Shown piece by piece: positions 1 to 49,935 of a stretch of 49,935 nucleotides of DNA. The notes beneath the pieces are model-generated. The model was not told the DNA's origin. It made no database searches and saw only the letters and a list, made by a program, of their open reading frames with translations. The number at the start of each line of letters is the position of its first letter. The stretch's first letter is position 1. Source of the DNA: an uncultured Chloroflexus sp. (GTDB taxonomy: Bacteria; Chloroflexota; Chloroflexia; Chloroflexales; Chloroflexaceae). Location: positions 1-49,935 of the forward strand of contig NZ_CAKZNK010000058.1 of NCBI RefSeq assembly GCF_937129525.1. The letters are read 5' to 3'. A program made the translations under genes and the position numbers.

Positions 1-78
1 GAAGAAGGCTTGCGCTTCGCCATCCGCGAGGGTGGTCGCACCGTCGGCGCCGGTGTTGTGACCAAGATCCTTGATTAG
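1..78 (+). CDS. tuf: Elongation factor Tu, C-terminal fragment
   Basis: The first 25 codons of the window are open and end at TAG (76-78). The peptide, ending GGRTVGAGVVTKILD, is the highly conserved C-terminus of EF-Tu domain 3, the GTPase that delivers aminoacyl-tRNA to the ribosome. The rest of the gene lies left of the window. Its place directly before rpsJ is the classic junction of the str and S10 operons. A strong hairpin lies between the two genes. Confidence 0.93.
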   Translation, partial: EEGLRFAIREGGRTVGAGVVTKILD

Positions 79-95
79 GCAGCATATAAGCCAGG

Positions 96-128
96 AACGG
101 GGACGTGGCCTTTCCCCACGTCCCCGTT
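96..128 (+). terminator. 13-bp perfect hairpin between tuf and rpsJ
   Basis: Arms AACGGGGACGTGG (96-108) and CCACGTCCCCGTT (116-128) pair perfectly around a 7-nt loop. There is no following T-run. The hairpin ends 4 nt before the GGAGA ribosome-binding site of rpsJ. It could be a partial terminator of the str operon or a translational control element for S10; the sequence alone does not decide. Confidence 0.6.
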
Positions 129-143
129 GATTGGAGAAAAAAG

Positions 144-452
144 ATGGCAAAGCAAAAGGTTCGTATTCGCCTCAAGGCGTATGATCACAAGATCCTCGAT
201 CAGTCTGCGCGTCAGATTGTCGAGGCTGCTGAGCGGACGGGCGCGCTCGTCGCCGGTCCGGTTCCGCTCCCGACCAAGATTGAGCGCTACAGCGTCATTC
301 GATCGGGATTCATCGATAAAGATTCGCAAGAGCAGTTTGAGATCCGAACTCATAAGCGATTGATCGATGTGCTCGACCCGAGCCAGCAAACGATTAACGC
401 CTTGATGAAACTCAATCTGCCGGCTGGTGTCGATATTGAGATAAAGCTGTAG
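144..452 (+). CDS. rpsJ: 30S ribosomal protein S10
   Basis: The 102-aa product starts [16 protein letters not shown] and is a full-length S10, a 30S head protein that also forms NusE with NusB in antitermination complexes. The ATG at 144 is chosen because GGAGA (133-137) lies 6 nt upstream. An in-frame start at 105 would lie inside the preceding hairpin. The C-terminal region contains [14 protein letters not shown], typical of the family. It opens the S10 block, 65 nt after tuf. Confidence 0.96.
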
Positions 453-564
453 AAGAAAACCAGGCGCGCCGCTTCACTGAGACAACTTCGTTCTTGGTCA
501 GCAGTGATCGCGCGTGCCAGAAAGGCAGCCGCTGCGCTCTGACGCATGCTGCGGAGGTGCATCA

Positions 565-1197
565 ATGATTCACGGTTTATTAGGACGCAAAATCGGGATG
601 ATGCAGTACTTCACCGAGAAGGGAATGGCCATTCCGGTGACGGTCATTTCTGCCGGCCCCTGCATCGTCACCCAGGTTCGCACACCTGAACGCGATGGCT
701 ACAGCGCGGTGCAGCTCGGTTACGAAGAGGTTGAACCGCGCAAGCTGACAAAACCACAGCAGGGTCATCTGAAAGCGGCAGGTGGGGCTATGCTGCGCTA
801 TCTGCGCGAGTTTAGCGCCGATAATCCGCTGGAACACAAACCCGGCGAGGTCGTGACGGTTGAACTGTTTAAGCCCGGTCAGAAGATCGACATTTCGGGC
901 ACATCGAAAGGTCGCGGTTTCGCCGGCGTTGTCAAGCGACACGGCTTCCGTGGCGGGCCAAAGACCCACGGTCAGAGTGACCGCCACCGCGCGCCTGGCT
1001 CGATCGGCGCTGGCACAACGCCCGGTCGAGTGTGGAAGGGCCAGCGCATGGCCGGTCGTATGGGCGGGAAACGAGTCACCATCCAGAACCTGGAGGTGGT
1101 CGAAGTGCTGCCCGAACAGAATTTGCTACTGGTAAAGGGCTCCGTTCCCGGCGCCCGCAATGGCCTGCTTCAGATCCGCAAAGCGGTGAAGGGCTAG
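565..1197 (+). CDS. rplC: 50S ribosomal protein L3
   Basis: A 210-aa L3 protein with the conserved start [12 protein letters not shown] and the glycine/basic-rich central region ([20 protein letters not shown]) that reaches toward the peptidyl transferase centre. The start at 565 is supported by GGAGG at 553-557. The frame is open to a GTG at 514, but that would add 17 residues with no family resemblance. The 112-nt gap after rpsJ is one of the longer ones in the S10 block. Confidence 0.96.
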
Positions 1198-1209
1198 AGG
1201 AGTAAAACG

Positions 1210-1878
1210 ATGCAGGCAACACTCTACAATCAGGCCGGCGAACAGGTGGGCGCCATTGAGGTGAGTGATTACATCTTCGGCATTGAGCCAAATGTGCCGG
1301 TGATGCATCAATATGTGTTGATGCAACATGCGAATGCCCGCCTCGGCACACACAATACCCGCGGTCGCGGTGAAGTGAAAGGTTCGACGCGCAAACTCTA
1401 CCGCCAGAAAGGCACCGGTCGCGCGCGCCAGGGTTCGATCCGCGCGCCGCATCACAAGGGCGGTGGTGTTGCTCACGGCCCACATCCGCGCTCGTATCGC
1501 GTCGCCATGCCGCGCAAGATGCGTCGGCTCGGTGTGCGCTCGGCGTTGTCGGCAAAGTTTGCGGCTGGTCAGATTCGCTTCATCGATCAACTGACTTTCG
1601 CCCAGCCGCGCACCAAAGATTTTGTCGCCTTTCTCAAGGCCCACGGTCTCGCCGACAAGAAGACATTGGTCGTGATTGATAGCAAAAGCCCGGCGAACGA
1701 AAATGTTCGCCGATCGGCCAATAATCTGCCACAGGTAAAGACCCTGCTGGCCCACTATCTCAACGTGCGCGATCTGCTGGTCTACGACCACATCGTGATG
1801 CCCAAAGCAGCCGTTGAGGTGGTGGAAGGTTATCTCGGCGAACGCTCTCGTCTGGCGGCGCCGGCGCAGGAGGATTAA
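1210..1878 (+). CDS. rplD: 50S ribosomal protein L4
   Basis: A 222-aa L4 protein. It has the GTKSTRK-like basic loop seen here as GEVKGSTRKLYRQKGTGRARQG, followed by APHHKGGGVAHGPHPR, which enters the peptide exit tunnel. It follows rplC by 12 nt with AGAGGAG just before the start. In some bacteria L4 represses its own operon; no leader of the E. coli type is evident here. The C-terminus ends four nt before the start of rplW. Confidence 0.95.
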   Translation: MQATLYNQAGEQVGAIEVSDYIFGIEPNVPVMHQYVLMQHANARLGTHNTRGRGEVKGSTRKLYRQKGTGRARQGSIRAPHHKGGGVAHGPHPRSYRVAMPRKMRRLGVRSALSAKFAAGQIRFIDQLTFAQPRTKDFVAFLKAHGLADKKTLVVIDSKSPANENVRRSANNLPQVKTLLAHYLNVRDLLVYDHIVMPKAAVEVVEGYLGERSRLAAPAQED

Positions 1879-1881
1879 ACC

Positions 1882-2166
1882 ATGCTGACGCCGTATGATA
1901 TTTTGATCCGCCCGCTGATCACCGAGAAAAATACCAATCTGATGGAACTCAACAAGTATACGTTTGAGGTCCATCGTGAGGCGACCAAGCCGCAGATTAA
2001 GCGCGCGGTTGAGACCATCTTTAATGTGAAGGTCACCAAGGTGCATACCATGAACGTGCGCGGCAAACGCCGCCGCCGTGGTCAGTCGGTCGGCTATACC
2101 CGCGATTGGAAAAAGGCGATTGTGACGTTGGCCGAAGGCGATCGGATTGAGATCTTCGGCGCTTAA
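1882..2166 (+). CDS. rplW: 50S ribosomal protein L23
   Basis: A 94-aa L23 protein with [12 protein letters not shown] near the N-terminus and the [17 protein letters not shown] segment. L23 sits at the tunnel exit and is the docking site for trigger factor and SRP. GCAGGAGG upstream gives a strong ribosome-binding site, 3 nt of non-coding sequence separating the gene from rplD. Two consecutive hairpins follow its stop codon. Confidence 0.95.
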
Positions 2167-2167
2167 C

Positions 2168-2225
2168 GTCGTTGCTGAACGGAAAGCAGCGACCAGCGCC
2201 GGTTCGCATTGAAGAGCCGGCGCTG
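2168..2225 (+). promoter_or_regulatory. Two tandem hairpins between rplW and rplB
   Basis: Hairpin one pairs GTCGTTGCT (2168-2176) with AGCAGCGAC (2185-2193), with one G-U pair. Hairpin two pairs CAGCGCCGG (2194-2202) with CCGGCGCTG (2217-2225), perfectly. They abut with no spacer and fill nearly the whole 76-nt gap, leaving just the ribosome-binding site GGGAGA before rplB. They look like an attenuation or binding element within the operon; function is inferred. Confidence 0.5.
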
Positions 2226-2242
2226 CACAAGGGAGATAGTGT

Positions 2243-3067
2243 ATGGGAGTACGTATCTACAAGCCAACCTCAGCCGGTCGCCGCAATATGTCGGTCTCGA
2301 CCTTCGAGGAGATTACCAAGAAGCGGCCTGAGCCAGGCCTGATCGAACCGTTGCGCAAGAAGGCCGGACGCAACAATCAGGGCCGCATTACCGTGCGCCA
2401 TCGCGGTGGTGGTCATAAGCGCTTCTACCGGATTATCGACTTCAAGCGCAATAAGTTCGGTATTCCGGCTAAAGTTCAGGCCATCGAGTACGATCCTAAC
2501 CGGAGCGCCCGGATTGCCCTGCTCGCCTACGCTGATGGTGAGAAGCGCTATATCATCGCTCCGCTCGGCCTGAAGGTTGGCGATACCGTGATGAGCGGCC
2601 CCGACGCTGAAATTCGGGTTGGGAATGCGCTGCCTATCAGCGCGATCCCGCTCGGTACACAGATCCATAACATCGAGCTGGAAATCGGACGCGGTGGCGT
2701 ACTGGTACGCTCTGCCGGCACTGCCGCACAGTTGATGGCAAAAGAAGGCGATTATGCCACCGTCCGCATGCCCTCTGGTGAGATGCGCCTGATCCACGTG
2801 CGCTGTATGGCCACTATCGGCCAGGTCGGCAATGTCGATCACCAGAACATTCGGATTGGCAAGGCTGGTCGCTCGCGCTGGCTCGGTCGCCGGCCACGAG
2901 TGCGTGGCGCCGCAATGAACCCCCGCGACCATCCCCACGGTGGTGGTGAGGGTCGCGCTCCGCGTGGAATGAGCACGCCGAAGACAAAGTGGGGGAAGCC
3001 GGCCCGCGGTGTCAAAACCCGCCACAATCCGCGCTTCGATCGCTTTATTGTCCGTCGGCGCAAGTAA
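2243..3067 (+). CDS. rplB: 50S ribosomal protein L2
   Basis: A 274-aa L2 protein, the conserved 23S-binding protein needed for subunit joining and peptidyl transfer. Diagnostic segments include the start [28 protein letters not shown], and the C-terminal [20 protein letters not shown] with the conserved histidine. The length is standard. GGGAGA lies just before the ATG. Confidence 0.97.
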
Positions 3068-3076
3068 TGTTGCACC

Positions 3077-3103
3077 GCCGGGCGGCAACCGGTGTCGCCC
3101 GGC
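3077..3103 (+). promoter_or_regulatory. GC-rich hairpin between rplB and rpsS
   Basis: GCCGGGCG (3077-3084) pairs perfectly with CGCCCGGC (3096-3103); two further inner pairs (one G-U) are possible. It lies between the rplB stop and the GAGGAGG site of rpsS. It lacks a T-tract, so an internal RNA-processing, pausing or regulatory role is as likely as termination. Confidence 0.45.
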
Positions 3104-3121
3104 ACCCTGTGAGGAGGAACT

Positions 3122-3409
3122 ATGTCCCGCTCGTCAAAGAAGGGGCCATACGTCGATATTAAGTTGCTCGATAAGATCGAGGCGATGAACAAGGCCAATG
3201 AAAAACGGGTGATCCGCACCTGGTCGCGCGACTCGACCATCTTCCCGCAAATGATTGGCCACACCATCGCCGTTCACGATGGTCGCCGCCACGTGCCGGT
3301 CTACATTACTGAAAATATGGTGGGACACAAGCTAGGCGAATTCGCCCCCACCCGCTTCTTCCGCGGCCACGGCGGCAAGAAGGCCGATAAGCGCGGGAAA
3401 GTGAAGTAG
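3122..3409 (+). CDS. rpsS: 30S ribosomal protein S19
   Basis: A 95-aa S19 protein beginning [12 protein letters not shown], with [21 protein letters not shown] and [16 protein letters not shown], all family hallmarks. S19 forms a complex with S13 in the 30S head. The TGAGGAGGAA site ahead of the ATG is strong. Length and order are standard for the S10 block. Confidence 0.96.
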
Positions 3410-3426
3410 CTCCCGCTTAGGTCCGA

Positions 3427-3454
3427 TGGCATCATGCCAAAAACGTGGTAGAAT
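3427..3454 (+). promoter_or_regulatory. Possible internal extended -10 promoter and palindrome before rplV
   Basis: The rpsS-rplV gap holds the palindrome TGGCAT-C-ATGCCA (3427-3439) followed by TGGTAGAAT (3446-3454), which fits an extended -10 element. There is no good -35 hexamer. It could give extra transcription of rplV onward; weak evidence. Confidence 0.2.
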
Positions 3455-3498
3455 AGCACGCTTGTAATGATGCGTCGGGTAGCAATACGAGAAGAGCA

Positions 3499-3840
3499 AT
3501 GGAAGCAAAAGCTGTTACCCGCTATGTGCGAATCTCGCCGCTAAAGGTTCGCCTGGTGATGGATGTTGTGCGCGGAATGCCGGTTGACCGCGCGCTGGCG
3601 ACTCTGCGCTATATGCCGCAAAAAGCGGCGCGTGAAGTGGCCCGCACGCTGAAGTCAGCGATCGCGAATGCCGAGCACAACTTTGATATGGATCGCGAAA
3701 ACCTGTACATCAAGACCATTTATGCCGACCAGGGCCCGGTCTTGAAACGGTTTATGCCGCGGGCACGCGGAATGGCAAATCGCATCCGCAAACCGACCAC
3801 CCACATCACTGTGGTGGTGGCCGATAAGTCGGAGTACTAG
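3499..3840 (+). CDS. rplV: 50S ribosomal protein L22
   Basis: A 113-aa L22 protein. [20 protein letters not shown] at the N-terminus, the [18 protein letters not shown] helix and the [19 protein letters not shown] hairpin that lines the exit tunnel identify it. The hairpin is the segment in which macrolide-resistance changes occur in other bacteria; nothing unusual is seen here. It is separated from rpsS by 89 nt, a wider gap than its neighbours. Confidence 0.96.
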
Positions 3841-3855
3841 AAGAGGGAGGCTCGC

Positions 3856-4584
3856 TTGGGGCGCAAAGTACATCCGATTGGCTTCCGGCTCGGTTATATC
3901 AAGGATTGGCAGTCGAAGTGGTTCGCTACCGGCGAAGAGTATACCCGCCAACTCCACGAAGATATCGAGCTGCGCAAGCTGATTAGCAAAGAATTGCAGA
4001 GCGCTGGTGTGTCGCGGATCGAGATTGAGCGCTCGGCCAATAAGATCGAGATTTCGGTCTACACGGCCAAGCCCGGTATCGTTATCGGCAAGCGTGGTAC
4101 GAATGTCGATACGCTGAAGAGCGCGCTGGAACGCAAGACGGGCAAGAAGATCAAGCTGAATATTAAAGAGATTAATCAGCCAGAACTTGATGCCCAGTTG
4201 GTGGCCGAGAGCATCGGTGAGCAGATCACCAGGCGCGTAAGCTATAAGCGCGCAATGAAACAGGCCGTCCAGCGCGCTATGCGGCTAGGGGCGCAAGGCG
4301 TGAAGGTGCGCTGTTCGGGTCGCCTCGGTGGCGCCGAGATGTCGCGCGTTCACGAAGAGGCCGAAGGCCGCGTGCCGCGCCATACGCTTCGCGCCGATAT
4401 TGATTATGCGCAGGTGCATGCCCATACGACCTATGGCCGCATCGGGGTGAAGGTCTGGATTTACAAGGGTGATGTCTTCCCCAATCAGCCCTCCCGAGCA
4501 CAGGTCGAACAGCCGGCGGCGGTAGCGCCCACACCTGAACGGCGTGAACGCCAGTCGAGGAGGAATAGCAATGCTTCTGCCTAA
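3856..4584 (+). CDS. rpsC: 30S ribosomal protein S3
   Basis: A 242-aa S3 protein starting with TTG (GAGGGAGG lies upstream) and reading [18 protein letters not shown]. The KH domain contains the GxxG-type loop [10 protein letters not shown], and the C-terminal domain has [20 protein letters not shown]3 forms the mRNA entry tunnel with S4 and S5. The tail (about residues 213-242) is Ala/Pro/Arg-rich and overlaps the start of rplP by 14 nt. Confidence 0.95.
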
Positions 4585-5029
4585 GCGCACGAAGTACCGC
4601 AAAATGCAGAAAGGGCGTAGCCCCGGCCTCTCGTACCGCGGCAATAATGTCGTGTTCGGTGAGTATGGCCTGATGGCGCTCGAACCGAGCTGGATCTCGA
4701 GCCGCCAGATTGAGGCCGCCCGTCGTGCCATCACAAATTATGTTAAGCGTGGTGGCAAGGTCTGGATCCGAATCTTTCCAGACAAACCGGTCACACGGAA
4801 ACCAGCCGAAACCCGTATGGGTGGCGGTAAGGGTTCGGTCGATCACTGGGTCGCCGTGGTTAAACCCGGTCGGATTATGTTTGAACTGGCCGGCGTGCGC
4901 GAAGAGATCGCCCAAGAGGCACTGCGCCGCGCAGCCCAAAAGCTGCCCGTCAAGTGCAAGGTGATCGACCGCGAAGAGCAGGGAACAATGGCAGCAACTA
5001 CCGGGGAGGTGAGCAGTGAAAGCGAGTGA
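4571..5029 (+). CDS. rplP: 50S ribosomal protein L16
   Basis: A 152-aa L16 protein starting [19 protein letters not shown]. Family features include [24 protein letters not shown], the loop near the tRNA A/P sites. The ATG at 4571 is used because the AGGAGGAA site (4558-4565) is 5 nt upstream; the start lies inside the rpsC reading frame, giving coupled translation. It also overlaps rpmC by 14 nt. The C-terminal 15 residues extend past the core fold. Confidence 0.95.
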
Positions 5030-5222
5030 ACTGCGCGCCCTCGATGATGCGCAATTGCGCGCAAAGTTGGCCGAGTACAAGATCGAGTTGTTTAATCTGC
5101 GCTTTCAGAAGGCAACCGGTAAGCTGACCAATACCGCTCGGCCACATCAGGTCAGGAAGGAGATTGCTCGCATCCTGACTATTTTGCGCGAACGTGAACT
5201 GGCGCAGGCTGAGCTCGGCTAA
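5016..5222 (+). CDS. rpmC: 50S ribosomal protein L29
   Basis: A 68-aa L29 protein, a two-helix protein at the tunnel exit next to L23. It begins at GTG with [18 protein letters not shown] and contains [15 protein letters not shown], the family signature. GGGGAGGTG is just upstream. It overlaps the end of rplP, so it is likely translated by reinitiation. Confidence 0.94.
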
Positions 5223-5240
5223 CGGATTATGGAGCAGAGC

Positions 5241-5510
5241 ATGATGACCGTAGAGCAAAAGCGCAGGACGACTAAGGTTGGTCGTGTCGTCAGCGACAAG
5301 ATGGATAAGACGGTGGTGGTGGCGGTTGATTACCTCAAGCCCCATCCGCTCTATCGCAAGATTATTCGACGGACGAAGAAGTTCCACGCCCACGATGAGG
5401 AGAATGCCTGCAAAGTGGGTGATGTGGTTCGGATCGAAGAGACCCGCCCGTTGAGCCGTACCAAACGCTGGCGGGTAGTGGAAATTGTTAAGCGTGGCGA
5501 GGAGGCGTAG
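5241..5510 (+). CDS. rpsQ: 30S ribosomal protein S17
   Basis: An 89-aa S17 protein: [18 protein letters not shown], then KFHAHDE and [17 protein letters not shown]. The ATG at 5241 is preferred over the in-frame ATG at 5229 because GGAG (5231-5234) lies 6 nt upstream of it, while the earlier start has no site. It makes early contacts with 16S rRNA. The gene ends 2 nt before rplN. Confidence 0.92.
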
Positions 5511-5512
5511 CC

Positions 5513-5881
5513 ATGATCCAGCCTCAAACTCGGCTAAAGGTCGCCGATAATACCGGGGCCAAAGAGATCATGTGCATCCGGGTCCTCGGTGGTTCGCGGG
5601 TGCGCTATGGTCGGGTCGGCGATATTATTGTCGCATCGGTGAAAGAAGCAACGCCCGGCGGTCAGGTTAAGAAGGGTGATGTCGTCAAGGCGGTTATTAT
5701 CCGCACAGCTAAAGAGTATGGTCGGCCAGACGGCTCGCACATCCGCTTCGATGATAACGCTGCGGTGTTGATCGGGAAAGAGAATAACCCACGCGGCACC
5801 CGTATCTTTGGCCCGGTGGCCCGTGAGTTGCGCGAGAAGCAGTTTATGCGGATCGTGTCGCTCGCCCCGGAGGTGCTGTGA
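5513..5881 (+). CDS. rplN: 50S ribosomal protein L14
   Basis: A 122-aa L14 protein of standard length, starting [19 protein letters not shown] and containing [26 protein letters not shown]. It forms an inter-subunit bridge with 16S rRNA and is the target of the silencing factor RsfS. The site GGCGAGGAGG is inside the end of rpsQ. Its TGA overlaps the ATG of rplX by one base. Confidence 0.97.
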
Positions 5882-6213
5882 TGCATGTCAAGACTGGTGA
5901 TGAAGTGCTGGTGATCGCCGGCAAAGACAAGGGGCGCCGCGGTAAGATTAAGCGCGCGCTGCCTGCTGTAAACCGGGTGGTGGTGGAAGGCTTGAATATC
6001 GTCAAGCGCCACCAGAAACCCCGCGGTCCCGGTCGTCCCGGCGGTATTATCGAAATGGAAGCGCCAATCCACGCCTCAAATGTGATGCTGATTTGCCCCA
6101 GTTGCGGGCGGGCGTCACGCACCGGCAAGCGCTTCCTGGAAGAGACTGATCACAAGGGCCGCCCGCGCAAGGTGCGCTATTGCAAGGCCTGTGACGCCAT
6201 TATCGATAAGTAG
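5881..6213 (+). CDS. rplX: 50S ribosomal protein L24 with C-terminal zinc ribbon
   Basis: A 110-aa L24 protein. The KOW motif is at the N-terminus (VKTGDEVLVIAGKDKGRRG), and the C-terminal half carries two Cys pairs, CPSC and CKAC, forming a likely zinc ribbon. Cys-bearing L24 forms are known from thermophilic lineages. ATG at 5881 is preferred to GTG at 5878 because GGAGG (5869-5873) is then 7 nt away. L24 initiates 50S assembly. Confidence 0.94.
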   Translation: MHVKTGDEVLVIAGKDKGRRGKIKRALPAVNRVVVEGLNIVKRHQKPRGPGRPGGIIEMEAPIHASNVMLICPSCGRASRTGKRFLEETDHKGRPRKVRYCKACDAIIDK

Positions 6214-6219
6214 TCTGTT

Positions 6220-6256
6220 CAGGGCCGGCGCGGCGCGGGCTGACGCCAAGCCCCTG
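6220..6256 (+). promoter_or_regulatory. Imperfect GC-rich stem between rplX and rplE
   Basis: CAGGG near 6220 can pair with CCCTG near 6256, and GGCG with CGCC inside, leaving small bulges. It occupies the gap before the GGAG site of rplE. In other bacteria S8 binds near this point of the spc operon; no specific S8-like site was recognised. Weak support. Confidence 0.25.
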
Positions 6257-6267
6257 GAGAAAGAGCC

Positions 6268-6810
6268 ATGACCGTTCGATTACGTGAAAAATATCAAAAA
6301 GAGGTCGTTCCTGCTCTGATGGAGGAGTTTAAGTTCAAGTCCATCATGCAGGTGCCGCGCCTTGTCAAGATTGTCGTCAATGTCGGCGTCGGCGAGGCTG
6401 TGCAGAATGCCAAGGCAATTGAAGCTGCTGTCAATGACCTCGCCACGATTACCGGCCAAAAGCCGGTGGTGACGCGGGCCAAAAAGTCGGTGGCTTCGTT
6501 CAAGCTCCGCGCCGGGATGCCGATCGGCGCAATGGTAACGCTGCGCGGTGATCGGATGTACGATTTCCTCGATCGGCTCTGTTCGCTGGCGCTGCCGCGC
6601 ATTCGCGATTTTCGTGGCGTGAGCCGCAGCTCGTTTGATGGCCGCGGAAATTATAGCCTTGGCCTGCGTGAGCAGATTGTCTTCCCGGACATCGACTACG
6701 ATAAGATTGATAAAATCCGTGGTTTAGAGGTGGCAATCGTCACCAGCGCGCCAAATGATGAGCAGGCTTATTCACTGCTCAAGCGACTCGGCATGCCATT
6801 TCGTGATTAG
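6268..6810 (+). CDS. rplE: 50S ribosomal protein L5
   Basis: A 180-aa L5 protein. It has [18 protein letters not shown], the [20 protein letters not shown] block and [23 protein letters not shown] near the C-terminus. L5 binds 5S rRNA and contacts the P-site tRNA. GGAG upstream supports the ATG. Standard length and position in the spc block. Confidence 0.96.
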
Positions 6811-6811
6811 T

Positions 6812-6847
6812 TTGAACTAAGAGCGCGCATAGCGCTAACTGGTTCAA
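6812..6847 (+). promoter_or_regulatory. Nested hairpin between rplE and rpsN
   Basis: Outer arms TTGAAC (6812-6817) and GTTCAA (6842-6847) enclose inner arms AGCGC (6822-6826) and GCGCT (6832-6836). The structure fills most of the gap before the TGAGGAGG site of rpsN. Possible operon-internal regulatory or processing element. Confidence 0.4.
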
Positions 6848-6867
6848 CGCTTTGAGGAGGTATTCCG

Positions 6868-7053
6868 TTGGCAAAGAAGTCGTTGATCGTAAAAGCTCAG
6901 CGGCCACCAAAGTTTAAGGTGCGAGCTTATCATCGCTGCAAGATCTGCGGTCGACCGCGAGCTTATATCCGCAAGTTCGGGATGTGCCGTATCTGCTTCC
7001 GCGAGCATGCGTTGAAGGGCCTCATTCCGGGCGTCGTCAAGTCGAGCTGGTGA
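6868..7053 (+). CDS. rpsN: 30S ribosomal protein S14, zinc-binding type
   Basis: A 61-aa short S14 (type Z) starting at TTG after a strong TGAGGAGG site. The CKIC and CRIC pairs form the zinc site, as in the Cys-containing form of the family. It lies in the 30S head near S19. A Cys-free S14 copy, if the genome has one, is outside this window. Confidence 0.95.
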
Positions 7054-7108
7054 GTGCTGTGCGACAATCGGAATTCTTTTTGACGCCCGACTTGTGAGGA
7101 GGCATACC

Positions 7109-7510
7109 GTGAGTGTGAATGATCCTATCGGCGATATGCTGACACGCATCCGCAATGCGTGCATGGCCCGCCATACAACGGTGACAATACCGGCATCGAA
7201 GATGAAGATTGCGATTGCCGATATTCTCAAGCGCGAAGGCTTTATTCGCGATTACACAGTGATCGACGAAGGGAAACCAACGAAAACTATCTCGATCACC
7301 CTGAAGTATATGCCCGACCGCCGACCGGCCATTACCGGTCTGCGCCGGGTCAGCAAGCCAGGGCTGCGCATCTACACCAAGCGCGCTGACATTCCGCGGG
7401 TGCGCGGCGGCCTTGGGCTGAGTATTCTGTCGACGCCTAAGGGTGTGCTCGCCGATCACGAGGCCTGGCGCGAGCGCGTTGGCGGCGAAGTGCTCTGCTA
7501 CGTTTGGTAA
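7109..7510 (+). CDS. rpsH: 30S ribosomal protein S8
   Basis: A 133-aa S8 protein reading [22 protein letters not shown], with [13 protein letters not shown] and [14 protein letters not shown] near the end, the 16S helix-21 binding part. The GTG at 7109 follows GAGGAGG at 7096-7102; an in-frame GTG at 7094 sits inside that site and is unlikely. In E. coli S8 represses the spc operon. Confidence 0.95.
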
Positions 7511-7528
7511 CGCGCGCGGAGGAGTATC

Positions 7529-8092
7529 ATGTCGCGAATTGGGAAACGACCGATTACCGTGCCAAAGGGCGTTCAGGTTACCATCAGCGAGCAGAACCTC
7601 GTGACGGTGAAAGGCCCTAAGGGTACGCTGTCTCAACAATTGCACCCCGATATGCTGATTAAGCAGGAAGGGGATGTCATTACCGTTCAACGCCCTTCAG
7701 ATGAGAAGCTGCACCGCGCTCTCCACGGCCTGACCCGCACCCTGATCCATAACATGATCGTCGGCGTGACGCAGGGCTGGAAGCGGGATCTTGAGATCAA
7801 TGGCGTCGGCTACCGCGCGCAGCTCGAAGGGAAGACGCTGGTGCTCAACCTTGGCTTTTCGCATCCGGTACGGATCGAACCGCCGCCAGACATTAGCTAT
7901 GTCGTCGGTGAGCGTAAGTCGGCCAACGATCCGCTGGCGCTGTCGGTGCTCGGTATCGATAAGCAGAAGGTCGGCGAAGAAGCGGCTCGTATCCGTGGCC
8001 TCCGTCCACCAGAACCGTATAAGGGGAAGGGCATCAAGTACGTTGAAGAGAAGATTCGCCGCAAGGCCGGTAAGGCTGGTAAGGCGAAGTAG
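7529..8092 (+). CDS. rplF: 50S ribosomal protein L6
   Basis: A 187-aa L6 protein starting MSRIGKRPITVPKGVQV, with two L6 repeats and the signature IRGLRPPEPYKGKGIKYVEE toward the C-terminus. L6 binds near the factor-binding centre and the sarcin-ricin loop. GCGGAGGAG upstream. The tail is a short Lys/Gly/Ala run. An unusually long 236-nt gap with a hairpin follows. Confidence 0.96.
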   Translation: MSRIGKRPITVPKGVQVTISEQNLVTVKGPKGTLSQQLHPDMLIKQEGDVITVQRPSDEKLHRALHGLTRTLIHNMIVGVTQGWKRDLEINGVGYRAQLEGKTLVLNLGFSHPVRIEPPPDISYVVGERKSANDPLALSVLGIDKQKVGEEAARIRGLRPPEPYKGKGIKYVEEKIRRKAGKAGKAK

Positions 8093-8098
8093 TCGAGT

Positions 8099-8123
8099 GG
8101 GCTGCGGTTGTAGCCGTCAGCCC
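8099..8123 (+). terminator. Hairpin directly after rplF
   Basis: GGGCTGCGG (8099-8107) pairs with CCG-T-CAGCCC (8114-8123) through 9 pairs and one bulged T, 7 nt after the rplF stop. It is followed by TCTCGCC rather than a T-run. It may end or pause part of the transcripts inside the spc block. A second inverted repeat, CAGGCAT (8179-8185) and ATGCCTG (8225-8231), lies farther on in the same gap. Confidence 0.45.
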
Positions 8124-8328
8124 TCTCGCCAGCACATCCGCAGACAGCGTGAGTTAGTATTGACGCCTGCGACCTCTCCAGGCATGAGTGTGTTTAACAA
8201 TGCCATAGGTCAGTTGCGCAGGCGATGCCTGGTCAATGATTGGCTTCGGCTCGCGTCTGTCTGCTCCGAACGGAAACAAGCGAGCGACGGGGGATGGTAT
8301 CTCCGTTGCGACAGTATTTGAGGATTGT

Positions 8329-8691
8329 ATGGGAAAGCGAACACCACGTGAACTCCGGCTTCGCCGGCATAAGCGTATCCGTAAGCGCGTCTCGGGCACT
8401 CCCGAACGGCCGCGGTTGAATGTCTTCCGCAGCCATGCCCATATTTACGCGCAGGTGATTGATGATACCATTGGTCATACGCTCGTTGCTGCTTCCACCA
8501 TTGAAAAAGGGTGGAGTGGTAGTCCAGAGCTGACTAAAACCCAGGAGGCCGCGCTGGTCGGTAAGCTGATCGCCGAACGAGCGTTGCAGGCCGGGATTAC
8601 GAAGGTGGTCTTCGATCGCGGCGGCTATAAGTATCATGGACGGGTGAAAGCGCTGGCCGAAGCGGCCCGCGAAGCTGGTCTGAACTTCTAG
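8329..8691 (+). CDS. rplR: 50S ribosomal protein L18
   Basis: A 120-aa L18 protein, start [20 protein letters not shown], with [20 protein letters not shown] and [24 protein letters not shown]. It binds 5S rRNA. The ATG at 8329 has TGAGGA (8319-8324) upstream. The frame is open back to 8236, but those residues do not resemble L18. It restarts the spc block after a 236-nt gap. Confidence 0.95.
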
Positions 8692-8720
8692 TTGCCCAAG
8701 GGCAGCGTAGCGGAGGAACT

Positions 8721-9257
8721 GTGAAACGAGAACGTATCAACCCCGACACGCTGGAGCTCGAGGAGCGAGTCGTCCAGATCAACCGCGTGTCAAAGGTCGT
8801 GAAGGGCGGCCGCCGCTTCAGCTTCAGCACGGTCGTTGTGGTCGGTGATGGAAAAGGTCACGTCGGTATTGGGATGGGGAAGGCAGCCGAAGTGCCGGAT
8901 GCCATCCGCAAAGGGGCTGAGGCTGCCAAGCGGAATCTGATTCGCGTCCCATTGGTGCACGCAACCGTTCCCCACGAAGTGGTGACGAAGTTTGGGGCCA
9001 CTAAGGTGATGTTGCGACCTGCCGCGCCCGGTACTGGCGTTATCGCCGGACGTGGTGTGCGTCCGGTCGTCGAGGCTGCCGGGATCAAAGACTTGCTCTC
9101 GAAAGTTTATGGGAGCAACAACCCGGTAAATGTAGTCAAAGCAACGTTCAAGGCCCTGAGCGAGATGACCTCGCTGCAAGAGATGGCGCGCCGGCGTGAT
9201 CTAACGCCGCAAGAGCTGATGGAACGCCGGACGCGGCGCGAAACGGAGGCAGCGTGA
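8721..9257 (+). CDS. rpsE: 30S ribosomal protein S5
   Basis: A 178-aa S5 protein with GTG start after GGAGG. The N-terminal dsRNA-binding domain holds [23 protein letters not shown] and [20 protein letters not shown]; the C-terminal domain has [22 protein letters not shown]5 helps set decoding accuracy with S4. It overlaps rpmD by one base. Confidence 0.96.
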
Positions 9258-9454
9258 TGGGTAAGCTGCGCGTCACATATGTCAAGAGCGCCATTGGCTA
9301 TGCGCGTGACCAGAAAGCAACTCTGGCTGCGCTTGGCTTGCGCCGCTTGAATCAGAGTGTACTCAAACCAGATAATCCATCGGTGCGCGGGATGCTGTTT
9401 AAAATTCAGCACCTCGTAAAGGTGGAAGAGGTTGGGGACGAGGTGCAAGCATGA
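9257..9454 (+). CDS. rpmD: 50S ribosomal protein L30
   Basis: A 65-aa L30 protein: [41 protein letters not shown] and the C-terminal VKVEEV. ATG at 9257 is preferred over GTG at 9254 since GGAGG at 9245-9249 is then 7 nt upstream. It overlaps rpsE by one base and rplO by four. Confidence 0.94.
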
Positions 9455-9966
9455 AACTTCACGATTTACGCCCCGCCGAGGGTTCGCGCCGCAAGCGAAA
9501 GCGGATCGGTCGCGGCCACGGTTCGGGTAAGGTCAAGACCGGCGGTAAAGGCATGATGGGGCAGAAAGCGCGAAGCGGCCCCGGTCCTTACCGCACCTTT
9601 GAAGGCGGACAGAACCGGCTGGTGAAGCGAATGCCGTTTAAGCGTGGCTTCACCAATAAGTTCCGTGTCGAATATGAAGTGGTGAATGTCGGCAGTCTGG
9701 TTGATTGGCCGGCTGAACTTGAAGTGACCCCCGAGTCACTGCTGGCGCGCCGGCTGGTGCGCCGCAAGCGCCTGCCGGTAAAGATCCTTGGTGATGGTGA
9801 ACTGAACCAGCCGCTGGTGATCAAGGCGCATAAGTTTTCGGCCAGCGCCCGCCAAAAGATCGAGGCAGCCGGGGGTAAGGCGATCGATCTGACCTGGGTG
9901 GTTGAACGCCACTCGCGTTCGCGTGGGCCAAATCCGAGCATGCGCAACGCGCGCCAATCGTCGTAA
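9451..9966 (+). CDS. rplO: 50S ribosomal protein L15
   Basis: A 171-aa L15 protein starting [18 protein letters not shown], with the glycine-rich [23 protein letters not shown] stretch shared by the family and the C-terminal [21 protein letters not shown]. It is a little longer than many L15 proteins owing to a basic tail after the fold. The start overlaps rpmD (ATGA). secY follows after 54 nt. Confidence 0.95.
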
Positions 9967-10020
9967 TTGGTCAGTGCGGCGAGAACGAATGTGTTCTCGC
10001 CGCTCATAGGAAGCATCAAC

Positions 10021-11373
10021 ATGCTGCAGGCTGTCCTTCGCGCTATTCAATTGCCCGATCTTCGGCGTCGCATCCTCTTTACCCTGGGGATGCTGTTCCT
10101 GTTTCGCCTGATCGCGCATATTCCGGTGCCAAATATCAATCCGGTAACCCTTGAACAGTTGCGCCAGGCCCTTGCTACAAATCAGTTGGCGCAATTGCTG
10201 AATCTGTTTGCCGGTGGCGCACTCGAGAATTTCTCGGTTGCGGCAATGGGAGTGTATCCATATATCACCGCTCAGATTATCATGCAGTTGCTGCAACCGC
10301 TGATTCCAGCCCTGCAAGAGCTGCAAAAAGAGGGTGAACAGGGGCGCTTGCGCCTTAATCGCTACCAGTTGTGGCTGACCGTTCCGCTGGCCTATTTGCA
10401 AGCCTACGGTCAGACCCTGACCCTCGAGCGTACTATCAATCCAAATAACGATCCGTTGCAATCGTTGTTCCGCACACCCTTCGATCTTGGCGCAAATTTC
10501 TTGCCTACCTTTACTGTGCTGACGACGATGGTCGCCGGCACAATGCTGTTGATCTGGCTCGGTGAACAGATCAACGAGCGCGGTATCGGCAACGGTATCT
10601 CTATCATTATCTTTGGCGGTATCGTCTCGCGGTTGCCCGGTTTGATCATTCAGGGCTTCCAGATCAGCCAGGCCGGTGACTTTAGCACCATTCTCGGCCT
10701 GATCGGTTTCATAGCAATTGCGCTGCTCACTATCGTCGGCATTGTCCTGATCCAGGAAGGTCAGCGCCGCATTCGGGTGCAGTATGCGCGTCGAGTGCGC
10801 GGCAATAAGGTCTACGGCGGTCAGAGCAGCTTCATTCCGCTGAAGGTTAATTCAGCCGGTATGATTCCGCTGATCTTTGCCCAAAGCATTATCATCTTCC
10901 CCGGCATCGTTGCGTCGTGGTTCTATCGACCGGGCGCCGAGGGTATTGGCAATGCTATCGCCGGCTTCTTTTATAACACGTTCAATCCAACCGGGCAGGG
11001 TGGCGGTATCGTCTATATGACCTTGCTGTTCCTGTTGACCGTTGGCTTCACCTACTTTTATACAGTCGTTATCTTTACGCAACAGGATCTGGCTGAGAAT
11101 CTCCAACGCAATGGCGGGTTTATTCCCGGCATTCGTCCCGGCAAAAAGACGGAAGAGTATCTGATGAAGGTGCTTAACCGGATTACACTCGCTGGCGCCC
11201 TCTTCCTTGGCCTGATTGCAGTGTTGCCTTTCCTTACCCAGTCGATCACCGGTGTGCAGATTGGATTAGGTAGCACTGCCTTGTTGATTGTGGTCGGTGT
11301 TGCGGTTGATACGATGCGCCAACTCGAGGCACAGTTGATTATGCGCGACTACGAGGGCTTTTTGACCCGGTAG
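10021..11373 (+). CDS. secY: Protein translocase subunit SecY
   Basis: A 450-aa SecY, the channel of the Sec translocon in the cytoplasmic membrane. It begins MLQAVLRAIQLPDLRRRILF and has about ten membrane helices, the ITAQIIMQLL segment of helix 2, GGQSSFIPLKVNSAGMIPLIFA, and the RPGKKTEEYL cytosolic loop. ATG at 10021 follows AGGAAG; the frame is open 18 codons further upstream, but that adds no SecY-like sequence. It closes the spc block as usual. Confidence 0.96.
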   Translation: MLQAVLRAIQLPDLRRRILFTLGMLFLFRLIAHIPVPNINPVTLEQLRQALATNQLAQLLNLFAGGALENFSVAAMGVYPYITAQIIMQLLQPLIPALQELQKEGEQGRLRLNRYQLWLTVPLAYLQAYGQTLTLERTINPNNDPLQSLFRTPFDLGANFLPTFTVLTTMVAGTMLLIWLGEQINERGIGNGISIIIFGGIVSRLPGLIIQGFQISQAGDFSTILGLIGFIAIALLTIVGIVLIQEGQRRIRVQYARRVRGNKVYGGQSSFIPLKVNSAGMIPLIFAQSIIIFPGIVASWFYRPGAEGIGNAIAGFFYNTFNPTGQGGGIVYMTLLFLLTVGFTYFYTVVIFTQQDLAENLQRNGGFIPGIRPGKKTEEYLMKVLNRITLAGALFLGLIAVLPFLTQSITGVQIGLGSTALLIVVGVAVDTMRQLEAQLIMRDYEGFLTR

Positions 11374-11518
11374 ACGTTGCGCACAAACGCTGAAAGTTGT
11401 AGTACAATACAAGTCGTTGCTCGCCGGCATTGCCGGTTGGGCAGCGTCTTTGTGAGACAGGCAGATGGTCTACTGCACCAGGTAGAGTGCGGTTTTGAAA
11501 ACGAGCGAGCGCCGAGTC

Positions 11519-12187
11519 ATGACCAACGTTATCTTGTTAGGGCCACCAGGAGCTGGCAAAGGTACGCAGGCAAAAACTCTCGCCGATCGAACAGGCTTGA
11601 CCCACGTCGCCAGCGGCGATCTCTTTCGCGCAGCTTTGCGTGAAGGAACGGAATTAGGCATGCTGGCGAAGTCTTATATGGATCGCGGTGAACTGGTACC
11701 CGATGAGGTCGTGATTCGTATGATCCTGGAGCGTATTCGTCAACCCGATTGCGCGTCAGGGGTCATCTTCGATGGTTTTCCGCGCACTCAGGATCAAGCG
11801 CGGGCACTAGAAGAGGCGCTCGCCAGGGATGGAACCCGCATCGATGCAGTGCTCTTCCTGGCCGTGCCACAAGATGTGCTGCTGCGCCGCATTGCAGGCC
11901 GGCAGACGTGCCGCACCTGCGGCGCGATCTTTAATATCTATTATTTCCCGTCGCATCGGCCAGATATTTGCGATGCCTGCGGCGGCAAACTCTATCAACG
12001 CAGCGATGATTCGATTGAGACGGCGCAGCACCGTCTGGATGTCTATTTCGCGCAGACAATGCCACTGATCGAATACTACCAACGTCAGGGTATCTTGCAC
12101 GAAATTGATGGGCAACGTGAGATCGCGCTCGTGACGGAGGCAATGCTCAAGGCGCTGAGTCCTTATTTGACCCCAGCGCAGCCGTAG
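11519..12187 (+). CDS. adk: Adenylate kinase
   Basis: A 222-aa adenylate kinase (ATP + AMP = 2 ADP). The P-loop is GPPGAGKGTQAKTL near the N-terminus, FDGFPRTQDQARALEE is the AMP-binding region, and the LID carries CRTC and CDAC, a four-Cys zinc site typical of Gram-positive and thermophilic forms. ATG at 11519 gives the family N-terminus; TTG at 11495 would add 8 residues. It sits between secY and infA, with map missing. Confidence 0.94.
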   Translation: MTNVILLGPPGAGKGTQAKTLADRTGLTHVASGDLFRAALREGTELGMLAKSYMDRGELVPDEVVIRMILERIRQPDCASGVIFDGFPRTQDQARALEEALARDGTRIDAVLFLAVPQDVLLRRIAGRQTCRTCGAIFNIYYFPSHRPDICDACGGKLYQRSDDSIETAQHRLDVYFAQTMPLIEYYQRQGILHEIDGQREIALVTEAMLKALSPYLTPAQP

Positions 12188-12199
12188 GTTAGGAGGGGT

Positions 12200-12421
12200 A
12201 TGTCGAAAAAGAAGGACGTTATCGAGATGGAGGGTACCATCACGGAACCATTGCCGAATGCAATGTTCCGGGTACAGCTCGACAACGGGCACGAAGTGCT
12301 GGCTCACATCTCGGGTAAGATGCGGATGAATTATATCCGTATCTTGAAAGGTGACCGGGTGCTGGTCGAACTGTCGCCGTATGACCTGACCCGGGGACGG
12401 ATTACCTATCGCTACAAGTAG
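12200..12421 (+). CDS. infA: Translation initiation factor IF-1
   Basis: A 73-aa IF-1, an S1/OB-fold protein that blocks the ribosomal A site during initiation. [20 protein letters not shown], the [14 protein letters not shown] strand and [22 protein letters not shown] match the family end to end. TTAGGAGGGG precedes the ATG. Usual partner of rpmJ in the alpha block. Confidence 0.96.
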
Positions 12422-12469
12422 GGGGCGCGACGCGGCACGGCGGCGTCCGCCGCCGCAAGGAGGCTAATC

Positions 12470-12586
12470 ATGAAAGTGCGAGCGTCGGTAAAGCCGCGCT
12501 GCGAGTATTGCAAGGTGATTAAGCGCAAGGGTGTGATCCGGGTGATCTGCTCGCGCACACCAAAGCATAAACAGCGGCAAGGATAA
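12470..12586 (+). CDS. rpmJ: 50S ribosomal protein L36, zinc-binding type
   Basis: A 38-aa protein read directly from the bases: [20 protein letters not shown] followed by [18 protein letters not shown]. The C-x2-C...C-x4-H zinc ligands (Cys11, Cys14, Cys27, His33) are all present. The ATG at 12470 is preceded by CAAGGAGG. Its position between infA and rpsM is the conserved one. Confidence 0.96.
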
Positions 12587-12605
12587 CGGATACTTGCGAT
12601 ATCCG
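12587..12605 (+). promoter_or_regulatory. Short hairpin after rpmJ
   Basis: CGGATA (12587-12592) pairs with TATCCG (12600-12605) around a 7-nt loop, just after the rpmJ stop, in the 96-nt gap before rpsM. It is short and AT-containing, so only weakly stable; function unknown. Confidence 0.2.
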
Positions 12606-12682
12606 CATATTACGGGCTAGGAGAGAGATTCTGTCTGGTCGCTTCAGGCTGGCAGAACGTTACAGCAACAAAGAGGACAGGC

Positions 12683-13063
12683 ATGGCACGTATCGCCGGG
12701 GTTGACATTCCCCGCAATAAAAAGATCGAAATTGCGATCACCTATATCTATGGGATCGGTCGCTCAAACGGCATGGAGATTCTGCAAAAAGCTAACGTGA
12801 ATCCCGAACGCCGGGTGCGCGACCTGACCGAAGAGGAACTTGGCCGGATTCGCGAGATTGTTGATCGCGAATATCGGGTGGAAGGCGATCTGCGCCGTGA
12901 GGTGCAACTGAATATCAAGCGCCTGATGGATATTGGCTGCTACCGGGGTCTGCGCCATCGGCGCGGTATGCCGGTGCGTGGTCAGCGCACGCGCACCAAT
13001 GCGCGCACCCGCCGCGGACGCCGCGGTCAGGCGATTGGCATCAAGAAGAAGACGAAGAAGTAG
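12683..13063 (+). CDS. rpsM: 30S ribosomal protein S13
   Basis: A 126-aa S13 protein starting [20 protein letters not shown], with [14 protein letters not shown] and the basic C-terminal [20 protein letters not shown] tail reaching the P site. GAGGACAGG upstream supports the ATG. It forms head bridges to the 50S subunit. Confidence 0.96.
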
Positions 13064-13082
13064 TTGCGATAAGGAGTAAGGC

Positions 13083-13496
13083 ATGCCCGCAAAGGGAAAA
13101 ACCACTGCCACGACTACCCGCCAGCGCGGTAAGCGCCGCGAACGCAAAAATGTGCCGCGGGGTCAGGCGCATATTCAAAGCACTTTTAATAACACGATTG
13201 TCACCATTACCGATCCGCAGGGAGCAGTGGTGTGCTGGGCTAGCGCCGGCCAAAGTGGCTTCAAAGGGTCGCGCAAGAGCACACCCTACGCTGCGCAGGT
13301 GGCGGCTGAAAATGCCGCTCGCAAGGCAATGGAAAACGGTATGCGCTCGGTTGAGGTGTTTGTGAAGGGGCCCGGCGCCGGTCGCGAGGCCGCTATTCGC
13401 GCTTTGCAGGCCGCCGGTTTGCAGATTACGGCGATTACTGATGTGACGCCGATTCCGCACAATGGCTGTCGCCCTCCCAAACGCCGCCGGGTGTAG
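13083..13496 (+). CDS. rpsK: 30S ribosomal protein S11
   Basis: A 137-aa S11 protein. After a basic N-terminal extension it has [39 protein letters not shown] and the C-terminal [16 protein letters not shown], which is almost invariant. AAGGAGTAAGG precedes the start. S11 forms the platform near the mRNA exit. A structured 191-nt gap follows it. Confidence 0.96.
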
Positions 13497-13525
13497 ACCG
13501 CTGGCTGGAATTGTCGTTTGTTCTG

Positions 13526-13623
13526 CCTTGTGAGACGACCGCAACTGGAACCGGAGGGCATTGTTCCCGGACGCCCACTGCGGTGGCGCATTGATCAACT
13601 GCGCCAGCGCCCATCTCACAGGG
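13526..13623 (+). promoter_or_regulatory. Structured leader-like region upstream of rpsD
   Basis: CCTTGTGAGA (13526-13535) can pair with TCTCACAGGG (13614-13623) with one G-U pair, closing a domain that contains a perfect 7-bp hairpin (TGGCGCA 13584-13590 with TGCGCCA 13600-13606) and a competing CCAC/GTGG hairpin (13575-13586). This looks like a multi-helix RNA upstream of S4, an autoregulator of alpha operons in other bacteria. A loose promoter match (TTGTCG 13643, TAGTAT 13667, spacer 18) follows. Confidence 0.4.
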
Positions 13624-13687
13624 TTGGGAAAAGAAGCGCACCTTGTCGTTGTGCGCGTTAGTTTGATAGTATGAGGATAAGGAACCT

Positions 13688-14308
13688 ATGGCGCGATATA
13701 TTGGTCCAGTCGGTAAGGTAAGCCGACGTTTGGGAGTAGGTATCACAGAAAAAGGGCAGCGGATTCTTAATAAACGGCCAGATCCGCCGGGTCAGCACGG
13801 CGCTGCTGCGCGCCGCCGACAGTCGTCGGATTACGGCACACAGTTGCTCGAAAAGCAAAAGGCAAAATTTATCTATGGTGTCCTTGAGCGCCAGTTTCGC
13901 CGTCTGTTCGAGCAAGCATCACGCCGCAGTGGCGTCACCGGTGAGTATTTGCTGAGCTTACTTGAACGTCGGCTCGATAATGTGGTCTATCGACTTGGTT
14001 TTGCTACCACTCGCGCTCAAGCGCGCCAACTCGTGAATCACGGCCATATCGTTGTCGATGGTCGGAAGACAAATATCCCGTCGTACACGGTGAAGGTTGG
14101 GCAGGTAATTGCCGTGCGTCCACAGAGCCGCAGCCGCACCTACTTCAAGAACCTGGTCGATAGTGGCGTTTTGAACAAGCATCGCGCTCCTGAATGGTTG
14201 CGCCTTAACCCCGCTGAACTGTCGGGGACGGTAGTGTCGCTGCCGCGGCGTGAAGATGCTGAGGCCAATATCAACGAACAGTTGATTGTCGAGTTCTATA
14301 GCCGGTAG
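13688..14308 (+). CDS. rpsD: 30S ribosomal protein S4
   Basis: A 206-aa S4 protein: [19 protein letters not shown], then the S4 RNA-binding domain [31 protein letters not shown]. No Cys cluster is present in the N-terminal part, so this is the Cys-free type. ATAAGGAACC precedes the ATG. S4 starts 16S assembly and represses its own operon in several bacteria, which fits the structured gap just upstream. Confidence 0.96.
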
Positions 14309-14311
14309 AAG

Positions 14312-14346
14312 CTCCCACCTGCGGGACGCAAACGAAGAAATGGGAG
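14312..14346 (+). promoter_or_regulatory. Possible ribosome-site-masking stem before rpoA
   Basis: CTCCCA (14312-14317) is perfectly complementary to TGGGAG (14341-14346), which contains the ribosome-binding site of rpoA. The loop is 23 nt, so the stem is weak by itself. If formed it would lower RNA polymerase alpha translation relative to S4. Confidence 0.2.
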
Positions 14347-14352
14347 GCAGCA

Positions 14353-15306
14353 GTGCTCGATATCGCTCAACCAAAGATCGAGGTTGTTGAAACGACTGAG
14401 ACCTTTGGGCGCTTCAAAATCGAGCCGCTTGATCCGGGCTATGGACACACGCTCGGCAACGCGCTGCGGCGCGTCTTGCTGACAGCTATTCCCGGATCGG
14501 CGATTACCCACGCGCGCATTGCCGGTGTCTATCGGGAGACCGATACCATTCCCGGCGTGACCGAGGATGTGGTTGAGATTATTTTAAACCTGAAAGGCAT
14601 CCATCTGCGCGGTCGCCATGAGGGAACAGCAATCGCGACAATCCGGAAACAAGGGCCAGGCATAGTGACTGCGGCTGATCTGGTCTTGCCTGAAGGACTG
14701 GCAGTCGTTGAACCTGATCACTATATTTGCACCCTCGAGCACGCTCAGGCTCAGTTTGAGCTGACCGCAACGATCGAACGCGGTCGCGGTTATCTGTCAG
14801 CCGACCAGCGTGGGATCCTGCCACTGGGTGAAATCCCGATCGACGCCATCTTTACGCCGGTGCCGCGGGTCAACTACGTGGTCGAAAATACGCGTATTGG
14901 TCAGGCAACTGACTTCGACCGCCTGATTATTGAGGTGTGGACCAACGGTACTGTGCGACCAGTCGATGCGCTCGATTATGCGGCTCGAGTCCTGGTGCAT
15001 TACAACACCACTATCGCGAATTTCAACCGGATGGTCGCCGAACCGGAAGCTCAACCGGAAGCCAATGGTCTGGAGATTCCAGCCAGCATCTACGATACCT
15101 CGATTGAGACGCTGGAACTTTCGACTCGCACGTATAACTGCCTGAAGCGGGCTGAAATTACCAAGATCGGTCAGGTATTGCAGATGGATGAAAAAGCGCT
15201 CTTGTCGGTGCGCAATCTTGGCCAGAAGTCAATGGAAGAGATTCGCGACAAACTTATCGAACGGGGTTACATTCCGCGATTGCCCGCTAATGGGGCATCG
15301 CGCTAA
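14353..15306 (+). CDS. rpoA: DNA-directed RNA polymerase alpha subunit
   Basis: A 317-aa alpha subunit beginning at GTG after TGGGAGG. The N-terminal dimer domain has TFGRFKIEPLDPGYGHTLGN and ALRRVLLTAIPGSAI; the C-terminal domain (about residues 245-312) has LELSTRTYNCLKRAEITKIG and ARSLGQKS-type sequence here as VRNLGQKSMEEI, which binds UP elements and activators. Conserved location between rpsD and rplQ. Confidence 0.97.
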   Translation: MLDIAQPKIEVVETTETFGRFKIEPLDPGYGHTLGNALRRVLLTAIPGSAITHARIAGVYRETDTIPGVTEDVVEIILNLKGIHLRGRHEGTAIATIRKQGPGIVTAADLVLPEGLAVVEPDHYICTLEHAQAQFELTATIERGRGYLSADQRGILPLGEIPIDAIFTPVPRVNYVVENTRIGQATDFDRLIIEVWTNGTVRPVDALDYAARVLVHYNTTIANFNRMVAEPEAQPEANGLEIPASIYDTSIETLELSTRTYNCLKRAEITKIGQVLQMDEKALLSVRNLGQKSMEEIRDKLIERGYIPRLPANGASR

Positions 15307-15318
15307 AAGGATACGACC

Positions 15319-15669
15319 ATGCGACATCGACATGCCGGAAAATTGCTGGGGCGATCGTATGAGCATCGCAAGGCGCTCTACCGCAACCTGATGATCGCCC
15401 TGATCGAACACAAAAAGATCAAGACGACGCTCGCCAAAGCGCGCGCTGTTCAGCCCGAGATTGAACATCTGCTCTCGATTGCGCGCGAAGATACGCCGCA
15501 CGCGCGCCGAATGGCGCTCTCGAAGCTTGCCAGCAAGGTCGCGATGCGCAAGTTGTTTGCGTTTGCGCCGACCACATATGGCGGACGCAACGGTGGCTAT
15601 ACCCGGATTACCAAGCTCGGCCCTCGCCGTGGTGATGGCGCCGAGATGGCCCTGATTGAGTTGATCTGA
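15319..15669 (+). CDS. rplQ: 50S ribosomal protein L17
   Basis: A 116-aa L17 protein starting [20 protein letters not shown], with [20 protein letters not shown] and the C-terminal [27 protein letters not shown] upstream of ATG. Last gene of the alpha block; its TGA shares one base with the start of truA. Confidence 0.96.
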
Positions 15670-16505
15670 TGCGCACCATTGCGCTGTTGCTGGCATACGA
15701 CGGAGCCGATTTTGCTGGCTCGCAGTGGCAGACCGATATTCGCACGGTGCAGGGAGCGCTGGAAACCGCATGGGAAGCGCTCACTCAGGAGCAGCGCCGG
15801 ATTGTGCTGGCAGGTCGAACTGATGCCGGAGTTCATGCCGTTGGGCAGGTAGCGCACGTGCAAACAGCGACCAGTCACTCTTTGGCTACCATCTGGCGCG
15901 GGTTGAATGCCCACCTGCCTGTCGATCTGACAGTGCAGAATGTGGGGGAAGCGCGTAGTGATTTTCATGCGCGCTTTAGCGCAACACAACGTGAATATCG
16001 CTACCTGATGGATTGCGCGCCGGTTCCGTTGCCGCAACTCCGCCATCAGGCATTGCATCATCCGGGAATGCTGGATGTGCCGGCAATGACCGCAGCGCTC
16101 AAATGTCTGGAAGGGACGCATGACTTTGCCGCCTTTACAACGGCAACACCAGCGCAGCGATCAACAGTTCGCGCGATATACTGGACCCGTATCAGCGAAC
16201 AGGAATGGTTTGACCGGCGCTTGCTGGCGATTGACATAGCAGCCAATGCGTTCCTCCAGCATATGGTACGGATGATCGTCGGTACGCTGTTGCTTGTCGG
16301 ACGTCAGCGGATGACGGTCGATCAGTTTAGAGAGGTGTTAGTCAGCCGTGATCGCCGGTTGGCCGGCCCTACCGCTCCGGCGCATGGCTTAACCTTGACA
16401 GCAGTGCGCTATCCACCCGGCTTGATTCGCTGGGTTGAACCATTAGAACGGCAAATTGGTCCGACGAAGCTTTCACAGCCTTCGTCCTACGCACAAGAGG
16501 AATAG
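15669..16505 (+). CDS. truA: tRNA pseudouridine(38-40) synthase TruA
   Basis: A 278-aa TruA, which isomerises uridine 38-40 in the anticodon stem-loop of tRNAs. The catalytic aspartate is in [32 protein letters not shown] and [15 protein letters not shown] are further family signatures. The N-terminus [18 protein letters not shown] also matches. It overlaps rplQ by one base and precedes rplM by 5 nt, a common arrangement. Confidence 0.95.
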
Positions 16506-16510
16506 GTGCC

Positions 16511-16942
16511 GTGAAGACCTATCATCAGAAACCATCAGAGGTACAGCGCGACTGGTATGTCATCGATGCCAGCGGCAAAGTGCTTGGCCGGTTGGCGACC
16601 CAAATCAGTACGCTGCTGCGCGGAAAACACAAGCCGACCTATACCCCGTCAATTGACGGTGGTGATTTCGTCATTGTGGTGAATGCTGAGAAGATTGTCT
16701 TGACCGGGCGTAAGCCGGATCAAAAGATCTACTATCGCCATACCGGTTATCCGGGTGGGTTGAAGGCCACGCCGTACAAGATGATGCTGGCCAAACATCC
16801 GGATCGCATTCTGCGCCTGGCGGTGAAACGGATGCTGCCGAAGAACCGCATCGGACGCCGATTGCTGAGCAAGCTGCGCATCTATGCCGGGCCGAACCAC
16901 CCGCACGCGGCGCAGCAACCCAAGCCTTTTATCCCACGTTAG
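16511..16942 (+). CDS. rplM: 50S ribosomal protein L13
   Basis: A 143-aa L13 protein from a GTG start behind [55 protein letters not shown] and the C-terminal [13 protein letters not shown] identify it. It is an early 50S assembly protein, paired as usual with rpsI downstream. A 6-bp inverted repeat (16933-16953) spans its stop codon. Confidence 0.96.
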
Positions 16943-17034
16943 CGTAGCGTGGGTGAGTGACTGCAAAGCGTGTACGCTCCCGCGCAGGTAAGACAACGCG
17001 CCAAACCCGGCGCATAAGGTGGTGAGGAACAGGA

Positions 17035-17433
17035 ATGGAAGGCAAACGCTACTATCAGGGCACCGGTCGCCGCAAGACAGCGGTTGCGCGAGTGCGCCTC
17101 TTCCCCGGCAATGGGGATTTTATCGTCAACGGCAAGAAGCCGGAAGAGTATTTCGGCAATCGCGACCAGTTTCAGCGCGATCTGCGGCTGCCACTGGTCT
17201 TGACCAATCACCTGAATACGTTCAATGTGCTGGTGAAGGTTAAGGGTGGCGGTATCTCAGGGCAGGTCGGCGCGGTGCGCCACGGTATTGCTCGCGCCCT
17301 GCTTGATTACGATAGCGAATTGCGCCCTACGCTTAAGCAGGCCGGTCTGTTGACCCGCGACCCACGAGCTAAGGAGCGCAAGAAGGTTGGTCTCAAGCGA
17401 GCGCGCAAGGCGCCTCAGTACACCAAGCGCTAG
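17035..17433 (+). CDS. rpsI: 30S ribosomal protein S9
   Basis: A 132-aa S9 protein with [40 protein letters not shown] and the basic tail [20 protein letters not shown] ending QYTKR, whose last residues touch the P-site tRNA. TGAGGAACAGG upstream of the ATG. A hairpin after the stop likely ends the transcript. Confidence 0.96.
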
Positions 17434-17463
17434 TCAGACCATCGCTGACAGCGATACATTACG

Positions 17464-17491
17464 GCAGACGGTCGCAATTTGGGCCGTCTGC
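17464..17491 (+). terminator. Hairpin after rpsI
   Basis: GCAGACGG (17464-17471) pairs perfectly with CCGTCTGC (17484-17491) across a 12-nt loop, 30 nt after the rpsI stop. No T-run follows. It is the likely end of the truA-rplM-rpsI unit, though rsmD could still be reached by read-through. Confidence 0.5.
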
Positions 17492-17518
17492 TATCCGTTA
17501 TCGTTGCGGTGAGTGCCA

Positions 17519-18097
17519 ATGCGAGTGATCACAGGAAAAGCTAAAGGACACCGGCTGAAAGCCCCCAAAGGCCTCGGCACCCGACCAATGCTCGATCGGG
17601 TGAAAGAGGCGCTGTTTTCAGTGCTCGAAGGGTACGGACCGATCCGCGGCAACGTGCTCGATCTCTACGCTGGAACCGGATCGCTCGGTATTGAATGCCT
17701 CTCGCGCGGCGCAGATAGCGCCGATTTTGTCGAGCGTAATGCTCACGTCTGCTCAATTATTGCCGATAACCTGCGCCATACCCGCTTTGATCAGCAGGCG
17801 CGCATTCACCAGATGCCTGTGGATCGCTTTTTGCGCTGGCAGCGCGGTGTTGGACGCTATGATATAATTATCATGGATCCACCATATGCCGATCCAGGGA
17901 TCGAGGCGACCATGCAGCTTGTCGCGAGCAGTGGTGTAGGCAAAACGGGGAGTCTATTGATCGTCGGTCACTCGCCGCGGGTTGAACTGGCCGACTCATA
18001 TCCTGGTCTACACCGGATTAAATATCGCCGGCTCGGAGATTCGTGCTTTTCAATCTACGAACTCACAACTACGGCCCCACCAGCATCAGAAGAGTGA
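17519..18097 (+). CDS. rsmD: 16S rRNA (guanine(966)-N(2))-methyltransferase RsmD
   Basis: A 192-aa Rossmann-fold methyltransferase. MRVITGKAKGHRLKAPKG at the start, VLDLYAGTGSLGIECLSRGA as the SAM-binding motif, and IIMDPPYAD as the catalytic motif IV match RsmD, which methylates G966 of 16S rRNA. ATG at 17519 is preferred to GTG at 17513 by family N-terminus. It is followed at 3 nt by coaD, a pairing seen in many bacteria. Confidence 0.93.
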   Translation: MRVITGKAKGHRLKAPKGLGTRPMLDRVKEALFSVLEGYGPIRGNVLDLYAGTGSLGIECLSRGADSADFVERNAHVCSIIADNLRHTRFDQQARIHQMPVDRFLRWQRGVGRYDIIIMDPPYADPGIEATMQLVASSGVGKTGSLLIVGHSPRVELADSYPGLHRIKYRRLGDSCFSIYELTTTAPPASEE

Positions 18098-18100
18098 GGT

Positions 18101-18586
18101 ATGCGCATCGCCATCTATCCCGGTAGTTTCGATCCGGTTACTTACGCTCACCTTGACATCGCTCGTCGCGCTACCCGCATCTTTGATCGGGTGATTATGG
18201 CCGTATTTGATCGACCACAGAAGCGCTTACTCTTTTCGACCGAAGAGCGATTGCAATTATTACGCGCTACCACTGCCGATCTCCCCAATGTTGAAGCGGC
18301 AAGCTACAATATTCTGACAGTCGAATTTGCTCGCCAGGTTGGCGCGTGCGCTATGGTGCGCGGTTTGCGTGCCGGTAGCGACTTTGAAGCCGAGTTCCAG
18401 ATGGCTCAGGTCAATCAGACGATTGATCCCGATATCGAAGTTGTCGTGCTGATGGCTGGCCGCCAGTTCGCCCATATTAGCTCGACCGCCGTGCGCGAAA
18501 TGGCCAGTCTCGGTCGCGATCCGGTGGAATTTGCGCCGCCGGTAGTGGTGGCTGCGTTACGCGAAAAATTCGCGCAGAGGGGGTGA
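18101..18586 (+). CDS. coaD: Phosphopantetheine adenylyltransferase
   Basis: A 161-aa CoaD, the nucleotidyl transferase that turns 4'-phosphopantetheine and ATP into dephospho-CoA. The start [20 protein letters not shown] contains the T/HxGH-type ATP motif, here TYAH with alanine in place of the usual glycine, and [10 protein letters not shown] is the second nucleotide motif. The Gly-to-Ala change is conservative and the rest is intact. AGTGAGGT precedes the ATG. Confidence 0.94.
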
Positions 18587-19020
18587 TCGCCATCGAGCTG
18601 GATGATTTAATCGATGATCTGGAAGAGGTGATTGCTGCCGGGGTTCGTCTGCCGCTTAGCGGAGGCCGCACACTGATTGATGAAGGCCGCGCGCTCGAAA
18701 TTATCGACCAAATGCGCGCAGCTATTCCGGAAGAGATCCGGCGCGCGCGCCGAATTATCGCCGAACAAGAACAGTTGCTCGCCGCCGCGCAGGCGCGGGT
18801 GCAAGAGGTGTTGAGCGAACGCGGCTTGCTGGCGGCAGTTGAAGCCGAACGCGCTCGCCTGCTCCAACAGGCCGAGCAAGAAGCCGCTGAAGTGCGCGCT
18901 GGCGCTGATGCGTATGCCCGGCAAGTGCTGGAAGAACTCGATGAACGGCTGAGCAAACTGCTCACAAGTGTGCGCAACGGGTTACACGCGCTCGATGAAC
19001 AGCGACAATCGGGCGCTTGA
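18583..19020 (+). CDS. Coiled-coil hypothetical protein
   Basis: A 145-aa protein of unknown function starting at GTG that overlaps the coaD stop (GTGA). From about residue 45 to 130 it is nearly all Glu, Arg, Ala, Leu and Gln, a long predicted coiled coil resembling ATP synthase b/E-type stalks or DivIVA-like proteins. No signal peptide, no catalytic motif. The N-terminal [20 protein letters not shown] is acidic. Its stop lies within the -35 box of the next promoter. Confidence 0.7.
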
Positions 19021-19046
19021 CAATCTCCCGCCCTCTCGCCTATAAT
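19017..19046 (+). promoter_or_regulatory. Perfect consensus promoter for yceD-rpmF
   Basis: TTGACA (19017-19022) and TATAAT (19041-19046) are both exact sigma-70 consensus hexamers with an 18-bp spacer. The -35 box overlaps the TGA of the upstream gene. It would start transcription near 19053, about 38 nt ahead of the DUF177 gene. Confidence 0.85.
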
Positions 19047-19090
19047 TTGGCGCTTGTGGCGGGGCCAATGGCGCGCCACAGGTGAATGCT

Positions 19091-19624
19091 ATGACTGCTT
19101 TACGGTTTAATCTCGCACAACTGCTGCGCGAAGAGATGGGGGCGCGGCGCGATATTGCGTTTACCGAGCCAGCGCTGCGACTCGATGACGAGTTGACGCT
19201 GCGTAACATCAGTGGACGCTTGCGGTTGACGCGCACGGCGGCTGGCGTGTATGCCCAGGTGACCGTTCACGGAATCGTGACGCTTACCTGTGTGCGCTCG
19301 CTTGAACCGTTTGATTACGAGCTTGACCTCGATTTCAGCGATCAGTTTTACGCGGTGGTTGATGTGGTGAATGGTCACCGGCTGCCGCAACCAGGTGAAG
19401 ATGATCCCTTTATGCTCGATGAGCTGCACCATATCGATATCGGTGAAGCGATTCGCAGCTATGCGCTGATCAATCTGCCGATGAATCCGGTGGCGCCGGC
19501 TTACCGTGACCAGCTGGTGAACTATACGGTCGAGTCGGAAGGATTTGAGGACGACGACACTCTAGTCGATGAGCGTTTCGCCGCACTGCGTGAATGGGCA
19601 GAAAGGCAACGCAACCAACACTGA
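19091..19624 (+). CDS. YceD/DUF177 family protein
   Basis: A 177-aa DUF177 protein. Typical features are an N-terminal LRFNLAQLLREEMGARRD segment and VTVHGIVTLTCVRSLEPFDY, with one Cys at the point where the family usually has a Cys pair. Members are almost always directly upstream of rpmF, as here, and are linked in bacteria and plastids to 23S rRNA or L32 accumulation. ATG at 19091 is placed by AGGTG at 19080-19084. Confidence 0.88.
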   Translation: MTALRFNLAQLLREEMGARRDIAFTEPALRLDDELTLRNISGRLRLTRTAAGVYAQVTVHGIVTLTCVRSLEPFDYELDLDFSDQFYAVVDVVNGHRLPQPGEDDPFMLDELHHIDIGEAIRSYALINLPMNPVAPAYRDQLVNYTVESEGFEDDDTLVDERFAALREWAERQRNQH

Positions 19625-19636
19625 GGAGTAACCATT

Positions 19637-19822
19637 ATGGGTGCAGTACCAAAGCGAAAAGTCTCGCGCCATCGGCGCGGTAACCGGCGACGGCATCTGG
19701 CGCTGACGCCGCCGGTTCTGGTAAATTGCCCGCGCTGCGGCGAATTGATGCGGGCACATCGTGTGTGCCTGTCTTGTGGATACTACAAGGGCCGGCAGGT
19801 GCTCAACATTGACGCCAATTGA
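19637..19822 (+). CDS. rpmF: 50S ribosomal protein L32, zinc-binding type
   Basis: A 61-aa L32 protein: MGAVPKRKVSRHRRGNRRRH at the N-terminus and CPRC plus CLSC pairs in the C-terminal half, a four-Cys zinc site. GAGGAG upstream. It is co-transcribed with the DUF177 gene and followed by fatty-acid genes, the common yceD-rpmF-fab order. Confidence 0.95.
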   Translation: MGAVPKRKVSRHRRGNRRRHLALTPPVLVNCPRCGELMRAHRVCLSCGYYKGRQVLNIDAN

Positions 19823-19867
19823 TCGAGCGTGTGTGAGCCAGGGCCATGAACGAGGGAAGACGGGCAT

Positions 19868-19903
19868 AGAGCTGCCTGCCGAGACAATCGGTGCGGCAGC
19901 TCT
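19868..19903 (+). terminator. Two-tier hairpin between rpmF and fabH
   Basis: AGAGCTGCC (19868-19876) pairs perfectly with GGCAGCTCT (19895-19903), and inside CCGA (19879-19882) pairs with TCGG (19888-19891). It lies about 30 nt before the fabH start and has no T-run. It may end most rpmF transcripts or act as a leader control for the fab genes. Confidence 0.5.
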
Positions 19904-19935
19904 TCGAATATAGCAGATGTAGAAAGGTCGTGAGG

Positions 19936-20940
19936 GTGAGCAGGGAACGTTACGCGGCAGTCATCGGCTGGGGTATGGCCGTGCCTTCTCGGTTGGTCAC
20001 AAACGACGAACTGGCGCAACGGATTGACACCTCTGATGAATGGATTCGCACCCGCACCGGTATTCGCGAGCGCCGGGTTGCCGCTCCTGGTGAGAGCACC
20101 TCAACGTTCGCGACTGCCGCCGGACGCGAAGCTCTGGCAATGGCAGGGATTGCGCCGACGACGATTGATACCGTGATCGTAGCAACCTGCACGCCTGACC
20201 GACCTTTTCCGGCTACCGCCTGCACAGTGCAGGCAAACCTGCAAATTCCACGCGCAACTGCGTTTGATCTGGCAGCAGCCTGTAGTGGCTTTGTCTATGG
20301 CCTGACGGTTGCTACCAGCCTGATTAAGAGCGGTTTTAGTCGTCGCCTGCTCTTGATCGGAGCCGATATTTTCACCCACTATATCAACTGGAATGATCGC
20401 AATACCTGTGTGCTGTTTGGCGATGGCGCCGGCGCAGTCGTGCTCGAAGCTACAGAGGAGCCGCTTGGGCTGATTGCGTCAAATCTGAGTGCCGATGGCA
20501 GGCTCGAAGATTTAATGGCAGTTGATGCTGGCGGTACCCGCATGCCACTCACTGCTGAGCTGATCGACGCAGGCCGACAGTATGTGTATATGAATGGGCG
20601 TGAAATCTTTAAACACGCCGTGCGTGAGATGAGCGATTCGGCAATGCAGGTTGTGCAGGAAGCTGGATTGACTATCGATGATATTGCCCTGGTCATTCCA
20701 CATCAGGCTAATGTGCGGATTATTGACGCCGTTGCGCGTCGGCTCGAAATTCCGCCGGAACGAGTGATGATCAATCTCGACCGATATGGCAATACCTCGG
20801 CGGCATCGATCCCGATTGCACTCTACGAAGCCGCCCAGCAGGATCGAATCAAGGCAGGAGATTATGTCCTGCTAACCGCATTTGGTGGCGGATTAACCTG
20901 GGGATCAGGGGTGGTGCGTTGGGGAAAACCGGCACAATAG
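19936..20940 (+). CDS. fabH: 3-oxoacyl-[acyl-carrier-protein] synthase III
   Basis: A 334-aa FabH, which condenses acetyl-CoA with malonyl-ACP to begin fatty-acid synthesis. The Cys-His-Asn triad is in FDLAAACSGFVYG (Cys116), IPHQANVRIIDAV and DRYGNTSAASIPIAL. GTG at 19936 is used; GTG at 19930 would add two residues, and the frame is open farther up without family similarity. It leads fabD and fabG. Confidence 0.93.
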   Translation: MSRERYAAVIGWGMAVPSRLVTNDELAQRIDTSDEWIRTRTGIRERRVAAPGESTSTFATAAGREALAMAGIAPTTIDTVIVATCTPDRPFPATACTVQANLQIPRATAFDLAAACSGFVYGLTVATSLIKSGFSRRLLLIGADIFTHYINWNDRNTCVLFGDGAGAVVLEATEEPLGLIASNLSADGRLEDLMAVDAGGTRMPLTAELIDAGRQYVYMNGREIFKHAVREMSDSAMQVVQEAGLTIDDIALVIPHQANVRIIDAVARRLEIPPERVMINLDRYGNTSAASIPIALYEAAQQDRIKAGDYVLLTAFGGGLTWGSGVVRWGKPAQ

Positions 20941-21046
20941 CCGGTGGTCGAACACGGTGAGGCAAAGCAGAGACAGGTGGAATGCCGGCACTGTGCGTAT
21001 GGGGGGCGTAACCTGCGCCGGCAAAGAATGAAAAGGCGGTCGAACC

Positions 21047-22009
21047 ATGAGTATTGCCTGGGTATTTCCGGGGCAGGGATCGCAAATCGTCGGGATGGGC
21101 CGCGATCTGATCAATGTATCAGCAGCGGCGCGTCAAATCTTTGCCCTGGCGGATGAAACACTTGATTTCGGCCTGAGTGAAATGTGCTTTAGCGGTCCGG
21201 AAGCTGACCTTACTGCCACTGAGAATGCCCAGCCGGCGCTGCTGACGACCAGTATGGCCTTGCTGGCAACGATGCGCGAGCTGGTTGGCGATCGACTCGA
21301 ACCACCGATTGTGGTTGCCGGCCACAGTCTAGGTGAATATTCGGCGCTGGTAGCCGGTGGTGCCCTCGACTTTACCACAGCGCTTCGCCTGGTGCGTCGG
21401 CGCGGCGAACTCATGGCTGCCGCCCACGAAGGCAGTATGGCCGCAGTGATCGGCCTCGAAGCCGGTATCCTGGAACAAATCTGCCAGGAAGTTAGCGCCG
21501 CACTTCAGCATCATAATCACATGCACGGCACCGTTGTCATCGCCAATTACAACGCTCCCGACCAATTGGTGATCAGTGGCAGTGTTGTCGCTGTGGAACA
21601 TGCCAGCTTGCTGGCAAAGAGCCGTGGCGCCAAACGAGTCATTCCCCTTAAAGTCAGCGCAGCGTTCCATTCGCCCTTGATGGTTGCCGCTGCCGAAGGT
21701 ATGTCCCAGGCCATAGCTACTGCCACCGTGCGCGATCTTGATATTCCACTAGTCGCCAACGTCACTGCCGAACCATTGCACAATGCCGAGGATGTGCGGC
21801 GCGAAATCGTGGCTCAGGTGGTGGCTCCGGTGCGCTGGATTGCATCGGTGCAACGTATGGTCGCCATGGGTGTCGAGACCTTTATCGAGATTGGGCCGGG
21901 CAAAGTGTTAACCGGCCTGATCCGTCGCATTGCGCCAACCGCGCGCCTGATCAATGTAGCCACGTTTGAAGATGTGCGGACACTTACCACTGCCATGCAG
22001 CCGGTGTAG
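21047..22009 (+). CDS. fabD: Malonyl-CoA-ACP transacylase
   Basis: A 320-aa FabD, which loads malonyl groups onto ACP. WVFPGQGSQIVGMGRDL is the N-terminal motif, VAGHSLGEYSALVAGG holds the nucleophile Ser, and VSAAFHSPLM the catalytic His. Length is normal. It lies 106 nt after fabH and 8 nt before fabG. Confidence 0.95.
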   Translation: MSIAWVFPGQGSQIVGMGRDLINVSAAARQIFALADETLDFGLSEMCFSGPEADLTATENAQPALLTTSMALLATMRELVGDRLEPPIVVAGHSLGEYSALVAGGALDFTTALRLVRRRGELMAAAHEGSMAAVIGLEAGILEQICQEVSAALQHHNHMHGTVVIANYNAPDQLVISGSVVAVEHASLLAKSRGAKRVIPLKVSAAFHSPLMVAAAEGMSQAIATATVRDLDIPLVANVTAEPLHNAEDVRREIVAQVVAPVRWIASVQRMVAMGVETFIEIGPGKVLTGLIRRIAPTARLINVATFEDVRTLTTAMQPV

Positions 22010-22017
22010 AGGCGGTT

Positions 22018-22764
22018 ATGGAATTGCAAGGTCAGGTCGCCATCATTACCGGTGGATCGCGCGGGATTGGCCGCGCAACAACCATCGAACTGGCCACTGC
22101 CGGAGCGCATGTGCTGATTAACTACCAGCGTAGCGCGACGGCAGCCATAGCGCTGGCGGAAGAGATCTGTGCCGGTGGTGGTGATGCGCTTGCGTTCCAG
22201 GCTGATGTTGCCGATGAGCAGGCTGTGCAACGCATGGTGAGTGCAGCAATGGAACGCTGGGGCCGAATCGATATCCTTGTTAACAATGCCGGTATCACTG
22301 CCGATGCGCCGCTGGCCCGCTTGCGCCCAGAACAGTGGCAACAGGTCATCGAGACCGATCTGACTTCAGTCTTTCTCTGTTGTCGCGCGGTAGTACCGAT
22401 CATGCAGGCTGCCGGTTATGGCCGCATCATTTCGGTCAGTTCACTGGCGGCGTTAGCCGGCAATGTCGGTCAGACCAATTATGCGGCAGCTAAAGCCGGG
22501 ATTATTGGCCTTAGCCGCTCACTCGCGCGTGAAGTTGCCCGCGATGGCATCACTGTCAATGTCGTTGCCCCCGGTTATATTGAAACCGATATGGTCGAAA
22601 CGGTGCCAGAAACGCTGCGGGCCTGGGCGCTGCAAGCGATTGCGCTGGGTCGGTTTGGTCGCCCCGAAGAGGTTGCTGCCGCAATCCGGTTTCTCGTCTC
22701 ACCCCGCGCATCGTATATTACCGGCCACGTGCTCACCATCGACGGTGGTTGGGTGATGCCATAA
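22018..22764 (+). CDS. fabG: 3-oxoacyl-[acyl-carrier-protein] reductase
   Basis: A 248-aa short-chain dehydrogenase. TGGSRGIGRA binds NADPH, NNAG follows at the usual place, and the catalytic Ser-Tyr-Lys are all present (SVSSLAALAG and NYAAAKAG). This is the expected reductase of the fatty-acid elongation cycle, next to fabD. acpP and fabF, which often follow, are not here. Confidence 0.95.
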   Translation: MELQGQVAIITGGSRGIGRATTIELATAGAHVLINYQRSATAAIALAEEICAGGGDALAFQADVADEQAVQRMVSAAMERWGRIDILVNNAGITADAPLARLRPEQWQQVIETDLTSVFLCCRAVVPIMQAAGYGRIISVSSLAALAGNVGQTNYAAAKAGIIGLSRSLAREVARDGITVNVVAPGYIETDMVETVPETLRAWALQAIALGRFGRPEEVAAAIRFLVSPRASYITGHVLTIDGGWVMP

Positions 22765-22893
22765 CCACATGGCAGATTTTTGAGAGATCCCGAACAAGAA
22801 TCGCGCAGGATCGCCAACCAAAAACGTTTTGCAAATCTGTTACCATGACCATCGCTCTGGCAAAAAATACACGCCCTGCACACGGACGCAACC

Positions 22894-23643
22894 ATGATCG
22901 ACTTTAGTGGACAGGTAGCAATTGTTACCGGCGGTTCGGGCGGGATCGGGCAGGCCATCACGCGCGGATTGGCGCGTCACGGCGCAAGTGTGCTGATCGG
23001 GTATCACCACGATGAAGCCGAGGCCGCAGCGGTTGTTGCAGCCGCTCAAGCGCTAGGCGGCGAAGCAATGGCAGTGGCGGTAGATGTGCGTGAAACCGAT
23101 AGCGGCAATACGCTGGTAAACGCAGCATTAGAGCGCTGGGGTAGACTGGACATCTTGATCAACAGCGCCGGTATTGCCGACTACGGCCCACTAAGTGCTA
23201 TGAGCAGCGAGCGCTGGCGACAAACAATACAGACCAACCTGACCGGCGTATACCACACCTGCCGCGCCGCGCTGCGCCCAATGATGCAACAACGCTACGG
23301 TCGGATTATCAATCTGGCTGCATTGTACGGCACTTCCGGCTTTCCGGGTCAGGCCGACTTCGCCGCTGCTGCCGGAGGGATTATCGGCCTGACCCGCGCC
23401 CTGGCCCGCGAAGCGGCGCCATGGCAGATTACAGTCAATGCCGTCGCACCCGGTATGATCGAAACCGAATTAACCCAGGTTATCCCCTCTGAGATTCGAC
23501 AATGGAGCGTCGGTATCATCGCGCTCCGTCGGTTGGGCAAACCGGAAGAGGTCGCTGCCGCAGTGCTCTTCCTCGCCTCGTCGGCAGCATCATACATTAC
23601 CGGGCAGACACTCGCAGTTGATGGTGGTTGGACGATGGCTTGA
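22894..23643 (+). CDS. FabG-like short-chain dehydrogenase lacking catalytic residues
   Basis: A 249-aa SDR paralogue of the preceding FabG, aligning without gaps over the active-site region. The cofactor loop TGGSGGIGQA and the DVRE and NSAG sites are kept, but the catalytic Ser is Ala143, Tyr is Phe156 and Lys is Ala160 (GQADFAAAAGG). It cannot use the standard SDR mechanism and may be a regulatory or structural partner of FabG, or bind a ligand. No clear ribosome-binding site precedes the ATG, and a 129-nt gap separates it from fabG. Confidence 0.88.
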   Translation: MIDFSGQVAIVTGGSGGIGQAITRGLARHGASVLIGYHHDEAEAAAVVAAAQALGGEAMAVAVDVRETDSGNTLVNAALERWGRLDILINSAGIADYGPLSAMSSERWRQTIQTNLTGVYHTCRAALRPMMQQRYGRIINLAALYGTSGFPGQADFAAAAGGIIGLTRALAREAAPWQITVNAVAPGMIETELTQVIPSEIRQWSVGIIALRRLGKPEEVAAAVLFLASSAASYITGQTLAVDGGWTMA

Positions 23644-23651
23644 CAAAGCGA

Positions 23652-23663
23652 ATGACCGGTCAT
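23652..23663. promoter_or_regulatory. 12-bp palindrome ATGACCGGTCAT
   Basis: A perfect palindrome 8 nt after the stop of the FabG-like gene. The GACCGGTC core is of a type often bound by TetR-family repressors. Its place between convergent genes is unusual for an operator, so the role is uncertain. Confidence 0.3.
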
Positions 23664-23673
23664 GAAAAACGCA

Positions 23674-23697
23674 GATGCGGCAGTTGCCTGCCGCATC
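23674..23697 (+). terminator. 10-bp perfect hairpin after the fab cluster
   Basis: GATGCGGCAG (23674-23683) and CTGCCGCATC (23688-23697) pair perfectly around TTGC, 30 nt past the last fab gene. It lacks a T-tract on either side but is the best candidate for the end of the fab transcript. Confidence 0.6.
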
Positions 23698-24330
23698 GCG
23701 ACTAAATAACCCTGACTTCCTAATTACCCGCCTACGACCTTAGCAAAACCAACCGCCTCGAGAGTAGATCAGAGCTACAAGAAGATTTCAAACCACCTTA
23801 CCCGCACAGTTCCTTTAGCTGCTCTGCCTTCAGCAAATTATGCGCCGGGCCAGCTTTTGCTATTGGATTTTCCTCACCATCCAGCGTGGGACAGCAGCTC
23901 CTTCTTACCCAACGCGGTGAGTTTGTTTGGGAAGCAACCGGTATCGCTCGCACAGCATCCGATTACTCAGCAGTAATCCGGCGCTTGTCTGTTCGTCTCC
24001 CCGCCACTCATCGACCATACTTTACACATTTACGATGAGGGCGTTTCCCCGAACTTACGCATCACCTCTCCATTCACCCACACTTAACTCTTTACACTAT
24101 AGAGGTGATACGCTTGCGTACCGGTTGCATGTTAGTGGTCGAAACCTCCTTTGCTTTCTGATGTTCTCTCGAGGCTACGGCCTAATCATAGCACCTTAAA
24201 GGCAAAGAATCAAGAGATTCATCGTAACTTAACGATGATAAACCGCAACTTAACCTGCTATCGACTATAAAAACGTTAAGAACAGATTAACTTTCGCCGA
24301 GCTATCATGGCCTCTGTGTAAAGCTTTTTG

Positions 24331-25824
24331 CTACAACGGCTGATCAGCCACGATACGCGCAGTGACTGCCTGACCGGAAAGCAACACCAGTGGAATACCG
24401 CCGCCAGGATGGGTGCCACCACCGACGAAGTAGAGACCGCGCACACGCCTGACCCGCAATGGCGGGCGGGCAAACGCAGACAATGGAGAATTAGAACTCA
24501 GGCCGTAGATAGCGCCAAACGCAGCGTTGTAGCGCCGCGCCAGGTCGCGCGGTGTCCAGTGATGACTGTAGCGAATCGACTGCCGTAAACCGCTCAAACC
24601 CATCATTTCGAGCCGGGCAATGATGTGATCACGATAGGCCGGTATCACTGCCTCCCAATCGATCCGGCCATCATCAGCCGGCGCGTTGACCAGCACAAAC
24701 AGGTTCATATGCCCGGGGGGAGCGTGGGCCGGATCCGAGCGACAGGTAGCGGCAACGTAGATTGTTGGCTCTAACGCGGGCTGCCGTTCGTGGACGATAG
24801 CTCGAAACTCAGCCGAATAATCGGCGCTGAAGAAGATGTTGTGGTGCGCCAGTTGCGGAAAGTCGCCTTCAACTCCGAGGAAGAGCACCACCCCACTATA
24901 CGATGGGTCAAACCGGGCTAGCCGGTTCGCTTCCCGTTGAAAGCCGGGAATGAGTCGTTCGCAGGCATACAGCGGATCGGCATTGATCACGACCGCCGCT
25001 GCGGGTAACAGGCACCCGTCGGCCAGACGCACACCACAGGCCAAACCACGCTCGACGATGACCTCAGTCACCGGAGCGCGCACACGGAGTTCGACTCCTA
25101 GCTCGGTCGCCAGCCGGGCCAGTGCCACGGCCAACTGGTACATGCCACCGCGCACATACCAGCCGCCCTCGGCAAGCTCGATATAGGCGATCAGATTGAA
25201 GGTTGCCGGAGAAAGGTAAGGTGATGAACCATTGTAGGTTGCGTAGCGATTGAAGAGCTGGCGCAAATACGGACTGCGAAAGAATGAACGCACCGCCGCA
25301 TCAACACTGCGTAGCGCATCAATTCGCAGCGCATGGCGAACCATTGTCGGTGTGATCAATTCTCGCAGACCATCGAATGGTCGCAACAGAAAAGGGCCGG
25401 CTACTGCGTCGTAGATGCGCGCAGTGTGAGCCATGAAGCGAAAGAAGTTAGGGACATCAGCCGGACTGATCCGCTCGATCTCCTGGATCAATTGAGGTAA
25501 CCGTTGCCAGGCATCAAAGCGTGTGCCATCAGGCCAAAAGTAACGGCAGGTTGGCTCGACCTGTTCTAAACAGAGGTAATCTTCCATCCGTCTTCCGGCC
25601 ACCGCAAACAGATCGCGGATCACCCAGGGCATCGTCAGCAGCGATGGCCCGGTATCGAAAGTATAGCCGTCGGCCTGGTGCAGATTAAGCTTGCCACCCA
25701 CCCGCTCATTTTGCTCACAGAGGATCACGCGGCGGCCTTGCGCTGCCAGCCGGACAGCGGTGGCCAGACCACCCAAACCGCCACCGACAATGATGACTGG
25801 AAGTTGCATCGTTTTTTGCGCCAT
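24331..25824 (-). CDS. CrtI-family carotenoid desaturase, CrtD-like
   Basis: A 497-aa flavoprotein with the FAD-binding IIVGGGLGGLATAVRLAAQG near the N-terminus and the C-terminal YFVGGGTHPGGGIPLVLLSG of phytoene-desaturase-type enzymes. GYTFDTGPSLLTMPWV is also typical. The C-terminal motif differs from the second CrtI gene of this window (GAGLPGVI) and leans toward CrtD (hydroxycarotenoid 3,4-desaturase) or a related step; the exact reaction is uncertain. The start at 25824 has no clear Shine-Dalgarno site, and Met6 at 25809 is possible. Confidence 0.85.
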   Translation of the reverse strand: MAQKTMQLPVIIVGGGLGGLATAVRLAAQGRRVILCEQNERVGGKLNLHQADGYTFDTGPSLLTMPWVIRDLFAVAGRRMEDYLCLEQVEPTCRYFWPDGTRFDAWQRLPQLIQEIERISPADVPNFFRFMAHTARIYDAVAGPFLLRPFDGLRELITPTMVRHALRIDALRSVDAAVRSFFRSPYLRQLFNRYATYNGSSPYLSPATFNLIAYIELAEGGWYVRGGMYQLAVALARLATELGVELRVRAPVTEVIVERGLACGVRLADGCLLPAAAVVINADPLYACERLIPGFQREANRLARFDPSYSGVVLFLGVEGDFPQLAHHNIFFSADYSAEFRAIVHERQPALEPTIYVAATCRSDPAHAPPGHMNLFVLVNAPADDGRIDWEAVIPAYRDHIIARLEMMGLSGLRQSIRYSHHWTPRDLARRYNAAFGAIYGLSSNSPLSAFARPPLRVRRVRGLYFVGGGTHPGGGIPLVLLSGQAVTARIVADQPL

Positions 25825-25882
25825 TGTACGAGATACAACAAAACACCAGGATGCGTGAGCACCCCTGCAACGGAGGCTTGAA

Positions 25883-25911
25883 CGCGCGCAGACTATACAT
25901 TCCAGCGCGCG
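25883..25911 (-). terminator. GC-repeat hairpin after cpaF
   Basis: CGCGCGC (25883-25889) pairs with GCGCGCG (25905-25911) around a 15-nt loop, 30 nt downstream of the cpaF stop on the minus strand. Plausible terminator of the AAA-cpaF unit. Confidence 0.4.
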
Positions 25912-25941
25912 CGATGCATCCTGGCAATAACGATCAACCGG

Positions 25942-27405
25942 TTAGAACCGTCCGCGCTGACCTGGAATCTGGGCGCCAAAGATACTCGGCGGCAACTTGA
26001 AGCCATGCGCTTCGAGGCGTGGCGTAAACTTTGGCCGCACACCGGTGGGGCGCAATTCAGAAATGATCTTGCCCTCACCGGTTTTACCCAGGATCTCTAG
26101 CTTGAAAATATCTTGCAGCACAACGGTATCGCCTTCCATACCCTGCACTTCGGTAATGTATGCAACTTTGCGCGAACCGTCTTCCAAACGAGTTTGCTGC
26201 ACAATCAGATCAATGGCTGAAGCGATCTGCTCGCGGATCACCTTCAACGGCATTTCCATACCGGCCATCAACGCCATCGTCTCCATACGAGCCAGCGCAT
26301 CGCGCGGCGTATTGGCGTGCAGCGTGGTCAGCGACCCGTCGTGACCGGTATTCATCGCCTGCAACATGTCGAGTGTCTCGCCGCCGCGGCACTCACCGAT
26401 CACGATCCGCTCAGGGCGCATACGCAGTGAGTTAATCACCAGATCGCGGATTGTCACCCGACCGGTGCCGTCGATCTCCGGTGGTTTGGCTTCCAGCCGA
26501 ACCACGTGCTCCTGCGCGAGTTGCAATTCGGCGCTATCCTCAATGGTTACGATCCGCTCATCTTCGGGAATAAAGTTCGAGAGCACGTTGAGCAAGGTCG
26601 TCTTACCGGAACCGGTACCACCGGCCACGACGATATTCAAGCGCGACACGACGCAGGCCCGCAAAAACTCGGCCATTTCAGCGGTCATCGAACCGAAGCG
26701 GATCAAGTCATCGACCTTGAGCTTATTTTTCGAGAACTTGCGAATAGTAATCGTTGAGCCGTCGATGGCGCAGGGCGGAATAATTGCGTTGACACGCGAG
26801 CCATCGGGCAGGCGCGCGTCTACCATTGGCCACTTGCGGTCGATGCGACGACCAAGCGGACGAATAATACGGTCGATGATCTTCATTACGTGTTCATCGG
26901 AAGCAAACCGCACATCTGATAGTTTGAGCTTACCCTTCTGCTCGATGTAGACCTTGTATGGCCCGTTGACCATGATCTCAGAAATGCTATCATCGTCGAG
27001 CAAGGGTTGAATTGGCCCGAAACCAAACAGCTCATCGCACACCATGGCGAAGAGCTTTTTCACATCTTGATCGGACAAATTGACATTTGCCTGCTGATAG
27101 ATACGCGCAAAGCGTTCTTGCAATAGACGCTCTGTCTCAGGAGAGCGCTTCAATTCAGTTTGATTGCCAAGCGAAGCCTGGATACGGTCAACAATCCAGA
27201 GCGACAACTCGAGCATGCGTTTCTGGTCATTGACCGGCGTCGCATCTTGTGTTACAGGCCGCGCCGGAGCAGGAGCGGCAGGGGCGGGGGTTGGCGCCGG
27301 CGGAGGCGGCGCGGGCACAACTGCTGCCGCGGGCGGAGGGGGCGTGGCAACAGCCGGAGCAGGCTCGGGCTGGGGCGAATTACCAAGACGTTTGAGCAGC
27401 GACAT
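25942..27405 (-). CDS. cpaF: CpaF/TadA-type secretion ATPase
   Basis: A 487-aa type II/IV secretion ATPase of the CpaF (TadA) group that powers Tad pilus or related surface structures. Residues 11-55 are a Pro/Ala-rich linker; the N-terminal domain follows; Walker A is AGGTGSGKTTLLNVLS (about 261-276), then EDSAELQL (Asp box), and RPERIVIGECRGGE with the Walker B region, and TGHDGSLTTLHAN (His box). It is 15 nt downstream of an AAA+ ATPase. No other Tad gene lies in the window. Confidence 0.92.
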   Translation of the reverse strand: MSLLKRLGNSPQPEPAPAVATPPPPAAAVVPAPPPPAPTPAPAAPAPARPVTQDATPVNDQKRMLELSLWIVDRIQASLGNQTELKRSPETERLLQERFARIYQQANVNLSDQDVKKLFAMVCDELFGFGPIQPLLDDDSISEIMVNGPYKVYIEQKGKLKLSDVRFASDEHVMKIIDRIIRPLGRRIDRKWPMVDARLPDGSRVNAIIPPCAIDGSTITIRKFSKNKLKVDDLIRFGSMTAEMAEFLRACVVSRLNIVVAGGTGSGKTTLLNVLSNFIPEDERIVTIEDSAELQLAQEHVVRLEAKPPEIDGTGRVTIRDLVINSLRMRPERIVIGECRGGETLDMLQAMNTGHDGSLTTLHANTPRDALARMETMALMAGMEMPLKVIREQIASAIDLIVQQTRLEDGSRKVAYITEVQGMEGDTVVLQDIFKLEILGKTGEGKIISELRPTGVRPKFTPRLEAHGFKLPPSIFGAQIPGQRGRF

Positions 27406-27420
27406 AGTGACACAACCTCC

Positions 27421-28800
27421 TTAGCCGAGCTTGACGAAATAGGCCTCGCAGGCACGATCGATCAACTCACGCGACATTGCCGGCGGAATGCCACGGTATT
27501 TCGCTTCGTCCAGGATCTGATCGCACAAATCACGCGGGTGGCAGGCGCGCAGATCGCGCCCAACTTTCATGTAGTGCTCTTGAATCAGATAGCGCAAGCC
27601 ATCATCGCTATACGGGATACGTTTGCTCTTGCACACAAGCTGGAAAATAGCGCGAAACTCAGTGGGCGTTGGGTTAGGCACTTCGATCTTGTGGCGAATC
27701 CGGCGCAAGAAGGCATCATCGACCAGGTCCCTGGGATTAAGGTTGGTAGAGAAGACAATCAGGACGTCAAACGGCACCTGAATCTTCTTGCCGGTTTGCA
27801 AAGCCAGAAAATCGACCTTCTTTTCAAGCGGCACAATCCAGCGATTGAGCAGATCTTGGGGCCGACACTTTTGGCGACCAAAGTCATCGATCAAGAACAG
27901 GCCACCATTCGCTTTCATCTGGAACGGCGCTTCATACACCTTCGAGATCGGATCGAAGATCAGCTCGAGCTGAGCAAGTTCAAGTTCACCGCCAACCATC
28001 ACCCGCGGTCGCTTACAGACCACCCAGCGCGCATCGGGATAGGTCGTAGTGGGCGCAGCGACCGGCCCGCCAAACGGCGATGGCGGTGGCAGTTCGGCGT
28101 GACCAACCTCGTTGACTTGCACGACCTGGTGATTCAGCGGATCGAAGACCTTGATAATTTGCCCATCGACTTCTACGGCATAAGGAATGATGACCAGACC
28201 GCCGAGCAGATTGGCGATACCTTCGGCGATTGTTGTCTTGCCATTACCGGGTGGACCGTAGAGGAAGAGCGAGCGAGCCGAGTTGGCAGCCGGACCAATC
28301 TTATCGAGCATCTTCTCGCTGACCACCAGATGGCTAAACGCCTTGCGGATGGTTGCCTGATCGATCACCAGCTCACCGATGCTCTGGCGCAGCGTGATCT
28401 CGACGTACTGTTGCAAGGGCACCGGGGCTGGACCGGCATACTGATTGCGATCAATGACTTCGTGGACTTTATTGCGCCCCTTACCGGTGATAACGTATTG
28501 AAACGACCGCTCGCTAAAACCGCCTTCTGCGCCGATAATATCGACATATTCCTCTAGCTTGAGGAATTCGAGTACCTTATCGATCACGCCGAGAAACGGT
28601 AACTTGATCGTTTCTTCCAGCTTTTGGCCGGTAATCGCGCCAGAAAAATAGATCACCTTCAAGATGTGATCGGTCAAAAATCCCATCGACAGGCCGGTTT
28701 CCGCAATATTCGTCGGCTGTGGCGGGATTGCAGGCATCTGTTGCGCTGGCGCGCCGGGCGACACTGTCGCTGGATTGATTTCATGCAGACGGAAGCTCAT
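27421..28800 (-). CDS. AAA+ ATPase partnered with CpaF
   Basis: A 459-aa protein with a Pro/Gln-rich N-terminus (1-37), a helical, winged-helix-like region (38-130), and an AAA+ core: Walker A GPPGNGKTT (182-190), Walker B LFLIDDFG (301-308), sensor-1 STN (351-353) and a DDAFLRRIRH arginine-finger region (361-370). An insertion between the Walker motifs (about 205-295) is long. It does not match MoxR, FtsH or Clp closely by eye. The tight spacing to cpaF suggests a shared operon; the role is not known to me. Confidence 0.85.
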   Translation of the reverse strand: MSFRLHEINPATVSPGAPAQQMPAIPPQPTNIAETGLSMGFLTDHILKVIYFSGAITGQKLEETIKLPFLGVIDKVLEFLKLEEYVDIIGAEGGFSERSFQYVITGKGRNKVHEVIDRNQYAGPAPVPLQQYVEITLRQSIGELVIDQATIRKAFSHLVVSEKMLDKIGPAANSARSLFLYGPPGNGKTTIAEGIANLLGGLVIIPYAVEVDGQIIKVFDPLNHQVVQVNEVGHAELPPPSPFGGPVAAPTTTYPDARWVVCKRPRVMVGGELELAQLELIFDPISKVYEAPFQMKANGGLFLIDDFGRQKCRPQDLLNRWIVPLEKKVDFLALQTGKKIQVPFDVLIVFSTNLNPRDLVDDAFLRRIRHKIEVPNPTPTEFRAIFQLVCKSKRIPYSDDGLRYLIQEHYMKVGRDLRACHPRDLCDQILDEAKYRGIPPAMSRELIDRACEAYFVKLG

Positions 28801-29087
28801 AGTCTACCCTTTCTGCAACAGTACACCGGGAATGGATCGCGCGCCTCTAGCCTGGCTCGAGAGCATCATGCCGCGACCGGGCAGGCGCAACATTGATTTG
28901 TAGATGGCAAAGAGTGCATCCAATCGCACAACGCAATAAGCTGTCACCGTTGCACTGTGATCAGGTATCAACCAGCCAGATTGGATACAGCACAACACGC
29001 ACTAAAGGTAGTATAGCGAGCTGCAAGGCGGATCGCAAGGGGAAACCGGCACGAGCGCAGGTTAGTGCGCTCATACCGGCGCAACTA

Positions 29088-29936
29088 TCATTCTTCGAGG
29101 TTGTCATCATCATCGGCGATATCCTGATCGATCTCGTCGAGACCAATCTCTTCTTCATCATCACCGCCGATGAAATCGTCTTCGATTGTCTCTGGTTCTT
29201 CAACCAGCTCTTCCTCGTCGAGCACATCCTCATATTCGTCAAAGCGCAACGAGGAGAGCACCGTCGCGCCTTCACCCAACTTGCCGGGGAAGGAGACCCG
29301 ACCGCGCTGGCTTGGATCCTGATAGATTTCGCGAATGAGAATCCGCACATTGCGCGAGTCTGACTGCACAACTGCGGCCAGATAGCGATTGCCGCCATTC
29401 ATCAACTCGACGAGACGATGGCTCAGTTTCGGCTCAACGCGGCCAATCAGATTCCCATCAAGATCGAACACATACACCATCCGGCCATCGACGCGCAACT
29501 CAACCTTTTCACCGGTAATCAGCGCATCAACTGCCGGACCACGCTGCACATCGACCAGGGTCGTGAGGGCCGTGCGGCCAGTCTCGGTAATAAACATGCG
29601 CATATCAACCTGCTGACGGGTCGAGCGAGTGACCGGCGCTTCGGTAATGCCACGCGCCAGCAGCGCTTCGAGGCGAGCGACATTTTTGCGCGCAATCGGA
29701 TTGGAAGCATTGATACGTAGCGCATTCTGATACGCGCGATGGCTTTCGGCATACTTGCCCAGCTCAAACAATGCTTTGCCCAGCCGATTGTAGGTTTCTG
29801 CATCTTCGCTCACTCGCAGCAACTGCTGATTTAAATCAACTGCCTCCTGCCAGCGATTCAAGGCAGCCAATTCAATCGCTTTCTCTTGCAAGCGGCGGCG
29901 AATCCGCATCTTTTCATCTTGTTTTGACAAGGTCAT
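29088..29936 (-). CDS. TPR protein with acidic C-terminal tail
   Basis: A 282-aa protein. Residues 12-90 form two TPR repeats (RWQEAVDLNQQLLRV; YAESHRAYQNALRINASNP). The middle part is a mixed strand domain with VYVFDLDGNLIGRVEPKLSHR, resembling a small beta-rich fold. The last 50 residues are mostly Asp and Glu. ATG at 29936 overlaps the miaB stop (ATGA), implying coupled translation. Function unknown; protein-protein scaffolding is the likely theme. Confidence 0.8.
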   Translation of the reverse strand: MTLSKQDEKMRIRRRLQEKAIELAALNRWQEAVDLNQQLLRVSEDAETYNRLGKALFELGKYAESHRAYQNALRINASNPIARKNVARLEALLARGITEAPVTRSTRQQVDMRMFITETGRTALTTLVDVQRGPAVDALITGEKVELRVDGRMVYVFDLDGNLIGRVEPKLSHRLVELMNGGNRYLAAVVQSDSRNVRILIREIYQDPSQRGRVSFPGKLGEGATVLSSLRFDEYEDVLDEEELVEEPETIEDDFIGGDDEEEIGLDEIDQDIADDDDNLEE

Positions 29937-31315
29937 TCTCCTTGCGTTAAGCACTGAGACCACTGATCGAGTTGAGGCACACCCTGCAATGACCACGGAC
30001 TGGTGGCAGTGATCTTAACCGGCACCAATTGACCGGTTAGATCGGCAGGATGGCTAAAGAAGACCAGCCGGTTGCCGGGAGTGCGGCCACGCCACTTCCC
30101 TTTGCTCTCACCCTCGACCAGCACCTCAACTGTCTGACCGAGGAAGCGAGCCATTCGTTCGGTTGCAATCCGCTCTTGCAACTGCTCGAGACGGCGACGG
30201 CGCTCTTCTTTGACCTCCGGCGGCACAGCCAGCGCTGGATCCTGCTCTTGTTCGGCGGCGCGGGTGCCAGGACGAGCAGAGAAAGCTGCGATATGCACCT
30301 TATCAAAACCGATTTCGGCGCACAGTTCCATCGTCTGGCGAAAATCGTCTTCGGTTTCACCCGGATGGCCAACGATGATGTCTGTCGTCAACGAAATATC
30401 AGGGATTGCGGCACGGATTTTCGCAATCAACGCCTTGTAGCGGGCAACGGTGTAGCCGCGACGCATCAGTTTAAGCACGCGATCAGAGCCGGCCTGCACC
30501 GGCAAGTTCATCTCAGGCTGGCAACGCGGCAAGCGGGCAACCGTCTCGATCAGGCGATCGGTCATCCAGGCCGGATGTGAAGTCAGGAAACGCAGGCGGA
30601 GCAAGCCAGGGGTTGGATCAACCGCCTCGAGGAGATCGGCCAGTTCGGGACGACCGGGAAGATCATGCCCCCATGAGTCCACAATTTGACCGAGCAGTGT
30701 GATCTCCTTTGCGCCACGGGCAACAATCCGCTGCACCTCTTCGACAATTTCAGGCAGCGGGCGCGAACGCTCGCGGCCACGGCGCAGCGGGATCACACAA
30801 TACGAACAGGTCATATTGCAGCCGTACTGAATGGGCACATGTACCGAGACTGGCGGATGGCTCCAGTCACGCACCGGCAAGGCCGGCTCGTCGAGGGTAT
30901 AGATCGGATTGGGGGCTAGCGCTACCACTTCATCGACTGCCGAAGGCGAAACAAAATGGTCAACCATCGGCAGTTGTTCGGCGAAGATGGAGCGGTTATT
31001 GGGGCCGACCATACAACCCCAAAGCACGATCCGCGTATCGGGATGCGCGCGCTTGACGCGCACCAGCTCACCGAGCTTGCCGAGGATCCGCTCTTCTGCC
31101 GACGCGCGGACGCTACACGAATTGAGCACAATAAAGCTGGCATCTTCAGGGCGAGCAGCGGGGCTATACCCAACCCCCTGCAACGCCGCTTCGAGCCGCT
31201 CTGAGTCAGAAATATTCATCTGGCACCCCACCGTCCAGACGTAATAGCGCCGATCACGCGGCGTCTGATCACGGTCGGACTGCGGGCGCCGATCGAAAAA
31301 GATCACGTCCTGCAT
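29933..31315 (-). CDS. miaB: tRNA-2-methylthio-N6-dimethylallyladenosine synthase
   Basis: A 460-aa radical-SAM methylthiotransferase acting on i6A37 of tRNAs. The N-terminal UPF0004 domain has WTVGCQMNISDSERLEAAL and LNSCSVRASAEERILGKLG; the radical-SAM cluster is YGCNMTCSYCVIPLRRGRER; LTTDIIVGHPGETEDDF follows; the C-terminal TRAM domain includes VLVEGESKGKWRGRTPGNRLV. All three domains and six cysteines are present. Overlaps the TPR gene. Confidence 0.93.
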   Translation of the reverse strand: MQDVIFFDRRPQSDRDQTPRDRRYYVWTVGCQMNISDSERLEAALQGVGYSPAARPEDASFIVLNSCSVRASAEERILGKLGELVRVKRAHPDTRIVLWGCMVGPNNRSIFAEQLPMVDHFVSPSAVDEVVALAPNPIYTLDEPALPVRDWSHPPVSVHVPIQYGCNMTCSYCVIPLRRGRERSRPLPEIVEEVQRIVARGAKEITLLGQIVDSWGHDLPGRPELADLLEAVDPTPGLLRLRFLTSHPAWMTDRLIETVARLPRCQPEMNLPVQAGSDRVLKLMRRGYTVARYKALIAKIRAAIPDISLTTDIIVGHPGETEDDFRQTMELCAEIGFDKVHIAAFSARPGTRAAEQEQDPALAVPPEVKEERRRRLEQLQERIATERMARFLGQTVEVLVEGESKGKWRGRTPGNRLVFFSHPADLTGQLVPVKITATSPWSLQGVPQLDQWSQCLTQGE

Positions 31316-31322
31316 GGAAGCA

Positions 31323-31943
31323 TTACCACACGATAACCGGCAAACCGCATTCTACGCTCTGGCGAGCGGCTTCGCGCAGCGACTCAAGACAACGGAAAGC
31401 GTCAGAACGCGGTGAAACGCCAGCCTTGATCAACTGCGGCGCCAGTTCAGACAATTCGCGCAGCAACTGCACTGACGATCCAAAGAAGGCCTGATCCTCC
31501 TCGCCATCGTCATTTTCAAACGGCAGGTAGACCGGATCGGCAAAATCAACCGGCAGGTAATAGCTATTGATCCCCTGCAAATTGATCAGATGCCGGTAAC
31601 GACTGGGAACCAGCTCATCCCAAACATCGGTCACTGCGCGGTCGAGATCGTCATCGAGCACCGGACCATCGGCAATGATGGGAGCCAGATCATTGCCGCG
31701 CTCCAGATGGGCGGCCATGCGCGCCAACTGATACAATGCGCCCATCGTCTCAATAGATCCCTCCCAGACCTCAACGCCGGGCTGGCTGAGCAGATCGATA
31801 TCAATACCGGCCTCGCGCAGTTGATCCTGCACGGCTGCGACACTCTCGTACTGTTCTTCATACTCGGCGCGATCCTCATCGGGTCGCACCATAATCAACG
31901 ATGCAACCGCCAGATCGAGTTCGGCGGGAGCCTGAGCAGACAT
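31323..31943 (-). CDS. Acidic hypothetical protein
   Basis: A 206-aa cytosolic protein with no recognised domain. It is acidic, with ASLIMVRPDEDRAEYEEQYE near the N-terminus and PVDFADPVYLPFENDDGEED in the middle. The ATG at 31943 has AGGAGA at a good distance; the frame is open 19 codons farther but without a site. It lies 7 nt upstream of miaB, so the two may be co-transcribed. An extended -10 (TGGTATACT on the minus strand, 31982-31990) could be its promoter. Confidence 0.7.
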   Translation of the reverse strand: MSAQAPAELDLAVASLIMVRPDEDRAEYEEQYESVAAVQDQLREAGIDIDLLSQPGVEVWEGSIETMGALYQLARMAAHLERGNDLAPIIADGPVLDDDLDRAVTDVWDELVPSRYRHLINLQGINSYYLPVDFADPVYLPFENDDGEEDQAFFGSSVQLLRELSELAPQLIKAGVSPRSDAFRCLESLREAARQSVECGLPVIVW

Positions 31944-31981
31944 AGCATTTCTCCTCACTGAGCGCTCGTTGCGCACATAAT

Positions 31982-31990
31982 AGTATACCA
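31982..31990 (-). promoter_or_regulatory. Extended -10 promoter candidate for the hypothetical-miaB unit
   Basis: On the minus strand the bases read TGGTATACT, an extended -10 (TGn plus TATACT). It sits about 40 nt upstream of the start codon at 31943. No strong -35 is seen, as is usual for extended -10 promoters. Confidence 0.35.
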
Positions 31991-32103
31991 TATTGAGCAA
32001 GTTTGATCACCAAACCAGAATGAGGAGTGATCGATAAGAAGCCTATAGTATGAGAGCATTAAGACACAAATGAGACGGTTCAGTGACGCTACGGTAATAT
32101 GCC

Positions 32104-33345
32104 ATGAAGACAAAGCTCCAATCATCGATGAACCCGATGCAACGGTCCACCGGCCTGCATCATCAGCGCGGGCAGCGCATCTTTGCGCTCCTCATCTTTG
32201 GGCTGGTTTGTGGGGTATTCTTCGCCCAAATCTATTATGGTATCAGACATTGGTCAAACGCAACACCACCAGACGAGTGGCACATCGGTGAATGGCTGAT
32301 CAACTATCAGGGTGGATTCACGCGACGGGGATTGCCGGGTGAAATCATCTTGCAACTCAGTCGCTGGTTGATGATAAACCCGGCGCATCTGACAATCCTG
32401 ATCCAAACAGGAGTCTTTACACTGTTTTTACTGCTTGCTTATATCTTGCTGCGCAACACAGAACGATCAGTTATCGCCTTTACGCTGCTGTTTTCACCGG
32501 CTTTTCTGCTCTTCCCGCTACTGGAGTGGCCACGTGTTGGAGTGCGCAAAGAAGTTTTCCTGTTTATCATGTTCATCATTCAATTGCTCTGGCTGCGCTC
32601 TGCCAGATTATACACACCAGTTTTGCTGTTGTTCATTGGCGTCGGCGCGCTCTTCGCCGTCTTATCGCACGAAATGCTGGTCATCTTCCTGCCCTATTTG
32701 GTGATTGCCACTATCTGCGCTGAACAACGGTTTGGGCGGTTGTCTCTGGCTACCATCATCGCCTTGATACCGGCAATTGTTGCCGCTATCATCATTTTTC
32801 GCAATCCCCAGACAACGACTGCCGCCATTGACGCCATCTGCGCTTCTCTTGGGTCAAGCGCGCCCTACGATTGCCTGCATCAAAACGAACGACTCGGCGC
32901 CATCACGTTTCTTGCCCAATCGACCGGGTATGGCATCGCATTCACGCGGCACTTCACAACGACTGAAACAACTCTAGTCTACCTGATAACCGGCTCACTT
33001 AGTCTGATCCCGCTCTTGCTTGCCATTGCCGGGTATCGATTGTGGCAATACTTGCCACCAGGAACGATCATCTGGATCGGAGGGGTGTGGGGATTGTCGA
33101 TTGTGGCAACAATACCATTATTTGTAGTCGCTGCCGATTATGGTCGATTCATCAATATCCATATCACCTGTAGCACGTTACTTCTTGCGTGGCTGATCCA
33201 GGCTCGACAGGCCAGACCGATCTTTGCCAGCGCGACAGCAGGATGGTGGATTGCGGCAATCTTATTTGCTGGCAGTTGGCGCTTACCAATGTGGTTATCG
33301 TTTGCCACTTACACTCACGCTTTCTCCTGGTTATCACTGTTCTGA
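32104..33345 (+). CDS. Polytopic membrane protein, unknown function
   Basis: A 413-aa protein with roughly ten hydrophobic helices from residue 26 on. A first-loop motif EWLINYQGGFTRRGLPGEI resembles that of uncharacterised membrane proteins linked to surface polysaccharide genes in other bacteria, and SPAFLLFPLLEWPRVGVRKE follows. No transferase or transporter signature is visible. It stands alone between divergent and convergent neighbours and ends at a strong terminator. Confidence 0.75.
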   Translation: MKTKLQSSMNPMQRSTGLHHQRGQRIFALLIFGLVCGVFFAQIYYGIRHWSNATPPDEWHIGEWLINYQGGFTRRGLPGEIILQLSRWLMINPAHLTILIQTGVFTLFLLLAYILLRNTERSVIAFTLLFSPAFLLFPLLEWPRVGVRKEVFLFIMFIIQLLWLRSARLYTPVLLLFIGVGALFAVLSHEMLVIFLPYLVIATICAEQRFGRLSLATIIALIPAIVAAIIIFRNPQTTTAAIDAICASLGSSAPYDCLHQNERLGAITFLAQSTGYGIAFTRHFTTTETTLVYLITGSLSLIPLLLAIAGYRLWQYLPPGTIIWIGGVWGLSIVATIPLFVVAADYGRFINIHITCSTLLLAWLIQARQARPIFASATAGWWIAAILFAGSWRLPMWLSFATYTHAFSWLSLF

Positions 33346-33356
33346 CGCAACAATCA

Positions 33357-33387
33357 GGCGGCGATTGCGGATTGCGCAATCGCCGCC
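33357..33387. terminator. 12-bp perfect bidirectional hairpin
   Basis: GGCGGCGATTGC (33357-33368) pairs perfectly with GCAATCGCCGCC (33376-33387) around a 7-nt loop. It lies between two convergent genes (ends at 33345 and 33416) and can serve both. Confidence 0.75.
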
Positions 33388-33415
33388 AGTGAGGCCACTT
33401 ACTCAGATACCCGAC

Positions 33416-33739
33416 TCAATACCGCTCAAACACCGGCTCAACGATATCAATCGCGCGATCAAACTCCTCGTCCGTCTCTGACTCGCCCACTGCCCGCGCC
33501 TGTTCGGAACCGCGCGCAATCTCGATCGTCACCCGCGGCATCTCGTCGGCAATCGCCTTGACGGCAGCCAGTACTGGTCGCGTCGTCGCGCCAGCAAGCA
33601 TAGCGGGAACCCTGATCTCGATCAGGTCTTCACCGTCCTCATTGCGAATGATCAACCGTTGGACGCCCGGCTCATTGATCAGCTCACGCACCCGAGCGAG
33701 CAAGCGCCAGCCATGAACGAATTCAATGGTGATGTCCAT
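33416..33739 (-). CDS. Small DUF4342-like protein
   Basis: A 107-aa protein: IEFVHGWRLLARVRELINEP then VQRLIIRNEDGEDLIEIRVP and a hydrophobic stretch VLAAVKAIADEMPRVTIEIA. The RRIIIKNEDG-type motif followed by a short hydrophobic segment resembles DUF4342 proteins, but the match is from memory and unsure. The C-terminus is acidic. GGAGGGA upstream of the ATG. Monocistronic. Confidence 0.65.
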   Translation of the reverse strand: MDITIEFVHGWRLLARVRELINEPGVQRLIIRNEDGEDLIEIRVPAMLAGATTRPVLAAVKAIADEMPRVTIEIARGSEQARAVGESETDEEFDRAIDIVEPVFERY

Positions 33740-33840
33740 GGTTCCCTCCTGCGCCGTGCTGGCGCCTGATAGCGATATACTCCGCTATAGTACAGTGTAA
33801 ATGTAACCTGTCACTTTTCGTGAAACGAACTCTTTACTCA

Positions 33841-33900
33841 AAGTATAGATGTTTTAATTATAGATATTTGATATATTAATCATATATATTTTCTCTTGTT
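33841..33900. other. AT-rich tract upstream of the PPC-protein promoter
   Basis: Bases 33841-33900 are nearly all A and T, with repeated TATA/ATAT steps (TAATTATAGATATTTGATAT), in an otherwise GC-rich chromosome. It begins about 55-115 nt upstream of the perfect promoter at 33955 and could act as a curved or UP-like element. Confidence 0.45.
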
Positions 33901-33954
33901 CTGATATTCTTGCCGCCGACCCACACCAGTTAGCGTTCACGCCTCACAAAAGGT

Positions 33955-33984
33955 TTGACACCTTTCCTATCAACGAATTATAAT
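33955..33984 (+). promoter_or_regulatory. Perfect consensus promoter for the PPC-domain protein
   Basis: TTGACA (33955-33960), an 18-bp spacer and TATAAT (33979-33984) match the sigma-70 consensus exactly. Transcription would start near 33991. This excludes the ATG at 33983, which overlaps the -10 box, as the start of the gene that follows. Confidence 0.85.
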
Positions 33985-34030
33985 GAGCGCGGATCCACCA
34001 ATCTGTATGCCCAGGGAGCCAGCAGGCAAC

Positions 34031-35497
34031 ATGATAGTCGCTGTCCGTACCCGCAATATCATCCTGGCGCTGTGCTCAACACTGCTCATTATCCTTCTGG
34101 CACTCCAGCAGTTTCCTGTGATCGCTGCGCCACTTGCCCAGCTCAATTTCATCTGGAATCCTACTTCAACCAATTCTTCCGGGACACCCGGCCAGGTTTC
34201 AATAGCTGTGACTGCAACCCTCACCAATCAAGGACCTGCCGACACGTTCAATATCGTTGCCACGCCACCGGCTACCTGGCCGGCAGTCACGATTGCGCCA
34301 AGTTCTTCTATTACCATTAACGCCAACAGCAGCCAGAGCTTTACCTTCTTCTACAACATTCCAGCCACAGCCGCTCCCGGCACGTATGTGATTGATATTA
34401 CGGCTTCTCGCGCCAGCGCGCCCGGCACGACAGCGCTATTTCGGATCGTAGTGCAGGTTAATGCACCGACACCAACGCCGACTCTGTCACCCACAATCAC
34501 ACCAACTCCTGCCGGGATCTGTTCCGATGGCTTCGAGCCTGACAACTTCCCTGCCCAGGCTAAACGAATCGATGTGCAGATCCCGCAAGAACACGTCATC
34601 TGTCCCACCGGCGATGAGGACTGGTTGTATTTTGGTGGCGTTGCCGGCAAGGTGTACACGATTGATGTGCCGGTCATGCGACCTGGTATCGATCTGTCGC
34701 TCGAATTACTCGATAGTAATTTCAATCGGGTAGCTTTCAATGATGATTTTTATAACCGTGATCCGGCGAATCCCAATCCCGGCGATACCCGACCAAGAAT
34801 TACCTTCCGCAGCCCGGCAGATGAAAGTTACTATATCAAGGTGCGCGATACTGCCGGGCGCGGTGGCACTGATTACTCGTATGTGATCGTGTTGCTCGAT
34901 GAGAGCAATGGCCCTACGCCAGCGCCGGCTGAGTCGGTCTGTCTTGACATCTTTGAGCCGGATGGTTTGCCTGAACAAGCCCGGCTGATCACTTCGAACG
35001 AAGTGCAGGAGAATCGCCGACTCTGCCCTAGCGGTGACGCTGACTGGGTGACCTTCTTTGCCAAAGCAGGTAAGCGCTACGTGATTTACACCGACACGCG
35101 CCGATACCGCGGATCCAATACGGTGAACAATGACACCGTAGCTGGCGCTGACACAGTGCTGGTACTGACCGACCGCGACGGTGTAAGCATTCTTGACCTC
35201 AATGATGACATGCCGGGTGGAAATACGCTTGATTCGCAGATTGAGTTTACGCCCAAAGTAGATGGCTTCTATTTCGCGCAGGTAAAGAACGTCGGTGATA
35301 TTGGCAATCAGTTCATTCGGTACGATCTGGTGTTGCTGCTTTGTCTGCCTGGTCAGACCGATTGTCGGCGTCCAGATGCGCCATTGCCCGGCTTGCCGGA
35401 GAATCCGGCCACGTTGCCGGCAACGTCAACGCCGATCAGGGCGCCGATTGTGACCGATCCAACTGCAACGCCATTACCGCCGACACCAACACCGTAG
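34031..35497 (+). CDS. Secreted protein with two PPC domains
   Basis: A 488-aa exported protein. Residues 1-33 are a signal sequence (RNIILALCSTLLIILLALQQ). Then comes an Ig-like NEW3-type domain (FNIVATPPATWPAVTIAPSS), a Pro/Thr linker, and two bacterial pre-peptidase C-terminal domains, each opening with C-x3-FEPD (ICSDGFEPDN; VCLDIFEPDG) and including C-P-x-GDxDW. The C-terminus is Pro/Thr-rich. ATG at 34031 is chosen because the promoter overlaps earlier ATGs. Such PPC domains usually sit on peptidases, but no catalytic domain is present. Confidence 0.83.
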   Translation: MIVAVRTRNIILALCSTLLIILLALQQFPVIAAPLAQLNFIWNPTSTNSSGTPGQVSIAVTATLTNQGPADTFNIVATPPATWPAVTIAPSSSITINANSSQSFTFFYNIPATAAPGTYVIDITASRASAPGTTALFRIVVQVNAPTPTPTLSPTITPTPAGICSDGFEPDNFPAQAKRIDVQIPQEHVICPTGDEDWLYFGGVAGKVYTIDVPVMRPGIDLSLELLDSNFNRVAFNDDFYNRDPANPNPGDTRPRITFRSPADESYYIKVRDTAGRGGTDYSYVIVLLDESNGPTPAPAESVCLDIFEPDGLPEQARLITSNEVQENRRLCPSGDADWVTFFAKAGKRYVIYTDTRRYRGSNTVNNDTVAGADTVLVLTDRDGVSILDLNDDMPGGNTLDSQIEFTPKVDGFYFAQVKNVGDIGNQFIRYDLVLLLCLPGQTDCRRPDAPLPGLPENPATLPATSTPIRAPIVTDPTATPLPPTPTP

Positions 35498-35512
35498 ACA
35501 AGCAGAGCAGCA

Positions 35513-36667
35513 ATGCCGGTTCGTATACCAGATGGCGCTGAAGTTCTGTCTGAACTGACTGCACAATTCGGACAGCGGTTGCCAACTTCAGCGGCAGAGG
35601 CGATGGCAGCAGCCCAGATCAATGCCCGCCTGCGTCAGGCGGGCTTCAGTGTTGATACGCGCCCATTGCCAACAGTCGCCCATCCCGGCGCCAGATTTGC
35701 GTCGGTTGCGGTCGCGCTGCTGGTAGCAATCGCCTTAGCCGTCTGGCATCCGGTTAGTGGGATCATCATTGGGCTGGGGCTGATGGCATGTTTGATGGTT
35801 GATGCACTCTACACCCCATTGCCAGTCTGGCGGCAATCACATTTGAGTCAGAACATTATCGCGGCCCGCCCGATCGAAGGCGCAACTGCCGAACGTCCCG
35901 GTCAACCGCGCTGGCGCATGGTATTGCTCGCTCCGCTGGACACTCCGCCAGTCTGGCGCGGCATAACCCGTTTGATCGCGCCGACCCGCGAAGGTCTCTT
36001 TGCTCGTCTGACTCTGTGTAGTCTACCGATAGCTATTGCGGTGAGTGCCACTTCGTGGCCGGTCTTGCGCTGGATGCTCGCATCAGGAGCGCTGATCGGC
36101 GCGCTGGTGTTACTCTGGACTACTCGCCGGCCCGTGCCGCTTATGCAACCTGATGGCGGTCTGGCGGCGCTGGCGACCTTACTGGTCGCGGCACAACAAC
36201 TATCTGGCCTGCGCCACGTTGAAGTGTGGCCTGTCGCCATTGGCGCTGCCCATTGTAGCCAGAATGGGATCAGCGACCTGATCAAGCGTTACCCGTTTGA
36301 ACGCGAACAGACAGTAATGATTGGATTGGGACCGCTCACCGCCGGTCAGCTTACAATTATGAGTCGCGAAGGTGTCTTTCGGCACGAGCAGGCGGATCCG
36401 TTGCTGATCCGTCTGGCAATGGCGGCAGATCGCGCCGATCCGGTCATTGACCTCGAACCACGCGCGCAAGCCGTCCGGAATGAATTGCTATCACCCTTGC
36501 AGCAACGCGGCTTTCGCGTGTTGGGTATCCGCGCAGCGGCGAACGGGGTAACCTCACTTGATCCCCAACTGGTAGAACGCGCCGCGCGATTGATCGTCGC
36601 GATTGCCCACACCCTTGAGATTGAGTCTGAGACGAACGATGATCTATCTGCTTTACGGACCAAATGA
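35513..36667 (+). CDS. Membrane protein resembling a metal-site-less M28 peptidase
   Basis: A 384-aa protein. The N-terminus (LTAQFGQRLPTSAAEAMAAA) and SQNIIAARP, then MVLLAPLDTPP, follow the plan of M28 aminopeptidases, in which VVLVAHYDS carries the first zinc ligand; here the His is Pro and the Asp that follows is in LDT. The downstream Asp and Glu-Glu sites are also absent (PDGGLAAL). Four hydrophobic helices lie at about 62-79, 82-99, 164-181 and 186-203. A binding, non-catalytic role is inferred. It overlaps holA by 29 nt. Confidence 0.65.
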   Translation: MPVRIPDGAEVLSELTAQFGQRLPTSAAEAMAAAQINARLRQAGFSVDTRPLPTVAHPGARFASVAVALLVAIALAVWHPVSGIIIGLGLMACLMVDALYTPLPVWRQSHLSQNIIAARPIEGATAERPGQPRWRMVLLAPLDTPPVWRGITRLIAPTREGLFARLTLCSLPIAIAVSATSWPVLRWMLASGALIGALVLLWTTRRPVPLMQPDGGLAALATLLVAAQQLSGLRHVEVWPVAIGAAHCSQNGISDLIKRYPFEREQTVMIGLGPLTAGQLTIMSREGVFRHEQADPLLIRLAMAADRADPVIDLEPRAQAVRNELLSPLQQRGFRVLGIRAAANGVTSLDPQLVERAARLIVAIAHTLEIESETNDDLSALRTK

Positions 36668-37610
36668 ACTGGCGCGCAGCGAGGCGCTGGCCGAATTACG
36701 CGCCCACTTGCCGGCAGAGGTAGCCGACCTCAATATAAGCGTGCTTGATGGTCGTAAATTGACCATCGAGCAACTGGTAGCCGCCTGTGAAGCGCATCCT
36801 TTTCTGGCTGAACGGCGACTGGTGATCGTCTATGATGCGCTGAAACATAGCAAAGCCGGCAAAGCGCGCGAAGAGCTGCGCGATTATTGCGAGCGTGTGC
36901 CGGCGACCTGTGATCTTGTCTTTGTTGAGCAGGAAGAGGTCGATCGCCGTCACTTGCTGTTTACTTACCTGAGCAAACGCGGCGTGGTACGCGAATTTCC
37001 ACTGCTCAGCGGGCAAGAGCTGCTGCGCTGGATCGAGCGCAGAGCCAGGCTCCTCGAAGTAACGATTGAACCGGCTGCCGCGCAGCGATTAGTCGATCTG
37101 GCCGGTAACGAGAGTCGCTTGCTGGCAAACGAGCTGGCAAAACTGGCGAATTACGCTGGCAAAGGGGGGCGGATCGATCTGGCGGCGGTTGAACGGCTGG
37201 TTACCGATCAGCAAGAGCAGAATCTCTTTACCTTTCTTGACGATCTGAGCGGGCGCCGCCTGGGGTCGGCGCTCCGTGGCGCGCGCGCTTTAATCGAAGA
37301 TGGCGAAGCGCCTTCCTATGTGTTGTTTATGCTGGCGCGTCAGATACGGATTCTGCTGCATGTGAAGCAACTACTCGGGCAGCGGAAACGATCCGATGAC
37401 ATTGCCAGCGCGCTAGGCCTAAAGCCGTTTGTGGCGCGGAAAGCAGCCGATCAGGCACGAAACTTCACTGCCACTGAACTCATAGCGGCTCACGACCGCC
37501 TGCTGGAACTCGACCACGCCATCAAGACCGGGAAGATTCAGGCCGAAACGGCGCTGGAACTCTTCGTGGTCGAGATGTGTCAGACACAACCGGCGCGCGC
37601 CGAGCGGTAG
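36639..37610 (+). CDS. holA: DNA polymerase III subunit delta
   Basis: A 323-aa delta subunit of the clamp loader. MIYLLYGPNELARSEALAEL at the N-terminus is the (degenerate) nucleotide-binding region of the family, and LDDLSGRRLGSALRGARALIEDGE and FMLARQIRILLHVKQLL are the conserved C-terminal blocks. The ATG at 36639 lies inside the previous gene. A 9-bp hairpin follows the stop. Confidence 0.9.
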   Translation: MIYLLYGPNELARSEALAELRAHLPAEVADLNISVLDGRKLTIEQLVAACEAHPFLAERRLVIVYDALKHSKAGKAREELRDYCERVPATCDLVFVEQEEVDRRHLLFTYLSKRGVVREFPLLSGQELLRWIERRARLLEVTIEPAAAQRLVDLAGNESRLLANELAKLANYAGKGGRIDLAAVERLVTDQQEQNLFTFLDDLSGRRLGSALRGARALIEDGEAPSYVLFMLARQIRILLHVKQLLGQRKRSDDIASALGLKPFVARKAADQARNFTATELIAAHDRLLELDHAIKTGKIQAETALELFVVEMCQTQPARAER

Positions 37611-37626
37611 TCCGGCAACAAACGAA

Positions 37627-37650
37627 GGCCTGACCCCTTGCGGTCAGGCC
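37627..37650. terminator. 9-bp perfect hairpin between holA and rpsT
   Basis: GGCCTGACC (37627-37635) and GGTCAGGCC (37642-37650) pair around CCTTGC, 17 nt after holA and 54 nt after the end of convergent rpsT. Likely shared terminator. Confidence 0.65.
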
Positions 37651-37703
37651 CTGCCGGGCAATGTTGAGCACAAACGATCAGGACTTTGCCTGAACCGAAT
37701 TCA

Positions 37704-37994
37704 CTAAGCTGCCGAACCGGTCTGCGCTGCCGCAGCCAATGCTACCTTCTTGGCTTTCTGAGCCAGACGCGACTTGCGGCGAGCGGCGTTATTCTTATGA
37801 ATGATGCCCTTAACTGCGGCTTTATCGAGCGTACTGTAAGCCAGCCGCAGCGCAGCTTCATCTACCACACCGCTAGCCAGCGCTTGCTCGGCCTTCTTAA
37901 TCATCGTCTTGACGCGCGAGCGATACGATTGATTGCGCAAGTGCTTGCGTGCATCGCTGCGAATTCGTTTCTTTGCCGACTTTGTGTTCGCCAA
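37704..37994 (-). CDS. rpsT: 30S ribosomal protein S20
   Basis: A 96-aa S20 protein beginning at TTG (37994), preceded by GAGGAG on the minus strand; the sequence [20 protein letters not shown] and [12 protein letters not shown] are characteristic. The frame is open 14 codons farther, but those residues do not resemble S20. Alone on this strand, next to holA as in many bacteria. Its leader carries a hairpin (38040-38059). Confidence 0.93.
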
Positions 37995-38039
37995 GGTCAA
38001 ACTCCTCGGATATAATTGGCGCGTTATGTGACACATGAA

Positions 38040-38059
38040 GCGGCGAGCTTGCTCGCCGC
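38040..38059 (-). promoter_or_regulatory. 9-bp inverted repeat in the rpsT leader
   Basis: GCGGCGAGC (38040-38048) and GCTCGCCGC (38051-38059) are perfectly complementary with a TT spacer. It is 45-65 nt upstream of the rpsT TTG start and downstream of its probable promoter. A leader hairpin for S20 control, or a stop for stray transcription toward murJ. Confidence 0.45.
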
Positions 38060-38070
38060 GCTAGTCCTAA

Positions 38071-38099
38071 AGTATAGCATAGGAATACCAGCCGTGCAA
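38071..38099 (-). promoter_or_regulatory. Promoter candidate for rpsT
   Basis: On the minus strand TTGCAC (38099-38094) and TATACT (38076-38071) are separated by 17 bp. The predicted start near 38064 gives rpsT a 70-nt leader containing the 9-bp inverted repeat. Confidence 0.5.
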
Positions 38100-39677
38100 C
38101 TGCGCGCCGTCTTGCGCCGTCTCAGCACTCAGCGCAACAGCCTGATCGTGATGGGAGGCTTCGTCTTAAGCCGTCTGACCGGTCTGCTCCGCGACATTGT
38201 CGCCTCGTATTACTTCGGTACCTCCGCCGATATGGCAGCTTACAGCGCTGCTATCAGCACGGTCGATCTGCTTTACCTGGTTATCATCGGTGGAGCGCTC
38301 GGCAGCAGCTTTATTCCGGTCTTTATCGAGCTGTGGGAGCGCGAACAACCAGAACGGGCCTGGGAACTGGCCGGCGCCGTGGTTACGTGGGCGTTGATCG
38401 CGCTGGCGATCGCCAGCGTTGCGCTCTTTGCGGCTGCGCCGTGGATTGTTCCGTTCCTCTATGGCGGACAGGGCTTTACGCCCGCGACTCTCGACCTGAT
38501 CGTTGCCCTGACCCGACTTTTCCTGCTCTCACCGCTTTTGCTTGGCCTGGGTGGATTGGCGATGGCGGCGCTCAATGCCCGTGATCGTTTTACAATGCCC
38601 TCACTGGCACCCAGCATCTACAACATCGGCATCATCGGTGGGGCCTTGCTGGCGCCGTGGCTCGGTATCTGGGGTATGGCCTGGGGGGTTGTGATCGGTG
38701 CGCTCGGCTACCTGCTCATTCAGTTGCCGGCCCTGGTTGCAATCGGGATGCGGCTCCAGCTTCATTTAGGCCGCAACCTGCCCGAACTAACCCGAGTGGC
38801 GCGAGCAATGGGGCCGCGAGTTGTCGGACAAGCCGCCGCGCATCTGAGCATTGTCGCCACTCTGGCGCTTGCGGCCCGGTTACCTGACGGTGACGCGAAG
38901 CTAGCCGGATTACGCTGGGCCTATCAGTTGATGCTCTTGCCCTACGGCATCTTTGCGCTCAGCCTGAGCACCGTTGCCTTTCCACGCCTTGCGCGCCTGG
39001 TAGCGGAAGGTCAGCTCAATATATTGATTGATGAAGTGCGAACAACGCTAGAACGCATCCTCTGGCTGACGTTGCCGGCCACGGCAGGGTTGCTCACTCT
39101 TGGCCCTGCCCTGGCCCGCGCCCTGTTTGAACGCGGCGCATTCGACACCCTCTCGCTCAACTACACAGCCGGCGCGCTGACCGGCTACGCCTTCGCACTA
39201 CCGGCCTTTGCTGCCTCTGAGATCATGATTCGCACATTCTACGCCATGCAGCGCACCTGGCCGCCGGTGCTGATTGGAATAGGACAGGTCACGCTCAATC
39301 TCGGCCTGGGCGTCACTCTGCTGATTGCCGGCGCCGATGTGAGTGGGCTGGCAATCGCGTTCAGTATCGCCAATTCGATCGAAGCACTGGCGCTGGCGCT
39401 GCTATTGGGGCCGGTGTTGCCAGGTCTCTGGCGCAACCCGGCTCTGTGGCGACGATTGCTGACAGCTTTGATCGCCAGTCTGGTCGCAGGGCTATTCTGG
39501 TGGAGCACACGTGAGCTTATTCCCGGCGGCACACCAGCGGCGCCCTACAACTGGACAAACGATCTGCCGGGACTGGTGGTTGGATTAGTCGTAGCAGGAA
39601 CAGGTGGAGCCGCGCTCTACATCGGGCTGACCCTCAACATGATTCGATCAACAAAACACCAGGGTACGCCGGGCTAA
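38094..39677 (+). CDS. murJ: Lipid II flippase MurJ
   Basis: A 527-aa MurJ/MviN protein that flips lipid II across the cytoplasmic membrane. NSLIVMGGFVLSRLTGLLRD at the N-terminus, FGTSADMAAYSAA, GGALGSSFIPVFIE and RALFERGAFDTLSLNYTAGAL are family motifs, with about 14 membrane helices. GTG at 38094 is supported by AGGA at 38081 and by the family N-terminus; the frame is open to 38016. Peptidoglycan export is expected even for Gram-type-ambiguous Chloroflexota. Confidence 0.9.
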   Translation: MQLRAVLRRLSTQRNSLIVMGGFVLSRLTGLLRDIVASYYFGTSADMAAYSAAISTVDLLYLVIIGGALGSSFIPVFIELWEREQPERAWELAGAVVTWALIALAIASVALFAAAPWIVPFLYGGQGFTPATLDLIVALTRLFLLSPLLLGLGGLAMAALNARDRFTMPSLAPSIYNIGIIGGALLAPWLGIWGMAWGVVIGALGYLLIQLPALVAIGMRLQLHLGRNLPELTRVARAMGPRVVGQAAAHLSIVATLALAARLPDGDAKLAGLRWAYQLMLLPYGIFALSLSTVAFPRLARLVAEGQLNILIDEVRTTLERILWLTLPATAGLLTLGPALARALFERGAFDTLSLNYTAGALTGYAFALPAFAASEIMIRTFYAMQRTWPPVLIGIGQVTLNLGLGVTLLIAGADVSGLAIAFSIANSIEALALALLLGPVLPGLWRNPALWRRLLTALIASLVAGLFWWSTRELIPGGTPAAPYNWTNDLPGLVVGLVVAGTGGAALYIGLTLNMIRSTKHQGTPG

Positions 39678-39707
39678 AACGGCCCGCAGCGTCCCCGGCC
39701 TTCACTA

Positions 39708-41189
39708 TCATGCCTCTTCGGCAACCAGATTGGCCACAATCGCGCCCGAGGCAATCACGCCGGGCAAACCGGCGCCAGGATGAGTGCCGGCGCCGACAAG
39801 GTAGAGATTCTCAATGTCTTCCGAACGGTTATGAGGTCGGAACCAGGCCGACTGGGTTAAGATGGGTTGAATCGAAAAACCGGCGCCGAGATAGCTATTG
39901 AGCGCATCGCGATAGTAGCGCGGATCGACCATGTGCTCAACCACGATATGGCGGCGGAGATCCGGCAGATAGTGCTCTTCGAGGAACGTCAGGATCGCCT
40001 CACGCAACCGTGGCCCGGCGACAGTCCAATCGATTGATGCAGCCAGATTGGGCACCGGTGTCAACACATAGAGCGCTTCGTGGCCAGGAGGCGCCAGGGT
40101 AGGATCGTTGTGCGAAGGTCGATGCAGGTAGAGCGAGAAATCATCGGCTAACTGCTTGCGGTTGAAGATGTCGTCAAGCAGCCCTTTGTAGCGTTCGCTA
40201 AAGATGATATTGTGCTGCACCAAACGACCATCGTCGTAGCGGCGATTGATTCCGAGATAAATGACTGCCAGCGACATACTGTAGCGCAAGCGCTGCAACC
40301 GACGATCGGTCTGCACTTTGCGGTAGCGGGGCGGAATGAGGCGCATATAGGTTTGCGGCACATCAGCATTTGAAACCACGATCTCGGCTGGGAAGAGGCG
40401 GCCATCCTGCACGCGGACTGCGCGCGCGCGGCGACCATCGATCACAATCTCAACCGCTTTAGCATTCAATTCGAGGCGACCGCCGAGTTCGGTAAAGAGC
40501 CGCACCATTGCATTGACGATGGCGCCGGTACCGCCGCGAGCATGGTAGACACCCCACTTGCGTTCGAGGTAATGCACCATGGCATAGATTGAGGTTGCGT
40601 CGAACGGGTTCCCGCCGATGAAGAGCGGATGGAACGAAAAACAGCGACGCAGAAAATCATCCTGGAAAAATTGGGAAACAAACTGATAGACACTCTGATA
40701 CGACTTCAGGCGAATCAGGTCGGGCGCAACCCGCAACATATCGCCAAAATGGAGAAAGGGCTTATCAATAAGGCTAAATCCCTTCTCAAAAATTGGGCGA
40801 GTGCTGGCAATGAAGCGTTTGTAACCTTCAACATCAGCCGGATTCCACCAGCGAATCTGCTCGATCAAAGCCTGTTCATCATCACCGTATTCGAGGTAAC
40901 GCCCCTCGTGATTAAACAGGCGATAATAGGGCTGACATGGTTCAAGGGTAAAATAGTCTTCTCGTCGCTTGCCGGCCAACTGCCAGAGTTCATCAAACAT
41001 AAACGGGGCTGTAATCACGGTAGGGCCGCTATCGAACGTATAGCCTCTGGTCTGATAAACATAGGCGCGGCCACCGGGTCGATCGCGCTGCTCGAGGATC
41101 GTCACAGCATGACCCTGTGCAGCCAACCGGATTGCGGCACTGAGGCCGCCAAAACCACTGCCAATCACCACAATTTGCTTTTGTGCCAT
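39708..41189 (-). CDS. crtI: Phytoene desaturase
   Basis: A 493-aa CrtI-type desaturase: [20 protein letters not shown] is the FAD site, [20 protein letters not shown] follows, and [20 protein letters not shown] is the diagnostic C-terminal motif. It desaturates phytoene to lycopene or neurosporene in carotenoid synthesis. Met at 41189 is used; a Met six codons upstream (41207) is possible. It lies 14 kb from the CrtD-like gene on the same strand. No crtB is in the window. Confidence 0.93.
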
Positions 41190-41403
41190 ACCACAATGAC
41201 CTTGCATTATCTAACTGCGGCGCGCCGAAACGCCGTCTGGAAACCGGCCATGCCGATTGTAACGAGGAAAAACCGCCAGAACAGAGAGAGTTTATCGGCG
41301 TGGAGTAAAGGATTGATAACCGGAAGGTAGCGATATTTGCCATACCATCAGCGTTGACAACTAAACGACCAAACCCGATGTTGAACACGGTTCGTTAACG
41401 GTG

Positions 41404-41430
41404 GCAACGCCTGATAAATTTATCGGTTGC
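41404..41430. promoter_or_regulatory. Palindromic site upstream of crtI
   Basis: GATAAATTTATC (41413-41424) is a perfect 12-bp palindrome, flanked by GCAAC (41404-41408) and GTTGC (41426-41430), which also match. It lies about 215 nt upstream of crtI. The symmetry is that of a dimeric regulator operator; no regulator gene is nearby. Confidence 0.35.
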
Positions 41431-41509
41431 AAGGCCGATCCGCAAGCGACCAGTTATGAGCAACACTAACAATTCCATGTAGCGGCCATTGCAGGTAAAG
41501 CAGGAATTA

Positions 41510-41553
41510 TTTGTATATCGCGACATTATTCTTTGTATATCGTGGCATTATTC
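41510..41553. repeat. Two 22-bp tandem repeats
   Basis: Units 41510-41531 and 41532-41553 both read TTTGTATATCG, then cGACATTATTC or tGGCATTATTC, differing at two bases. They abut exactly. They lie 50-70 nt upstream of the promoter candidate for the sco gene and may be operator or activator sites. Confidence 0.7.
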
Positions 41554-41576
41554 ACTGTGAATAGACTGGCAAACAG

Positions 41577-41604
41577 TTGCAAGACCGCAACTGCTTGTTA
41601 TAAC
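41577..41604 (+). promoter_or_regulatory. Promoter candidate for the sco-oxidase operon
   Basis: TTGCAA (41577-41582) and TATAAC (41599-41604) have a 16-bp spacer. A 7-bp inverted repeat (CAGTTGC and GCAACTG, 41574-41592) overlaps the -35 box. The position suits the oxidase genes beginning at 41677. Confidence 0.35.
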
Positions 41605-41629
41605 CGCTTTACTCCGCTACGACCGATCG

Positions 41630-41664
41630 CTAGGTATACTCGCCTTGCAAGCGAGTATAGCTAG
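41630..41664 (+). promoter_or_regulatory. 14-bp near-perfect inverted repeat before sco
   Basis: CTAGGTATACTCGC (41630-41643) and GCGAGTATAGCTAG (41651-41664) pair with one mismatch around a 7-nt loop. It ends 12 nt before the ATG of the sco gene. It is either a leader hairpin that can mask initiation or an operator. Confidence 0.5.
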
Positions 41665-41676
41665 ACGGATCGCAAG

Positions 41677-42402
41677 ATGCGGCCAGGAATAGCCATCAGG
41701 TCAACCACAACTCAGCTCAGTGATCGAGCCGCAATCGCCCCACGTCTTTTGATCAGGTCGGGTATCGTCCTGTTCATCGTTCTACTGGCGATCTTCTTAT
41801 GGTTCGTGATCGCCCGTCCGGTTAAAGTACTGCCACGCGGCGAACAGTTTCCACCCTTTGCGCTGACCGATCAGCGTGGCACGCGCTTGCTCGACAGCGA
41901 CTTACGGGGACGAATAGTATTCGTCAGCCTGATGCACAGCCGCTGCGGCGATGCATGCGCCGAGCAAACGAGGCGCTTACTTGAACTACGCCAGGCCCTC
42001 CAAACCAGCGGACGATTGGGCAGCGAGGTTATCTTTCTGACCATCACCCTCGATCCGATACACGACACCCCTGCCGATCTATCGGCGCTGGCCGGTCAAC
42101 TTGGGGTTGATCCGCAGAGCTGGCGCTTTGTCACTGGCGATCCACGTGAGGTCAAGCAGGTGGTTGGCGGTGGATTAGGTGTTTACTACACCGAAGCTGA
42201 CGAAACGGGCAACCTCTATGCAGAACGACGAACTTTTCTCATCGATCCCAGCGGGATGATCCGCACCTCGTACCCGGCTGAAGGACCGCCACTTGCCATT
42301 GCGCTCCGTGACATCGACCTGCTCAGTCGCGAGATGGCCAGTAGTGGCGCGATGCGGTTCGTGTACGAAGCGTCTCATCTATTTGTGTGTTATCCAGAGT
42401 AG
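41677..42402 (+). CDS. Sco1/SenC-like protein
   Basis: A 241-aa membrane-anchored thioredoxin-fold protein: helix at about 27-46, then a Sco domain with C90-x3-C94 in SLMHSRCGDACAEQT and LDPIHDTPADL. Sco proteins deliver copper to CuA of cytochrome oxidase, and this gene directly precedes an oxidase with a CuA subunit. The third copper ligand, a His six residues before the conserved LID segment (ERRTFLIDPSG), appears to be Ala. It begins the oxidase operon. Confidence 0.85.
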   Translation: MRPGIAIRSTTTQLSDRAAIAPRLLIRSGIVLFIVLLAIFLWFVIARPVKVLPRGEQFPPFALTDQRGTRLLDSDLRGRIVFVSLMHSRCGDACAEQTRRLLELRQALQTSGRLGSEVIFLTITLDPIHDTPADLSALAGQLGVDPQSWRFVTGDPREVKQVVGGGLGVYYTEADETGNLYAERRTFLIDPSGMIRTSYPAEGPPLAIALRDIDLLSREMASSGAMRFVYEASHLFVCYPE

Positions 42403-42420
42403 TCTTCAAGGAGGAAAAGG

Positions 42421-42588
42421 ATGTCAAGCTACCGCCGCCCATCGGACGACGAACACGAGCATGACGACGATCATGAGCCGCCGCGCGGCGCGCTCTTCAT
42501 CACGTTAGGGTTCTTGCTCGCCCTCAGCATCTTGTGGATGCAAGTTTACCTGACTTTGCTGAATAACGGAGGGATACCGGCGTCATGA
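42421..42588 (+). CDS. Small one-helix oxidase subunit (IIa-like)
   Basis: A 55-aa protein read directly: an N-terminal charged part with DDEHEHDDDHEPP, then one membrane helix GALFITLGFLLALSILWMQV and a short tail. AAGGAGGAAAAGG lies just before the ATG, and the stop TGA overlaps the ATG of subunit II. In Thermus ba3 oxidase a short single-helix subunit IIa is encoded in this position. The His/Asp-rich head is unusual and may bind metal. Confidence 0.75.
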   Translation: MSSYRRPSDDEHEHDDDHEPPRGALFITLGFLLALSILWMQVYLTLLNNGGIPAS

Positions 42589-43073
42589 GAGACAAGAAAT
42601 TTATCAGCTATCTGTTTGAGGTTGCCTGGATCTTGCCCAGCGTCGCGATCCCAGTCTCGATGCTGGTCGCAATCCTGGTCACCGCCTTCGCGGTTGGCGT
42701 GCGGGTACCAACAACCGCCGGACGGGTCAGCGTGAGCGCCGTAGCTGCTGGCGTCGATGCCACCTTCAGCCAGACCGGTCTGCGTGAACTTGCGCCTGGC
42801 CGGTATGAAGCTATCATCACGGCCCAAACATTTATGTTTACGCCTAATACGATTGAGATACCGGCTGGCTCGAAGGTTACTTTCATCCTCACCAGCAAAG
42901 ATGTGATCCATGGTTTCAAGATCGAAGGCGCGCCGATCAACGTGATGGTGATTCCCGGCCAGATTTCTCGGGTCACTGCTACCTTTGATCGACCGGGAGA
43001 ATACCTGATCGTCTGCCACGAATATTGCGGCGCCGGTCACCACGTTATGTTCGGCAAAGTGATTGTGAACTGA
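42585..43073 (+). CDS. cbaB: ba3-type cytochrome c oxidase subunit II
   Basis: A 162-aa short subunit II with one N-terminal membrane helix (about 13-38) and a periplasmic CuA cupredoxin domain. The CuA ligands are in KDVIHGF (His109) and IVCHEYCGAGHHVM (Cys144, Glu146, Cys148, His152, Met155), all present. Similar in size to Thermus ba3 subunit II. It overlaps the small subunit by 4 nt. Confidence 0.9.
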   Translation: MRDKKFISYLFEVAWILPSVAIPVSMLVAILVTAFAVGVRVPTTAGRVSVSAVAAGVDATFSQTGLRELAPGRYEAIITAQTFMFTPNTIEIPAGSKVTFILTSKDVIHGFKIEGAPINVMVIPGQISRVTATFDRPGEYLIVCHEYCGAGHHVMFGKVIVN

Positions 43074-43110
43074 GCGGAGCCATTGCTCGGCTGGAGAAGG
43101 AGAGGATTGC

Positions 43111-44790
43111 ATGGCCAGTATTGCAGCACGCGCTCGCCCAATGGCGGTGAGCTCAGACCTGAGTGTCGAGCACAAGCTCGCAGGCATCAATATTTTCATT
43201 GCCTTTGCGGCGCTTGCCGTCGGGGGATTGATGGGGATCTTGCAGATCTTGCGCTACAACGGCCTTGATTTGTACACCCCGGCCAAGCCCGTTCTACCTG
43301 GCGGCTACTATCAAGGTTTGACCGTTCACGGTGTGCTCAATGTGCTCGTTTTTACAACGTTTTACATCATCGGATTTTTGACTTTTATTTTCGCCAAAGC
43401 GCTCAACCGACCACTGGCCAGCAGTCGGTTGGCCTGGGCCACGCTCTGGGTCATGGTGACCGGTTTGCTGTTAGCAGCATTCCCGCTGCTGACGAATAAC
43501 GCTACGGTGATGTTCACCTTTTATCCACCGCTGAAGGCCGATGCCCTCTTCTATATCGGTCTGACCCTGGTGGTTGCCGGCACCTGGCTTTTGCTGGTCA
43601 ACATGATCATCACGCGCAACGCCTGGCTGGCCGATAACCCCGGTCAGCGCACGCCGCTGCCGGCATTTATGGCCATTGTGACAATGTTGATGTGGACAAT
43701 TTCCACCATCGGCGTGGCCAGCGAAATGCTGTTCCTGGTCATTCCGTGGTCGTTGGGGCTGGTCGGCGGAACCGATCCCGTTCTTGCGCGCACGCTGTTC
43801 TGGTTTACCGGTCACCCGATTGTCTACTTCTGGCTATTGCCTGCTTACATTTCGTGGTACACACTGGTACCCGTCCATCTCAACGGCAAGCTCTTCAGCG
43901 ACCCCATGGCGCGGGTGTCGTTCATCCTCTTCCTGATCCTGTCACTCCCGATCGGGATGCACCATCAGGTCACCGACCCGGGTATTTCCGAAATGTGGAA
44001 GCTCGTCCACGCCATCTTTACCTTTGGCGTCTTCTTCCCCAGCCTGCTCACCTTCTTCAACGTGGTAGCATCACTGGAGTACGCCGGTCGCAAACACGGC
44101 GGCGAGGGCTGGCTTGCCTGGATCTTCAACCTGCCATGGGGTAAGCCGGAAGTATCGGCCCAACTGGTGGCGATGATGCTGTTCGCGTTCGGTGGCATCA
44201 GCGGTCTGGTTAATGCTTCGTACAACATCAACCTGGTGGTACACAATACTGCCTGGATCTCGGGGCATTTCCATCTGACAGTGGGCACTGCGGTTGCGCT
44301 CAGCTTTATGGGTATCACTTACTGGCTGGTGCCGTATCTGACCGGACGAAAGCTGTGGAGTCGCGGGCTGGGTGTGGCGCAGGCATGGCTCTGGTTCGCA
44401 GGCATGGGTCTTTTCTCACACTTCATGCACGAACTGGGTCTGCGAGGCATGCCGCGACGCACTGACATCGGCGGCGCGCCCTACGTGCAGGACGAGTGGC
44501 GCTTCTTCCTCTTCTTTGCCATGATTGGTGGTCTGATCATGTTCGTGAGCGCTATCTTCTACTACCTCAACATGATTATGACTATCACCCGCGGCAAGAA
44601 GCTGGAGAGTGTGCCGGAAGTGACCTTCGCCAAAGCCCTCTCCGGCCCCGAAGACGCGCCCAGAATTCTCGACCGACTGCTGGTGTGGGTGGTCGTTGCA
44701 GCAGTTCTGCTCTTGATCAACTACCTGCCGACGATCCTGGACATCCTCAGCACAGCAACCTTCGACATACCAGGACGAAGAGTCTGGTAA
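43111..44790 (+). CDS. cbaA: ba3-type cytochrome c oxidase subunit I
   Basis: A 559-aa heme-copper oxidase subunit I of the B (ba3) family. His73 (GLTVHGVLN) and the later WISGHFHLTV carry heme ligands; the CuB site has TGHPIVYFWLLP (His235 with Tyr239 cross-link) and GMHHQVTDPG (His284, His285). About 13 membrane helices. GAGAAGGAGAGG precedes the ATG. It pumps protons while reducing O2 with electrons from cytochrome c or a cupredoxin. Confidence 0.93.
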   Translation: MASIAARARPMAVSSDLSVEHKLAGINIFIAFAALAVGGLMGILQILRYNGLDLYTPAKPVLPGGYYQGLTVHGVLNVLVFTTFYIIGFLTFIFAKALNRPLASSRLAWATLWVMVTGLLLAAFPLLTNNATVMFTFYPPLKADALFYIGLTLVVAGTWLLLVNMIITRNAWLADNPGQRTPLPAFMAIVTMLMWTISTIGVASEMLFLVIPWSLGLVGGTDPVLARTLFWFTGHPIVYFWLLPAYISWYTLVPVHLNGKLFSDPMARVSFILFLILSLPIGMHHQVTDPGISEMWKLVHAIFTFGVFFPSLLTFFNVVASLEYAGRKHGGEGWLAWIFNLPWGKPEVSAQLVAMMLFAFGGISGLVNASYNINLVVHNTAWISGHFHLTVGTAVALSFMGITYWLVPYLTGRKLWSRGLGVAQAWLWFAGMGLFSHFMHELGLRGMPRRTDIGGAPYVQDEWRFFLFFAMIGGLIMFVSAIFYYLNMIMTITRGKKLESVPEVTFAKALSGPEDAPRILDRLLVWVVVAAVLLLINYLPTILDILSTATFDIPGRRVW

Positions 44791-44837
44791 GAGACAAGAT
44801 ACTGTAACGGCAATCAACCACGCGTGAATGACACTGA

Positions 44838-44862
44838 GCGAGCCGCAGTCAGAGCGGCTCGC
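44838..44862 (+). terminator. Terminator of the oxidase operon
   Basis: GCGAGCCGC (44838-44846) and GCGGCTCGC (44854-44862) pair perfectly, extendable by one A-T and one G-U pair, with a 7-nt loop. It is 47 nt after the subunit I stop and is followed by the mildly T-rich TTCATCTTC. Confidence 0.7.
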
Positions 44863-44892
44863 TTCATCTTCGACTCTATCGCCTGTGGATCT

Positions 44893-44919
44893 ACCGCAGA
44901 GGCCGCAGAGACCGCAGAG
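44893..44919. repeat. Three 9-bp units RCCGCAGAG
   Basis: ACCGCAGAG, GCCGCAGAG and ACCGCAGAG follow each other without gaps. Two more units of the same kind (ACCGCAGAG, GCCGCAGAG) sit at 44965-44982. Units like this are common dispersed repeats in bacterial genomes. Confidence 0.85.
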
Positions 44920-44921
44920 AG

Positions 44922-44963
44922 CCTGTCGCCTATCAGCTATCCCCTATCGCCTATCGGCTATTG
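44922..44963. repeat. 7-bp tandem array 1 (six units)
   Basis: Six 7-bp units, CCTGTCG CCT ATCA and so on, with consensus CCTATCG, run from 44922 to 44963. Units: CCTGTCG, CCTATCA, GCTATCC, CCTATCG, CCTATCG, GCTATTG. Exactly 42 nt. Confidence 0.85.
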
Positions 44964-44987
44964 AACCGCAGAGGCCGCAGAGAGAGG

Positions 44988-45016
44988 GTAGAGACGTTGC
45001 AATGCAACGTCTCTAC
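44988..45016. repeat. 29-bp near-perfect palindrome
   Basis: GTAGAGACGTTGCA (44988-45001) and TGCAACGTCTCTAC (45003-45016) are perfect inverted copies separated by one A. It sits between the two 7-bp arrays. Palindromes of this kind (GTAGAGACGTTGCA type) are, to my knowledge, dispersed repeats in cyanobacteria and Chloroflexota, consistent with a small mobile or REP-like element. Confidence 0.85.
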
Positions 45017-45032
45017 CATTTCACGCAAATCG

Positions 45033-45074
45033 CCCATCGCCTATCAGCTATCGTCTATCGCCTATCACCTATCG
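45033..45074. repeat. 7-bp tandem array 2 (six units)
   Basis: Six units of the same consensus: CCCATCG, CCTATCA, GCTATCG, TCTATCG, CCTATCA, CCTATCG. Again exactly 42 nt, followed by CTATAAT. The arrays differ in content but share phase and length. Confidence 0.85.
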
Positions 45075-45083
45075 CTATAATCC

Positions 45084-45113
45084 TTGACATGCAGCGGTTT
45101 TCTGTGGTACTAT
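45084..45113 (+). promoter_or_regulatory. Promoter for the ABC transporter genes
   Basis: TTGACA (45084-45089), an 18-bp spacer and TACTAT (45108-45113) form a good sigma-70 match. It is 10 nt past the second repeat array and would start transcription about 80 nt ahead of dppD. Confidence 0.7.
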
Positions 45114-45201
45114 CCCCAATATCCGCACCGGAACAGGTAAACATAACAATGTAACGGCCATGCCTGGCTTAAGGTCAGGGCAACATCACAGAGGACTCCG
45201 T

Positions 45202-46218
45202 ATGGCCCCCTTGCTGGAAGTTCGTGATTTACGCACCTATTTTCAGACCCAAGACGGCATCGTCAAAGCAGTTGACGGTGTCTCTTTTTATGTTAATCGA
45301 GGCGAAACCCTCGGTATCGTCGGCGAGTCGGGTTGTGGCAAATCGGTTACCTCCCTCTCAATTATGCGGCTGATTCCTACCCCGCCGGGCAAGATTGTCA
45401 GCGGTCAAATTTTATTTGACGGTGACGATCTGTTGCAGGCCAGCGAAGAAGAGATGCGCCACATTCGCGGTAATCGGATCGCCATGATCTTTCAAGATCC
45501 GATGACTTCCCTTAATCCGGTGCTCACGATTGGCCGGCAAATCACCGAATCGCTTGAACTACACCTGAAGTTGACGAAAAAAGAGGCCCGTGATCGCGCG
45601 ATCGAGCTACTCGATATGGTCGGCATCCCATCAGCCAGTAAGCGGCTCGATAACTATCCCCACCAGTTTTCGGGTGGGATGCGCCAGCGCGTGATGATTG
45701 CGATGGCCCTCTCGTGCAACCCCGAATTACTGATTGCCGATGAGCCAACTACCGCGCTCGATGTGACCATCCAGGCCCAGATTCTTGAATTGATTAACCG
45801 GCTGCGCGAAGAATTGGGCACGGCAGTTATTTTGATCACCCACGATCTCGGTGTGGTGGCCGGGATGACCGACCGGGTAACAGTGATGTACGCCGGCAAA
45901 GTAGTTGAAGAGGGGCCTACTCACGAGATCTTTGCCAACCCGCGCATGCCCTACACGATAGGACTGCTGCGCTCAATCCCCCGGCTCGACGAAGAACGGG
46001 GTCGTCGCCTGAAACCAATTCGCGGCCTGCCGCCAAATCTGATCGATCTGCCGCCGATCTGCCCCTTCAGCCCACGCTGTGATTATGCGCGCGAGGAATG
46101 TCTGACCAGTGCCCCGGAGCTGCGCAGCGTCGGCGCCGATCATCGCGCAGCATGCCACTTTGACATCACGATAGAAACACCTATCCCCCAGCAAACGACT
46201 ACCGATATTGCAGCTTGA
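45202..46218 (+). CDS. dppD: Peptide ABC transporter ATP-binding protein (DppD/OppD type)
   Basis: A 338-aa ATPase of the oligopeptide/dipeptide importer family. [20 protein letters not shown] is Walker [20 protein letters not shown] the signature, and [20 protein letters not shown] Walker B. The C-terminal extension has [13 protein letters not shown], which binds an iron-sulfur cluster in some OppD/OppF proteins. ATG at 45202 has GAGGA upstream; 14 further codons upstream are open without similarity. Permease and binding-protein genes are not present here. Confidence 0.92.
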
Positions 46219-46235
46219 ACAGGCGAGGCAGAGAT

Positions 46236-47336
46236 ATGGCAACGTTGGCGCAACGCTCTCACGAGCTATTGATTGAAGTAAAAGATTTGCGCATGCATTT
46301 TCCGGTCACGCGCGGGATTATTTTTCAGCGGCGCGTGGGTACCGTAAAAGCGGTTGATGGCGTCAGTTTTTCGATTAAGCGTGGCGAGACCCTCGGCCTG
46401 GTCGGCGAGTCGGGTTGTGGCAAGAGCACGACCGGACGCGCAATTTTGCAACTCTACCGGCCTACCGGCGGGCAGGTGTTGTTCCGGGGAACCGATCTGA
46501 CCAGACTGCGTGGCAACGAATTGCGCCAGATGCGCCGCCACGTGCAGATGATTTTTCAAGATCCGTATGCCTCACTCAATCCGCGGATGACGGTCGGCGA
46601 CATTATCGCCGAACCGATCCGGGTTCATAAATTGCGCACCGGACGGGCAATCCGCGAGCGAGTCGAGGAGCTATTGCAATTGGTTGGTCTCAACCCGGCC
46701 TTTGCCAATCGCTACCCCCACGAATTTTCCGGCGGTCAGCGCCAGCGCATCGGTATCGCGCGCGCGCTGGCGGTTGAACCGGATTTTGTGGTGTGCGATG
46801 AGCCGGTCTCGGCGCTTGATGTGTCGATCCAGGCTCAGGTCGTTAATCTGCTTGAAGAGTTGCAAGACAAGCTGGGATTGACCTACCTCTTCATTGCGCA
46901 CGATTTGAGCGTCGTCAATCACATCTCCGATCGGGTAGCGGTGATGTATTTGGGCAAAGTCGTCGAGCTGGCCGAAGGACCGAAACTCTACTCGATGCCA
47001 TTGCACCCTTATACCCAGGCCTTGCTGTCGGCAGTGCCGATCCCCGATCCGAAGGTGGAACAGCAGCGACGACGGATCATTCTCGAAGGTGATGTTCCCA
47101 GTCCGCTCAACCCGCCGTCGGGATGCCACTTCCATACTCGTTGCCCGATTGCCATTCAGAAGTGCAAAGAAGAGGAGCCGCCGTTTGTTGATTACGGTAA
47201 TGGCCATTTTGCCGCGTGCTGGCGCGCTCGTGAGAGCGCGACGCTGATGCCGGAAGTAGCGCGCAAGCAGGCCGAGGCAATGGCGGCCCGGATTGCGGCT
47301 GACATTGGGCGAGTGAAGAGCATTGAGCATGAGTAA
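46236..47336 (+). CDS. dppF: Peptide ABC transporter ATP-binding protein (DppF/OppF type)
   Basis: A 366-aa ATPase partner of the preceding gene, 17 nt downstream. [20 protein letters not shown] is Walker [21 protein letters not shown] the signature, [20 protein letters not shown] Walker B, and [16 protein letters not shown] the Cys-bearing end. GAGGCAGAG lies upstream of the ATG. The two ATPases form a heterodimer that powers uptake; a separate permease locus is implied. Confidence 0.92.
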
Positions 47337-47356
47337 TGTTCGGATAGTTACTCATG
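47328..47356 (+). terminator. Terminator overlapping the dppF stop
   Basis: CATGAGTAA (47328-47336, ending with the TAA stop) and TTACTCATG (47348-47356) pair perfectly around an 11-nt loop. It marks the end of the ABC transporter unit and the boundary of the AT-richer block. Confidence 0.6.
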
Positions 47357-47592
47357 TTCCCTGTTCAAGAAAGCAAACAATCCTGCTCAGGCGATCTGCG
47401 TATCGAGCATCATCTGCCAGAATAGATATAACAGGTAATAGCTTCGCATAAACAGGCGGTCTGCGCTCTACTTCGCTAGCGTAACTTGATGTGAACGAAC
47501 ACAACAAATGCATCGCATGATCGTGTACTTGTGCGTGCATGCTCACCATAACTGTCAAGTTTTAGACGATGAAAACCTGCGCAAGGAATGCT

Positions 47593-48453
47593 ATGTCATC
47601 ACCTATCATAAAACAACACAGAAGGCGAGTTATAGCCTTCGGCTGGTACGGAGGTAAATACTCTCACCTTGATTGGCTATTGCCGTTATTGCCGCCTTGC
47701 CACCACTACTGTGAGCCATTTGGCGGCTCAGCAGCCGTTTTATTGAATCGTGAACCGTCACCCGTAGAGACGTATAACGATGTCGATGGAGAGGTGGTTA
47801 ACTTTTTCCGAGTGTTGCGAGATAAGCCTGATCAACTTATGCAAATGATTGGTCTTACGCCGTTTTCACGTGAAGAGTTTGCAATCGCTTGCGAAATTGA
47901 CCCTGATGTAGATCCCATAGAACGAGCGAGAAGATTTTATGTGCGCGCTCGACAAGTGCGCACCGGACTTGCTCAATCTGCAACTCTGGGACGTTGGGCA
48001 AACTGTAAAAACACAAGTCGATCGGGCATGGCAGGCGCTGTTTCGCGTTGGCTTGGTGCCATTGAAGACTTACCAGAAATAGCCTTGCGCTTGCTGCGTG
48101 TCCAAATTGAGAACAGACCTGCCATCGAAGTCATACGTCTGTACGATTCGCCAGAAACACTTTTCTACTGTGATCCTCCATATGTTCATGAGACACGCGG
48201 TGATAAGCAAGCTTATGCGTATGAAATGAGTGATGAAGAGCATCGCGAATTAGCGCTGGTGTTAAATTCAGTTCAAGGGCTTGTCGCTGTCTCTGGATAC
48301 GATTGCGCATTGATGCAAGAACTTTATCCCTCGCCAAAGTGGCATAAACATATTGCGCCAACAAGAACGATACACTCAACGAAAGATGCCAGAACCGAGA
48401 TCGTATGGACAAATTATGATCCGAACGAAATCAGATCAGGGAGACTTTTTTAG
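47593..48453 (+). CDS. D12-class N6-adenine DNA methyltransferase
   Basis: A 286-aa DNA methyltransferase. FGWYGGKYSHLDWLLPLLP and EPFGGSAAVLLN are the SAM-binding motifs (about 16-49), DPPY is the catalytic motif (194-197), and SRSGMAGAVSRWL is the variable part. D12 (MethyltransfD12) enzymes methylate adenine in short sites. ATG at 47593 is preceded by AAGGA (47583-47587); an ATG at 47569 is less favoured. Paired with the nuclease 9 nt downstream. Confidence 0.9.
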   Translation: MSSPIIKQHRRRVIAFGWYGGKYSHLDWLLPLLPPCHHYCEPFGGSAAVLLNREPSPVETYNDVDGEVVNFFRVLRDKPDQLMQMIGLTPFSREEFAIACEIDPDVDPIERARRFYVRARQVRTGLAQSATLGRWANCKNTSRSGMAGAVSRWLGAIEDLPEIALRLLRVQIENRPAIEVIRLYDSPETLFYCDPPYVHETRGDKQAYAYEMSDEEHRELALVLNSVQGLVAVSGYDCALMQELYPSPKWHKHIAPTRTIHSTKDARTEIVWTNYDPNEIRSGRLF

Positions 48454-48462
48454 GACAAGATT

Positions 48463-49587
48463 ATGAAAACACCTGATGAAATTCTTAACGATATTTTGCG
48501 GCAAGCCTCGAACAATATTGAGCGATCGTTTATTGACAATGATGACATTCGCTCACGAGTTGAGCATGTTTGTCGCGAGAAAAGCAATCGAGCTTGCGCG
48601 AGACTCATTATGGCCTGTATGTTAGCAAAGATACACAAACCCAGCGTTGATCCCCGAAAACCGTACACTGAAATTGGGACGAACGACTCCTTTTCCGGAC
48701 GATCCTACGATGAAGATTACATCACACGTTTCATCCATGAGAATCGATTGCCTTTAAACCCTACCACAGCTTTTCTGACCCCTGCCTTCCGCAATTTAAA
48801 CCGCGAACTTAAAACAGGCCTAAAACTTTCCGGAAGGCCTTCTAGTATCTACGAAGACACCTTACAACTCCTTGATGATGTACATCAAAACAAAGTAACA
48901 GCAGACAATTTGTTAACTGAAATGGTGCGCGTTTTACTGCTGATGCAAAAACAACATCAAGACCGATTAAATTCGCTGTTGGCGGAGCTTTCTACAGAAA
49001 ATACCCTCCCTTTATCAGCCGAAGAGATTGTTGCCTTAATTGAACAACATCTCAAATGTAAAAATTCGAGTAGATTGCCTGTTTTAATTGTCGCCGCAGC
49101 CTATAACTCTGTGGAGGATAAACTCGGAGAACGCATCTTGCCATTACAGAGCCACAACGCTGCTGATAAACAAACAGGCTCGCTTGGAGATGTTGAAGTA
49201 TGCCTTGAAAACGATAAACGTGTTGTAACAGTGTACGAAATGAAGATGAAGAAGGTTACGATTGACGACATCAATCGCGCTATTGAAAAGATTTCATCAA
49301 CTTCCGAGAGAATACACAACTATATCTTCATTACTACCGACGTCATTAGTGATGACGTTAAATTATATGCCGAGAAATGTTATGAAAAAACTGAAGGTAC
49401 AGAATTTCACATTTTTGATTGTATAAGTTTTTTGAGACATTTTTTACACTTTTTTCATCGATCACGCGAACGCTTTCTAGATGCTTATCAGAACCTCGTA
49501 CTAGGCGAACCTGATAGCGCAGTGAGCCAACCCTTGAAAGAAGTATTTTTGGCACTACGATTGGTAGCTCAAAGCAGAGGGGAATAA
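48463..49587 (+). CDS. PD-(D/E)XK restriction endonuclease, probably SacI-like
   Basis: A 374-aa protein. HKPSVDPRKPYTEIGTNDSF and NPTTAFLTPAFRNLN recall SacI-family restriction enzymes. The active site is GDVEV (Asp243) with YEMKMK (Glu259, Lys261), a PD-(D/E)XK arrangement. The gene immediately follows an adenine methyltransferase, the standard layout of a type II restriction-modification pair; specificity cannot be read. Base composition is clearly more AT-rich than in the flanking operons. Confidence 0.8.
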   Translation: MKTPDEILNDILRQASNNIERSFIDNDDIRSRVEHVCREKSNRACARLIMACMLAKIHKPSVDPRKPYTEIGTNDSFSGRSYDEDYITRFIHENRLPLNPTTAFLTPAFRNLNRELKTGLKLSGRPSSIYEDTLQLLDDVHQNKVTADNLLTEMVRVLLLMQKQHQDRLNSLLAELSTENTLPLSAEEIVALIEQHLKCKNSSRLPVLIVAAAYNSVEDKLGERILPLQSHNAADKQTGSLGDVEVCLENDKRVVTVYEMKMKKVTIDDINRAIEKISSTSERIHNYIFITTDVISDDVKLYAEKCYEKTEGTEFHIFDCISFLRHFLHFFHRSRERFLDAYQNLVLGEPDSAVSQPLKEVFLALRLVAQSRGE

Positions 49588-49859
49588 GAGAAGAGATTAG
49601 TCGCAATTTGCCTCATTTATTCCAAATTTACAACTTTGCTTTATCCTGCGAGATTCTAATTAGTAAAATAACTACCTTGGACAGACCAAACTGGAAAATG
49701 CACTACTTTTACTATCTAAACAATAGTATTACCGAGCATGGAGTCGAATAGTGTTTTGTGACCGTTTTGTGACTACGAAATAGCTTTGTCTTCCTGATAG
49801 ATTTGTCTGCTCTTGTTGAGACCCTATACACCAGATCGCTCACCGCACGCAAAGCACCC
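49588..49859. other. AT-rich gene-free tail
   Basis: 272 nt between the nuclease gene and a minus-strand gene end. No open frame, hairpin or repeat is convincing. It is AT-richer, like the restriction-modification pair. Confidence 0.5.
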
Positions 49860-49935
49860 TTACACCACCCGTGTCTCTGTTTCACGCCCGGTCAAGGCAT
49901 TGCGCACTTCCGCAATTGCCTCCAGCAAACGCCGC
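49860..49935 (-). CDS. C-terminal fragment of an unidentified protein
   Basis: On the minus strand, 24 codons run from the window edge to TAA (49862-49860), ending VRNALTGRETETRVV. The GC-rich codon usage matches the main genome rather than the preceding AT-rich block, so it is likely the tail of a resident gene. Too short to assign. Confidence 0.45.
   Translation of the reverse strand, partial: RRLLEAIAEVRNALTGRETETRVV

Follow-up and report, generated by a model that had tools for sequence, protein, structure and literature searches.

Introduction

The link between RAYTs and REPs was set out by Nunvar et al. 2010 (PMC2817692), in whose general description BIMEs are mosaics of REPs in alternating orientation. 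In those parts of Quentin et al. 2018 (PMC6006769) that deal with subclass 2.4 (Bertels group 4), the REPs are described as double-foot, starting with GT[AG]G (5′) and finishing with C[TC]AC (3′), and as insertions that preserve the reading frame of tnpAREP genes, usually placed between HUH and Y; the subclass is reported there from Cyanobacteria, Bacteroidetes and various phyla. GTAG-tagged REP families, including the cyanobacterial GTAG-12/15/16, have a RAYT link and are in some cases found inside genes (Di Nocera et al. 2013, PMC3733652); neither Chloroflexus nor Roseiflexus is named in the main text of that paper. Tandem repeats of 7-mers have also been described, the TAACTGA repeats from Beggiatoaceae and cyanobacteria (PMC4679880) and the GGGNATC repeats from Xanthomonas and Nostoc (PMC4692102), both mostly located between genes according to the passages on their distribution.

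Here we describe a patch of repeats within a 49,935-nt stretch of DNA from an uncultured Chloroflexus sp. (hereafter the window), which is contig C58 of genome G000 (4.48-Mb, 157 contigs). Judged from its sequence, the palindrome in this patch fits a double-foot REP of RAYT/TnpAREP subclass 2.4, and the patch as a whole is best explained, with a probability of roughly 0.77, as a lineage-specific intergenic mosaic of three separate repeat kinds, i.e. the REP palindrome, 7-mers and 9-mers. The site adds one more case to repeat types already known and does not represent a new kind of element. A literature search by palindrome, 9-mer and 7-mer words and by Chloroflexus repeats, judged by title and with most subscription journals outside its coverage, gave no description of the composites among the papers listed.

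Layout of the repeat patch

The repeat patch (44893–45073), with a COX1 gene on one side and an oligopeptide ABC transporter gene on the other, consists of three 9-mers, six 7-mers, two 9-mers, a 29-bp palindrome and six 7-mers. The features of the site, in window coordinates, are as follows.

43111–44790, + strand: haem-copper oxidase subunit I (COX1), the upstream neighbour (Pfam PF00115, E 4.2e-93)
44837–44863, + strand: hairpin 3′ of COX1, terminator-like, without a T run (−14.1 kcal/mol, z −4.2)
44875–44884, + strand: left remnant of the 7-mer repeat (TCTATCGCCT; direct repeat family D3)
44893–44920, + strand: three 9-bp units RCCGCAGAG (repeat search)
44921–44962, + strand: 7-bp array 1, six units, core CTATC with a variable dinucleotide (pattern search)
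44965–44983, + strand: two 9-bp units RCCGCAGAG (repeat search)
44988–45016, no strand assigned: 29-bp palindrome that fits a double-foot REP (GTAG ... CTAC; repeat search, folding, RAYT link)
45017–45031, + strand: linker CATTTCACGCAAATC (15 nt; alignment; the copy at C140 differs at two bases)
45032–45073, + strand: 7-bp array 2, six units, then GCTATAA (pattern search)
45084–45113, + strand: promoter TTGACA-18-TACTAT, 10 nt 3′ of array 2, kept in 7/7 congeners
45202–46218, + strand: oligopeptide ABC transporter ATPase (Pfam PF00005, PF08352)

The composite layout noticed in a first-pass annotation of this DNA is real, with 9-mers, array 1, 9-mers, palindrome and array 2 all located within the patch; the one-base-spaced palindrome that it reported has perfect 14-bp arms (GTAGAGACGTTGCA-A-TGCAACGTCTCTAC), and the composite does end 10 nt 5′ of the promoter. 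Two details need adjustment: three of the 9-bp units precede the arrays as had been stated, but the other two stand between array 1 and the palindrome, and whilst six plus six 7-bp units can be called, that number depends on the mismatch allowed and so is not exact.

Array 1 reads GCCTGTC GCCTATC AGCTATC CCCTATC GCCTATC GGCTATT and array 2 GCCCATC GCCTATC AGCTATC GTCTATC GCCTATC ACCTATC; part units border the 7-mer arrays on both sides. The equal lengths of the arrays had been taken as a sign of design, and are better explained by their match to each other in register (49 nt, 82%); six is also the commonest length among 34 arrays in 25 stretches of the genome (nine arrays have six units; range 4 to 23, several being cut by contig ends). 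The STRR of Calothrix, an intergenic 7-mer tandem repeat, is a comparable known system. At other loci, too, part 7-mers and GATC(C)TAC precede the 9-mers, as read by eye.

A three-unit 7-mer pattern (≤2 mismatches) matched eight times in the window, where shuffles would give 0.03, and the palindrome, with 0 copies expected, occurs there once; a 39-nt piece containing it, folded as single-stranded DNA, scores z = −10.3. Rfam gave no match within the window, and a terminator scan called neither the 44837–44863 hairpin nor any other terminator at the site. The open reading frame of the ABC transporter ATPase opens at 45160, with 45202 as the likely start given its conservation in congeners, as assessed by eye. 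The window additionally contains a 22-bp tandem repeat (2.2 copies, ATTCTTTGTATATCGCGACATT) at 41506–41553 and, 3′ of the ABC genes, a D12-class adenine DNA methyltransferase gene (47569–48453).

Copies and co-location of the parts

Of the 12 palindrome copies that the genome contains, ten are exact, one has a single mismatch and one is a GGAG..CTCC variant with two; the co-location count given here includes this variant (at C95), and the scan of 41 genomes described below includes a weaker copy at C144 in its place. A genome-wide search for joint occurrence of palindrome and arrays, as the first-pass annotation had proposed, gave a divided answer: seven of the 12 palindromes lack any 7-mer array at a distance of ≤200 bp, but five have one, compared with 12 of 2957 control positions (0.4%) placed at random, more than 600 bp away, within the same palindrome loci. 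Seen from the arrays, 30 of at least 34 exact 7-mer loci have no such palindrome alongside and 4 adjoin one, among the 100 of 308 matches listed. A second palindrome type, GTAGGGGCG..CGCCCCTAC, has 17 copies in the genome; five of the 15 copies used for co-location have arrays within 200 bp.

Palindromes can also adjoin a different kind of short array, as at locus L007, where a solitary palindrome is followed, near 1530–1600, by an 8-mer-like tandem array (GATACACC; read by eye). A further palindrome, GTAGGGGCGAATAATTATTCGCCCCTAC, recurs in the genome at C36:192, C74:119, C83:101, C83:59054 and C86:2444 (L397, L401, L404-L406). Three of these copies lie 100–192 bp inside a contig start, a position that would fit the end region of some longer repeated element.

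A copy of the core of the composite (44956–45022), identical at 66 of 67 bases, lies at C140; it spans a 7-mer end, two 9-mers, the palindrome and the start of the linker, and similarity stops past the right-hand array. A second composite, made up of 7-mers, a 9-mer, the GTAGGGGCG palindrome, a tail and 7-mers, was located by eye twice at C89, at C148 and partly at C50. The presence of the core at both C58 and C140, and of the second composite at C89 and C148, indicates that blocks are copied; in the cases examined, the block ends mostly fall in 7-mer arrays. The composite had no match in plasmids.

Among 41 genomes, 17 contain the palindrome frame GTAGAGACG-N-CGTCTCTAC, 12 a four-unit 7-mer array and 22 the 9-mer pair. 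Across this set, arrays show no association with palindromes (Fisher p 0.51, Spearman 0.08, kinship ignored), with array-rich genomes that have no palindrome (G003, G008) and palindrome-rich genomes that have no arrays (G001, G012, G019). Three or more 9-mer places are present in 11 of the 17 genomes with the palindrome, compared with 5 of the 24 without it (p 0.0086, kinship ignored), and by this association the parts are not wholly independent. A reversed-pattern control is uninformative for the CTATC arrays, since CTATC is the same when read backwards. The linker bases of the 7-mers vary by lineage (GC/GG/AG in G000, TC/TT/CC in one G003 array, GG in G017) around a constant CTATC core, which, given that the search pattern fixed that core and that few loci are involved, is a lead at most.

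These data bear on the compound element suggested in the first-pass annotation and, more specifically, on whether the patch is a true compound mobile element whose arrays, 9-mers and palindrome move together with the arrays serving as ends or homology arms. C58 and C140 share the order of parts and their junctions, yet they are the only two copies of the window composite seen; the second composite type recurs likewise, but the composites differ in order and content; and although the co-location of both palindrome types with arrays is far above that of the control positions, most copies of the window palindrome stand without arrays, and whole genomes are rich in one part and devoid of the other. 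We consider a single compound element unlikely, whilst the clustering and the copied core are the parts of that proposal which hold.

The site in congeners

The repeats are lineage-specific among the seven congeners examined. The same gene pair, separated by a short gap with none of the repeats, is present in G001, G002, G004, G005 and G007, and hairpins fold in the gaps of the four short-gap congeners examined; in G006 the two genes flank a longer gap, in which neither CTATC nor 9-mer pairs occur, and the upstream neighbour is a different one in G003. All seven possess the promoter, and all are without these repeats at the site, which leaves the earlier suggestion of an effect on ABC gene expression unsupported. 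A regulatory or insulating element selected 5′ of the ABC genes would agree with where the patch lies, with a hairpin on one side and, 10 nt away on the other, the −35 box of a promoter; however, with the promoter kept in repeat-free congeners, copies of the parts at many other loci and no terminator called, such a role appears very unlikely.

Palindrome arms in other phyla and inside RAYT genes

The palindrome arms, with none to two central bases between them, were found in at least 117 stretches of other genomes, in records that include Cyanobacteria genera, Chloroflexi, Bacteroidetes, Chlorobiota, Uhrbacteria, Microgenomates, Gemmatimonadetes, Spirochaetaceae, Thiotrichaceae and others. A home-made Y1-transposase profile matched three of 4003 ORFs of the palindrome stretches at E ≤0.01, one of them weakly (0.0093), and in all three the palindrome lies within the open frame. 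A RAYT profile (A2) was then applied to 50 of the at least 117 palindrome stretches, one per organism (those left out being mostly from cyanobacteria), together with 17 relatives; it matched in 53 of these 67 genomes, or in 52 of 66 if G001 and G078, which look like one genome counted twice, are treated as the same.

Perfect palindromes with arms of at least 12 are located inside 21 of 39 RAYT ORFs (27,519 bp in total), compared with two in 79,337 bp of flank, in a set that drops the seeds L316-L318, loci L349-L352 (picked because a palindrome was nearby), the duplicate L346 and ORFs <130 aa; the other 18 ORFs have no such palindrome inside. The motif NH[IFV]H is present in 23 of the 39, WQ in 35, the looser YIxxNP in 33 and all three in 21. 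NCBIfam REP_Tyr_transpos was the best match of all seven proteins searched, above the cut-off in two. In G036, which belongs to the same order as the window genome, the exact window palindrome lies in frame in a RAYT, being read within DVETLHCNVSTS; the same arms are present in the RAYTs of, for example, G042 and G050.

The RAYT family is found in 16 of 17 palindrome-bearing relatives (G000 included) versus 9 of 24 relatives without the palindrome, some of these nine being weak matches (p 0.00027, kinship ignored); G020 has the palindrome and no RAYT match with profile A2. At two further Y1/RAYT loci in relatives, L274 (at 2290) and L280 (at 1131), the GTAG..CTAC palindromes are different ones, that of L280 lying at the edge of the RAYT frame. 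Among viral contigs there were three palindrome stretches and no RAYT-profile match, the ORFs of L412 included; this 6.2-kb contig from a viral collection contains two identical palindromes (1291–1318 and 2160–2187), 869 bp apart.

In a tree built without the palindrome-encoded residues, nine RAYTs with these arms fall in one 10-row clade (support 98/95), with the qualifications that the bootstrap had not settled, that two seeds are among the nine, that many hosts are MAGs, and that sampling favours relatives of the seeds, most genomes having been chosen for carrying the palindrome. By the titles of their records the nine comprise Bacteroidota-type (three), Uhrbacteria, Thiotrichaceae, Chlorobiota and Cyanobacteria (two) sequences, plus that of G036; the clade covers six phyla. 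The arm label requires 2 changes on the tree against a shuffled mean of 8.3, none of 500 shuffles being as low, for a tree that drops ORFs <155 aa and L346, L347, L348 and L364 and keeps the seeds L316-L318 and the picked loci L349 and L350. This match of arms and clade across six phyla suggests that the two may have spread together horizontally. Elsewhere in the tree, the C69 RAYT of the window genome (L335) and one at C279 of G011 (L331), a genome of another genus, pair as sisters (100/100; branch lengths 0.12 and 0), which suggests a possible recent transfer.

Pure chance or slippage with no mobile component could give rise to the 7-mer and 9-mer arrays, whose lengths vary, but is already refuted for a 29-bp palindrome that is exact at ten places in the genome, with arms in many phyla and in frame in RAYT genes, and as an account of the patch it is barely credible.

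RAYTs of the window genome

The first-pass annotation had also recommended looking for a RAYT-type transposase elsewhere in the genome. The family is indeed present, but none of the RAYT matches found there bears these arms. Profile matches lie at C69 (211 aa, E 3.2e-46), C9 (155 aa) and C60 (142 aa). The C9 match is at the end of its contig and the C60 match near the start of its own; since the C9 end and the C60 start have 77 bases exactly in common, albeit in different frames as assembled, they are probably halves of one gene split by assembly. The C69 protein has the motifs NHLH, WQ and YIADNP, and its linker holds the near-palindrome GTAGGGGTG; at C60 a GTAGGGGCG palindrome stands before the open frame. 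The palindromes of the RAYTs of this genome are of the GTAGGGGYG type, and C69 sits in the half of the tree with GTAGGGGCG or no palindrome. The GTAGAGACGTTGCA copies of the genome appear to be orphans and, as no RAYT found there has their arms, the mover of the 12 copies has been lost, is hidden in a gap or is a non-cognate enzyme.

Pfam Y1_Tnp (PF01797) had 0 matches in the window genome, an absence that we rejected as a false negative because profile A2 matched three places; in relatives, none of 30 PF01797 loci contained GTAGAGACG, probably because other Y1 transposases ranked first. Pfam Y1_Tnp can thus miss RAYTs of this kind, which calls for caution.

Proposed assembly of the mosaic

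In the favoured reading of the patch as a mosaic of separate repeats, the REP would be non-autonomous and presumably dependent on a tyrosine HUH transposase that excises and inserts it as a single-stranded hairpin; we infer this movement from the sequence of the REP, its copy number and its presence in RAYT genes of one clade in other genomes. The CTATCNN 7-mers would be tandem arrays prone to slippage, and the CCGCAGAG 9-mers a third short tandem repeat. These pieces would gather in the same permissive gaps between genes, and finished blocks would then be copied from gap to gap, with recombination or gene conversion in the shared 7-mer arrays at their borders as the most likely route, as the block here and at C140, and another at C89 and C148, lead us to propose. 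The block in the window may have settled between the gene end and an unchanged promoter, where it is probably close to neutral.

An extension of this reading, possible though doubtful, would give the 7-mer arrays two functions, docking and copying. REPs would land preferentially beside CTATC arrays, through which entire REP/9-mer cassettes would then be copied by recombination into other intergenic gaps, and this two-step dispersal, run jointly by a tandem repeat and a transposase-dependent palindrome, would outlast loss of the cognate RAYT.

For the mosaic itself, the analysis identifies an unannotated repeat of Chloroflexus type as a REP that fits a known RAYT group, and shows a single set of REP arms tracking a single RAYT clade, which was sampled from six phyla. 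The site also lends itself to the study of how different kinds of repeat nest and are copied jointly.

Comparison with known systems

The closest likeness is to subclass 2.4, as it is characterised in the relevant parts of PMC6006769. The window palindrome (44988–45016) has a GTAG end, a CTAC end and a long hairpin with 14-bp arms, and the same REP lies in frame, between HUH and Y, in RAYTs of other genomes, though not in those of G000; by our own motif searches, the protein motifs NH[IFV]H, WQ and YIxNNP are present in their strict forms only in part. The window REP differs in being bounded by 7-mer and 9-mer arrays, and in that no RAYT found in its genome carries its sequence. With the GTAG families it has in common a short GTAG palindrome, a RAYT link and the location of some copies within genes; in the description of those families the tag is not base paired, whereas the GTAG of the window palindrome pairs with its complement (PMC3733652).

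As in the BIMEs outlined in PMC2817692, a REP is embedded in composite repeats, but a single palindrome stands at this site among tandem arrays, in contrast to several REPs in alternating orientation. Finally, the CTATC arrays resemble the 7-mer repeats reported in PMC4679880 and PMC4692102, so far as those are described there, in their 7-bp unit, many loci, variable unit number and occurrence in several phyla, and are distinguished from them by a CTATC core with a variable dinucleotide and by their mixing with REPs and 9-mers.
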